A DNA stretch of 41,441 nt, from contig CAJQLJ010000081.1 of the NCBI GenBank assembly GCA_905479135.1, forward strand, positions 1 to 41,441. Direction: 5' to 3'. A model generated the notes under the pieces. That model searched no databases and was not told the origin of the DNA. It saw nothing but the letters and a program-made list of their open reading frames with translations. Below, piece after piece: positions 1 through 41,441 of the stretch; positions within the stretch are counted from its first letter, which is position 1, and every line of letters begins with the position of its first letter. The DNA comes from an uncultured Campylobacterales bacterium (GTDB taxonomy: Bacteria > Campylobacterota > Campylobacteria > Campylobacterales > Arcobacteraceae). A program made the translations under genes and the position numbers.

Positions 1-3000
1 AGGTATTTCCAGAACCACCACCTATCCAAAAGTGACCACCGTTTGTCTCAACAGTTGAACCTTTACGTAACATAACTGAACCAAAGTTCACTCCTCCGTC
101 ACTATTTGACCATAAAATAGTGTCTCCACCATCAGTTATGATTGATTTATCTAAAGCTAATATAATATCAGCAGATGATTTTAATAATACATCTCCATTA
201 TCATTTCCACCTTGAGTATCAAGGTTTGCATTTACATTTATATCACCACCATATAAAGTTATTGGACCAGATATGGTTGTATCATTATTTATCGTAATAT
301 CTGTTATATTAATTGTTTTACCAATTGTTAAACCACTTAAATTACTATTAAATGTCCAATTAGAACTATCAAATTCTGATGTAAAACTATCTTCTACATA
401 AGACTGTATTATCAAACTACCTTGTTGAACATTATTATTTGGATCTCCTAGTTTAGTATCAAAAGTAGCTGTACCATCAAAATTAATTGATAGAATTTTA
501 TTTGGTTCGATATTTAGGAAGTCTTGAGCAGAAGTATATTCTAACTTACCACTAGTGTTTAAAGTTATATTTCCATCTGCATAAACTCTTGGATTAGCAC
601 CAGTACGCAATGCTTTTCCTGTAAAATTACTTGCAGTATTAACAGCCGTGATAGTTAAATCATTTTCAATATCTATAACCTGGCTCATATTGCTACCATT
701 ATAAACAGCTGAAGAACCTAGTCTAACTCCATAGTTTATTGCATTTCCAGTTTGACCATCTAAAATAAGATTATTACCAAAAAATTGATTATTTTGCAAA
801 TATATACCATCAAAGTTTCCAGATGTCTTACCTCGTAAAGTAATATTACCTCCAGTAGAGCTTGATTTACTCGTATTTATGATAGGTGATGCAGTATCAG
901 TTGAAATTAAAATTCCATCATTCGTTGTAGAACCATTTGCATACCCCGTAGGAACTGTTGTTCCTTCTCCACCTGCTAAAATCACATCCCCACCATTAGT
1001 GATTACATCTTGTCCACCATCGTTATGGAATGAAATATAACCGCTATCATCTACATCACTATCAGCCCAATAAATAATATCTCCACCATTGGAAGTTATA
1101 TTTACATCTCCACCTTGGGTAATATTATCTGCAGCTTTTAAAAGAATATCCCCAGTGGCGCCACCACCTTGTGTATCAAGGTTTGCATTAACATTTATAT
1201 CTCCACCATAAATATTTATAGGCCCAGATATAGTTGTAGATGAGTCAATTGTAATATCAGCAGTATTTTCTTCTTTACCAATAGTCAAACCTGTTTCATT
1301 TCCAGAAAGGCTTAAATTTGATAATTGCGAAGATAATTCAGAAATAAAACTATTCTCTAGAGGTTTTAATGTTACTTCTCCTGTAGTACTAATACTAGAT
1401 GAAGAAGTAAAATTAATATCATCCCCTATAAAAATAATATCACTAGAACTATCCGTGATATCAGAACCATCATTACCAAAGGTTCCATTAATATTTATAT
1501 GAGAACTTGAATTAGCAGAGTCTCCTGTAAATGTTATATCACCACTATTCACATAAGTGTTTATATTTCCAATAATTCCATTATAAACTGAACTTGATGT
1601 TTTACCTGTAAAATCAACTCCCCCTTCACCATATGAATAAATATTTGCATTACCTTGAAAACCAGCTTGATAATCAGTTGTCTGATTTCCTTGAACTTCT
1701 CCATATATTGAAATTGCTGTAGTTTCATCACTAGATGATTTTAGAGTAAGGGTACTTCCTCCAAAAGCATTAAACTCAATACCATGCCAAGTGTTTAAAT
1801 TAACACCACTAAATTCTATAGTACCAGATCCTGCATCAATCATTTGCGTAGAACCAGTACTAGAACCAAGTAACATAATACCAAGACCGTGATCTGACTT
1901 ACCATTGACTTTTATATCTCCTCCACCGGAATAAAAAGAAATTCTGTTTTCAGCTGTAGTATAACTATCTGTCCCTATATTTATACCACCTGTTTTTTCA
2001 CCTAAATCAGACCAGGTACCTGCTGTAGTAGATTTTGCAAATGCGAAACCATCAGGGATTCCATCATTAGCTGTTCCATTGTTTGATCCATCATCAGATC
2101 CACCAGCTAAAGTTATTTTACCACCACCTGAATCTTGGTCAGTTAGTCCATTTGCTGTATTTATGTTAATATTCTGTTCTAGACCAATATATCCATCATT
2201 ATTAGCATCTGAGTCTGCCCAAAGAGTTATGTTTCCGTTATTAGATTTTAAAGTAATATTATCTGCTGAAGTAATATCTCCTGTAGCTTTCAAAATAATA
2301 TCTTCATTTATTAAGGATGAAATTATATCCTCATTTATATTGATATCTCTAGCATAAATATTAATAGGGCCAGATATTGATATATCTTTACCTATAATAA
2401 TATCCTTTGAATTAGTAGGATCTCCTATAATTAAACTTGAAATATCACTTCCAAAAAAGTATTTTGTTAAATCTATAGATTCTACAAAAGATGCTACTGA
2501 ACCATCATTTGGTCTGGCTAACATAGATAAACTACCTGAAGTAGTTATATTAGCCTCAATACTTGAATAAACAGAGTGTTTATCAGCTTTTAGTTCTATA
2601 TTACCTGAAGTACTTTTGATTTCATAATCTTTATCACCACCAAAAGATACACGACCTGAATTTAATGCTTCAATTGTTATATTACCATCTGTAGTAATTA
2701 TACTACTATCAGTACTTGTTCTTGTGTTACTATTAACAAGATATACATCATAATCATAACTTTCAGATTCACCCGTAATGTTTACATTTCCGCTTGCAGA
2801 CATACTACCAGCTAACCATACTCCATATCCATAATTAGAAGAAGGAGAAGATTCTGAAATACCTGTAATACTAATATTACCAGCAGCTTGAATACTTGAA
2901 TTATGACCTAGCTCTACACCTACTAAGCTGTTAGAGTCTCCTTCACTACTTCGGCCTAATAGCGTTATATCTCCAGTTGTAACTGTTTTTATTATCGAAT

Positions 3001-5005
3001 CATTATCTATTCTAATACCATCTGAATCGATATCTAAAATACTTCCAGTATCACCATCAATTAAGATATTACCATTTGTTGAAGTAATGTCTGCATCAAT
3101 ATCAACATTTCCACCATAAATTGAGACTGGACCTGAAATATTTATATCTTTTTCAATAAGAACTTTAGAAGTATTAGTTGATTTTCCAATAGTCAATCCA
3201 GTTAAGGAAGAAATATTTTTTAATGTTAAACCATTTAAAGTATTGCTACCTATAAAATCATTTCCACTACTACTACCACTCCAATAAAAATCTGTCGTAT
3301 TAGAAACATCATTATCTTGAAAAGAGTTACCAAAAGGAGCTATTGTAAGTGATCCAGTTGTATTAATAGTAGTCCCTGAACTTCTAGAGTTTTCTCCATC
3401 AAAATATACTTCATTACCATATATCTCAATATCACCAGTACCTGTATTAATTGTAATTTCTTGACCAGTAAGATAAGTAAAACCTATATCTGTAGCACCA
3501 CTTTCTATTTGATGAGTTTTAGCAGCTACATAAAAAGAACCATCATCAGAAATTCCTGTAGTATTGATGTCTCCTTGAAATGCTACCGCATTCCAAGCAC
3601 CGGCACCATCACTAACTTCTACAGCACCATTTCCTACAGTTAGGCCATTCCAATTATTACTTGTATCTCCTCCTCCAACCCATAAATGTCCTCCATTAGT
3701 AGAAATTGTTCCACTTGATAAACCAATATTTGAAGCATTACTTCCAATACCACCTTGACCATCAGTATTAGACCATAAAATAACATTTAATTTACCATTA
3801 GTAGAACCTATAGAGTTGTTAATATTGATTTGTCTTCTAGCTTTTAATGTCAAGGATGCATCTCCACCAGCTGTTTTTTCAATTGCATCATTTACTGTGA
3901 TATTATTTGTAGCTTCTAAAGTTACATTTGTTCCACTATTTAATGAACTTTCAATTGTGCTTGAAGAAATAGTAACATCTCCATCAGTTGTAGTGGTAGC
4001 TGGGTCTCCTGATAATGTTTCATCTCCACTAGATCCGATAGTAATATTTGTAGGGTCAAGTAACCAGTCTTTTGCTTTTATATTTATTGTTTCTTTAATA
4101 GAAAGTTTTTCTCCAGAAGTTTCTACAAATCCATCCTCAGCACTAATTGTCCCATCAACTTCAGCAGTACCACCGTGGGCAAATAACTCCACATATCCTG
4201 TTAAACTATCTATTGAGTTTGCTTCAATAATACCTGTATTATTAACTACACCTTTTAGTAGTTCATCAACTGCATTTGTTGTAAGATATATCTCTCCACC
4301 ATCAGCTATTATATGACCTGAGTTTTTTACAAGTGCATCAAGTACACCTTTATCAACTCTTAGGTTTACAAGTGAGTTTCCATTTAGGTTTAGTGAGTAT
4401 GAATCAGCACCAACTAAATGAACCTTTCCTTTTACTGCTTTTATAGTTCCTTCATTTATTACTTCATTTGAAGCTAATACTACTGAACCTGTATCATTAA
4501 CTGTTATTGAACCTTGATTTATTACAGAGTTTGAAGAAGAGTTTTTAAAGTCATAATTTCCTGCATTAAAATCACTATCAGATAATTCTGCAGTTGTTGC
4601 TAGAATACCTGAAGTATTTATTCTTGCATTTTTTGAAAATAGTACTCCATTAGAGTTTAGAAGCCAAACTTGACCATTTGCATTTAATGCTCCATCAATA
4701 ATAGATTTTTCATTACCTATTACTCTATTTAAAGTAATTGAAGTTGATGAGGGTTGATTAAAGTTTACAGTTTCGTTTGTTGCTATAGAGAAGTTCTGCC
4801 AATTAATACTTGCTTTTGCGGTGCTTTGATCAATATTAGTGACTGTTCCATTTTGAGAAATAGTAGCAGTTCCTGAAGTAACTGTTCCCCCTGTTGGAGA
4901 TGCATTAGCAATTATTACACTTCCAAGCATAGCAGATACTACTAAAGATATTTTTCCACCTTTAAGGATTCTAAATCTATTTTTATAATCAATTAGTCGG
5001 TTCAT
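1..5005 (-). CDS. Filamentous-hemagglutinin-type two-partner secretion exoprotein (3' part missing)
   Basis: A large secreted, probably surface-bound beta-helical adhesin of the TpsA type. The frame is open from ATG at 5005 to the window edge, 1668 codons with no stop, so the C-terminus is missing. Residues 1-35 form a long Sec signal peptide: basic n-region, hydrophobic core, and ANA before the likely cut. The next ~250 residues are a TPS/haemagglutinin N-terminal domain, with INWQNFSI, a NQP segment followed by LNRV, and NANGQVWLLNSNGVLF. The rest is rich in G, N, S, T and D, with repeated GLTIGK, ISGPI.IYGGDINV, LWADSD and TNGGH.W.GGG blocks. SD-like AGGGAAA precedes the ATG. The TpsB transporter is not in the window. 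Many reverse-strand ORFs here are shadows. The exact ligand or role cannot be read from the sequence. Confidence 0.9.
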   Translation of the reverse strand, partial: MNRLIDYKNRFRILKGGKISLVVSAMLGSVIIANASPTGGTVTSGTATISQNGTVTNIDQSTAKASINWQNFSIATNETVNFNQPSSTSITLNRVIGNEKSIIDGALNANGQVWLLNSNGVLFSKNARINTSGILATTAELSDSDFNAGNYDFKNSSSNSVINQGSITVNDTGSVVLASNEVINEGTIKAVKGKVHLVGADSYSLNLNGNSLVNLRVDKGVLDALVKNSGHIIADGGEIYLTTNAVDELLKGVVNNTGIIEANSIDSLTGYVELFAHGGTAEVDGTISAEDGFVETSGEKLSIKETINIKAKDWLLDPTNITIGSSGDETLSGDPATTTTDGDVTISSSTIESSLNSGTNVTLEATNNITVNDAIEKTAGGDASLTLKARRQININNSIGSTNGKLNVILWSNTDGQGGIGSNASNIGLSSGTISTNGGHLWVGGGDTSNNWNGLTVGNGAVEVSDGAGAWNAVAFQGDINTTGISDDGSFYVAAKTHQIESGATDIGFTYLTGQEITINTGTGDIEIYGNEVYFDGENSRSSGTTINTTGSLTIAPFGNSFQDNDVSNTTDFYWSGSSSGNDFIGSNTLNGLTLKNISSLTGLTIGKSTNTSKVLIEKDINISGPVSIYGGNVDIDADITSTNGNILIDGDTGSILDIDSDGIRIDNDSIIKTVTTGDITLLGRSSEGDSNSLVGVELGHNSSIQAAGNISITGISESSPSSNYGYGVWLAGSMSASGNVNITGESESYDYDVYLVNSNTRTSTDSSIITTDGNITIEALNSGRVSFGGDKDYEIKSTSGNIELKADKHSVYSSIEANITTSGSLSMLARPNDGSVASFVESIDLTKYFFGSDISSLIIGDPTNSKDIIIGKDISISGPINIYARDININEDIISSLINEDIILKATGDITSADNITLKSNNGNITLWADSDANNDGYIGLEQNININTANGLTDQDSGGGKITLAGGSDDGSNNGTANDGIPDGFAFAKSTTAGTWSDLGEKTGGINIGTDSYTTAENRISFYSGGGDIKVNGKSDHGLGIMLLGSSTGSTQMIDAGSGTIEFSGVNLNTWHGIEFNAFGGSTLTLKSSSDETTAISIYGEVQGNQTTDYQAGFQGNANIYSYGEGGVDFTGKTSSSVYNGIIGNINTYVNSGDITFTGDSANSSSHININGTFGNDGSDITDSSSDIIFIGDDINFTSSSSISTTGEVTLKPLENSFISELSSQLSNLSLSGNETGLTIGKEENTADITIDSSTTISGPINIYGGDINVNANLDTQGGGATGDILLKAADNITQGGDVNITSNGGDIIYWADSDVDDSGYISFHNDGGQDVITNGGDVILAGGEGTTVPTGYANGSTTNDGILISTDTASPIINTSKSSSTGGNITLRGKTSGNFDGIYLQNNQFFGNNLILDGQTGNAINYGVRLGSSAVYNGSNMSQVIDIENDLTITAVNTASNFTGKALRTGANPRVYADGNITLNTSGKLEYTSAQDFLNIEPNKILSINFDGTATFDTKLGDPNNNVQQGSLIIQSYVEDSFTSEFDSSNWTFNSNLSGLTIGKTINITDITINNDTTISGPITLYGGDINVNANLDTQGGNDNGDVLLKSSADIILALDKSIITDGGDTILWSNSDGGVNFGSVMLRKGSTVETNGGHFWIGGGSGNT
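203..3199 (-). repeat. Imperfect internal modules of the exoprotein gene
   Basis: A module encoding GLTIGK, then about 15 variable residues, then ISGPI.IYGGDINV, recurs four times. The GLTIGK-equivalent codons lie near 3182-3199, 2421-2438 (degenerate, LIIGDP), 1274-1291 and 316-333. Spacing is about 760, 1150 and 960 bases, so whole blocks of 250-380 residues are repeated. The two copies nearest the left edge are also very similar as DNA (about 203-285 against 1160-1241, encoding DINVNANLDTQGG). This suggests they are the most recent duplication. Estimates are by eye. Confidence 0.75.
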
Positions 5006-5029
5006 ATTTTCCCTAAAATTATTTTGTTT

Positions 5030-5035
5030 ATTATA
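5030..5035 (-). promoter_or_regulatory. Putative -10 box of the exoprotein gene
   Basis: TATAAT on the minus strand lies 24 bases before the ATG at 5005, within ACTATATAATAAAC. An SD-like AGGGAAAAT follows before the start. No clear -35 box is seen, which is usual for Campylobacterota vegetative promoters. Confidence 0.5.
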
Positions 5036-5427
5036 TAGTTTTAATTTAATATTATGCTTATATATGACTTATTTAAAGGTATTTAGAGATAAGTCTTTAT
5101 TTTGATTAATTGTTGATTTAATATCATTTTTCTCTAAAAGTGAATGCAATAGATTTTTAACATTAATTAATAAGATATATTAGCTATCATTTCACCCATA
5201 GAAACTAATTAACTATGTTGATTCTACAAAATGCATATTTTCAAATAAAATAACAAGAAAAACTTAACCATAAGGGGTGACGAAAGTGGGACGGTTTTTT
5301 TTGATAAATACGATAAAAATAATACTTTATATGTCTAGAAGTGCCTATTTTTAACATATTTGATTAAAAAATAAAAGTTATACTATCTTCATAATAGACT
5401 CTAACTTTCATTTTATACCTTTTAAAC
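5036..5427. other. Intergenic gap without a supported gene
   Basis: AT-rich DNA between the exoprotein promoter and the end of the aldo/keto reductase gene. I see only ORFs of 10-15 codons. One unusual point is a G-rich patch at about 5274-5304 on the plus strand (AAGGGGTGACGAAAGTGGG, then ACGG and eight T). It has no convincing stem. Confidence 0.5.
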
Positions 5428-6447
5428 CTAACCCATTGGATACATAATTCTATTTTGTATCTGCTCGATTTTTTTCATTAATTCATCATCAATTTTAAAA
5501 TTAAAAGCTGCTAATGAATCATCAACTTGAGATAATTCTCTTGCACCTACAATTGTAGAAGCTACAAAATCAAAATGCTTTGAATATGCTACTGCTAAAG
5601 TAACAGAAGATATTCCATACTCTTTTGCTAATTTTATATATTCATTAGTAGCTTCTATTGTTTTTGCATTTACAAATCTAGCAGCTTGTGCTTGAACTCT
5701 TGGATTTGGATTATTTATATATGCTGCAAACCTTGAATCCTCTGGATAAAAGTTATTACTATATTTTCCTGATAGAACTCCTCCTGCAATTGGAGAATAA
5801 GGTAGCAATGATATATTTTCTTCCTTGCATACATTTGCAAGTTCATCTAAAAACCTTGGATTTAATAAAGAAAAATTATTTTGAATTGATTGGAATCTTG
5901 CTAGATTTTTATTTTTTGATGTTTCATTTGCTTTTGTTAAGCCATAAGCAGTATCATTTGAAGTTCCAAGGTATCGCACCTTTCCTTCTTTTACTAAATC
6001 ATCAAAAGCTCTTAATGACTCTTCAATTGGAACAATAGGATCAGGCCAGTGCATTTGATAAAGATCTAGATAATCAGTATCCAGTCTTTTTAAACTACCC
6101 TCAACTGCTTTTTTAATATGAAAAGAATCAATAGCAGTAAGTCCATGTCTTTGAGGAGGAACAAACCAACCAGCAGCAGCTCCACTTACTTTTGATGCCA
6201 AGATAATAGAATCCCTATCTTTAGTTTTTAACCACTCGCCTACCCATTCTTCTGTATCACCAGCTGTTGCTTTTTTAGGTGGAACTGGATACAACTCTGC
6301 TGTATCATAAAAATTTATTCCATTATCGTATGATTTATCTAAAATCTTGAAAGCTTCTTTTTTTGATGTAGTAGAACCAAACGTCATAGTTCCCATACAA
6401 ATAGAAGAAACTCTAAGACCGCTATTTCCAATATATCTAAAATCCAT
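5428..6447 (-). CDS. Aldo/keto reductase, Tas-like
   Basis: A cytosolic NADPH-dependent oxidoreductase of the aldo/keto reductase superfamily. It resembles E. coli Tas in length (339 against about 346 residues) and layout. The N-terminus has RYIGNSGLRVS and a GTMTFG strand. The catalytic tetrad is visible: Asp and Tyr in FYDTAELYPVPP, Lys in ILASKVSG, His in YQMHWPDP. The C-terminal part has SLLPYSPIAGGVLSGKY and a cofactor-binding region ending in ASTIVGARELSQVDDSL. SD AAGGAATT precedes the ATG. It is flanked by a long gap on one side and a divergently unrelated transporter gene on the same strand 74 bases upstream, so it may be transcribed alone. The substrate is unknown. Confidence 0.9.
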   Translation of the reverse strand: MDFRYIGNSGLRVSSICMGTMTFGSTTSKKEAFKILDKSYDNGINFYDTAELYPVPPKKATAGDTEEWVGEWLKTKDRDSIILASKVSGAAAGWFVPPQRHGLTAIDSFHIKKAVEGSLKRLDTDYLDLYQMHWPDPIVPIEESLRAFDDLVKEGKVRYLGTSNDTAYGLTKANETSKNKNLARFQSIQNNFSLLNPRFLDELANVCKEENISLLPYSPIAGGVLSGKYSNNFYPEDSRFAAYINNPNPRVQAQAARFVNAKTIEATNEYIKLAKEYGISSVTLAVAYSKHFDFVASTIVGARELSQVDDSLAAFNFKIDDELMKKIEQIQNRIMYPMG

Positions 6448-6521
6448 AATAATTCCTTAAAATATTTTATAAGAAAGTATATCCTTTAAATAAATACAAT
6501 TAGTTTAAATATTCTTTAAAA

Positions 6522-7499
6522 CTATTCCATGATACAAATTTCTTTTTTCTTCATATGTGCAATAGTTTCTTTCGCAACTAAACTTACAATAATAATTGTA
6601 ATAACAGCAAATATATATGAAAGAATGGCATAAAAGTTTTGTTGTGTTAACTCATACATTAATATCGTAGATAAAGAAATAGCTGCCATTGGAAAAGTAA
6701 ATGCCCACCATGATATAAAGAACTTTATGTTTATGTAGTTTTTATACATTGTAAATACAAGTATTGTAAAAAACAATCCTAAGCTATACAAAATATGTGC
6801 AAAGAAATCTAACTCGCCACTTAATTTTACATATGATAAAAAGCCTATTGCAGGTGGTGCAATTAAGATAAATAGCGTTGGCATGAATTTAGGAGCAAAT
6901 TGTTTATGAAAAATTATTCTATTTAATATAATTGAGAAAAGTATAATCCAAAAGAAAATACCAATTGAAAAATAAAAATATAAAACTGAATCATCAATAA
7001 AATTTTTTCCTGCAATTGGAACGATTAGATTTCCAACAATTGGTATAAACCATGCAGGATTTGAATGTTGAATTTCAAGATTATTATTTATCCAAAATTT
7101 CATTGTATAAAAGGTTAATATTATATGTAAAGTAGCACCTAATATAAAAAGTATTTGTGATAGTTGATCAAATGTATGTCTATAAAAGATTGATAATATT
7201 AAAGTTGAAATTGAAATTGCTGCAAAAAAATTTATTCTAATTGGATGAGTTATTTCGCTCTTTACTTCTTCTTTGTATTTGAATAATTTTAATAAATAAT
7301 TTCCTAAAACTAAAAGAAATATCATACTTGATAACAAACCTAAAACATCTGCTATTACTGTAGGAAAATATAAAATTTCACTAAGTTTTTTTAATACTAA
7401 TGATAATCCTGATAATCCCATTACAATAGCAAACATCATTACAGGAAAAAATTGTAATCTATTTGATGGTATTGATTTAATACTCTCTTTATTTTGCAT
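6522..7499 (-). CDS. SLAC1/TehA-family anion channel or carrier (TDT family)
   Basis: A 325-residue polytopic inner-membrane protein with about ten hydrophobic segments. The start FFPVMMFAIVMGLSGLSLV matches the first helix of bacterial SLAC1-like proteins, which include TehA (tellurite resistance) and C4-dicarboxylate/malate carriers. The first ~20 residues are a polar tail, and another charged tail (KKKEICIME) follows the last helix. Family members conduct or carry anions; the substrate here cannot be told. The gene starts 52 bases from the divergent 70-codon ORF and ends 74 bases before the aldo/keto reductase on the same strand. Confidence 0.85.
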   Translation of the reverse strand: MQNKESIKSIPSNRLQFFPVMMFAIVMGLSGLSLVLKKLSEILYFPTVIADVLGLLSSMIFLLVLGNYLLKLFKYKEEVKSEITHPIRINFFAAISISTLILSIFYRHTFDQLSQILFILGATLHIILTFYTMKFWINNNLEIQHSNPAWFIPIVGNLIVPIAGKNFIDDSVLYFYFSIGIFFWIILFSIILNRIIFHKQFAPKFMPTLFILIAPPAIGFLSYVKLSGELDFFAHILYSLGLFFTILVFTMYKNYINIKFFISWWAFTFPMAAISLSTILMYELTQQNFYAILSYIFAVITIIIVSLVAKETIAHMKKKEICIME

Positions 7500-7551
7500 T
7501 TATTACATCCTATTTATAAATAATTTAATATAATTAGAAAAAAGGTAAAAA

Positions 7552-7764
7552 ATGGCAAAAAAGAAAAAATCATTAGTTGACTTATCCAATATGAACTTAT
7601 CTTATGAAGAAAAAGGTCAAATTATAAAACTAATAAACTTTAAGACTCAAGCACTTTCACTTGATACAGAAATATATGAAAATAATATTCTAGTAACAAA
7701 AAGAAGTATGGTATATGCACATTTGCCTAGAAATCTAAAGGCACAATTAAACAAGTTTTTCTAA
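7552..7764 (+). CDS. Conserved-looking 70-residue protein of unknown function
   Basis: A small soluble, basic protein beginning with a lysine run (MAKKKKS). It has a predicted helical middle (NLSYEEKGQIIKLINFKTQ) and no Cys, signal peptide or membrane segment. I do not recognise a family. Support for it being real is the SD-like AAAAAGG seven to eight bases before the ATG, the divergent position from the SLAC1-like gene with room for promoters, and the absence of an overlapping better ORF. It ends 66 bases before the convergent btuC-like gene. Confidence 0.7.
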   Translation: MAKKKKSLVDLSNMNLSYEEKGQIIKLINFKTQALSLDTEIYENNILVTKRSMVYAHLPRNLKAQLNKFF

Positions 7765-7830
7765 TTATAAGTATAATTGTAACTTATTATTATTAAGATT
7801 AGTTGTAGCAAGTATAAGCAATATTTATAT

Positions 7831-8790
7831 TTAACTTCTTTTATTTCTTTTTATTAATAAGTAAACAAAAAAAGGAGCTCCTATAAACGCAGTAACAACT
7901 CCAATTGGAAGACTTGATGCTGTATTCAGATTTCTTGATATCAAATCAGATATCACTAAAAATACTCCACCATAAAAAAATACTGGTAATATTAATTGGT
8001 CTGCACTTTTTTTATAAATAAGCTTTATAATATGTGGAACTACTAAACCAATAAATCCAATGGGTCCTACAAAACTAATACTAACACCCACACAAATAGA
8101 AATAACAATAAGTAGAAGTAAATTTAACTTATGTACACTCAAACCTTTTAAAAATGCAGTATCATTTGAGATAAGCAAAAGTTTGATTTTTGACCTATTT
8201 GTGTATATTGTAATATACATAATAACAGCCATAATAAAAATTATAAAAGGGCTTGTAAAACCTACAGTATCCAAACTTCCTAAAGTAAATCTAACTATTG
8301 AATAGTTTTGCTCCAAGTTACTCATATAAAATACTAACATTAATGCAGATGAATAAAAGTAAGATAAAGCAATACCTATTAAAAGAATTGAGTTTGTAGA
8401 AACTGCAATTGTATTTTTATTTATATTCTTAGAAATATAATATAAAATCGTAATTGTTACAAGTGAACCAAAAGCTGAAGATATTGATAAAATCATTGCA
8501 GGAAAAAAAACAATAGAAATAGCAGTAAACAGTGTCGTACCACTTGCAATTCCAAGTGTATATGGAGTTATAAGTGCATTTTTAAATATAATTTGGAATA
8601 CCAAACCACTTAGTGCTAAAATTCCACCTACAAAAAAAGCTAATAGAACTCTTGAAACTCTAAGATCCCAAAATACTTTATATGTAATAGTACTTGAATC
8701 AAATAGTTCATTTAGATTTATACTAATTTCACCTAAAAAAGGAGAGATTATTAGAATAATAATTGAAAATATATATAAACCTAATTTCAT
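7831..8790 (-). CDS. btuC: BtuC/FecCD-type ABC importer permease
   Basis: Inner-membrane permease of a class II (FecCD/BtuC) ABC importer, 319 residues, about nine to ten hydrophobic helices. Family signatures include the WDLRVSRVLLAFFVGGILALSG start region, the GLVFQIIFKNALITPYTLGIASG segment and the coupling region GFIGLVVPHIIKL, followed by a C-terminal RNLNTASSLPIGVVTAFIGAP. It overlaps the ATPase gene by four bases (ATGA), so translation is coupled. With a BtuB-like receptor and BtuF-like binding protein in the same operon, cobalamin or another corrinoid is the likely substrate. A ferric siderophore is the main alternative, so the symbol is by context. Confidence 0.85.
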   Translation of the reverse strand: MKLGLYIFSIIILIISPFLGEISINLNELFDSSTITYKVFWDLRVSRVLLAFFVGGILALSGLVFQIIFKNALITPYTLGIASGTTLFTAISIVFFPAMILSISSAFGSLVTITILYYISKNINKNTIAVSTNSILLIGIALSYFYSSALMLVFYMSNLEQNYSIVRFTLGSLDTVGFTSPFIIFIMAVIMYITIYTNRSKIKLLLISNDTAFLKGLSVHKLNLLLLIVISICVGVSISFVGPIGFIGLVVPHIIKLIYKKSADQLILPVFFYGGVFLVISDLISRNLNTASSLPIGVVTAFIGAPFFVYLLIKRNKRS

Positions 8791-9482
8791 AAGTTTACTA
8801 CCAAATGCTCATTTATTTTTAAAATTGAATCATTATAAAACTTTTTTAGATTTTTATTACAAAAAAAATCTTCATGCTTGCCTAAAAATTCTATTTTTCC
8901 ATCTTTTAAATATAAAATTTTAAATTTTAAAGCATAAGCTAAATCAAGATTATGTGTAATTATAATCTTTTGTTTTAGAAAAGCTGAATTAAAAATATCA
9001 AATACCTCTTTTAATCTTGTAATATCTAAATTCGCAGTTAATTCATCAAATATAGTTATTTTTGCATTGTGTAAGATACTTGAAGCTAGAAGAAGAAGTT
9101 GCTTTTCTCCTGAACTAAAGGCTTTACAATATTTATTTTCAAGTTTTCTAAGATTTAAAATATCTATTAATTCATCAATTTTTTTATTATCAACTTGATC
9201 AATACATGACAATTCTAAAAATTCACGTAAAGTTATGTACTCATCAAATATTGATAATTTTGGTGGAATATAGTTTATATATTCAGCTCTTTTTTTATCA
9301 CTTAAATCATGTAAGTTTTCACCAAATAATTTTACATTATCATTTTGAATTAGATTTGATAAAACTTTTGCAAGAGTTGATTTTCCTGCACCATTTTGAC
9401 CTAAAATAATAAGGTTTTCATCATCTAATGAAAAAGTGATATCCGATAAAATATCACTTTTGTATTTATTTATTTCTAACAT
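8787..9482 (-). CDS. btuD: BtuD-like ABC importer ATP-binding protein
   Basis: Cytosolic ATPase, 231 residues, of the corrinoid/siderophore importer. Walker A is GQNGAGKSTLAK (about residue 28 onward), the ABC signature is the variant FSSGEKQLLLLASSI, Walker B and catalytic Glu are ITIFDELTANLD, and the switch His is IIITHNLDLAY. It is slightly shorter than many homologues. The start lies 17 bases inside the end of the binding-protein gene, and its stop overlaps the permease start. Both overlaps support a single translational unit. Confidence 0.85.
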   Translation of the reverse strand: MLEINKYKSDILSDITFSLDDENLIILGQNGAGKSTLAKVLSNLIQNDNVKLFGENLHDLSDKKRAEYINYIPPKLSIFDEYITLREFLELSCIDQVDNKKIDELIDILNLRKLENKYCKAFSSGEKQLLLLASSILHNAKITIFDELTANLDITRLKEVFDIFNSAFLKQKIIITHNLDLAYALKFKILYLKDGKIEFLGKHEDFFCNKNLKKFYNDSILKINEHLVVNL

Positions 9483-10293
9483 TTTCTAATATCTTTTTAA
9501 AATCATTTATAAAATAAACTACTCTTTGACTTGGAATTCCTGCATATTGTTCATCTATTAAATAAACATTTTTATTAAATCCAGCATTTGTTGGTAAACT
9601 TTGCCAATTAGAGATTATCTTTTTTTGTTCTTTTATCTTACCTTTTAAAAATGGAGATAAAAGAACAATTATATCAGGATTCATATTTATTATTTTTTCA
9701 CTATTTACTACAGGTTGATTTTTTGCGTTTGAAGAAAATGCATTTATATTTTCTGAAGCTTTTAATATATCTTCAAAATAAAGATGATTACCCGCTATAT
9801 AAATTTGATTGTTTAAATCTTTTCTTGGTCCAATTACTATTAAAACTTTTTTATTAGAAACAATTCCTTTTAAAGAAGCTAAAGAGTTATTTATATTTGA
9901 AATAATCTCTTTAGCCTTTTGTTCTTTTTTAAAATAAACACCTAATGTTTTGACAGTACTTTTAATAGCATCAATAGTATCCGTTTTAAATACTAATGTT
10001 TCTATATTTAAACTTTTTAAATTTTCTAGCATTTTTTCATCGTAGTTTTGAGAAACAACAACCGTAGGTTTAGATTCAAGAATCTTTTCTAAAGATATAC
10101 TTGCATGACCACCTACTTTTTTTACATCTTTTGAACGTGGAGGGAAATCACAATATTCAGTATTAGCTACTACACTATTTCCCATTCCAAGAGCATATAC
10201 TATTTCGTTTATTGATGGAGTAAGAGTTACGATTCTTACTTCCCCCATCAAATTAAAACAAAAGACAAAAAGAATAATTATAGTTTTTTTCAT
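9466..10293 (-). CDS. btuF: BtuF-like periplasmic corrinoid-binding protein
   Basis: Class III periplasmic binding protein, 275 residues. A signal peptide covers about 1-17 (MKKTIIILFVFCFNLMGE). The mature start RIVTLTPSINEIVYALG and the following YCDFPPRSKDVKKVGG match the BtuF/FepB fold, where residues such as SDYPP and the Lys-Lys-Val-Gly loop line the ligand pocket. A second lobe has NMNPDIIVLLSPF. It sits between the receptor gene (start codon one base after the receptor stop) and the ATPase gene (17-base overlap). Corrinoid is the favoured ligand because the receptor resembles BtuB. Confidence 0.85.
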   Translation of the reverse strand: MKKTIIILFVFCFNLMGEVRIVTLTPSINEIVYALGMGNSVVANTEYCDFPPRSKDVKKVGGHASISLEKILESKPTVVVSQNYDEKMLENLKSLNIETLVFKTDTIDAIKSTVKTLGVYFKKEQKAKEIISNINNSLASLKGIVSNKKVLIVIGPRKDLNNQIYIAGNHLYFEDILKASENINAFSSNAKNQPVVNSEKIINMNPDIIVLLSPFLKGKIKEQKKIISNWQSLPTNAGFNKNVYLIDEQYAGIPSQRVVYFINDFKKILENVRNK

Positions 10294-10294
10294 A

Positions 10295-12064
10295 TTAGAA
10301 CGTTGCCTTTAATCCTACATAAGCACTTCTTTCTGCTGTTGCATAACCATCAATTGTTTGGTAATATTTATTAAATAAGTTATCAACTTTTAAGTATGTA
10401 GAAAAAGTTTTGTTGATTTCATAGTTCATTACTGAATTCCACACTGTGTAATTTCCAGTTTGCGTATTGCCAACATCTTTCCTATTACCAATATATTCGC
10501 CATTTACATTTAAATGCAATTTACCAATTCCATAATAATCAAGTCCAAATTTTAAATTTCTATTTGCAACTCTTAATAATCTTTCACCATCTTTATCTTT
10601 AGCACTTGTATATGTGTAAGTTAAAGATAAAAGAGTATCTTCTTCAATATTTTTGTTATAGTTTAATTCATAACCTTTTAGAACTGATGTTCCATCTGTA
10701 TTTTCATAATGATCAGTTATATAAGTTAATAAATCATCAATTTTATTTCTAAATAATCTTACTTTTAAGTCCTTATATTTACCAGATATATCAAAAGATT
10801 TTGTAGCTTCTGGGTTTAAATCATTTCCACCATCATGACTTAATTCATATAAACTTGGTGCCTTATATCCTGTTCCATAATTAGTTGAAAATTCAAAGTC
10901 ATTAAAAGAATGTTTTAAGCCAATTTTTCCTGTAACTTTATTCTTAAAGCTTGTATACTTATCATATCTAAGTGATTGAGTAAAAATAGTATCATCGTTA
11001 AATTTATTACTATTACTTAAAAAATATCCTGTATTACTATAGTCTATAGCATAACTCTTTTTTTGAGTAAATTCTTTTCTATCAATTCCTAAAACAATAA
11101 AGTCACTATTGTTATATTCAATATTTGATTTAATACCATATTCTTTTATATCTCCAGTAAATTCATTAGTATAACCTGTTGGATCTACTCTATCAAATGA
11201 TGATTTACTTGCATAGATATCTAGTTTATTTATACTATCATTATGATTAAAATTTATTTTTGAAAATTTACTTTTCGATATGATTTTATCATCTGAATCA
11301 TTTGCATCCGACCCATCATACTCAGATTCCGAATCAATAATCGTATGAGATAAATCTATCTTATTTGCATCGTCAATATTAAAACCAGTTTTTAAAGATA
11401 GTGTCGTATTTTTATAAGAATCATCTTCTAAACTATCTAAATCTACACCTCTTGTAGCTTGTGCAGAAAAACCATCACTTATAACTCTTTGCGCATTTAG
11501 TTTTGCATAGTAATTGTCTTCTTTAAAAGAAACAGATGCTCCATATTTTTTAGTATTATAACTTCCATATTCAGTATTAATAGTTCCATGAAAACCATCT
11601 TCTGAATCTTTTGTTATAATATTAATTACACCAGCACTTGCATCTGCACCCCAAATACCACTTTGTGCACCTTTTATGATTTCAATTTGTTTTATATCTG
11701 TAATTAATATATTTTGTGGAAAAGCTGAACCATTAGTTATATCATTATATCTTATACCATCAATTAAAACTAATACATTTGAATAATGAGCACCATTAAT
11801 TCTTACAAAAGATGTTTGTCCTAAACCACCATTTGATGTAAAACTAATTCCTGCAACACTATTTAATGCTTGTGTTAAATCAGTAAACTGTCTTTCTTCA
11901 AGTTCTTCACTTGTAATAACTTCTATACTTGATGTAACATCTTTGATTGATTGGCTTGATTTTGTAGCACTTGTAACTGTGATTGTGTCTAATTTATCTG
12001 CTGAGTAGATATTTGTGGCTATTAGTAAGCTTAGCCCTAAGCTTGTAGATATTTTTTTATTCAT
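10295..12064 (-). CDS. btuB: BtuB-like TonB-dependent outer-membrane receptor
   Basis: Outer-membrane gated channel, 589 residues, close in length to BtuB. A signal peptide covers about 1-22. A TonB-box-like DTITVTSAT is next, then a plug domain with SSIEVITSEELEERQFTDL, VRINGAHYSNVLVLIDGIRY and GADASAGVINIITKD. The rest is a 22-strand-type barrel with alternating aromatic residues, including GYKAPSLYELS and NLNPEATKSFD-like segments as in BtuB, and it ends in an aromatic residue (YVGLKATF). SD AGGAAC precedes the ATG. It is the first large gene of the operon. No B12-box riboswitch is seen upstream, although many bacterial btuB genes have one. Corrinoid is likely but not proven as ligand. Confidence 0.88.
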   Translation of the reverse strand: MNKKISTSLGLSLLIATNIYSADKLDTITVTSATKSSQSIKDVTSSIEVITSEELEERQFTDLTQALNSVAGISFTSNGGLGQTSFVRINGAHYSNVLVLIDGIRYNDITNGSAFPQNILITDIKQIEIIKGAQSGIWGADASAGVINIITKDSEDGFHGTINTEYGSYNTKKYGASVSFKEDNYYAKLNAQRVISDGFSAQATRGVDLDSLEDDSYKNTTLSLKTGFNIDDANKIDLSHTIIDSESEYDGSDANDSDDKIISKSKFSKINFNHNDSINKLDIYASKSSFDRVDPTGYTNEFTGDIKEYGIKSNIEYNNSDFIVLGIDRKEFTQKKSYAIDYSNTGYFLSNSNKFNDDTIFTQSLRYDKYTSFKNKVTGKIGLKHSFNDFEFSTNYGTGYKAPSLYELSHDGGNDLNPEATKSFDISGKYKDLKVRLFRNKIDDLLTYITDHYENTDGTSVLKGYELNYNKNIEEDTLLSLTYTYTSAKDKDGERLLRVANRNLKFGLDYYGIGKLHLNVNGEYIGNRKDVGNTQTGNYTVWNSVMNYEINKTFSTYLKVDNLFNKYYQTIDGYATAERSAYVGLKATF

Positions 12065-12087
12065 TATTTTATGTTCCTAATTTTTTA

Positions 12088-12273
12088 TTATATTTTGTTT
12101 GTTGAATCTAAGTTTATGGGTTTTAATTCTTTTGCTAGTAATATTTTTGTTATTCGTGGCAAACTACTATGTAAAATTGCATCAATCATGCAGTATAAAG
12201 ATTGCATTTTTTTATCAACAGTAGCTGCTAATATGCCAAAAATTGTAAAATATTTTTTTGATTTACTAATCAT
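12088..12273 (-). CDS. Unknown 61-residue ORF leading the BtuB-like operon
   Basis: I do not recognise this protein. It has one of the strongest ribosome-binding sites in the window (AAAGGAGGAATAC before the ATG) and lies 23 bases before the receptor gene on the same strand, downstream of a TATAAT box. The product starts MISKSKKYFTIFGILAATV, has two Cys-free basic patches and one Cys in the middle, and a hydrophobic stretch too short to call a certain membrane helix. It could be a small protein or a translated leader affecting receptor expression. The opposing 84-codon ORF lacks an SD site. Confidence 0.55.
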   Translation of the reverse strand: MISKSKKYFTIFGILAATVDKKMQSLYCMIDAILHSSLPRITKILLAKELKPINLDSTNKI

Positions 12274-12314
12274 GTATTCCTCCTTTAAAAAGTTTTATTC
12301 TTATAATTGTGTGG

Positions 12315-12320
12315 ATTATA
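12315..12320 (-). promoter_or_regulatory. Putative -10 box of the BtuB-like operon
   Basis: TATAAT on the minus strand in TATATATAATCC, 41 bases before the ATG of the 61-residue ORF. The 27-bp palindrome begins 11 bases upstream and so covers the -35 region. Confidence 0.5.
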
Positions 12321-12331
12321 TATAAAAGTAG

Positions 12332-12358
12332 ATAAAACTATTGAATCAATAGTTTTAT
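12332..12358. terminator. Perfect 27-bp palindrome; terminator or operator
   Basis: ATAAAACTATTGA, one base, then the exact reverse complement. It overlaps the stop codon of the membrane-protein gene, as a terminator for the 13568-12355 operon would. The downstream arm and following bases are T-rich on the minus strand but there is no long clean T tract. It also sits at the -35 position of the next promoter, so binding by a dimeric repressor is equally possible. Confidence 0.5.
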
Positions 12359-13065
12359 ATGTGACAATCTAAGATTGTTTTACTTGGATCGCTTAGGTAT
12401 TCATAACCTAAGTAAGCGACATAAATACCAAAACCAATAACTAAATATGAAGCTAATTTAATAAATAAATCTCTTAAGTTTGTTTTTTTGAATAAACCTA
12501 CAAAAAAACCAAGTGAAAAAAGTGCTGGTATTGTACTAAGTCCAAAGATAAACATTACAAAAGCACCCCATATAGGACTTCCTGTACTTGCAGCTGTTAT
12601 TGCAAATACATAAACAAAACCACAAGGTAAAAGACCATTTAACATACCTAATAAATAAAAACTCATTAACGAATCAGAACCTAAAAGTGATTTGAAAGTA
12701 CTTTGATAAAGTGGAGATTTTGAACAAGAGTGTTCTATTGAAGTTAGAAACTTGATTTTTCCCATTAACGATAAACCAATTAAAACCATAGTAGAACCAG
12801 TTACTAAAAGTAAAATACCACTAGTTAGATTATCAAAAGTAACAACTCCTCCAACTAGACCAAATAATGCACCTAAAATTGTATATGTTGTGATTCTACC
12901 AAAAGAATATAATAAGTGAACAGTAGCTTGCATTTTCTTAGACCACTCACTTCTAATTTTTGTACTAGAATAAGCTATTACTATTCCACCACACATACCA
13001 ACACAGTGTCCAAAAGAACCTAGAAAAGCGATAGTTACGATTGTTACAATACTTATAGTTTCCAT
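12355..13065 (-). CDS. DsbD_2/UreH-like (TauE/SafE-annotated) membrane protein
   Basis: A 236-residue inner-membrane protein with six hydrophobic helices. The first helix carries GHCVGMCGGIVIAYSS and a later one GLLPCGFVYVFAITA, the paired Cys and Pro-Cys-Gly motifs of the cytochrome-biogenesis-like DsbD_2 family that is often annotated as a sulfite exporter. Family members tend to sit near copper or cytochrome oxidase maturation genes. Its start codon overlaps the stop of the NosL-like gene (TAATG), so the two are coupled. A role in metal or thiol handling at the membrane is an inference. Sulfite export is less likely given the Cys motifs. Confidence 0.8.
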   Translation of the reverse strand: METISIVTIVTIAFLGSFGHCVGMCGGIVIAYSSTKIRSEWSKKMQATVHLLYSFGRITTYTILGALFGLVGGVVTFDNLTSGILLLVTGSTMVLIGLSLMGKIKFLTSIEHSCSKSPLYQSTFKSLLGSDSLMSFYLLGMLNGLLPCGFVYVFAITAASTGSPIWGAFVMFIFGLSTIPALFSLGFFVGLFKKTNLRDLFIKLASYLVIGFGIYVAYLGYEYLSDPSKTILDCHI

Positions 13066-13568
13066 TATTTTCCTATTAATTCTTTTCTAATATATGGGTT
13101 GACTAAGCTTTCGCCTCTTAGCATTTTTAGACTCATCTCATCAAAACTAATAAGATTATCTTCTTTTTTCTCATATGCACCAAATCCATAACCCATAGGA
13201 GTATTTTCTGTTCTGCTATACCAAGCTTTTCTTCCGTCAATATATTTTTTAGTATCAATACTCATTACCCAGATTTTTCCCGTATCTTTAAATGATTTAT
13301 CTTTTAACCAATTTACCATTCCACCGTGATCATGAAAGAACCAAGTCTTTCCACTTTTTGAAACAACTTGAGATACATATGTCATATCATCAATTATCAT
13401 TCCACAATCACTATCTTGATATTTTCCTAAAATTATTTGAAGAGGTGTTTGATTTATATTTCCTTCTTTTAAAACTACCATTTGTTTTTTATTAGACATT
13501 GATAAAAATATTATGATAATTATTGAGATTATTGTTAAAATTGTTAAAAAAGGTAAGATTTTTTTCAT
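13065..13568 (-). CDS. NosL-like membrane-anchored copper-site protein
   Basis: A 167-residue protein with an N-terminal membrane anchor (about residues 4-24, isoleucine-rich) and a periplasmic domain. It shows the NosL features SDCGMIIDDMTYVSQ and TWFFHDHGGMVNWLKD: a Cys-Gly-Met site and His/Met-rich second strand that bind copper in family members. There is no lipobox Cys, unlike classical NosL lipoproteins. No nosZ gene is nearby. It is coupled to the DsbD_2-like gene, so delivery of copper to a respiratory oxidase or reductase is a reasonable guess. SD TTTAGGAG precedes the ATG. Confidence 0.75.
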   Translation of the reverse strand: MKKILPFLTILTIISIIIIIFLSMSNKKQMVVLKEGNINQTPLQIILGKYQDSDCGMIIDDMTYVSQVVSKSGKTWFFHDHGGMVNWLKDKSFKDTGKIWVMSIDTKKYIDGRKAWYSRTENTPMGYGFGAYEKKEDNLISFDEMSLKMLRGESLVNPYIRKELIGK

Positions 13569-13583
13569 TTGTTAAACTCCTAA

Positions 13584-13589
13584 ATTATA
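13584..13589 (-). promoter_or_regulatory. Possible -10 box just before the NosL-like gene
   Basis: TATAAT on the minus strand 15 bases before the ATG and directly before SD TTTAGGAG. If used, the transcript leader would be only a few bases. It lies after the terminator at 13597-13626, so the gene might have its own promoter as well as read-through. Confidence 0.35.
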
Positions 13590-13596
13590 ATTGTAC

Positions 13597-13626
13597 AAAA
13601 AAAAAGCTTCACAAAATTTGCGAAGC
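13597..13626 (-). terminator. Strong intrinsic terminator upstream of the NosL-like gene
   Basis: On the minus strand GCTTCGCAAATTTTGTGAAGC forms a hairpin (outer stem GCTTC/GAAGC plus CAA/TTG) followed at once by nine T. It ends 28 bases before the NosL-like ATG on the same strand, so it ends an upstream leader or small RNA. Confidence 0.8.
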
Positions 13627-13713
13627 CACATTCAAATTTATTAATAGTACCTAGGATACTAATCTTGTACATAATCAGTTAGTAGGAGGATTAATCTAGT
13701 AATATCCTAAATC
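13597..13713 (-). ncRNA. Candidate structured leader or small RNA
   Basis: A -10-like TATACT on the minus strand at 13720-13725 would start transcription near 13713. The RNA would run about 115 bases into the nine-T terminator. It holds AGGATA near its start and TATCCT about 45 bases later, which can close a helix, and no ORF of note. An AAATTTG at 13633-13639 (minus strand) can pair with CAAATTT in the terminator stem, a possible antiterminator. I cannot match it to 6S, SRP or any riboswitch I know. Ends are estimates. Confidence 0.45.
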
Positions 13714-13818
13714 ATTTGAAGTATAACAATTGTTTGTTAAATATTTGTTAAATCAAGATATTTTTTGTCCTATATTTTATTTTGACAAAAATTTAATCTT
13801 ATTTTTTATTTTTAATCC

Positions 13819-13824
13819 TATAAT
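13819..13824 (+). promoter_or_regulatory. Putative -10 box of the HAD phosphatase gene
   Basis: TATAAT, 30 bases before the ATG, with an SD-like TAGGAT between. A plain promoter without a clear -35 box. Confidence 0.45.
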
Positions 13825-13854
13825 TAGCTATAAAATAATTTAGGATAATAATAT

Positions 13855-14478
13855 ATGCGTTTAATAATGTTTGATATGGATGGAACTTTAATAGATAGTG
13901 GCTTAGCAATTGCAAATACAGTAAATCATGTAAGAGAACAACTTGGATTTGAAAAACTAGAAATTAATTATGTTTTAGAAAAGGTGAATGAAGCTCACTT
14001 AAATACTTCAGAATTTTTTTATGGAACAAAAAATTATACAGAAGAACAGACGAAACTTTTTGAAGATTATTATAATGAGCACTGTTTAACTGATTTAGTT
14101 TTATATGATGGCATTTATGATTTGATTTCTGATTTAAAAGGTGATTTTAAACTCGCAGTTGCGACAAATGCAAATTCATTCTTTGCTAAAAAAATGTTAG
14201 ATCACGTTGGAATTGGTCATCATTTCTCTACTGTTTTAGGTTTTGATAGTGTTAAAAATGCTAAACCACATCCAGAGATGGTAAATAAAATATTAAATAA
14301 ATATTCTGTTGAAAGTAAAAATGCACAACTAATTGGTGATTCTCATAAAGATATTATAGCAGCTACAAAAGCTGGTGTTGATTCAGTTTTAGTAAACTGG
14401 GGATTTTCTAATCATGAAAAAGATGCTATTGAAACAGTAGAAGAATTAGAAAATAAAATTTATCAAAAGTTCAAATAA
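13855..14478 (+). CDS. HAD-family hydrolase, phosphoglycolate-phosphatase-like
   Basis: A 207-residue cytosolic phosphatase of HAD subfamily IA. Motif I is FDMDGTLIDSG (nucleophile Asp7, acid/base Asp9), motif II is AVATNAN, motif III Lys is in NAKPHPEM, and motif IV is LIGDSHKDI. The helical cap lies between motif I and II (about residues 16-80). SD AGGATAAT precedes the ATG. It converges on the histidine kinase gene with only 11 bases between, so the two transcripts probably meet. The natural substrate may be phosphoglycolate or another small sugar phosphate and cannot be fixed from sequence. Confidence 0.88.
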   Translation: MRLIMFDMDGTLIDSGLAIANTVNHVREQLGFEKLEINYVLEKVNEAHLNTSEFFYGTKNYTEEQTKLFEDYYNEHCLTDLVLYDGIYDLISDLKGDFKLAVATNANSFFAKKMLDHVGIGHHFSTVLGFDSVKNAKPHPEMVNKILNKYSVESKNAQLIGDSHKDIIAATKAGVDSVLVNWGFSNHEKDAIETVEELENKIYQKFK

Positions 14479-14489
14479 TAAAATTAGTT

Positions 14490-15359
14490 TTAGTTATTAG
14501 GTAAAATGTTTTCAAGATTAAGCATGAAAACATTTCCTTTATCTGTTGTATCAATTTTTATCGTAATCTTATTTTTATCACAAAATTCTTTTACAATATT
14601 TAAACCAATGCCAAAACCATGATTTGAAGAATCAGTTTGATAGTATCTATCAAATATTATAAATAAGTTTTTAGTATCAATCTTTTCACCTTTATTAAAT
14701 ACAGATAGGATATTTTTTTCATAGCTGATATTTACTATTGGTTCTTTTTTACAATTATATTTAATTGCATTAGAAAGTAGATTATCTATGACTTTTTCAA
14801 AGCCATTTACATCTGTTAGAAGTCTTATATGAGGAAGAGTAGATGTAATAATTATATTTTCTTTTATATCTTCAAATTTTTCAATAGAATCTGTAATTAT
14901 CTCATCTAAGAAACATTCTTGTTTTTCTATTTTATCTATTTGTTTTTTTATATTATATTCCATATCTTCATATAATTTTAAAAGATTATTAGAAGCTTGT
15001 TTTATTCGGTTAAGACGATTTAAACTTTTTTCATCACTAATATTTTTTTCTAAAAGCTGAGCATTCATTTTAATAGTTGATACAGGAATATTAAGTTCGT
15101 GAATTGTTTCTTTTAATTTCTTTTGTAAATTATCATCACTTTGAAATAAAGGTTTTAAAATACTTGTTGTAAAACTTAAAAAGATTATAAGTGCTAAAAA
15201 AATTAAGACAATTGTAAAATAAATAAAACTTTCTTTGTTTATCCCAAAAAATGAAATAAGTGCAAAATTAATACCAAGTATAATAAGAACAGTAAAAGTA
15301 AATACTAAAGAAACAGAAATTAAAAAATCTCTTTTTTTAGAATTCAATTTTATATCCAA
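14490..15359 (-). CDS. Sensor histidine kinase without large periplasmic domain
   Basis: A 289-residue membrane kinase. Two helices at about 13-37 and 45-66 are separated by only a few residues, so there is almost no extracytoplasmic sensor. The phosphoacceptor is His87 in KETIHELNIPVS. The ATPase domain has the N box NLLSNAIKYN, a D-F segment (IIFDRYYQTD) and the G box GFGIGLNIVKEF. Its start overlaps the end of the response regulator gene by 23 bases, so the pair is co-translated. The stimulus is likely sensed in or at the membrane or through a partner; this is inference. Confidence 0.88.
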   Translation of the reverse strand: MDIKLNSKKRDFLISVSLVFTFTVLIILGINFALISFFGINKESFIYFTIVLIFLALIIFLSFTTSILKPLFQSDDNLQKKLKETIHELNIPVSTIKMNAQLLEKNISDEKSLNRLNRIKQASNNLLKLYEDMEYNIKKQIDKIEKQECFLDEIITDSIEKFEDIKENIIITSTLPHIRLLTDVNGFEKVIDNLLSNAIKYNCKKEPIVNISYEKNILSVFNKGEKIDTKNLFIIFDRYYQTDSSNHGFGIGLNIVKEFCDKNKITIKIDTTDKGNVFMLNLENILPNN

Positions 15360-15996
15360 TACCTTTGATATTCAAAATGCTTTCTTTTCCTAAGATTTTT
15401 TTGATATGATTTATATACACTCGAATAGAACCCTCACTATAGTCTTCATTTACACTCCATAACTTTGATATAATCATTTCTTTTGTCACAATTAAACCTC
15501 TGTTTTCAATAAAAAGTTCTAGTAGTTCTGAAACTTTTGTTGATAAGTTTAAATCAATACCATTTTCATAAACTCTTTTAGTTTCAGGATTAAAACTCAA
15601 AGTAGAATTAATATTTACTATTTCAAATTGTTTTTTATTTCTTTTTAGTAAAGCTTTTATTCTTAAAATTAGTTCATCTAAATCAACTGGCTTTTTTAAA
15701 TAATCATCGCAACCATTTAAAAAAGCTTGTTGTAAAGTATCTTTATCTTTGTAAGATGTAAGAAAAATTGCAGGAGTTTCATCTCCTGCATTTTTTAATT
15801 GTTTTAGTAGTTCTAAACCACTTATTTTAGGTACATTTATATCAAAGATATATAAATCATATTTATTTTCATAGTTCAAATCAAGACATTGTTCACCATT
15901 AAAAGCTAAATCAACTGCAAAGCCTTCTTCATTTAAAAAATCTTCCAAAGTACTAGCAAAAAGTTTATCATCTTCTAAAACTAATATTTTAAACAT
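15337..15996 (-). CDS. OmpR/PhoB-type response regulator
   Basis: A 219-residue DNA-binding regulator paired with the following kinase. The receiver domain (1-~115) has the acidic pocket LEDD, phosphoacceptor Asp52 in YIFDINVPKISG, the Thr/Ser of FLTSYKDKD and Lys in DYLKKPVDLDEL. The C-terminal winged helix (about 125-219) has TKVSELLELFIENRG, the recognition-helix region SEGSIRVYINHIKKILG and the final GIGYKIEF. It follows trmL by nine bases on the same strand. Target genes cannot be inferred. Confidence 0.92.
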   Translation of the reverse strand: MFKILVLEDDKLFASTLEDFLNEEGFAVDLAFNGEQCLDLNYENKYDLYIFDINVPKISGLELLKQLKNAGDETPAIFLTSYKDKDTLQQAFLNGCDDYLKKPVDLDELILRIKALLKRNKKQFEIVNINSTLSFNPETKRVYENGIDLNLSTKVSELLELFIENRGLIVTKEMIISKLWSVNEDYSEGSIRVYINHIKKILGKESILNIKGIGYKIEF

Positions 15997-16005
15997 TTTT
16001 AATCT

Positions 16006-16470
16006 TTATTTAAAATCTTTATAATTTTGTCTTAAAGCTTCATACGCAACAATAGATACAGAGTTAGCAATATTTAAACTTCTTGCATCATTTGTCATAG
16101 GAATAGTAATACAAGACTCTTTTCTTTTATCTAATATTTCAACAGGTAAACCAGCATCTTCTCGTCCAAAATAAAAATAATCTCCTACTTCATAAGAAAC
16201 ATCAAAATAATTTTGCTTAGTTTTAGTAGTTGCAAAAAAATGCCTAGGAGAGAAAGGGTTTTTTTCCCAAAAATCTTCTATGTTTTCATACTCCCTTACA
16301 TCTAATTCAAACCAATAATCAAGTCCTGCACGTCTTACTTCTTTTTCTGTGATATCACCAAAACCATAAGGTTTAATAAGATGTAAAGTACAATTCATAG
16401 CAAAGGCTAATCGTCCAATAGTTCCAACATTTCCAGGCATTCTAGGTTCTAATAAAACTAAATTAAACAT
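16006..16470 (-). CDS. trmL: tRNA (cytidine(34)-2'-O)-methyltransferase TrmL
   Basis: A 154-residue SPOUT-class methyltransferase that 2'-O-methylates the wobble base of tRNA-Leu species. It has the TrmL start FNLVLLEPRMPGNVGTIGRLA, the LIKPYGF loop, FGREDAGLP (motif 2) and the knot end ITIPMTNDARSLNIANSVSIV. Length matches E. coli TrmL (about 157). Its ATG overlaps the purU stop as TAATG. A substrate-type tRNA, tRNA-Leu(CAA), is encoded at 34072-34156. Confidence 0.92.
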   Translation of the reverse strand: MFNLVLLEPRMPGNVGTIGRLAFAMNCTLHLIKPYGFGDITEKEVRRAGLDYWFELDVREYENIEDFWEKNPFSPRHFFATTKTKQNYFDVSYEVGDYFYFGREDAGLPVEILDKRKESCITIPMTNDARSLNIANSVSIVAYEALRQNYKDFK

Positions 16471-17303
16471 TATAAAATCACCGTCTTATTACCATGTACA
16501 AAAACTTTATCTTCAAGTAACATTTGGAATGCATCTGATAATACAATCTTTTCAACATTTCGTCCAGCTTTTCTCATATCTTGCCATGAATAAGAGTGAT
16601 CAATTCGTACAACATCTTGTGCAATAATTGGACCTTCATCCAAGTCATTTGTAACATAGTGAGCTGTTGCACCTATAATCTTAACACCTCTTTTATGTGC
16701 TTGTTTATAAGGATTTGCTCCAATAAATGCTGGTAAAAATGAATGATGAATATTTAAAACTTTTTTAGGAAAAGTCTCTACAAAAGTTGGAGTAAGTATT
16801 CTCATATATTTTGCAAGTACTATTAGTTCTGGTTCATATTTATTAACTTCTTTAATAATTAATTCTTCATGCTCTTCTCTACTCATTCCTTCTGCACCTA
16901 CACAAGTAAATGGAATATCAAAATTTTCAACAAGTTGTCTTAAATCATCATGATTTGCAATCACTGCTTTAATATTAGCATTTAGTTCACCATCAATATA
17001 TCTGATTAATAAATCACCTAAAACATGTGATTCTTTAGTTGCTAAAATAACTACATCTTTTTTAGCTTTTTTATTTAGTTTTATTTCTGCATTTTTAGGT
17101 AAAACTTCTTTAAGTTCTTTAAGTAAGATATTTTGAGATATTTTTCCTGAAATTATAGTTCTCATAAAAAATTTGTTAGTTTCTGGATCAACATATTCAG
17201 CATTCTGTTCTATGTTTAAATTATTTGCAAAAAGTACTTTTGAGATATTATATACTAAACCTTTTGCATCTTCTGTATCTATTAAAAGTGTGTATTCTTC
17301 CAT
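16470..17303 (-). CDS. purU: Formyltetrahydrofolate deformylase PurU
   Basis: Hydrolyses 10-formyl-tetrahydrofolate to formate and tetrahydrofolate, balancing one-carbon units and supplying formate for purine synthesis. The N-terminal ACT domain (about 1-80) begins with EEYTLLIDTEDAKGLV. The formyltransferase-like hydrolase follows, with the catalytic triad region VLNIHHSFLPAFIGANPY (Asn, His) and IIGATAHYVTNDLDEGPII (Asp). I place the start at the ATG at 17303 (277 residues, matching the family) because AGGGCG precedes it. The upstream in-frame ATG at 17330 lies inside a 13-bp inverted repeat and has no SD. Confidence 0.9.
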   Translation of the reverse strand: MEEYTLLIDTEDAKGLVYNISKVLFANNLNIEQNAEYVDPETNKFFMRTIISGKISQNILLKELKEVLPKNAEIKLNKKAKKDVVILATKESHVLGDLLIRYIDGELNANIKAVIANHDDLRQLVENFDIPFTCVGAEGMSREEHEELIIKEVNKYEPELIVLAKYMRILTPTFVETFPKKVLNIHHSFLPAFIGANPYKQAHKRGVKIIGATAHYVTNDLDEGPIIAQDVVRIDHSYSWQDMRKAGRNVEKIVLSDAFQMLLEDKVFVHGNKTVIL

Positions 17304-17317
17304 TGTCGCCCTATTTT

Positions 17318-17352
17318 GTATTATTCTCATTAAAATTTGATGAGAATAATAC
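17318..17352. repeat. 13-bp perfect inverted repeat at the purU 5' end
   Basis: GTATTATTCTCAT, nine bases, then ATGAGAATAATAC. It lies between the malic enzyme stop (17389) and the purU start at 17303, and on the minus strand is followed by AAAAT rather than a T tract. It would form a hairpin in the purU leader and could act as a regulator site, a processing site or a weak terminator. Confidence 0.6.
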
Positions 17353-17388
17353 CATTTTATTGATTAATAGATTGTTTATTGTTTAGGA

Positions 17389-18645
17389 CTATACCATGTG
17401 TGAAAGTTTTTCTCTGTATGCAGCTAAGTCAAAACTTTTAACTCTAGCAACTCCAGTTTCATAAGCTGCATTTGCAACAGCCGAACTTACTTCTACCATA
17501 AGTCTTTTATCAAATGGAGCTGGGATTATATAATCTCTTCCATATTTTAAATCTCCAAATAAAACTTTTAAGTCATTCGTTAATGGTTCTTTTGCTAAAT
17601 CAGCAATTGCTTTTGCAGCAGCTATTTTCATTTCCATATTTATTTTTTTAGTTTGTACATCTAATGCACCTCTAAAAATAAATGGGAATCCAAGTACATT
17701 ATTTACTTGATTAGGAAAATCAGATCTTCCAGTTCCAATAATTGCATTTGGTTTTACTTCTCTTACTTCTTCTGGGAATAATTCAGGAGTAGGATTTGCT
17801 AAAGTAAATACAATAGGTTCTTCAGCCATTAATGCAATTAATTCTTTTGTAAAACTTCCAGGTTTTGATAATCCTAAAACCATATCAGCATCCATAAAAG
17901 CTTCTTCCATAGTTGTAGCTTTATTTGTAACAAAATCTAATTTATATTTATTTAAATCACTTCTTCCTGAATGTACTACACCTTTTGAATCACACATAAT
18001 TAAGTTTTGAATTCCTGCTTGTTTATACATAGTTGAACAAGCAACAGCTGAAGCACCAGCTCCAACAACTACAACTTTCATATCTTCTAGTTTTTTACCC
18101 ATCATTTCAGATGCATTCATAAGTGCAGCTGTTGTAATAATAGCAGTACCATGCTGATCATCATGCATAACTGGAATGTCAAGCTCTTCAACTAATCTTT
18201 TTTCAATCTCAAAACATTCAGGTGCTTTGATATCTTCTAAGTTAATTCCACCAAATGTTGGAGAAATAGCTTTTACAATTTTACAAAACTTATCAACATC
18301 AGTTTCATCAACTTCAATGTCAAAAGAATCAACAGCAGCAAATTTTTTAAATAATACAGCTTTTCCTTCCATAACAGGTTTTGATGCAATTGCTCCAATA
18401 TTTCCTAATCCTAAAACAGCAGTACCATTTGAGATTACTGCTACAAGATTTCTTTTTGATGTATATTCATATGCTAATTCAGGATCTTTATGTATTTCTT
18501 CACAAGGAAATGCAACACCTGGGCTATATGCTAAAGATAAATCTCTTTGAGATTCTAATTTTGTTGTTGTAGTAATTGCAACTTTTCCAGGAGTGGGAAC
18601 TCTATGATAATCTAATGCTTCATTTTTTGTAATTTTACTGCTCAT
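17389..18645 (-). CDS. Malic enzyme (short form, no phosphotransacetylase domain)
   Basis: Oxidative decarboxylation of malate to pyruvate with NAD(P)+. The protein has 418 residues, half the size of E. coli MaeB, because the C-terminal phosphotransacetylase-like domain is absent. Visible marks are the start YHRVPTPGKVAI, the YSPGVAFPCEEI segment, the TAVLGLGNIG site, the metal region LEDIKAPECFEIE and the HDDQHGTA segment. The nucleotide-binding region has VVVGAGASAVACSTMYK. SD AAAGGATT lies before the ATG. It precedes purU on the same strand but with a hairpin between, so co-transcription is uncertain. The cofactor preference is not certain. Confidence 0.9.
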   Translation of the reverse strand: MSSKITKNEALDYHRVPTPGKVAITTTTKLESQRDLSLAYSPGVAFPCEEIHKDPELAYEYTSKRNLVAVISNGTAVLGLGNIGAIASKPVMEGKAVLFKKFAAVDSFDIEVDETDVDKFCKIVKAISPTFGGINLEDIKAPECFEIEKRLVEELDIPVMHDDQHGTAIITTAALMNASEMMGKKLEDMKVVVVGAGASAVACSTMYKQAGIQNLIMCDSKGVVHSGRSDLNKYKLDFVTNKATTMEEAFMDADMVLGLSKPGSFTKELIALMAEEPIVFTLANPTPELFPEEVREVKPNAIIGTGRSDFPNQVNNVLGFPFIFRGALDVQTKKINMEMKIAAAKAIADLAKEPLTNDLKVLFGDLKYGRDYIIPAPFDKRLMVEVSSAVANAAYETGVARVKSFDLAAYREKLSHMV

Positions 18646-18954
18646 AATAATCCTTTGAATTTATATAAAATATTTAATTAGAAAAATAGTAACCAAAAGA
18701 AACTTAAATAAAATAAAATATTTAATTAATTTAATAATAAAGCATAATTTAAGTTAATTATGTAAATTTTATGTAATATATTTAAATTACTAATATTTTT
18801 TAATCTATATTTAAACTTAAGTATTTTTATAAGGTATGAAAAATCTTTTATAAATGCTATATAGAAGTATTTTGGTTTTTTTTATATAAGTATTAATTAT
18901 ATAATATATTTTGGTTATATTATTTATTGTAATTATTTTTTAAGATTTTATTTT
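18646..18954. other. AT-rich gap between pgeF and the malic enzyme gene
   Basis: About 310 bases of almost pure A and T between two minus-strand genes. It must hold the malic enzyme promoter. I see no ORF with an SD site, no long hairpin and no RNA signature. Confidence 0.5.
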
Positions 18955-19623
18955 TTATAATTTAATAATACCAGCAAATCTTCCTGTTTTAGGATCTTTT
19001 CTATAAGAAAAATGTACTTTACTTGTACATTTTGTACAAATATTGGAAATATTGATTTTTTCAACTCCATTATTGATTAAAAGTTTTTTATTTATTCCTT
19101 GTAAATCAATATATCTTCCATTTATAAACTCTGAACCAAAAGAATTTTTCACAATATTTACTAATTCTACGCTTACCTCATAACAACACTTTTGAATACT
19201 TGGTCCAAAACTTGCTTTTATATCAGAAGGATTCGTTCCAAAGTTTTCTTTCATTTTATTAATAGCAACATCTACTATTTTTAAAAAAGTTGAGTTCCTT
19301 CCTGCATGAAGTGCAGCGATTACACCTTTTTTTTCATCATGTAATAATATTGGAATACAATCTGCAATCATTACCATCAAGGGTAAATTTTTTACATTTG
19401 TGATTAAACCATCACAATCATCTATGATTTTATCTGATTTTAAATCTACTATTTGAACATTATTTCCATGTGTTTGGTTCATTGAAATTAACTTTTTATA
19501 TTCATAATTATATTTTGAAGCTAATTCTTTTCTATTTCTATCAACATTGGCTTTTTTATCTCCCACATGATAGGCTAAGTTTCCATCTTTAATGTCAGTA
19601 AAAATTGCTAATGTTTTTTCCAT
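18955..19623 (-). CDS. pgeF: PgeF/YfiH-type multicopper polyphenol oxidase-like protein
   Basis: A 222-residue protein of the laccase-domain (DUF152) family, linked to peptidoglycan editing and purine nucleoside metabolism. Key residues appear in MNQTHGNNVQIVD (His), LMVMIADCIPILL (Cys), VIAALHAGRNSTFLKIVD (His) and KCCYEVS. These are the zinc/copper-binding and active-site parts of the family. It is a little shorter than E. coli YfiH (about 243). It is divergent from the methyltransferase gene with 80 bases between them. The older name laccase is not a safe guide to its activity. Confidence 0.87.
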   Translation of the reverse strand: MEKTLAIFTDIKDGNLAYHVGDKKANVDRNRKELASKYNYEYKKLISMNQTHGNNVQIVDLKSDKIIDDCDGLITNVKNLPLMVMIADCIPILLHDEKKGVIAALHAGRNSTFLKIVDVAINKMKENFGTNPSDIKASFGPSIQKCCYEVSVELVNIVKNSFGSEFINGRYIDLQGINKKLLINNGVEKINISNICTKCTSKVHFSYRKDPKTGRFAGIIKL

Positions 19624-19703
19624 GTTTCTTCTTTTTCTTTTTTCTTATTTTACATTAAAAAGATTGATTTTGATATAATTCAATATAATTTGAAGGATAT
19701 TAA

Positions 19704-20321
19704 TTGAATAGATTTGATGAGGCAGCAAAAACTTGGGATAAAAGACAAGTAAGTATTGAAAGTTCAGATGCTTGTGTACAAGACTTATTAAAAATTGTAC
19801 AACTAAAAAATGATGCAAATATTTTAGATTATGGATGTGGTATAGGATTTATTGCATTTGCATTAAAGAATGAAACAAATAATGTTACTGGTATGGACTA
19901 TTCAGATGGTATGATTGATGTTTTTAATGAAAAAGCAGCAAAGTTTGAACTAGACAATATAAAAGCAATAAAGCACAATATGAATGAAGAAAAACTTCCT
20001 TCAAGTACTTATGACTTAATAATATCATCAAAAACAATGCACCATATAAAAGATACAAACATGTTTTTTCAAAAATCATATGATGCCTTAAAAAATGATG
20101 GTATTTTGTGTATAAATGATCTAGACAAAGAAGATGGTTCTTTTCATAAGGATAAAGGAAATGATGGAGTTGAACACTTCGGTTATGAAAAAGAAGATCT
20201 TTTAACAATTGCGAAGAGTATAGGTTTTAAGATAGTATCTTATGATATTGTATATAATCAAGAAAAAAACAAGCAAATCTATCCACTATTCAATCTAATA
20301 GTAAAAAAAGAAATAAGGTAA
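19704..20321 (+). CDS. Class I SAM-dependent methyltransferase
   Basis: A 205-residue cytosolic methyltransferase with a Rossmann core. Motif I is ILDYGCGIGFIAFAL (about residues 40-54), the acidic residue follows in VTGMDYSDGMIDVF, and the later strand is YDLIISSKTMHHIKD. This resembles UbiE/BioC-like small-molecule methyltransferases. The start is TTG at 19704, supported by GAAGGAT six bases upstream; no ATG lies close by. It is followed by aroE after three bases and is very likely co-transcribed with it. The substrate is unknown. Confidence 0.87.
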   Translation: MNRFDEAAKTWDKRQVSIESSDACVQDLLKIVQLKNDANILDYGCGIGFIAFALKNETNNVTGMDYSDGMIDVFNEKAAKFELDNIKAIKHNMNEEKLPSSTYDLIISSKTMHHIKDTNMFFQKSYDALKNDGILCINDLDKEDGSFHKDKGNDGVEHFGYEKEDLLTIAKSIGFKIVSYDIVYNQEKNKQIYPLFNLIVKKEIR

Positions 20322-20324
20322 ACC

Positions 20325-21113
20325 ATGGAAAAATTCGTAATATTTGGAAACCCAGTAGCACACTCAAAATCTCCACAAATGCAAAATGCAGGATTTGATA
20401 ATCTAAAATATGATGCAGTTTATGAAAAACATCAATTAATCGATGGAAATAGTATTAAAACAACTTTTTTAAAAAATAAGTATCAAGGTGCAAATATCAC
20501 AGTTCCACATAAAGAACATGCATTTGCTAATGCAGATGAAGTTAGAGGATTAGCTAAAAAGATACAAGCTGTTAATACATATATAAATGAAAATGGAAAA
20601 GTAATAGCTTATAACACAGATGCCCCTGGATTTTTAAAAGCAATTGAATCATTTGGAAAAGTTAAATCCGTATTATTATTAGGAGCTGGTGGAACTGCAA
20701 AAGCAATTGCACTTGCTTTACAAGAAAGTGGTATTGATGTAACAGTATTAAATAGAAGTGAAAGTAAACTTGAGTTTTTCAAGAATGAAAATATAACTTC
20801 ATACTCTTGGGAAAATTTTGTAGCAAAAGAGTTTGATTTAGTAGTAAACTCAACTAGTGCTGGATTAAAAGATGATTATTTGCCTTGTGATAAAGAGCTT
20901 TTAGAAAAAGTATTTAAAACTGCAAAATTTGCTTTTGATTGTGTTTATGGAAAAATAACACCATTTTTAGCATTAGCTGTTCATAATGGACTTGAAATTA
21001 AAGACGGTGAAGATATGCTTTTATATCAAGGTGTCTTAGCTTTTGAATATTTTACAAAACAAAAAGTAGATGAAAATGTAGTTGAAGCTATGAGAAATGG
21101 ATTAAAGGCTTAA
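20325..21113 (+). CDS. aroE: Shikimate dehydrogenase AroE
   Basis: Reduces 3-dehydroshikimate to shikimate with NADPH in aromatic amino acid synthesis. The 262-residue protein has the substrate part VIFGNPVAHSKSPQMQNAGF, the catalytic Lys in ANITVPHKEHAF, Asp in VIAYNTDAPGF, the NADPH motif LLLGAGGTAKAIAL, NRSESK and the C-terminal DGEDMLLYQG helix. The length is normal. It is three bases after the methyltransferase gene with SD AAGGTAA overlapping its end. Confidence 0.95.
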   Translation: MEKFVIFGNPVAHSKSPQMQNAGFDNLKYDAVYEKHQLIDGNSIKTTFLKNKYQGANITVPHKEHAFANADEVRGLAKKIQAVNTYINENGKVIAYNTDAPGFLKAIESFGKVKSVLLLGAGGTAKAIALALQESGIDVTVLNRSESKLEFFKNENITSYSWENFVAKEFDLVVNSTSAGLKDDYLPCDKELLEKVFKTAKFAFDCVYGKITPFLALAVHNGLEIKDGEDMLLYQGVLAFEYFTKQKVDENVVEAMRNGLKA

Positions 21114-21231
21114 GCATTTAATATAAAAGAATATTTTTTAGTTTTAATAATACTTCATAAGCTTTATAGTAAGTATTAAGTAATATATATAAAATTTATA
21201 AAGAACAAAAAGATTAAAAGGATTATTAGTT

Positions 21232-21873
21232 TTGAAAAAGAATAATAATATTAAAAAAATATCAAATTATGCAATGGTTGGTGGACTAGGAGCTATTTTA
21301 GTAGTAGGTTTAGTTGGATGTGAAGATAAATCAAATAACCAGCAAAACTTCCAACAAAGTGAAGCTTTTGGAAATGCAAGCCAAAGACAAGCTGCTTTTG
21401 TAATAATTGAGCAGTCAAAAGATGGTAAATACACAATCGTAGATGAATTTCCAGCTTCTAAGACAACTATTGTTTTAAGAAAACCAGATGGAACTGAAAG
21501 AATTCTTACTAAAGAAGAGATTGATAGATTAGTTAAACAAGAAGCTACAAAAATTGATAATGGAACATCAAGTTTAACAAATCCAAATAACTCAGAAATG
21601 AGTGGTGGTATGGGACTTGGTGGAGTTTTATTATCTTCAATTGCAGGAGCTATGTTAGGTTCATATATTGGAAATAAACTATTTGGTAATCAAAACTATC
21701 AAAACCAAAGAAAAGCACAGTATAAATCTCCTCAAGCTTATAGTAAATCAAAAAGTTCTTTTTCTAAAGCAGCTAGTACTTCTAATAGATCTAGTTCAGC
21801 TAAAAAAAGTGGATTTTTCGGAAATAGAAGCTCTTCAAGTACAAAATCTAGATCTTCATTCTTTGGTGGCTAA
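21232..21873 (+). CDS. UPF0323 family lipoprotein
   Basis: A 213-residue predicted lipoprotein. After a basic start, a hydrophobic segment ends in LVGLVGC, a lipobox with Cys at about residue 30. The middle has VIIEQSKDGKYTIVDEFPASKTTIVL and TERILTKEEIDRLV, a conserved part of the UPF0323 family known from Campylobacter and Helicobacter. The C-terminus is a Ser/Lys-rich low-complexity tail with a small Gly-rich hydrophobic stretch before it (about 123-145). Start is TTG with AAAAGGATT before it. The ligase gene follows after two bases, as in the E. coli ygiB-ygiC pair of lipoprotein and ligase. Function unknown. Confidence 0.85.
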   Translation: MKKNNNIKKISNYAMVGGLGAILVVGLVGCEDKSNNQQNFQQSEAFGNASQRQAAFVIIEQSKDGKYTIVDEFPASKTTIVLRKPDGTERILTKEEIDRLVKQEATKIDNGTSSLTNPNNSEMSGGMGLGGVLLSSIAGAMLGSYIGNKLFGNQNYQNQRKAQYKSPQAYSKSKSSFSKAASTSNRSSSAKKSGFFGNRSSSSTKSRSSFFGG

Positions 21874-21875
21874 AA

Positions 21876-23054
21876 ATGGATTTATTAAAACTAGAACCAT
21901 TAACAGATGAATATTTAGAATCAATAGGTTTTAAATGGCATACAGATGAAGATAATACTTCTTATATAGCAAATGAAGTTGTTGAAGTTAGTATTGATGA
22001 AGCAAATGCTTTTTATGAAGCTACAAATGAATTATATGATATGTTTTGTGAAGCTGGTGAATATGTGATTGAAAATGATTTATTTCATGAGATAAATATA
22101 CCTTTTAATTTAGTTGAAACAATTAAAGAATCTTGGGAAAATGACGTGCATTGGCATTTATATTCAAGATTTGATTTAGCAGGTGGACTTGATGGTAAAC
22201 CTATTAAACTTATAGAACTAAACTCAGATACTCCAACTTCACTTTTTGAAACTGCAATTATTCAATGGGCTTTATTAAAAGCAAATGGTTTAGATGAAGC
22301 TAGTCAATTTAACAATCTTTATGATGCATTAAAAGACAACTTTAAAAGAATTATTACTTTGGATTCTGATATTGAAAAGTTTGAAGAGTATTATAAAGAT
22401 TTAGGATGGAAAATACTATTTTCTTCTATTTCATCTTCTTCTGAAGATGAAAATACTACTAAACTTTTACAACATATTGCTACAGAGGCTGGTTTTAATA
22501 CTGAATTTGAACATATAGATAAAGTTGAGTTTAATGATGAAGGTATTTTTAAAGATGAAGAAAGCTTTGAGTTTTGGTTTAAGCTAATTCCTTGGGAAGA
22601 TATTGCTATTGATGAAAGTGAATTAGCACTTATTTTAGCAGAAATCATCAAAGATAAAAAGGCAATTATTTTTAACCCAGCTTACACTTTAATGTTCCAA
22701 TCAAAAGGTTTTATGAAAATTCTTTGGGATTTATATCCAAATCATCCTCTTTTACTTGAAACTTCTTTTGAACCTTTAGAAGGTAAAAAACAGGTTGAAA
22801 AAAGATGTTTTGGAAGAGAGGGAGCTAATACTAAAATCATAAATGAAGATGGAAGTATTGATGAGCAAACTTCTGGAGAATACGAAGGTCATAAAGCAAT
22901 ATACCAAGAGTATGTAGAACTAAATACAGATTCAAATGGTGTTACATATCAAGCAGGAGTATTTTATGCTTATGAAGCTTGTGCTTTAGGATTTAGACGT
23001 GGAGAAAAGATCTTAAATAATACTTCTAAATTTGTAGGTCATATTGTTAAATAG
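21876..23054 (+). CDS. Glutathionylspermidine-synthase-like ATP-grasp ligase (YgiC-like)
   Basis: A 392-residue ATP-grasp amide ligase of the GSP_synth family. Signs are the SRFDLAGGLDGKPIKLIELNSDTPTSLFE region, an acidic middle, FNPAYTLMFQSKGFMKILW, and the C-terminal part with KRCFGREGANTKI and GVFYAYEACALGFRRGE. It resembles the ligase-only YgiC/YjfC proteins, not full glutathionylspermidine synthetase, as the amidase domain is absent. It is two bases from the UPF0323 lipoprotein gene. Many bacteria with such a pair do not make glutathionylspermidine, so the true substrate is open. Confidence 0.87.
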   Translation: MDLLKLEPLTDEYLESIGFKWHTDEDNTSYIANEVVEVSIDEANAFYEATNELYDMFCEAGEYVIENDLFHEINIPFNLVETIKESWENDVHWHLYSRFDLAGGLDGKPIKLIELNSDTPTSLFETAIIQWALLKANGLDEASQFNNLYDALKDNFKRIITLDSDIEKFEEYYKDLGWKILFSSISSSSEDENTTKLLQHIATEAGFNTEFEHIDKVEFNDEGIFKDEESFEFWFKLIPWEDIAIDESELALILAEIIKDKKAIIFNPAYTLMFQSKGFMKILWDLYPNHPLLLETSFEPLEGKKQVEKRCFGREGANTKIINEDGSIDEQTSGEYEGHKAIYQEYVELNTDSNGVTYQAGVFYAYEACALGFRRGEKILNNTSKFVGHIVK

Positions 23055-23077
23055 CTAGGATTTATTCTTAGCTATTT
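23049..23077. terminator. Bidirectional hairpin between converging genes
   Basis: AAATAGCTA, an 11-base loop, then TAGCTATTT. The left arm contains the TAG stop of the ligase gene and the right arm, read on the minus strand, the TAG stop of lpxK. Plus-strand sequence after it is T-rich (ATATCTTTTTATAT). Confidence 0.6.
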
Positions 23078-24016
23078 ATATCTTTTTATATATTCATTCA
23101 TCATAAAAAAATCTACTTTATCATCTATTTTTATATCTAGATCCATTAAACATAAATTTTTAATATTAAATTTTTCAAGTTTTACTAAGTCTTTTCCTGT
23201 AGTTAATATCTGATATTCTTTATACTTTTCTTTTATTTCTTCTATTTCTTCTTTTATAAAAGTATGATGGTCTGGATAAGATAAAAGTTTTATATCTTTT
23301 GGTAAAAAATCTAAAAGTCTTTTTGGTTTTGAAATAGCTGTTAAGATTATAACTTTTTCATTTAAAGAAACTATTTTATTGTCTTTTTTTATACTTATGA
23401 TTCTTTTAAAATCCCTATTTTCTTTTAGCTCCAAGTCTGCATAAGAATAAAAACCTTTAGGTTCTCTATATCCACCACTTGGTAGACAATAAAAGTTTGT
23501 TGGTTCATCTTTAGGTCTTAATAAAATATTAAATTTTTTGATATTATATTTTGAAAATCCATCATCTAAAAATACTATTTTACATCCAAGCTCTTTTGCT
23601 TTTAAAATAGCTTTACTTCTATCTTCACTTACAATTATCGTAGTTTTTGGTAAAGACTTTGCTAAAAGCATAGCTTCATCACCACTTATACTTATATCTT
23701 CTAATATTTTTCCCTTATTAGAAACTACATATAAACCTTTTGAAGCTCTACCATATCCTCGTAAAATAACACACACATTGTTATATGAAGTTACTAGTTT
23801 AATTGTTATTGGAGTTTTACCACTACCACCAACAATAATATTTCCTATTGAAATTACAGGTATGCCAAAATCTATTTCTTTTGCAAAAGTACGTTTAGTT
23901 AAGATTATAAGCATGTAAAGAAAAGTAAGTGGAAGTAGAAAATAAGCAATTATTTGCTGAAAAGTATTTGGAAAGAAGAGATAATCTTCTATCCATAAAT
24001 AAAGTTTTTGTTTCAA
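23072..24016 (-). CDS. lpxK: Tetraacyldisaccharide 4'-kinase LpxK
   Basis: Adds the 4'-phosphate to the lipid A disaccharide at the inner membrane. The 314-residue protein has an N-terminal membrane helix (about 20-42, FQQIIAYFLLPLTFLYMLII), the P-loop variant NIIVGGSGKTPITI, VILRGYGRAS, GDEAMLLAKSLP and the conserved VFLDDGFSKYNI. It is the last gene of the tight operon from 27383 downward and is separated from the aminotransferase gene by six bases. Length is normal for Campylobacterota. Confidence 0.93.
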   Translation of the reverse strand: MKQKLYLWIEDYLFFPNTFQQIIAYFLLPLTFLYMLIILTKRTFAKEIDFGIPVISIGNIIVGGSGKTPITIKLVTSYNNVCVILRGYGRASKGLYVVSNKGKILEDISISGDEAMLLAKSLPKTTIIVSEDRSKAILKAKELGCKIVFLDDGFSKYNIKKFNILLRPKDEPTNFYCLPSGGYREPKGFYSYADLELKENRDFKRIISIKKDNKIVSLNEKVIILTAISKPKRLLDFLPKDIKLLSYPDHHTFIKEEIEEIKEKYKEYQILTTGKDLVKLEKFNIKNLCLMDLDIKIDDKVDFFMMNEYIKRYK

Positions 24017-24022
24017 ATTAGA

Positions 24023-25162
24023 TTAAATCCACTCAGAAGCTACATCTATTACTTGATCACAAACATAATTGATTTCTTCATCTGTTAAACTTGCATACAT
24101 AGGAAGAGATAATATATGTTGATAGTTATTTAAAGCATTTGAAAATGCAGTAATTTTAATAGAATATTTAGTTTTATAATAAGAAAGTAAATGCAAAGGA
24201 ATATAGTTAAGTCCAGTTGCAACTCCTCTATCTTTTAAAGCTCTAGCAAATGCATCTCTATTTCTTGAAACTTTTACAATAAATTGTGTAAAGATATGCT
24301 CATCTTTATATGGAGGTATTGCAATATGCTTAACACCTGTTAATCTTTTTTCATAAAGTTTTGCTATTTCTTTTCTTCTTTTTATAAATTTATCTGTTTT
24401 ATTTAATTGTGCTAAGGCATACGCAGCATCTAACTCAGATAAATCATATTTATGTCCAATATCAACAACATCATAAACATAATCTAAGTTTCCATAACTA
24501 TCATAAGTAGTTGTTAGTGCATGAGTTCTAAGAAGTTTAGCTCTATTTGCTATTTCTTCATTATTAGTTGTAATTACACCTGATCTAGAAATTGCATATT
24601 TACTGTTTGAAGGATTTGTTGAGAAAATAGTCATATCTGCTCTTAAGCTTCCAACTCTTTTACCTTTATACATAACACCTAAAGCAGATCTACAATCTTC
24701 AATTAAAATGATTCCATATTTTTCTGCAATATCATAAATTCTATCTAAATCAGGTGTTTGACCAGCTACAAAAGTGATAATAGCACCTCTTAATTTCTTT
24801 GATTTATTTTCAGACAATGCTTTTTCAAACTTATCAACATCAATATTCATATCTTCCATATTTATATCAATAAAAATAGGTTCAGCATCAAAATGTCTTA
24901 CTACTTCAGGTAAATTTACAAAAGAGTTTACGGACATTAAAATCTTGTCACCTCTTTTGAGTTTTATTGCACTTAGAGCTAAATGAATAGCTGAAGTTGA
25001 AGTTGAAGTTGCAACTGCATATTTTGAACCAATAAACTTAGTCATATTATCTTCAAATTCTAAAGCTTTAGATAAATCATCTTTTGACTCCAAAACACTT
25101 CTTATTTGTGTTAATTCTTCATTATCTAAAGATGCTTTATAAATAGCAATATCTCTTTTCAT
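24023..25162 (-). CDS. DegT/DnrJ/EryC1/StrS-family aminotransferase
   Basis: A 379-residue PLP enzyme of the sugar aminotransferase family. Residues about 50-60 (ATSTSTSAIHLAL) bind the phosphate, Asp156 in ILIEDCRSALG pairs with the pyridine nitrogen, and Lys188 in NPSNSKYAISRSGV is the expected Schiff-base lysine. The C-terminal part has GLNYIPLHLLSYY and LSLPMYASLTDEEI. It sits between nadE (its start touches the nadE stop) and lpxK, with no other sugar-nucleotide gene nearby. A role in modifying an LPS or surface sugar is a guess from the lpxK link. Confidence 0.87.
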   Translation of the reverse strand: MKRDIAIYKASLDNEELTQIRSVLESKDDLSKALEFEDNMTKFIGSKYAVATSTSTSAIHLALSAIKLKRGDKILMSVNSFVNLPEVVRHFDAEPIFIDINMEDMNIDVDKFEKALSENKSKKLRGAIITFVAGQTPDLDRIYDIAEKYGIILIEDCRSALGVMYKGKRVGSLRADMTIFSTNPSNSKYAISRSGVITTNNEEIANRAKLLRTHALTTTYDSYGNLDYVYDVVDIGHKYDLSELDAAYALAQLNKTDKFIKRRKEIAKLYEKRLTGVKHIAIPPYKDEHIFTQFIVKVSRNRDAFARALKDRGVATGLNYIPLHLLSYYKTKYSIKITAFSNALNNYQHILSLPMYASLTDEEINYVCDQVIDVASEWI

Positions 25163-25926
25163 TAATTCAAGCTCCAGTTAATATTAGCTATTGTAGGTAA
25201 TTTACCTTTGAATGCATTTGACTTCATTCTGTATTCTAACATTTCAATTAATTTTTCTTCAAAACCTAATGATATTAATTCTTCTTTACTTTTTTTCTCA
25301 TCAACAAAAAGTTTTAGAGCATCATCCATTTGCTTATATGTATATCCTAGTTCATCTTCATCAGTTTGATTTTCCCATAAATCAGCACTTGGTGCTTTTG
25401 TTACAATTGAATCAACTACTCCTAGAAACTTTGCAAATTCGAATTCATCACTTTTATACATTTCTCCAATTGGATTAATAGCACAAGCAGTATCTCCATA
25501 GATTGTTCCATACCCTAATAATATTTCACTTTTATTAGAAGTTCCTACAACTAAAGACTTTTCACGTGAAGATACATCATATAGTACAGACATTCTCATT
25601 CTTGCAGAAAAGTTTCCAATTCTTAATTTATTTTCATCCATATTATCAATAAAAGATTTAACCATAGGTGCAATTGAAATAGTTTCATATTTAATATCAA
25701 ACTTTTCACAAAGTTCAATTGCATGTTCTGTTGAACTTTGTGATGAAAATTGTGAGGGCATTAATACACAGTTTAAATTATCTCCAAAAACTTCTTTACA
25801 AAGTACTGCAACTACTGCTGAATCTAATCCACCTGATAATCCAACTGTAACTTTCTCTAAACCTGATTTTTCAACTTCATTTTTTAAAAAGTCTGTTAAT
25901 TGTGTTTTTATATTTGGCCAATTCAT
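25162..25926 (-). CDS. nadE: NH3-dependent NAD+ synthetase NadE
   Basis: Final step of NAD synthesis, amidating deamido-NAD with ammonia. The 254-residue protein has the PP-loop VGLSGGLDSAVVA, LMPSQFSSQSSTEHA, the VGTSNKSEILLGYGTIYGD segment and KAPSADLWENQTDEDELGY. No glutaminase domain is present, so ammonia is the donor. Stop and next start share one base with the aminotransferase gene. Confidence 0.94.
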   Translation of the reverse strand: MNWPNIKTQLTDFLKNEVEKSGLEKVTVGLSGGLDSAVVAVLCKEVFGDNLNCVLMPSQFSSQSSTEHAIELCEKFDIKYETISIAPMVKSFIDNMDENKLRIGNFSARMRMSVLYDVSSREKSLVVGTSNKSEILLGYGTIYGDTACAINPIGEMYKSDEFEFAKFLGVVDSIVTKAPSADLWENQTDEDELGYTYKQMDDALKLFVDEKKSKEELISLGFEEKLIEMLEYRMKSNAFKGKLPTIANINWSLN

Positions 25927-25950
25927 AAATTATGATCCTTTATATCTTGA

Positions 25951-26163
25951 TTATATCTCATCTTTTTTTGTTTTTTCATAAATTTCATCTAAATACTCTG
26001 CAGTTATAGATGATACGTTCTTTTTTCTACCATTTAATTGATTTATCATATCTTCTAATTCTTCTTCTTGAAAATATTCAAGATAATTAGGATTTATATC
26101 AATCACATCATTCTCATTAATTTTTAGTAACTCTTTTATTTGTATAATTAAATCTTCTTTCAT
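25951..26163 (-). CDS. Small acidic protein of unknown function
   Basis: A 70-residue soluble, acidic and probably helical protein, with IQIKELLKINENDVIDINP and YFQEEELEDMINQLNGRKK. I do not recognise a named family. It is real by context: it starts one base after the stop of the first BFD-like gene, ends 24 bases before nadE, and has SD-like sequence in the preceding gene end. It may serve the BFD pair or nadE, but nothing in the sequence decides this. Confidence 0.75.
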   Translation of the reverse strand: MKEDLIIQIKELLKINENDVIDINPNYLEYFQEEELEDMINQLNGRKKNVSSITAEYLDEIYEKTKKDEI

Positions 26164-26164
26164 T

Positions 26165-26395
26165 TTACTTCTTCACAAGTTTATTTACTATTTCTTCTAA
26201 ATAAAGTTCCATTTTTTCTTCACCTTTGTCATGATTAGAACTTATACAAGACTTACAGCAAGTTCCAGCATCAGTATATTTACCTATTTCTTCAATAGAA
26301 CTAGCATTTCTATCTTTAATAGCATAAATAATTTCACCTAATGTTGTGTGTTTACAAGTACAAACTTCATATGAATGATCAAATTTTCTAGACAT
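26165..26395 (-). CDS. BFD-like [2Fe-2S]-binding protein (copy 1)
   Basis: A 76-residue free-standing BFD domain. Cys12-x-Cys14, then 32 residues, then Cys47-x-x-Cys50 (VCTCKHTTL and DAGTCCKSC) match the CxC-x(31-32)-CxxC pattern of bacterioferritin-associated ferredoxin and of NirB-type domains. One extra Cys (Cys46) sits beside the cluster ligands. About 25 polar residues follow. The ATG touches the stop of copy 2. Likely an electron or Fe-S module; bacterioferritin release is possible but no bacterioferritin gene is in the window. Confidence 0.85.
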   Translation of the reverse strand: MSRKFDHSYEVCTCKHTTLGEIIYAIKDRNASSIEEIGKYTDAGTCCKSCISSNHDKGEEKMELYLEEIVNKLVKK

Positions 26396-26628
26396 CAGGT
26401 CCTCTTTCTTTTTATTTCATTTAATATATCTTTGCAATATACTTTCTTCTTTAATTTTCCATTATCACATTCTTGGAAAATACAGTGCCTACACTCAGTT
26501 CCTGCTGTAGTCATATCTTGTATATCTCTTAAAGTTGGTTCTTCTTTATCTTTAAGCGCTAAAATAATTTGTTCTATAGAAACATTTTTACAATTACAAA
26601 CTTCATAAGAATCTTCAAAACCAAGCAT
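26395..26628 (-). CDS. BFD-like [2Fe-2S]-binding protein (copy 2)
   Basis: A 77-residue paralogue of the next gene. Cys11-x-Cys13, 32 residues, Cys46-x-x-Cys49 (VCNCKNVSI and TAGTECRHC) give the same cluster pattern. Both copies begin with SYEVCxC and keep the same spacing, but the segments between differ a lot, so the duplication is not recent. It adds Cys55 or so and a basic C-terminal tail (LNEIKRKRT). Its start touches the stop of the TerB/DnaJ gene. Role as for copy 1. Confidence 0.85.
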   Translation of the reverse strand: MLGFEDSYEVCNCKNVSIEQIILALKDKEEPTLRDIQDMTTAGTECRHCIFQECDNGKLKKKVYCKDILNEIKRKRT

Positions 26629-27383
26629 TAGTTTCCTCTTTCTTTTTTTACTAATTCATAGGCCTCATTTATTTCTTGAAGTTTTTTTGTAGCTTCATCT
26701 ATAATATTTTGAGATTCACCTCGTCCTGCCATAATATCAGGATGATACTCTTTTACTAATTTTCGGTAATTTTTCTTAATTGTGTTGTCATCATCACTAG
26801 AATTTGAATTTAAAACTTCATATGCATTATCTAAAGAAAGTGCATTTGAAGAAGCTTGATTTGAATAAAATGCTTCAAAAGTATTAATTAAATTTTCAAA
26901 ATCTTGATTTTTTATTTTTAAAGCATTTGAAATATCTTCAACTATCATTCTTTCTGTAGATGAAAACTCCTTATCTATAAATGCAAGATTTAATAAATAC
27001 TCCATTATTTTAACACGTTTTGAATAATCAAACTTTGTCAATGTGTATAAACTTTGACAAATTTTTATAGTGTTATCAAAGCTTTCTTTTTGTTCTTTGT
27101 ATAAAACTTTTAACTTTTCTCGTACTTCTTCATTGTTTTCAAAATGACTTGAAATATCATTAAATGTATGCTTTAAAAGCTCTGCTTCTAATTCACAAAC
27201 TTTTCCATCTGCTTTTGCAACTTTTGCCATCAAAGCTATTAATAATCCTGCTTCATGATTTAATAAATCGCCTTCAAAATTTTCTTTATACTTTAAATTA
27301 ATATTCTTATATTTTTCTGTTTTGTAGTTTTTTGCAATTATGTATAATATAAATCCAACTATAAGTAACACTATAATTTTCAT
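26628..27383 (-). CDS. DjlA-like membrane-anchored TerB/J-domain protein
   Basis: A 251-residue co-chaperone-like protein. Residues 3-19 form an N-terminal membrane anchor. A TerB-like helical domain follows (about 45-165, with AGLLIALMAKVAKADGKVCELEAE and FIDKEFSSTERMIVEDI). The C-terminal J domain (about 185-250) has KNYRKLVKEYHPDIMAGRG with the HPD motif that stimulates DnaK. This order matches DjlA. It is the first gene of the seven-gene minus-strand run. Its likely job is recruiting DnaK to the membrane; the link to Fe-S and NAD genes is unexplained. Confidence 0.87.
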   Translation of the reverse strand: MKIIVLLIVGFILYIIAKNYKTEKYKNINLKYKENFEGDLLNHEAGLLIALMAKVAKADGKVCELEAELLKHTFNDISSHFENNEEVREKLKVLYKEQKESFDNTIKICQSLYTLTKFDYSKRVKIMEYLLNLAFIDKEFSSTERMIVEDISNALKIKNQDFENLINTFEAFYSNQASSNALSLDNAYEVLNSNSSDDDNTIKKNYRKLVKEYHPDIMAGRGESQNIIDEATKKLQEINEAYELVKKERGN

Positions 27384-27517
27384 ACTTTTCCTTAAACTTT
27401 TATTTTCCAGTGTTTTTAGATTTTATCTAATTTTACTTGAAAAATAAATTTATATTAATTTGTATTTTTGTTCAAATTGGATAAAATCTCTTCTTAAATA
27501 TACATTGGAGATAGATA

Positions 27518-27910
27518 ATGTTTGGAATGGGCTTTATGGAAATCTTTTTAATTGCAATAGTTGCAGTTATTGCACTTGGACCTGATAAATTACCAACAGC
27601 TATGGTAGAAGTAGCAAAGTTTTTAAAGAAATTCAAATCAGGCGTAGAAGATGCTAAATCTACTTTAGATAGTGAATTAAATATATCAGAAATAAAAGAA
27701 GAAGCTAACAAATTCAAAGCTCAATTATCAGACACAAAAATGTCTATGACAATGGATTCAAAAGTTAATTTAGGTCTTGATAATATTATAAATGATGATT
27801 CAAAAGAAGAAAAAAGAAATATCAAGAAAACAAAAAAGAAAAAAACTGAAAAAGCTGAAAAAATTGAAGAAATTGCTGAAATTGCAGAAGTAAAAGAGGA
27901 CAAAGTTTAA
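27518..27910 (+). CDS. tatB: Sec-independent translocase subunit TatB
   Basis: Receptor subunit of the twin-arginine export system, 130 residues. It begins FGMGFMEIFLIAIVAVIALGP, a short membrane helix with the Glu and the hinge Gly-Pro of the family, then an amphipathic helix (KLPTAMVEVAKFLKKFKSG). The C-terminal third is a charged Lys/Glu low-complexity tail. SD TTGGAGAT precedes the ATG. The stop overlaps the tatC start (TAATG). No tatA is in the window, so it must be elsewhere. Confidence 0.92.
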   Translation: MFGMGFMEIFLIAIVAVIALGPDKLPTAMVEVAKFLKKFKSGVEDAKSTLDSELNISEIKEEANKFKAQLSDTKMSMTMDSKVNLGLDNIINDDSKEEKRNIKKTKKKKTEKAEKIEEIAEIAEVKEDKV

Positions 27911-28686
27911 TGTTTGATGACTTAAAACCACATATTTCAGATTTAAGAAAAAGGCTAATGATTTCAGCCTTATCACTTTTTGTATTTTTCATAGCTTGTT
28001 TCTTTTTTTATGAACCTATTTTAAGTTGGATGATGGTTCCTGTTGAAGCTGTATTACCGCCTGATTCAAAAATGGTTGCAGTTGAAATACAAGAGACATT
28101 TTTTACAGCACTTAAAGTCGCATTTTTCTCTGGTTTTATTCTTTCACTGCCTGTTATTTTTTGGCAATTGTGGTTGTTTTTATCACCAGGACTTTATGAC
28201 CATGAAAAAAAATTAGTAATTCCATTTGTATTTTTTGCAACATTAATGTTTTTAATGGGATCTTCATTTGCATATTATGTTGTTGTACCTTATGGTTTTG
28301 AGTTTCTTGTAAACTTTGGTTCTGCTGTTGTTACGATATTACCAAGTATTGGTAAATATGTAGGCTTTTTTACAAAATTATTATTTGGTTTTGGAGTAGC
28401 ATTTGAATTACCTGTTATAACATTTTTCCTAGCAAAAATTGGATTAGTAGATGATAGAATGCTAAAAGACTTCTTTAAATACGCTATTGTATTGATATTT
28501 ATCTTAGCATCACTTTTAACACCACCTGATGTAATAACTCAATTTTTAATGGCAGGTCCACTTATTATTCTTTATGGAGTATCAATTTATATTGCTAAAG
28601 TTTTTAATCCAGCACCAAAAGATGAAGATGAAGAATTAGAGGATGACTATGAAGAAGAATTAGAAGATGAAAAAGAAGGGAAATAA
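27910..28686 (+). CDS. tatC: Sec-independent translocase subunit TatC
   Basis: Core subunit of Tat export, 258 residues, six membrane helices. The N-terminus has HISDLRKRLMISALSLFVFF, followed by PVEAVLPP, the periplasmic loop with SPGLYDHEKK, and a helix with GVAFELPVITFFLAKIGLV. It ends in a strongly acidic cytosolic tail (about 235-258). Coupled with tatB by TAATG and followed by queA after six bases. Confidence 0.95.
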   Translation: MFDDLKPHISDLRKRLMISALSLFVFFIACFFFYEPILSWMMVPVEAVLPPDSKMVAVEIQETFFTALKVAFFSGFILSLPVIFWQLWLFLSPGLYDHEKKLVIPFVFFATLMFLMGSSFAYYVVVPYGFEFLVNFGSAVVTILPSIGKYVGFFTKLLFGFGVAFELPVITFFLAKIGLVDDRMLKDFFKYAIVLIFILASLLTPPDVITQFLMAGPLIILYGVSIYIAKVFNPAPKDEDEELEDDYEEELEDEKEGK

Positions 28687-28692
28687 ATATAT

Positions 28693-29715
28693 ATGTTAGA
28701 TCCTTTAAAAACTTCAAGCTATGATTATACTTTACCAAAAGAACTTATAGCTTCAAAACCTGTACATCCTGCAGATAGTGCCAAGCTTTTAATATACAAC
28801 AGAAAAACAGATACAATCACGCATACAACATTTAAAAACTTAATCGATTTTTTACCAGAGAATATATCAATATTTTTAAATGATACAAAAGTTATAAAAG
28901 CAAGAATATTTGGAAAAAAATTATCTGGTGGAAAAGTTGAGTTATTATTAAATAAGCCATTATTTATGGACAGATATTTAGTAATGATTAGAGGAAAAGT
29001 AAGTGTTAATATGATTTTATACTTTGAAGAAGATATAACTGTCAAAGTATTAGAAATTAATGAAGATGGTACGAGAGTTGTAGAGTTTTACAAAAATGAA
29101 GAAAGGCTTGATTTTTTAACATTAGTTGAGACTTTAAATAAAATTGGTCATTTACCTCTTCCTCATTATATGAATAGAGAAGATGATGAAGAAGACAATA
29201 TAAACTATCAAACATTATTCGCAAAAAATTACGGAGCAGTTGCAGCACCTACTGCTTCGCTACATTTTACAGAAGAGTTACTAAAGAAAATAAATGATAA
29301 ATTTAATGTAAATTATTTAACACTTCATGTTGGTGCAGGAACATTTAAGCCTGTTGATTCAGAAGATATTTTAAATCACCCAATGCATAGTGAGTACTTT
29401 GAAATAGGAATTAAAGCAAAAGAAGCTTTAGATAAAGCCAAAAAAGTACTTGCAGTTGGTACTACAGTTACACGAACAATAGAATATTATGCAAGAAAAA
29501 ATATGATTGCAGGAGAATGTGATTTATTTTTAAATACAGCTAATAAACCAATAAAAGTTGATCATTTACTTACAAACTTTCACTTACCAAAATCAACATT
29601 AATTATGTTAATTGCATCATTTGTAGGATTAGAAAAAACACTTGAAATTTATGAAGAAGCTGTAAAAGAAAAATATAGATTTTTTTCTTATGGCGATGGA
29701 ATGTTAATAATATAA
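28693..29715 (+). CDS. queA: S-adenosylmethionine:tRNA ribosyltransferase-isomerase QueA
   Basis: Makes epoxyqueuosine in tRNA from preQ1 by transferring ribose from SAM. The 340-residue protein has YDYTLPKELIASKPVHPADSA, the FLNDTKVIKARIFGKK segment, GHLPLPHYMNRED, GAVAAPTASLHFTEELL, TLHVGAGTFKPV and NFHLPKSTLIMLIASF, all in normal order. It follows tatC after six bases. Confidence 0.95.
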   Translation: MLDPLKTSSYDYTLPKELIASKPVHPADSAKLLIYNRKTDTITHTTFKNLIDFLPENISIFLNDTKVIKARIFGKKLSGGKVELLLNKPLFMDRYLVMIRGKVSVNMILYFEEDITVKVLEINEDGTRVVEFYKNEERLDFLTLVETLNKIGHLPLPHYMNREDDEEDNINYQTLFAKNYGAVAAPTASLHFTEELLKKINDKFNVNYLTLHVGAGTFKPVDSEDILNHPMHSEYFEIGIKAKEALDKAKKVLAVGTTVTRTIEYYARKNMIAGECDLFLNTANKPIKVDHLLTNFHLPKSTLIMLIASFVGLEKTLEIYEEAVKEKYRFFSYGDGMLII

Positions 29716-29730
29716 AGAGGAATTTAAACT

Positions 29731-30483
29731 ATGGCACATTATGTACTATTTGATACAGAAACTACAGGAAGTAGAGACGAGGATAGAGTTATTCAGTTTG
29801 GAGCAATGATTATTGACCAAAAAGGAAAAATTGAAGCTTTCGATGAACTCTGTTCTACTGATGTAGGTATAAAAATTGAGGCAATGGAAGTTCATAATAT
29901 TACACCTGATATGCTTGAAGGTCAAGTAAGTGCGACACAAACTAATTTTTATAAAAAGCTAGAAGAGTTAAATACTAATGAGAATTATATAGTTGCACAT
30001 AATATTTCTTTTGATATGGGAATGATAGAAAAAGAAGGTTTTGTTAATAATTATAAAAAACTTGATACATTAAGATGTGCTAAGCATCTCTTTTCAGAAC
30101 TTCCTTATCATAGATTACAATACTTAAGATATGCCTTAGATTTATACAAAACAGAAAAAGCAGAAGCTAATAAACTAGGAATTACTATAAAAGCTCATGA
30201 TGCAATTGGTGATGTATTAGTTATGAAACTATTTTTATCAAAACTAGTTGCTAAATGTAGAGAAATTTATCCAGATTACAATCCAATGGAAAAACTAGTA
30301 GAGCTTACTTCAACTCCTGTATATGTAAAAAAATTCAGATTTGGAAAACATAAAGGTAAAGAAGTAGCTGAAGTTGCTAAAGAAGATTCTGGTTACTTAA
30401 ACTGGATGAGAACAAATATGGATTTAGATGAAGATTTAAAATATACACTAGATAAAGTTTTAGGAACAACAAATGATTATTAG
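29731..30483 (+). CDS. DEDDh 3'-5' exonuclease with ExoX-like C-terminal domain
   Basis: A 250-residue nuclease of the DnaQ/ExoX type. Exo I is LFDTETTGSRDEDRV (Asp8, Glu10), Exo II is IVAHNISFDMGMIE, and Exo III is KAHDAIGDVLVMKLF (His and Asp). A separate C-terminal domain (about 200-250) with KKFRFGKHKGKEVAEVA and LNWMRTNMDLDEDLKYTL is the DUF3820/ExoX-like C-terminal type. SD AGAGGAAT precedes the ATG. It is the last gene of the tatB-tatC-queA run. Repair or end trimming is likely, polymerase proofreading less so. Confidence 0.9.
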   Translation: MAHYVLFDTETTGSRDEDRVIQFGAMIIDQKGKIEAFDELCSTDVGIKIEAMEVHNITPDMLEGQVSATQTNFYKKLEELNTNENYIVAHNISFDMGMIEKEGFVNNYKKLDTLRCAKHLFSELPYHRLQYLRYALDLYKTEKAEANKLGITIKAHDAIGDVLVMKLFLSKLVAKCREIYPDYNPMEKLVELTSTPVYVKKFRFGKHKGKEVAEVAKEDSGYLNWMRTNMDLDEDLKYTLDKVLGTTNDY

Positions 30484-30515
30484 TAGTAGTGTGAATAAAT
30501 ATTAATTAGAGAAAT

Positions 30516-30542
30516 CAATAAGTAGATTAACTCTACTTATTG
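30516..30542. terminator. Perfect 11-bp hairpin between the exonuclease and cold-shock genes
   Basis: CAATAAGTAGA, TTAAC, then TCTACTTATTG. Convergent genes end on both sides. Neither strand has a clean T tract directly after the stem (minus ATTTCTC, plus AAAAAAC), so termination or 3'-end protection is likely but not classical. Confidence 0.6.
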
Positions 30543-30549
30543 AAAAAAC

Positions 30550-30768
30550 TTACAGAATTGTAACGTTTTGAGCTTGAGGTCCTTTTTGACCTTCACCGAT
30601 TTCAAAAGACACTTTTTGTCCTTCTTCAAGAGAAACTCTACCATAACCTGTGTTATTGATTTGTCTAAAGTGTACGAATACGTCATCGCCACCAGTCTCT
30701 TGTTGGATAAATCCAAAACCTTTTTCACTATTGAACCATTTTACAGTTCCGTTAACTTGTTCTGCCAT
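30550..30768 (-). CDS. Cold-shock domain protein (CspA family)
   Basis: A 72-residue single-strand nucleic acid-binding protein, an RNA chaperone. RNP1 is KGFGFIQQ and RNP2 is DVFVHF. The start is [12 protein letters not shown]-like and the end has [10 protein letters not shown]. It is of normal length. SD AAAAGGATTT precedes the ATG. The upstream leader holds a seven-base-pair hairpin with a GAAA loop (30793-30810). Confidence 0.95.
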
Positions 30769-30792
30769 TGCAAAATCCTTTTAATTGTAATA

Positions 30793-30810
30793 CACCCTAT
30801 TTCTAGAGTG
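30793..30810 (-). promoter_or_regulatory. Leader hairpin with GAAA loop before the cold-shock gene
   Basis: CACTCTA, GAAA, TAGGGTG on the minus strand, 25 bases upstream of the ATG. One pair is G-U. A possible -10 (TATATT, 30817-30822) is just upstream, so the hairpin would lie at the 5' end of the RNA. It may stabilise the message or affect translation. Confidence 0.4.
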
Positions 30811-30952
30811 GTCGAAAATATAAAGTAAATACTTTTCTATGTTTCAGTAAAAAAAATTATAGCAAAAAAAATTTATAATATCAATATTTTTTCACTTTTA
30901 TAATTAAAAAAAAGAATAATTACATCTTTTATTCATAAAAATTTAAATTTTA

Positions 30953-31792
30953 TTATATTTTGATTAATTCTTCAAATTCTTTATTATGAAACCTATCTTC
31001 AAACCATGATGGAAGTATTTGTATCAAAAATGGATAAGTTGCAAGCATATTACAAAATACGTCATATACACAAGATGCATCTTCACTTGCATACTTAACT
31101 TGAGTATCTGTTAGGTTTTTATTTTCCCAATTTGATCTAGATATTTTTTTGGATTTTTGCAAGTTTTTATTTAAAAAAAGTAAAACACTTTTTTTAGCCC
31201 CAATATCATTAGGATATGCCATTTTTGATTTAAATAATGAACCAAAATCAATACAACATTTAGGTCGTATTCTAAATTCTTTATATAAAGCTTGATTGTC
31301 TCCATCAAGACCAATTCCAACTTTTACTATATTTCTATTAGTTAAAATTTCCAATAATGGTCTTATATTTTTTATCAAATGTACTTGAAATAAATAACAA
31401 TCACTTGCATTTGACATTTGAATTATTGCAATAGGACTTGGTGGAACACCTTTTTGAAAAATAGGTTTTTGTTCTGTATCGAATCCTAAAATTTTAGAAT
31501 TTTTCAAGGCTAAAACTGCTTCATTTAAACTTTCTTCATCTTTAATAATATGAACATTTTTATTTTTGAGTGTATAATTAGGTATGTTTTCATCTGTATA
31601 AGTATTTATATTATCTAATTTTGTAATAAAATTAATCAACTTATATGTCTTTTCATCAAGTGAATCTGAAATATTTTCAAAAGCATTTGATACAGCTTTT
31701 TCTAATTCTTCACCAGCTTTATTACCGCAAATTTTTTTTATTAAATTAACTCTACTTTTATTTATAAATGACTCTGATATATCTATCTTCAA
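30953..31792 (-). CDS. RNase D-like DEDDy 3'-5' exonuclease
   Basis: A 279-residue protein with a DNA_pol_A_exo1/WRN-type nuclease domain (about 80-250). Asp105 and Glu107 are in ILGFDTEQKP, the second Asp is in VKVGIGLDGDNQALY, and the tyrosine-type last motif is VKYASEDASCVYDVF. No HRDC domain follows, so it is shorter than RNase D. The first ~75 residues are a helical region I cannot assign. The start is TTG at 31792 with GGAG before it, and a TATAAT box at 31806-31811 gives it a very short leader. RNA or DNA substrate is open. Confidence 0.85.
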   Translation of the reverse strand: MKIDISESFINKSRVNLIKKICGNKAGEELEKAVSNAFENISDSLDEKTYKLINFITKLDNINTYTDENIPNYTLKNKNVHIIKDEESLNEAVLALKNSKILGFDTEQKPIFQKGVPPSPIAIIQMSNASDCYLFQVHLIKNIRPLLEILTNRNIVKVGIGLDGDNQALYKEFRIRPKCCIDFGSLFKSKMAYPNDIGAKKSVLLFLNKNLQKSKKISRSNWENKNLTDTQVKYASEDASCVYDVFCNMLATYPFLIQILPSWFEDRFHNKEFEELIKI

Positions 31793-31805
31793 AAAATCTC
31801 CAGAA

Positions 31806-31811
31806 ATTATA
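31806..31811 (-). promoter_or_regulatory. Putative -10 box of the RNase D-like gene
   Basis: TATAAT on the minus strand 13 bases before the TTG start and directly before the GGAG site, so the leader would be about seven bases or less. It lies between the upstream terminator and the gene, suggesting separate transcription. Confidence 0.45.
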
Positions 31812-31903
31812 CTTTATTGAAATAATATCTAAAACTATTTGAATAACACGTTTATGTTGTCTTTTTATTGAATTAATTTTAAAACTATATGATATTAAGG
31901 CAT

Positions 31904-31940
31904 AAAAAAAGGGAAGCTAAACTTAGTTAGACTTCCCTTT
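31904..31940 (-). terminator. Strong intrinsic terminator of the candidate small RNA
   Basis: AAAGGGAAG pairs with CTTCCCTTT, and inside the loop CTAA pairs with TTAG. On the minus strand the stem runs into seven T. On the plus strand the stem is also followed by a short T run, so it may act both ways. Confidence 0.85.
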
Positions 31941-32019
31941 TAAACTATTAGTTAAATAAACGTCTATTTAACTTATCACTACACAGTGACTTAAATTATT
32001 ATATTAGTTTGTAACAATA

Positions 32020-32043
32020 CTAAAAATGTAAAACCTTTGTCAT
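32020..32043 (-). CDS. Seven-codon ORF with strong ribosome-binding site
   Basis: MTKVLHF followed by TAG, preceded by ACGGAGGTGAAA, one of the best SD sites in the window. It could be a leader peptide or a decoy start. It has no run of one amino acid as in classical attenuators. Confidence 0.4.
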   Translation of the reverse strand: MTKVLHF

Positions 32044-32146
32044 TTTCACCTCCGTATTATTTGGATAAATACATTATAACATCTTTTTAATTTAAAGTTA
32101 GCTTAAATTTAGTCTTTTTTTTATAGAATACTTTTAAAGGATTGTT

Positions 32147-32317
32147 ATGATTTTAAATGCTATAAAAAACTTATTTGTAAAAGAACAACTTTTTGAATGT
32201 ATTGTTTGGGATGGAAAGATCATGAGATATCAAGATTTAAGCCAAAAACAAATAGATGATATAAATAATAAACCAGAATATAAAGGTTGGACAGTAACAT
32301 TAAAAAAAGAGTGTTAA
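32147..32317 (+). CDS. Unknown 56-residue protein upstream of aat
   Basis: A short ORF starting MILNAIKNLFVKEQLFEC and ending YKGWTVTLKKEC. SD AAAGG lies six bases before the ATG and the stop is six bases before the aat start, so the two are probably co-transcribed. It has Trp, Cys and mixed charge as a folded small protein would, and no membrane helix. I do not recognise it. A T-rich region with a TATAGA-like box precedes it. Confidence 0.65.
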   Translation: MILNAIKNLFVKEQLFECIVWDGKIMRYQDLSQKQIDDINNKPEYKGWTVTLKKEC

Positions 32318-32323
32318 AATAAT

Positions 32324-33007
32324 ATGATGGAATTATTAGATAAAGATGAAAAGATTTACCTTTTAGAAGAAAATGATTTTAGTTTTCCAAGTTTAGAAAT
32401 GATTAATAATGATCTTGTAGCAATAGGTGGAGATTTTCATCCACAAAGATTAATAAATGCTTATAAAAATGGAATATTTCCTTGGTTTATCGATGAAAAC
32501 AATTATATTCATTGGTATAGTCCTCAAAAAAGAATGGTCTTATATCCAGAAGAATTTAGACTAACAAAGAGTCTAAAGAAGAGTATTAAAAATAAAGGAT
32601 TTATTATTAAATCAAATGAAAACTTTGAGGCTGTAATAAATAACTGTGCAAATATAAAAAGAAAACATGAAAGTGATACTTGGATTAGTGATGAATTTAA
32701 ACAAGCATATATTAATCTTTATAAATTAGGATATGCATCTTCTATTGAGTGCTATTTAGAAGATGAACTTGTAGGGGGATTGTATGGCATTTTAATAAAC
32801 GATATTTTTTGTGGAGAAAGTATGTTTGCAAAAGAAAATGATGCTTCAAAAGTAGCATTCTATCATTTATGTAATCAAGCAGCCATAAATGGTATTAAAA
32901 TGATTGATTGTCAAGTTTATAATGAACATTTAGCTTCTTTAGGGGCAAAAGAAATAAGCAGAAATGAATACTATAATGTTCTAGAAATTGAAAATAACAA
33001 TAATTAA
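32324..33007 (+). CDS. aat: Leucyl/phenylalanyl-tRNA-protein transferase Aat
   Basis: Adds Leu or Phe from tRNA to N-terminal Lys or Arg, marking proteins for ClpAP in the N-degron pathway. The 227-residue protein has DLVAIGGDFHPQRLINAYKNGIFPWF, the HWYSPQKRMVLYP segment, KHESDTWISDEF and VGGLYGILINDIFCGESMF. All are in the family order and the length is normal. Two ATG codons sit in tandem at the start, so either is possible. It follows the 56-residue ORF after six bases. Confidence 0.93.
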   Translation: MMELLDKDEKIYLLEENDFSFPSLEMINNDLVAIGGDFHPQRLINAYKNGIFPWFIDENNYIHWYSPQKRMVLYPEEFRLTKSLKKSIKNKGFIIKSNENFEAVINNCANIKRKHESDTWISDEFKQAYINLYKLGYASSIECYLEDELVGGLYGILINDIFCGESMFAKENDASKVAFYHLCNQAAINGIKMIDCQVYNEHLASLGAKEISRNEYYNVLEIENNNN

Positions 33008-33945
33008 TTTTTATACCAATTATCTTGTTCTTGATTTGTAAGAAATGTCCAAATTATAATTCGACTAATCTTTTGCCCATGTTGCATTTCAATTGTGTCA
33101 TAAGCTACTGGATTAATAGCATCTAAGGCATCATATATAAAAGGTAAATTATCTTTTTTTGAAACTATGGTTGTAAACCAAAAACAGTTTTTAGCATATT
33201 TTTTACTTTGTTTTATCATAGCTTTAACAAAAGCAACCTCTCCTCCTTTACACCATAATTCATTCTTTTTTCCACCAAAATTTAAAGAAGCTTTTTCAAC
33301 TACTGTATTAGTAAGATTCTGAACCTTTCTTTTGCTTCCAGCTTCTGCTTCTTTTTGTGATTTGTGAAAAGGTGGATTACATAAAGTGAAATCAAATCTA
33401 TCCTCAGCTTTTATAATTCCTGTAAAAATACTGTCATGATTCAACTGCAACCTACACTCAATATTTCCTTTTAAAGAAATGTTATTCTCAATAATCTTCT
33501 GCGATGATTCAATAGATTCTTTTTCAATATCACTACCAACAAAAGACCAATCATAAACACTATTTCCAATAATAGGATAAATACAATTTGCACCAATACC
33601 GATATCTAAACCTTTAACATTTTTTCCTTTTGGTATTACTCCAGCATTAAACTCAGATAATAAATCAGCAATATAATGAAGATAATCTGCACGTCCAGGA
33701 ATAGGAGGACAAAGATATCCATCAGGAATAGACCATTTTTTAATACCATAGAAGTGTGCTAATAAGGCTTTATTTAAAGTTAATACAGCTTCAGCATCTG
33801 CAAAATTTATTGATAATTCATCATATTTATTTTGAGCTACAAAATCACCTAATCTTGGCTCACTTCTTACAAGTTCTGGAAAATCATATCTCTTATTGTG
33901 TGGATTACGTTCATGTAATCCCTTTTTGTGTTTTTTATATGCCAT
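33004..33945 (-). CDS. rlmF: 23S rRNA (adenine(1618)-N6)-methyltransferase RlmF
   Basis: Methylates A1618 of 23S rRNA. The 313-residue protein starts KGLHERNPHNKRYDFPELV, has the SAM region VKGLDIGIGANCIYPIIG, the catalytic NPPF motif in FTLCNPPFHKSQKEAEAG, and a FGGKKNELWCKGGEVAFV segment typical of RlmF. It ends in a 4-base overlap with the convergent aat gene, so their 3' ends interlock. Confidence 0.93.
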   Translation of the reverse strand: MAYKKHKKGLHERNPHNKRYDFPELVRSEPRLGDFVAQNKYDELSINFADAEAVLTLNKALLAHFYGIKKWSIPDGYLCPPIPGRADYLHYIADLLSEFNAGVIPKGKNVKGLDIGIGANCIYPIIGNSVYDWSFVGSDIEKESIESSQKIIENNISLKGNIECRLQLNHDSIFTGIIKAEDRFDFTLCNPPFHKSQKEAEAGSKRKVQNLTNTVVEKASLNFGGKKNELWCKGGEVAFVKAMIKQSKKYAKNCFWFTTIVSKKDNLPFIYDALDAINPVAYDTIEMQHGQKISRIIIWTFLTNQEQDNWYKN

Positions 33946-34071
33946 GTTACAATCTTAATTTTAATTTTTTTGTATTGTACAATCATCTTACTAATTATGA
34001 GTTAATCTTCTAAAAATATATAAATTTTAAACTAAATATTTATTAATTTGTAGTAATATAAAAAAATACTT

Positions 34072-34156
34072 GCCCGCGTGGAGAAACTGGTAAACTCAGT
34101 TGATTCAAAATCAACCGCTTCACGGCTTACCGGTTCGATTCCGGTCGTGGGTACCA
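34072..34156 (+). tRNA. tRNA-Leu(CAA)
   Basis: An 85-base class II tRNA. The acceptor GCCCGCG pairs with CGTGGGT (two G-U pairs), the D arm is GGAG..CTC, and the anticodon stem GTTGA/TCAAC encloses TTCAAAA with anticodon CAA (decodes UUG). A long variable arm follows (CGCTTCACGGCTT), then the T arm ACCGG-TTCGATT-CCGGT. Discriminator A and CCA are encoded. It stands alone between rlmF and the SH3 gene. Confidence 0.95.
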
Positions 34157-34193
34157 TTAAAACTAACTTCTTTCAATTTTAGCTAATCTTCAC

Positions 34194-34199
34194 TATAAT
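34194..34199 (+). promoter_or_regulatory. Putative -10 box of the SH3 protein gene
   Basis: TATAAT in CACTATAATATAAA, 43 bases before the ATG at 34243. AAAAAGGATT provides the SD site. Confidence 0.45.
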
Positions 34200-34242
34200 A
34201 TAAAATAATTTTTAATATTTCCATAAAAAAAGGATTCTTCTT

Positions 34243-34809
34243 ATGTTTAAAATAATATATTTATTATTAATAACAATATTCATTTCATTAAGTGCAAATG
34301 CTGCAACTAAATATATCTCAGAGGATTTATATATTTTTATGCATTCAGGTCCTAGCACTCAATATAAAATTATCGGTAGTCTTAATTCAGGTGAACATAT
34401 TGAAACAGTAAGAGAAGAATCAAACTTTACATTAATAAAAGATTCAAAAAATCGTAATGGATGGATTAATTCAAAATATATCTCTGAACAAATTGGATTA
34501 AAAGATCGTCTACCAAAAATAGAGTCTGAATTAACAAAATTAAAAATACAATTAGAAGAATATGATAAAAGCATAGAAAGTAAAATTAATCAAATTTCAA
34601 AATTAGAAGATATAAATTCAGACTTAAGCAAGCAATTAAAAGAAATCACAGTATTAAATAATGCTTTAAATGAAAAGTTAGATACAAAAAGAACTGACTT
34701 ATTAATGCGTTGGTTTACTTATGGTGGAATGGTTGCAGGAGCAGGTCTTCTTTTAGGGCTAATTCTTCCTTTATTAATTCCAAAACGTCGTAATAGAAAT
34801 AGATGGTAA
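34243..34809 (+). CDS. SH3-domain, coiled-coil membrane protein (TIGR04211/YgiM-like)
   Basis: A 188-residue exported protein. A signal peptide covers 1-20 (ends SANA), a bacterial SH3 domain about 23-85 (SEDLYIFMHSGPSTQYKIIGSL and NGWINSKYISEQ), a coiled coil about 90-150, and a C-terminal membrane helix (GGMVAGAGLLLGLILPLLIP) ending in a basic tail (KRRNRNRW). This order matches E. coli YgiM and the TIGR04211 family. It likely binds peptidoglycan or surface protein from the inner membrane. Function is unproven. Confidence 0.88.
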   Translation: MFKIIYLLLITIFISLSANAATKYISEDLYIFMHSGPSTQYKIIGSLNSGEHIETVREESNFTLIKDSKNRNGWINSKYISEQIGLKDRLPKIESELTKLKIQLEEYDKSIESKINQISKLEDINSDLSKQLKEITVLNNALNEKLDTKRTDLLMRWFTYGGMVAGAGLLLGLILPLLIPKRRNRNRW

Positions 34810-34827
34810 ATTTAAACTTAAAGTTAG

Positions 34828-34853
34828 AGTAGAATTATTCTTACAATTCTACT
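34828..34853. terminator. Hairpin between converging SH3 and sbcC genes
   Basis: AGTAGAATT, eight-base loop, AATTCTACT, a perfect nine-base-pair stem spanning the sbcC stop codon. There is no strong T tract; the plus strand continues ATACTTTC. A modest shared terminator. Confidence 0.5.
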
Positions 34854-37210
34854 ATACTTTCAAACATCTCTTTTACTTCAATCTCATGACTAATTATAAA
34901 AATCTGTCGATACTGTTCTTTAATAGTATGAAAAGCTTCAAGTATTTCCAAACGTCTACTTTCATCTTGACTTCCAAAGACTTCATCAAAAGCTAAAAAG
35001 CCGATACTACTTGTACCACTTAACTCTGTTAGCGTTTTTGATATAGCAATACGTAGTACTAAGTTTGCTAAATCTATTTCACCACCTGAAAACCGCTCAA
35101 TTGGGTACTTTTTACCTTCATCATAAATATAGAAATCAAAATCATTTGACACTTCAATATGTTGATATTTTCCTTTTGTAATTATTGAATACATTGAAGA
35201 TGCAAAACTTGATATTCTTGGAGCTATTTTTGCATTTAGTTTTGTTTTAAAATCTACAAGGCTTAATTTAATTTTTTCATAATCGCTCAAGTCATCTTTT
35301 TTGATTTGTACTTTTGATAATTGTTTTTTATTATCATCTAATGATTGTTGAATTGTTTGAATTTGACCTTGAATTGTTGCTATTTCTACTTTTAAAGTAT
35401 TTAGTAGAGCTATTTTTTCTTCTTTTTCTTTCTTAATCCAAGTAAATTGATTATCTTTTTCTTCGTGTATTACCTCATCGTAGTTTATTGCTTTATATTC
35501 TAATTCTATGTCATTGTATTTTGTACTTAAGCTTTGTATTGTTAAAGTTATAGTTTTAAGTTCTTCTTTTATCTTATCTAAGCGTACAAGCATAGTTTCT
35601 AAGCTTAGAACATATTCATACTTTTCTTTTAACTCTTTTTGCTTTTCTATTTCTTTCTCATGAAAAGAACTATCATAATTGTATTGTTCTAGTTTAGCTA
35701 ATTCTTCTTTATTTTTAATTCCATGTTTTTTAATTTTTTCAAAGTGTTCTTCTTCTTGAAGAAAATCTCTTTTTTTGCTCTCTATTAGATTAACTCTTTT
35801 TGATACTGTAAAGTGTTCATGATTTATTTTTTTAAAATGTTCTTCATTTTCTTCTCTTTGTTTTACTTTTAACTCTAGTTCTTCTTGAAATTTTAAAATC
35901 TTCTCTTTATTTGTTTGTTCAATTGTACTTTGCAATGATTCTAATACCTTATCATACTCATCTCTAATTGGTCTAGTACAAGTTGGACAGTTTGAGTCTC
36001 TTCCTAACTCTTTTATAGTTTCTATTTGATTCTTTGTATTTGCTATTAGCTTATCTTCACCTGCAATTTCTTGAACTAGTCTTTTTTCTTCTTTTTGAAT
36101 TACATATGTTTTTTGCTTTAGTTTTTCTAGTTGTTTTTCTAGTTCTTCTTCTTTTTGTATTAACTCTTTATGTTCTTTTGTTTCTTCTTTTAATAAATCA
36201 ACTCTATGTTTTGATTTAAGATATTGTTCTCTTAAACTATTTTGTTCTTTTGTTAAACCCTCTTTTCTTATATGGTGTTCTTTTAATCTCTCCTGCTCTT
36301 TTAAGCTATTATGTAAGGAAATGTATTCTTCTTTTATACTTTGTAAGCCTTGAAGTTCTTCTTGTTTCTTATTTAAGGTATTTATATCTTCGTTTAGTTT
36401 ACTTTGATTTATTATATGTGAATTTATACTATTTTTTAAAATCTCACATTGTGATTTATAATTACTTTTCTTTTCTTTTGTAAGTATATATTGTTTTAAC
36501 TCTTCTTGTATCTTTGCTTCTTCTAGTTTTAAGCTATTTATTTCTTTTGTTTTTTCTACAGACTCTTTTTCATAATCTTCTTTGTTTATACTATATTGAT
36601 CTATATGCTCTTTTTTTACTTTTACCTCATCGTCTGCTAATAATACTTCTGCAAAAGCTGTTATTTCTCGCTTTAAATCCCTACTTTGTTTAATAAGCAA
36701 GTCTTCTATAAAATCAATCTTCTCTAAACCTAATAACTTCCTAATCATTTTCTTTCTATCTTCGGGTTTTCTAGTACTAAGATTTGTTAGCTCTTTTTGT
36801 GAAGCAAAGAGTGTATGTAAAAATGCATCCTTACTCATCTTAGTCAAAGACACTATTGAAGATGTTACTTCTTTAGCTCCTGTAGTTATTAGTTCATTTT
36901 CTTTAAAAAACTTTGCATTTGCACTTAAAGCCTTTCCTCTAAACTCCCTACTTACTTTGTATGTAATACTTTCAAACTCAAACTCTAGTTCTACAAGTAC
37001 TACATCTTTTATACTTGCATTGGAGTTTCGTATTACTTCTTTATAACCTTTATTTTTAAGCTCTCCATATAGTGCAAATAATATCGCTTCAAAAATAGTT
37101 GATTTTCCACTACCATTTTTTCCTATTATACCAATAAGTCCTTCTTGAAATTCTAAATAGTATTTTTCGTATCTTTTAAAGTTCTCTAGTTTTAAATTAA
37201 GCAGAATCAT
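34841..37210 (-). CDS. sbcC: SbcC-like ATPase subunit of the SbcCD nuclease
   Basis: The 789-residue SMC/Rad50-type subunit that joins DNA ends and controls the SbcD nuclease at hairpins and breaks. Walker A is GKNGSGKST (residues 30-38). Long coiled coils follow, with a zinc hook Cys408-Pro-Thr-Cys411. The C-terminal half has the signature RFSGGEIDLANLVLRIAIS and Walker B IGFLAFDEVFGSQD. It is shorter than E. coli SbcC (about 1048), as in other small bacterial forms. The start lies 14 bases inside the sbcD end. Confidence 0.92.
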   Translation of the reverse strand: MILLNLKLENFKRYEKYYLEFQEGLIGIIGKNGSGKSTIFEAILFALYGELKNKGYKEVIRNSNASIKDVVLVELEFEFESITYKVSREFRGKALSANAKFFKENELITTGAKEVTSSIVSLTKMSKDAFLHTLFASQKELTNLSTRKPEDRKKMIRKLLGLEKIDFIEDLLIKQSRDLKREITAFAEVLLADDEVKVKKEHIDQYSINKEDYEKESVEKTKEINSLKLEEAKIQEELKQYILTKEKKSNYKSQCEILKNSINSHIINQSKLNEDINTLNKKQEELQGLQSIKEEYISLHNSLKEQERLKEHHIRKEGLTKEQNSLREQYLKSKHRVDLLKEETKEHKELIQKEEELEKQLEKLKQKTYVIQKEEKRLVQEIAGEDKLIANTKNQIETIKELGRDSNCPTCTRPIRDEYDKVLESLQSTIEQTNKEKILKFQEELELKVKQREENEEHFKKINHEHFTVSKRVNLIESKKRDFLQEEEHFEKIKKHGIKNKEELAKLEQYNYDSSFHEKEIEKQKELKEKYEYVLSLETMLVRLDKIKEELKTITLTIQSLSTKYNDIELEYKAINYDEVIHEEKDNQFTWIKKEKEEKIALLNTLKVEIATIQGQIQTIQQSLDDNKKQLSKVQIKKDDLSDYEKIKLSLVDFKTKLNAKIAPRISSFASSMYSIITKGKYQHIEVSNDFDFYIYDEGKKYPIERFSGGEIDLANLVLRIAISKTLTELSGTSSIGFLAFDEVFGSQDESRRLEILEAFHTIKEQYRQIFIISHEIEVKEMFESIVEL

Positions 37211-38330
37211 TATTACTCTCTTCGTATGTAGAGAAAAGCTCTTTTACTTTTAACTTTAATCTATCATTCTCTTTCTCATCTTTAACATCTTCTTTTATGT
37301 GTTCTAAAAAGAAATCCTCTAAAGATAAAGCTTCTATATCTTCAACACTTGAATTATTAGCTGTTTTTTTAAACTCTCTTTTTATACTAATACTCATAGC
37401 ATCTGGAAATAACTCTTTTATTTCTTTATTTGATATGTCTATAGATTGAAGTGCTAAAAGATTAGTAAGCTTTACTTCAACTATTGCATCTTTTGTATTA
37501 CTTGTATCTATATTTAAAATTGAACTTTCATAATCTTCACAATTTATTTGTTTTTGGAATATAGGTCTTATACTTATTTGTTTGTACTCTATATTCAAAG
37601 TATTTAATAAATCATCTTTTATATCTAAAAGAATAAAACCTTTTTCATTTCTTTTATCATTTAAACTTGTACGCTCTGTACTACCACTGTAATACACATT
37701 TTCATGATTTCCTACAGATCCAAAACCATGCCAATGACCAAGTGCGACATAATCCATTTTTGAAAAAATATATTCTTTATTAGTTGGATATACCCACTCT
37801 CCAAACTCTTGCATCAAATACCATGCTCCTACACTACAATGTAACATCATAATATTCTTTTTAGTGACATCTATGTTTTCTTCACAAAGTTCTATTTGAG
37901 ATAATGCTGTTGTATCATCATTCATATGTGGAAGTGTATGAAATATAATATTATTAAATTCTATTTTTTTATATTTTTGACTATATGAAACATAAATATT
38001 TTTAAAGTTTTCAAATATTTTTAATATAGGTGAGCTTAAATTTGTTCTAGGAGTTGAGTGATTACCTGCTATTAGTATAAAAGGAATATTCAAAGAGTCT
38101 ATTTCATTAAATTTTTCAAGTGCATAGGTAATAGCCCTATTGCTAGGACTACTTCTATGAAATAAATCTCCTGTATGTATAATATAATCAGGTTTAATTT
38201 CTTTTATTTGTTCTACTACTTGTGAAAAAGCATCATAAAAATCTGCTTCTCTTTGGTTTATATTATTTTTATCAAGAATATCTAAGTCGTTATATCCTAA
38301 ATGAGTATCACTAAAATGTAGTATTGTCAC
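37197..38330 (-). CDS. sbcD: SbcD-like nuclease subunit
   Basis: Mre11-type metallophosphoesterase that cuts DNA hairpins and ends with SbcC. Phosphoesterase motifs are HFSDTHLGYND, IHTGDLFHRS, LIAGNHSTPR and ALGHWHGFGS. I choose the GTG at 38330 (377 residues) because AAAAGGAAAAAT lies before it and the protein then begins MTILHFSDTHLG, as in SbcD. An in-frame TTG at 38345 has no SD site. The C-terminal ~100 residues include the capping domain and a Glu-rich end. It is divergent from the ATPase gene at 38384. Confidence 0.9.
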   Translation of the reverse strand: MTILHFSDTHLGYNDLDILDKNNINQREADFYDAFSQVVEQIKEIKPDYIIHTGDLFHRSSPSNRAITYALEKFNEIDSLNIPFILIAGNHSTPRTNLSSPILKIFENFKNIYVSYSQKYKKIEFNNIIFHTLPHMNDDTTALSQIELCEENIDVTKKNIMMLHCSVGAWYLMQEFGEWVYPTNKEYIFSKMDYVALGHWHGFGSVGNHENVYYSGSTERTSLNDKRNEKGFILLDIKDDLLNTLNIEYKQISIRPIFQKQINCEDYESSILNIDTSNTKDAIVEVKLTNLLALQSIDISNKEIKELFPDAMSISIKREFKKTANNSSVEDIEALSLEDFFLEHIKEDVKDEKENDRLKLKVKELFSTYEESNNDSA

Positions 38331-38368
38331 ATTTTTCCTTTTCAAGCTTTTGTTTTTAGTTTTATTAT

Positions 38369-38374
38369 TATACT
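38369..38374 (+). promoter_or_regulatory. Putative -10 box giving a near-leaderless transcript
   Basis: TATACT in TATTATTATACTATTATATCC, nine bases before the ATG at 38384. A start seven bases on would be at about 38381, leaving about three leader bases. No SD site precedes the ATG. Confidence 0.45.
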
Positions 38375-38383
38375 ATTATATCC

Positions 38384-39127
38384 ATGAACAACAATTTTAT
38401 AGCTCAAGTAAAAAACCTAAACCTTAATTTTAAAGGTAAAAAACTATTTGAAAATCTAAACTTTGATATATTAGAAAATAAAAGTACTGCACTACTTGGA
38501 ACTTCAGGAGTTGGTAAATCAACTTTACTTAGATGCATCGCTGATTTGGAAATTGAAAATATTTCTACTGGAAAAATAGTGTTAAAAGAAGGCACTAATA
38601 TTGCTTGGCTTAGTCAAGAAAATTCATTATATCCTTGGCTTAGTATTTTAGATAATGTACAGCTATATCATCATCTAAAAGGAAATAAAACAAAAAAAAC
38701 TTTACAAAAAGCAAAAGAACTTTTAGAAAAAGTAAATATGTCTGAACACATCAATAAAAAAACATATGAATTATCTGGTGGGCAAAAACAAAGAATAGCA
38801 ATAGCTAGAACACTTATGCAAGATGCAAATCTTATTTTAATGGATGAACCCTTTTCAGCATTAGATGCAATTACAAAAATTCAATTACAAGATTTAACTT
38901 GTAATTTATTAAAAGACAAAACTGTTGTACTTGTAACTCATGATCCACAAGAAGCTATAAAACTAGCAAATCATATTTATATTTTAAAAAATCAACCTGT
39001 AACTATTGAAGATGTAGCTTTTCTAGAAGGTACTTTACCTCATAAACTAACAAATGAAAAACTATGGAACTTACAAGATGAGTTGATATTTAAGCTTCAA
39101 GAAAATGATAAAAGAAGTAAGATATGA
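38384..39127 (+). CDS. ABC importer ATPase, thiamin-pyrimidine type (ThiZ-like)
   Basis: A 247-residue ATPase of the nitrate/taurine/thiamin-precursor importer group. Walker A is LLGTSGVGKSTLLR, the Q-loop region AWLSQENSLYPWLSI, signature LSGGQKQRIAIARTL, Walker B LILMDEPFSALDA and His in VLVTHDPQEA. It shares a four-base overlap with the permease gene. Context with tenA, a TPP riboswitch and a THI5-type binding protein points to a thiamin precursor as substrate. No SD site is visible and translation may be near-leaderless. Confidence 0.85.
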   Translation: MNNNFIAQVKNLNLNFKGKKLFENLNFDILENKSTALLGTSGVGKSTLLRCIADLEIENISTGKIVLKEGTNIAWLSQENSLYPWLSILDNVQLYHHLKGNKTKKTLQKAKELLEKVNMSEHINKKTYELSGGQKQRIAIARTLMQDANLILMDEPFSALDAITKIQLQDLTCNLLKDKTVVLVTHDPQEAIKLANHIYILKNQPVTIEDVAFLEGTLPHKLTNEKLWNLQDELIFKLQENDKRSKI

Positions 39128-39870
39128 AAAAGATTTTTAAAATATTACTTCCTATTTCATTTCTATTAATTTTATGGCAGGGTGTTGTTGTTCTTTTTGA
39201 TTTACCTCACTATATGCTTCCAGAACCTAAAGATGTATTTCTTCAACTAACAACACAATATAGTTTACTTTGGGAACATACACAAATTACACTTTTAGAA
39301 ATAATCTTAGGAATAATACTTGGTTCTATTTTTGGTCTAGGTTCTGCTTTTGTTTTACTTTATTTTAAAAGAATTGAAAAGTATTTACTTCCTATACTTG
39401 TAATTTCTCAAGCAATTCCAGTATTTGCAATAGCTCCACTTTTAGTTTTATGGTTTGGTTATGGCATGGCTTCAAAAATTGTTATGACTGTAATTATTAT
39501 ATATTTTCCAATTACCACAGCATGTTATGATGGTCTTAAAAATACGCCTAAACAATGGCTTCAGCTAGCACATACATATAAGCTAAGCCCTTTACAGACT
39601 TTATTCAAAGTACGATTTAAAGCAAGTTTACCATCACTTGCTTCTGGACTTAAAATTGCAGTTTGTATAGCACCAATAGGCGCTGTTATAGGTGAATGGG
39701 TTGGTTCGTCAAAAGGACTTGGATACCTTATGTTACATGCAAATGCAAGAATGCAAATTGATTTAATGTTTTCTGCACTTTTTATATTAATTGTACTTAC
39801 TTTAAGTATTTATTTCTTAACAGATTTTCTAACAAAAAAATTTATTCCTTGGGCTTCTCACTTACATTAA
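39124..39870 (+). CDS. ABC importer permease, thiamin-pyrimidine type (ThiX-like)
   Basis: A 248-residue inner-membrane permease with six helices, of the SsuC/ThiX group. The cytosolic coupling region is LSPLQTLFKVRFKASLPSLASGLK, followed by IAPIGAVIGEWVGSSKGLGYLM, both strong family marks. It overlaps the ATPase gene by four bases. The binding protein is 0.9 kb further on, behind the riboswitch and tenA, so the permease and its binding protein are probably made under different control. Confidence 0.87.
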   Translation: MKKIFKILLPISFLLILWQGVVVLFDLPHYMLPEPKDVFLQLTTQYSLLWEHTQITLLEIILGIILGSIFGLGSAFVLLYFKRIEKYLLPILVISQAIPVFAIAPLLVLWFGYGMASKIVMTVIIIYFPITTACYDGLKNTPKQWLQLAHTYKLSPLQTLFKVRFKASLPSLASGLKIAVCIAPIGAVIGEWVGSSKGLGYLMLHANARMQIDLMFSALFILIVLTLSIYFLTDFLTKKFIPWASHLH

Positions 39871-39908
39871 ATTGACTTAACTTTTTTTTTCTGATAAAAT
39901 TTGGTTTT

Positions 39909-40014
39909 TAATACATAGGGAGCTTATATATAGGCTGAGAGGAAGTTCTGAACTTCGACCTTTGAACCTGATCTAGGTAATGCTAGCGTAGGGATTTGTT
40001 TTAACAAATGTATT
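39909..40014 (+). promoter_or_regulatory. TPP riboswitch (THI element)
   Basis: A thiamin pyrophosphate aptamer. Conserved parts are GGGAGC, GGCTGAGAGGAAG and the ACCTGATCTAGGTAATGCTAGCGTAGGGA helix region, in the normal order, at about 39918-39994. A variable P3a-like stem is GAAGTTCTGAACTTC. AATACAT at 39909-39915 can pair with ATGTATT near 40008-40014, closing or competing with P1. It lies 90 bases before tenA. TPP binding is expected to lower expression. Confidence 0.95.
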
Positions 40015-40034
40015 TATATACTTCAAATTTTGTC

Positions 40035-40090
40035 TGTCTTTATCTAAAGACATACTCTCTTCTTCTTATGATTATAAGTTTAAAGGAGAG
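40035..40090 (+). promoter_or_regulatory. Possible expression platform of the TPP riboswitch
   Basis: Two stems lie between the aptamer and tenA. TGTCTTT/AAAGACA (40035-40052) is a simple hairpin. CTCTCTT (from 40055) can pair with AAGGAGAG (to 40090), the tenA SD site, with an inner CTTAT/ATAAG stem. There is no T-tract terminator. This favours control of translation. Confidence 0.5.
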
Positions 40091-40092
40091 AA

Positions 40093-40746
40093 ATGACTAT
40101 TACAAAAAAACTTATCAAAAATTCAAAACCATACTGGGATAGCTATATTAAACATGAATTTGTTGAAAAACTAGCTAATGGAACACTAGGGATTGAGAAT
40201 TTTCAGCATTATTTAAAACAAGACTATATTTATTTATTTCATTATTCACGAGCTTTTGCATTAGCAATGTATAAAAGTGAAAATTTTGAACAAATGAATT
40301 TTTCTAAAAATGCTTTAAATTCTATATTAGATGAAATACAATTACATATAAATTACTGTAAAGAATTTGGTATAGATGAAAAATCAATCTATGAACAAAA
40401 AGAATCACCTGCTTGTATAGCATATACAAGATATGTACTTGATAGTGGTTCAAGTGGAGATTTAACTCATCTTTATGCAGGATTAATTCCTTGTTTTGTA
40501 GGATATGCTAAAGTAGCAGACTACATTACAGAGAATAATTTAAGTGGAGCAAATAATCCATATCAATCTTGGATAGATATGTATTCTTCAAAAGAATATC
40601 AAGAAGCTGCAAATAATGCAACACACTTTTTCGAAACACTATGTAAAGACTTATCAAAAAAACAAATGGAAAAAGTACAAGATATTTTCACAACAGCTAC
40701 AAGAATGGAAATATCTTTTTGGCAAATGGGCTTAGACCTATCATAA
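40093..40746 (+). CDS. tenA: TenA-family aminopyrimidine aminohydrolase (thiaminase II)
   Basis: Hydrolyses aminomethyl-pyrimidine from degraded thiamin to HMP, which re-enters thiamin synthesis. The 217-residue helical protein has HYLKQDYIYLFHYSRAFAL (active-site Asp), the catalytic Cys in LIPCFVGYAKVADY, and the Glu in TRMEISFWQMGLD. Length matches bacterial TenA. SD AAAGGAGAG precedes the ATG. It follows the TPP riboswitch and is followed after 33 bases by the binding protein gene. Confidence 0.93.
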   Translation: MTITKKLIKNSKPYWDSYIKHEFVEKLANGTLGIENFQHYLKQDYIYLFHYSRAFALAMYKSENFEQMNFSKNALNSILDEIQLHINYCKEFGIDEKSIYEQKESPACIAYTRYVLDSGSSGDLTHLYAGLIPCFVGYAKVADYITENNLSGANNPYQSWIDMYSSKEYQEAANNATHFFETLCKDLSKKQMEKVQDIFTTATRMEISFWQMGLDLS

Positions 40747-40779
40747 AAATATATATTAAATATAAAAAAAGGTAAAAAT

Positions 40780-41441
40780 ATGAAAAAAATAATATCAAAA
40801 ATAACACTTAGTTTAATGCTATTAAGTTCAACAGCTTTAGCAGATAAAGAAAAAGTAAGCTTACTTTTAGACTGGTTTGTAAATCCTGACCATGCAGCAA
40901 TTATAATTGCACAACAAAAAGGTTTCTTTGAAAAAAATAATTTAGAAGTGGAAATTATAGAACCAGCTGATCCATCAATGCCTCCAAAATTAGTAGCTGC
41001 AAAAAAAGCTGATTTAGCAGTTAACTATCAACCACAACTTCAAATGCAAGTAACACAAGGTTTACCATTAGTTAGAATTGCAACTTTAGTAGACTCTCCT
41101 CTTAATAGCTTAGTAGTTTTAAAAGATGGTGGTATAACTAAACTTGAAGATTTAAAAGGTAAAAAAGTAGGATATTCTGTAAGTGGATTTGAAACAGCAC
41201 TTTTAGACTCTATGTTAAAATCAGTAAATTTATCTGCTAAAGATGTTGAACTTATAAATGTAAATTGGTCATTATCACCATCATTAATGAGTAAACAAGT
41301 TGATGCAGTAATTGGTGCTTTTAGAAACTTTGAATTAAATCAATTAGAAATAGAAAAAGAAGAAGGAATTGCATTTTTTCCTGAAAATTATGGAGTTCCT
41401 AAATATGATGAACTTGTAGTTGTAGCAAATAAAGATAATGC
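40780..41441 (+). CDS. ABC importer binding protein, THI5/NMT1 type (ThiY-like), cut by window edge
   Basis: Periplasmic pyrimidine-binding protein of the importer, open to the window end (220 codons plus two bases). A signal peptide covers 1-19 or so (ends ALA). The mature part begins VSLLLDWFVNPDHAAIIIAQQKGFFEKN, the N-terminal motif of NMT1/THI5-like proteins, with DLKGKKVGYSVSGFETALLD and a C-terminal SKQVDAVIGAF segment. SD AAAAGG precedes the ATG. It is 33 bases after tenA and so under the same riboswitch. Likely ligand is formylaminopyrimidine or HMP. Confidence 0.9.
   Translation, partial: MKKIISKITLSLMLLSSTALADKEKVSLLLDWFVNPDHAAIIIAQQKGFFEKNNLEVEIIEPADPSMPPKLVAAKKADLAVNYQPQLQMQVTQGLPLVRIATLVDSPLNSLVVLKDGGITKLEDLKGKKVGYSVSGFETALLDSMLKSVNLSAKDVELINVNWSLSPSLMSKQVDAVIGAFRNFELNQLEIEKEEGIAFFPENYGVPKYDELVVVANKDN

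Follow-up and report, generated by a model that had tools for sequence, protein, structure and literature searches.

A predicted Hfq-independent small RNA of the Arcobacteraceae with complementarity to the ccoN leader

A structured segment ending in a strong terminator lies just before a NosL-like gene in an uncultured Campylobacterales bacterium of the Arcobacteraceae, and it raises the question whether its transcript is a leader that switches the following gene or a small RNA with a gene of its own. The whole stretch of DNA analysed, called here the window, is 41,441 nucleotides long. Our study gives good grounds to believe that the locus encodes an independent trans-acting sRNA of Arcobacteraceae, about 117 nt in length, which would pair with the ccoN mRNA and lower CcoN translation without Hfq. 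The features of the locus are as follows.

13735..13751, minus strand: TTAACA-N5-TTAACA direct repeat, a likely response-regulator site, 9 bases 5' of the -10 box
13720..13725, minus strand: TATACT, putative -10 box of the sRNA promoter (consensus match)
13597..13713, minus strand: predicted small RNA of about 117 nt, its 5' end placed from the -10 box
13703..13709, minus strand: 5' arm of helix 1, UAGGAUA
13679..13690, minus strand: unpaired UCCUCCUACUAA, complementary without mismatch over 12 nt to the Shine-Dalgarno region TTAGTAGGAGGA of ccoN
13673..13678, minus strand: 5' arm of helix 2, CUGAUU, the weakest helix (83-88% of cells paired)
13664..13674, minus strand: second pairing block UUAUGUACAAG, overlapping the helix 2 loop and complementary, with one G-U, to CUUGUAUAUAA of the ccoN leader
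13659..13664, minus strand: 3' arm of helix 2, GAUUAG
13652..13658, minus strand: 3' arm of helix 1, UAUCCUA (97% of cells paired)
13597..13627, minus strand: terminator hairpin (13627-13605, helix 3) with its T tract
13584..13589, minus strand: TATAAT 3' of the terminator, likely the separate promoter of the NosL-like/SafE operon
13065..13568, minus strand: NosL-like gene (weak label), downstream neighbour outside the RNA
12355..13065, minus strand: SafE/DsbD_2-type membrane protein gene, downstream neighbour (PF13386, E 1.6e-49)
13855..14478, plus strand: divergent HAD-family hydrolase gene, the locus marker in most genera

Part of this gene anatomy had been pointed out in the original prediction and was found in place: the TATACT box (13725-13720, minus strand), the folding segments AGGATA/TATCCT, both of which are arms of helix 1, the hairpin with nine T (13627-13605), whose end lies 28 bases 5' of the ATG at 13568, and the second TATAAT 3' of the terminator (13589-13584). 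The hairpin is the sole minus-strand terminator-like site in 13000-15000, a region in which two such sites occur on both strands together against 0.4 expected from shuffles. The NosL label of the neighbouring gene is weak: its product is not matched by the Pfam NosL family, and PF05573 matches two homologues in Sulfurimonas-type records below the cut-off only (E 0.0026 and 0.044). Downstream of SafE, the region 8787-12064 holds genes of ABC-transporter type and one for a BtuB-like TonB receptor, whose best match, TIGR01779, stays below the cut-off, and BtuB-like genes follow the RNA locus in many relatives. The Rfam search found no cobalamin riboswitch in the window, and the only riboswitch of the window at Rfam thresholds is a TPP riboswitch (RF00059, 39906-40011, plus strand, 69.8 bits).

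The fold of the 122-nt RNA was found to be better than that of its shuffles (z -2.47; 2 of 200 shuffles as good). In an unfitted alignment of 22 sequences, 94.4% of the cells are paired against 38-45% for slid structures, and 8 pairs are changed on both sides. The alignment of 47 sequences, which was fitted to the covariance model and is biased towards it, has 93.6% of the cells paired against 36-46% for slid structures, with both-side changes in 18 of 23 pairs against 9.6 in shuffles. In helix 3, the terminator, 9 of 10 pairs covary. The covariation check proposed in the original prediction thus came out in favour of the structure and, because the stems are conserved in relatives with compensatory changes, one of the proposed grounds for refutation, stems unconserved in relatives, does not apply. 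It had also been stated that the RNA could be matched to no known class. This agrees with a search of Rfam 15, in which the window RNA matched no family at the gathering score and a relaxed threshold returned chance-level matches only.

Conservation is confined to a limited group of bacteria among the genomes covered. A 144-bp stretch is present in 8 of 10 genus genomes, its own included, at 85-100% identity. The covariance model, built on 22 sequences, matches 51 of 104 Arcobacteraceae genomes (E<=0.01), and all its 15 matches in 298 genomes sampled from the order are Arcobacteraceae; the match in the window spans 13595-13719 (minus). Weak matches were kept only if beside HAD or NosL/SafE, and two of the 51 (G066 and G084) as well as a second match in G006 were rejected as false, being off locus. 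A divergent copy of the RNA is found at the same place in 22 further genomes, and in three of these (g3) the downstream gene is convergent. By eye, an RNA-like unit was recognized upstream of the divergent HAD gene in 19 of 27 genomes (g3, g4, g10, g16, g18 and g19), a 28th match, G082, having been left out as too distant; three of the 22 divergent copies are extra g10 copies outside this survey. On contig C12 of G003 (L003, L375) some 12 kb separate the HAD gene from the RNA and each end retains a TTAACA repeat, which would fit a duplication of their common promoter region or an insertion that divided it. In four g2 genomes (L015, L016, L043, L045) the RNA is separated from the HAD gene by an inserted thioredoxin/ResA-like gene that lies on the strand of the RNA. 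The product of the convergent gene in g3 (L345, L342) is a small protein, possibly a haem protein, with a CxxCxxxH-type sequence at its C-terminal end.

The RNA gene lies far from ccoN, which encodes subunit I of the cbb3 oxidase (TIGR00780, 690.6 bits). When 41 genomes were searched for AGTAGGAGGA followed by ATG within 14 bases, ccoN was matched in 9 of 10 genus genomes and was the sole match in 7; the first discovery of ccoN was not blind, since the search used the complement of the loop. In the window genome, all 12 nt of UCCUCCUACUAA can pair with the ccoN leader, and a further 11 bp form between UUAUGUACAAG and CUUGUAUAUAA. The duplex with ccoN has a calculated energy of -31.3 kcal/mol; nosL reaches -14.9, and among 43 ORFs of the window the best value is -17.9. 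A scan of 400 kb of G005, picked to include the ccoN and RNA regions, placed ccoN (-30.3) as the best of 436 ORFs (next -22.4; mean -8.9, sd 3.7). An earlier duplex scan with a 75-nt segment ranked ccoN fifth (fourth once the self-match is set aside) and was of little use because long imperfect duplexes dominate it. The core of the ccoN leader, TGTGACTTGTATATAAAATTAGTAGGAGGAGATTGATG, is strikingly conserved, and the leader is near-identical across many genera, also in some without detected RNA (G085, G069). The 5' leader (e.g. L180 / L201 on contig C7 of G000) consists of repeats of GTGAC followed by CTTGTATATAA and a long Shine-Dalgarno sequence.

From these parts we infer the following course of events in the cell. 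The sRNA would be transcribed from a promoter of its own, which a response regulator bound to TTAACA-N5-TTAACA probably activates, and would end at its own terminator. It would expose UCCUCCUACUAA for pairing with the ccoN Shine-Dalgarno region, and the second block may pair further 5' in the ccoN leader and aid the first. The predicted duplex would block ribosome entry on the ccoN mRNA; as it covers the ribosome-binding site, less CcoN translation is expected. An Hfq-dependent sRNA was ruled out by the missing Hfq (PF17209), which was found in 0 of 5 genomes searched, the same search being positive in 5 of 14 control genomes. A link of the RNA to metals or redox state is plausible, if indirect, as its apparent target encodes a haem-copper oxidase subunit.

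The complementarity to this distant mRNA is conserved, as is typical of trans-acting sRNAs, and it appears to track the ccoN leader. Changes of the leader between genera are mirrored in the RNA of g16 (TTGATATATAAAAAATT), g18 (TATATC), g3 (TTGTATAAAA) and G025, with contiguous perfect pairing of 15-23 nt in six g16 genomes and of 15 nt in G025. When energies were averaged by genus (65 genomes, ten genera), the cognate sum was -270.4 against -242.8 (sd 6.3) for permuted partners, and 0 of 20,000 genus-level permutations were as low; g16 and g18 contribute most of this signal, and g2 overall has no cognate advantage (+0.5). Among 22 pairs hand-picked from the 65 and compared with 300 dinucleotide shuffles each, 16 were never beaten and the other six were matched 1-13 times. 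Seven Aliarcobacter RNAs retain the old loop after a change in ccoN, leaving a pairing of 9 nt. Weak pairing is also seen in g19 (-11 to -19), G034, G064, G066, G068 and G076.

These data also bear on a related reading, in which an independent sRNA would use a general anti-Shine-Dalgarno loop on many targets, ccoN being one among them. The most constant bases, CCUCCUAC, would suit many Shine-Dalgarno sequences, and the scoring of alternative targets covered only about 14% of G005 plus the window. Within that scope, however, ccoN stands far apart from the 435 other ORFs of the G005 scan, and the second block and the g16/g18 changes follow ccoN specifically; a many-target sRNA is the less likely reading.

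The original prediction had seen in this locus the layout of an attenuator or riboswitch. Such a cis-acting leader would steer the NosL-like/SafE operon through termination or read-through, and would account for the strong terminator placed so close to the ATG and for the position of the RNA, which is immediately 5' of NosL or SafE at 46 of 47 model-found loci, even in g10, where the upstream gene differs. The copy of AAATTTG (13633-13639) is indeed complementary to CAAATTT in the terminator arm, but this 7-nt pairing is not conserved: it occurs in 1 of 48 sequences, the window alone, and reaches at most 5 nt in 45 of 48, the mean being 4.35 against 4.07 in shuffles. Neither a conserved antiterminator nor constant co-transcription with the downstream gene was found, as would be expected of an attenuator or riboswitch. 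A perfect TATAAT lies between the terminator and the next gene at 33 of 47 loci against 17% of shuffles. NosL is missing from 15 of the 47 real loci that carry the RNA (L079, L080 and L081 were left out of this count as false), and the RNA is kept without both NosL and SafE at L077 and in most of g16. The downstream gene of g3 is convergent, and therefore the RNA in g3 cannot be a leader. Moreover, 70 of 80 NosL-like loci of named genomes lack the RNA, the 10 with it being all Arcobacter-group, and the lack of an Rfam class also speaks against a leader. We rejected the attenuator or riboswitch because the antiterminator pairing is so rare, a separate TATAAT is present and the g3 and g16 loci do not fit it, and a cis-acting leader in general is very improbable. 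The other suggestion of the original prediction, that the RNA could be independent, holds up better: the unit has promoter and terminator motifs of its own and is separable from NosL/SafE, which are, at the motif level, properties of a trans-acting sRNA.

A shared DNA element, i.e. a promoter or regulator site that the two loci carry in opposite orientations, with no RNA pairing, is hardly credible, for although block 2 (CTTGTATATAA) is AT-rich and promoter-like, the likeness also takes in the Shine-Dalgarno sequence, the g10 leaders have no TATAAT-like box there, and the RNA side belongs to a structured and terminated unit 3' of its promoter.

For the independent sRNA pairing with ccoN, the repeat before the promoter may indicate the regulator. 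In 8 of 10 genus genomes the combination of TTAACA-N5-TTAACA with the -10 box is found a single time, in each case at the RNA locus, and the repeat lies 5' of the RNA in 20 of 47 relatives, being mostly missing in Aliarcobacter. The repeat as such has 40 copies in the ten genus genomes, not more than its reversed control (46). Its positions are non-random: 10 of the 30 sites with loci are the RNA's own promoter, and among 19 others (a tally that leaves out one site at a contig edge) 11 lie before TonB-receptor genes, 3 before nosZ, 2 before major outer-membrane porin genes and 1 before the HAD gene, with 2 falling inside genes. Six receptors, both porins and two nosZ were assigned by family search and the others by N-terminal likeness; one of the receptors has the TonB copper receptor as its best NCBIfam match, far below cut-off. 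The repeat loci are L364, L365, L367, L368, L373, L376, L380-L383, L385, L386 and L389-L392, besides 13735-13751 in the window. At some sites of Poseidonibacter-type genomes three or four TTAACA repeats stand in 11-bp register. This distribution suggests that the repeat serves as operator for a so far undescribed regulon of outer-membrane and denitrification genes. The 11-bp spacing suggests an OmpR/PhoB-type regulator for the RNA promoter, which is to be taken as a lead only.

An extension of this reading is copper economy, in which the regulator of TonB receptors, porins and nosZ would switch the RNA on when copper or another envelope-imported cofactor is short, CcoN would be silenced, and the coevolution would predate the split of the genera. 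We regard this extension as rather unlikely; a copper or cofactor signal is a lead only.

RyhB-type sRNAs are cofactor-sparing, Hfq-dependent regulators of many targets, and RyhB itself spares iron. The sRNA described here may be a work-alike in that it would reduce the synthesis of a metalloenzyme, whereas its sequence is unrelated and a cofactor signal is conjectural here. Within the same phylum, RepG and NikS of Helicobacter pylori are described in PMC8322730 as Hfq-free trans-acting sRNAs that act on translation at 5' leaders, NikS being under a metal-responsive regulator. The predicted sRNA resembles them in being trans-acting, without Hfq and directed to a 5' leader; by the same description their targets differ (tlpB; cagA, vacA and outer-membrane genes), RepG binding a G repeat. 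The alpha-r14 / NfeR1 sRNAs of rhizobia likewise present an unpaired conserved CCUCC-type motif against Shine-Dalgarno sequences, but, according to PMC10746234, they have three hairpins, all carrying CCUCCUCCC, and act on many targets; the RNA described here has one CCUCC-type stretch, accompanied by a ccoN-specific block, which does not fit that family. The HRC-8-4 motif of Rhodobacterales is also a structured RNA element tied to cbb3 oxidase genes; PMC8632094 places it between ccoNOQP and ccoGHIS in alphaproteobacteria, whereas the Arcobacteraceae RNA gene is far from ccoN. Our literature search found neither a described Arcobacteraceae sRNA nor any sRNA pairing with ccoN. On the sequence evidence, we judge the locus to represent a putative new family of Hfq-independent sRNAs, an ordinary kind of regulator, for which one target has strong support.

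If true, this would be the first sRNA found described for the Arcobacter family, in bacteria free of Hfq, with a clear target in subunit I of the cbb3 oxidase. The RNA and the leader have drifted together between genera, and hence the pairing can be tested directly by loop/leader swaps. Further, the repeat at the promoter suggests an undescribed regulon that takes in outer-membrane receptors, porins and nosZ, and it makes the signal of the sRNA testable as well.
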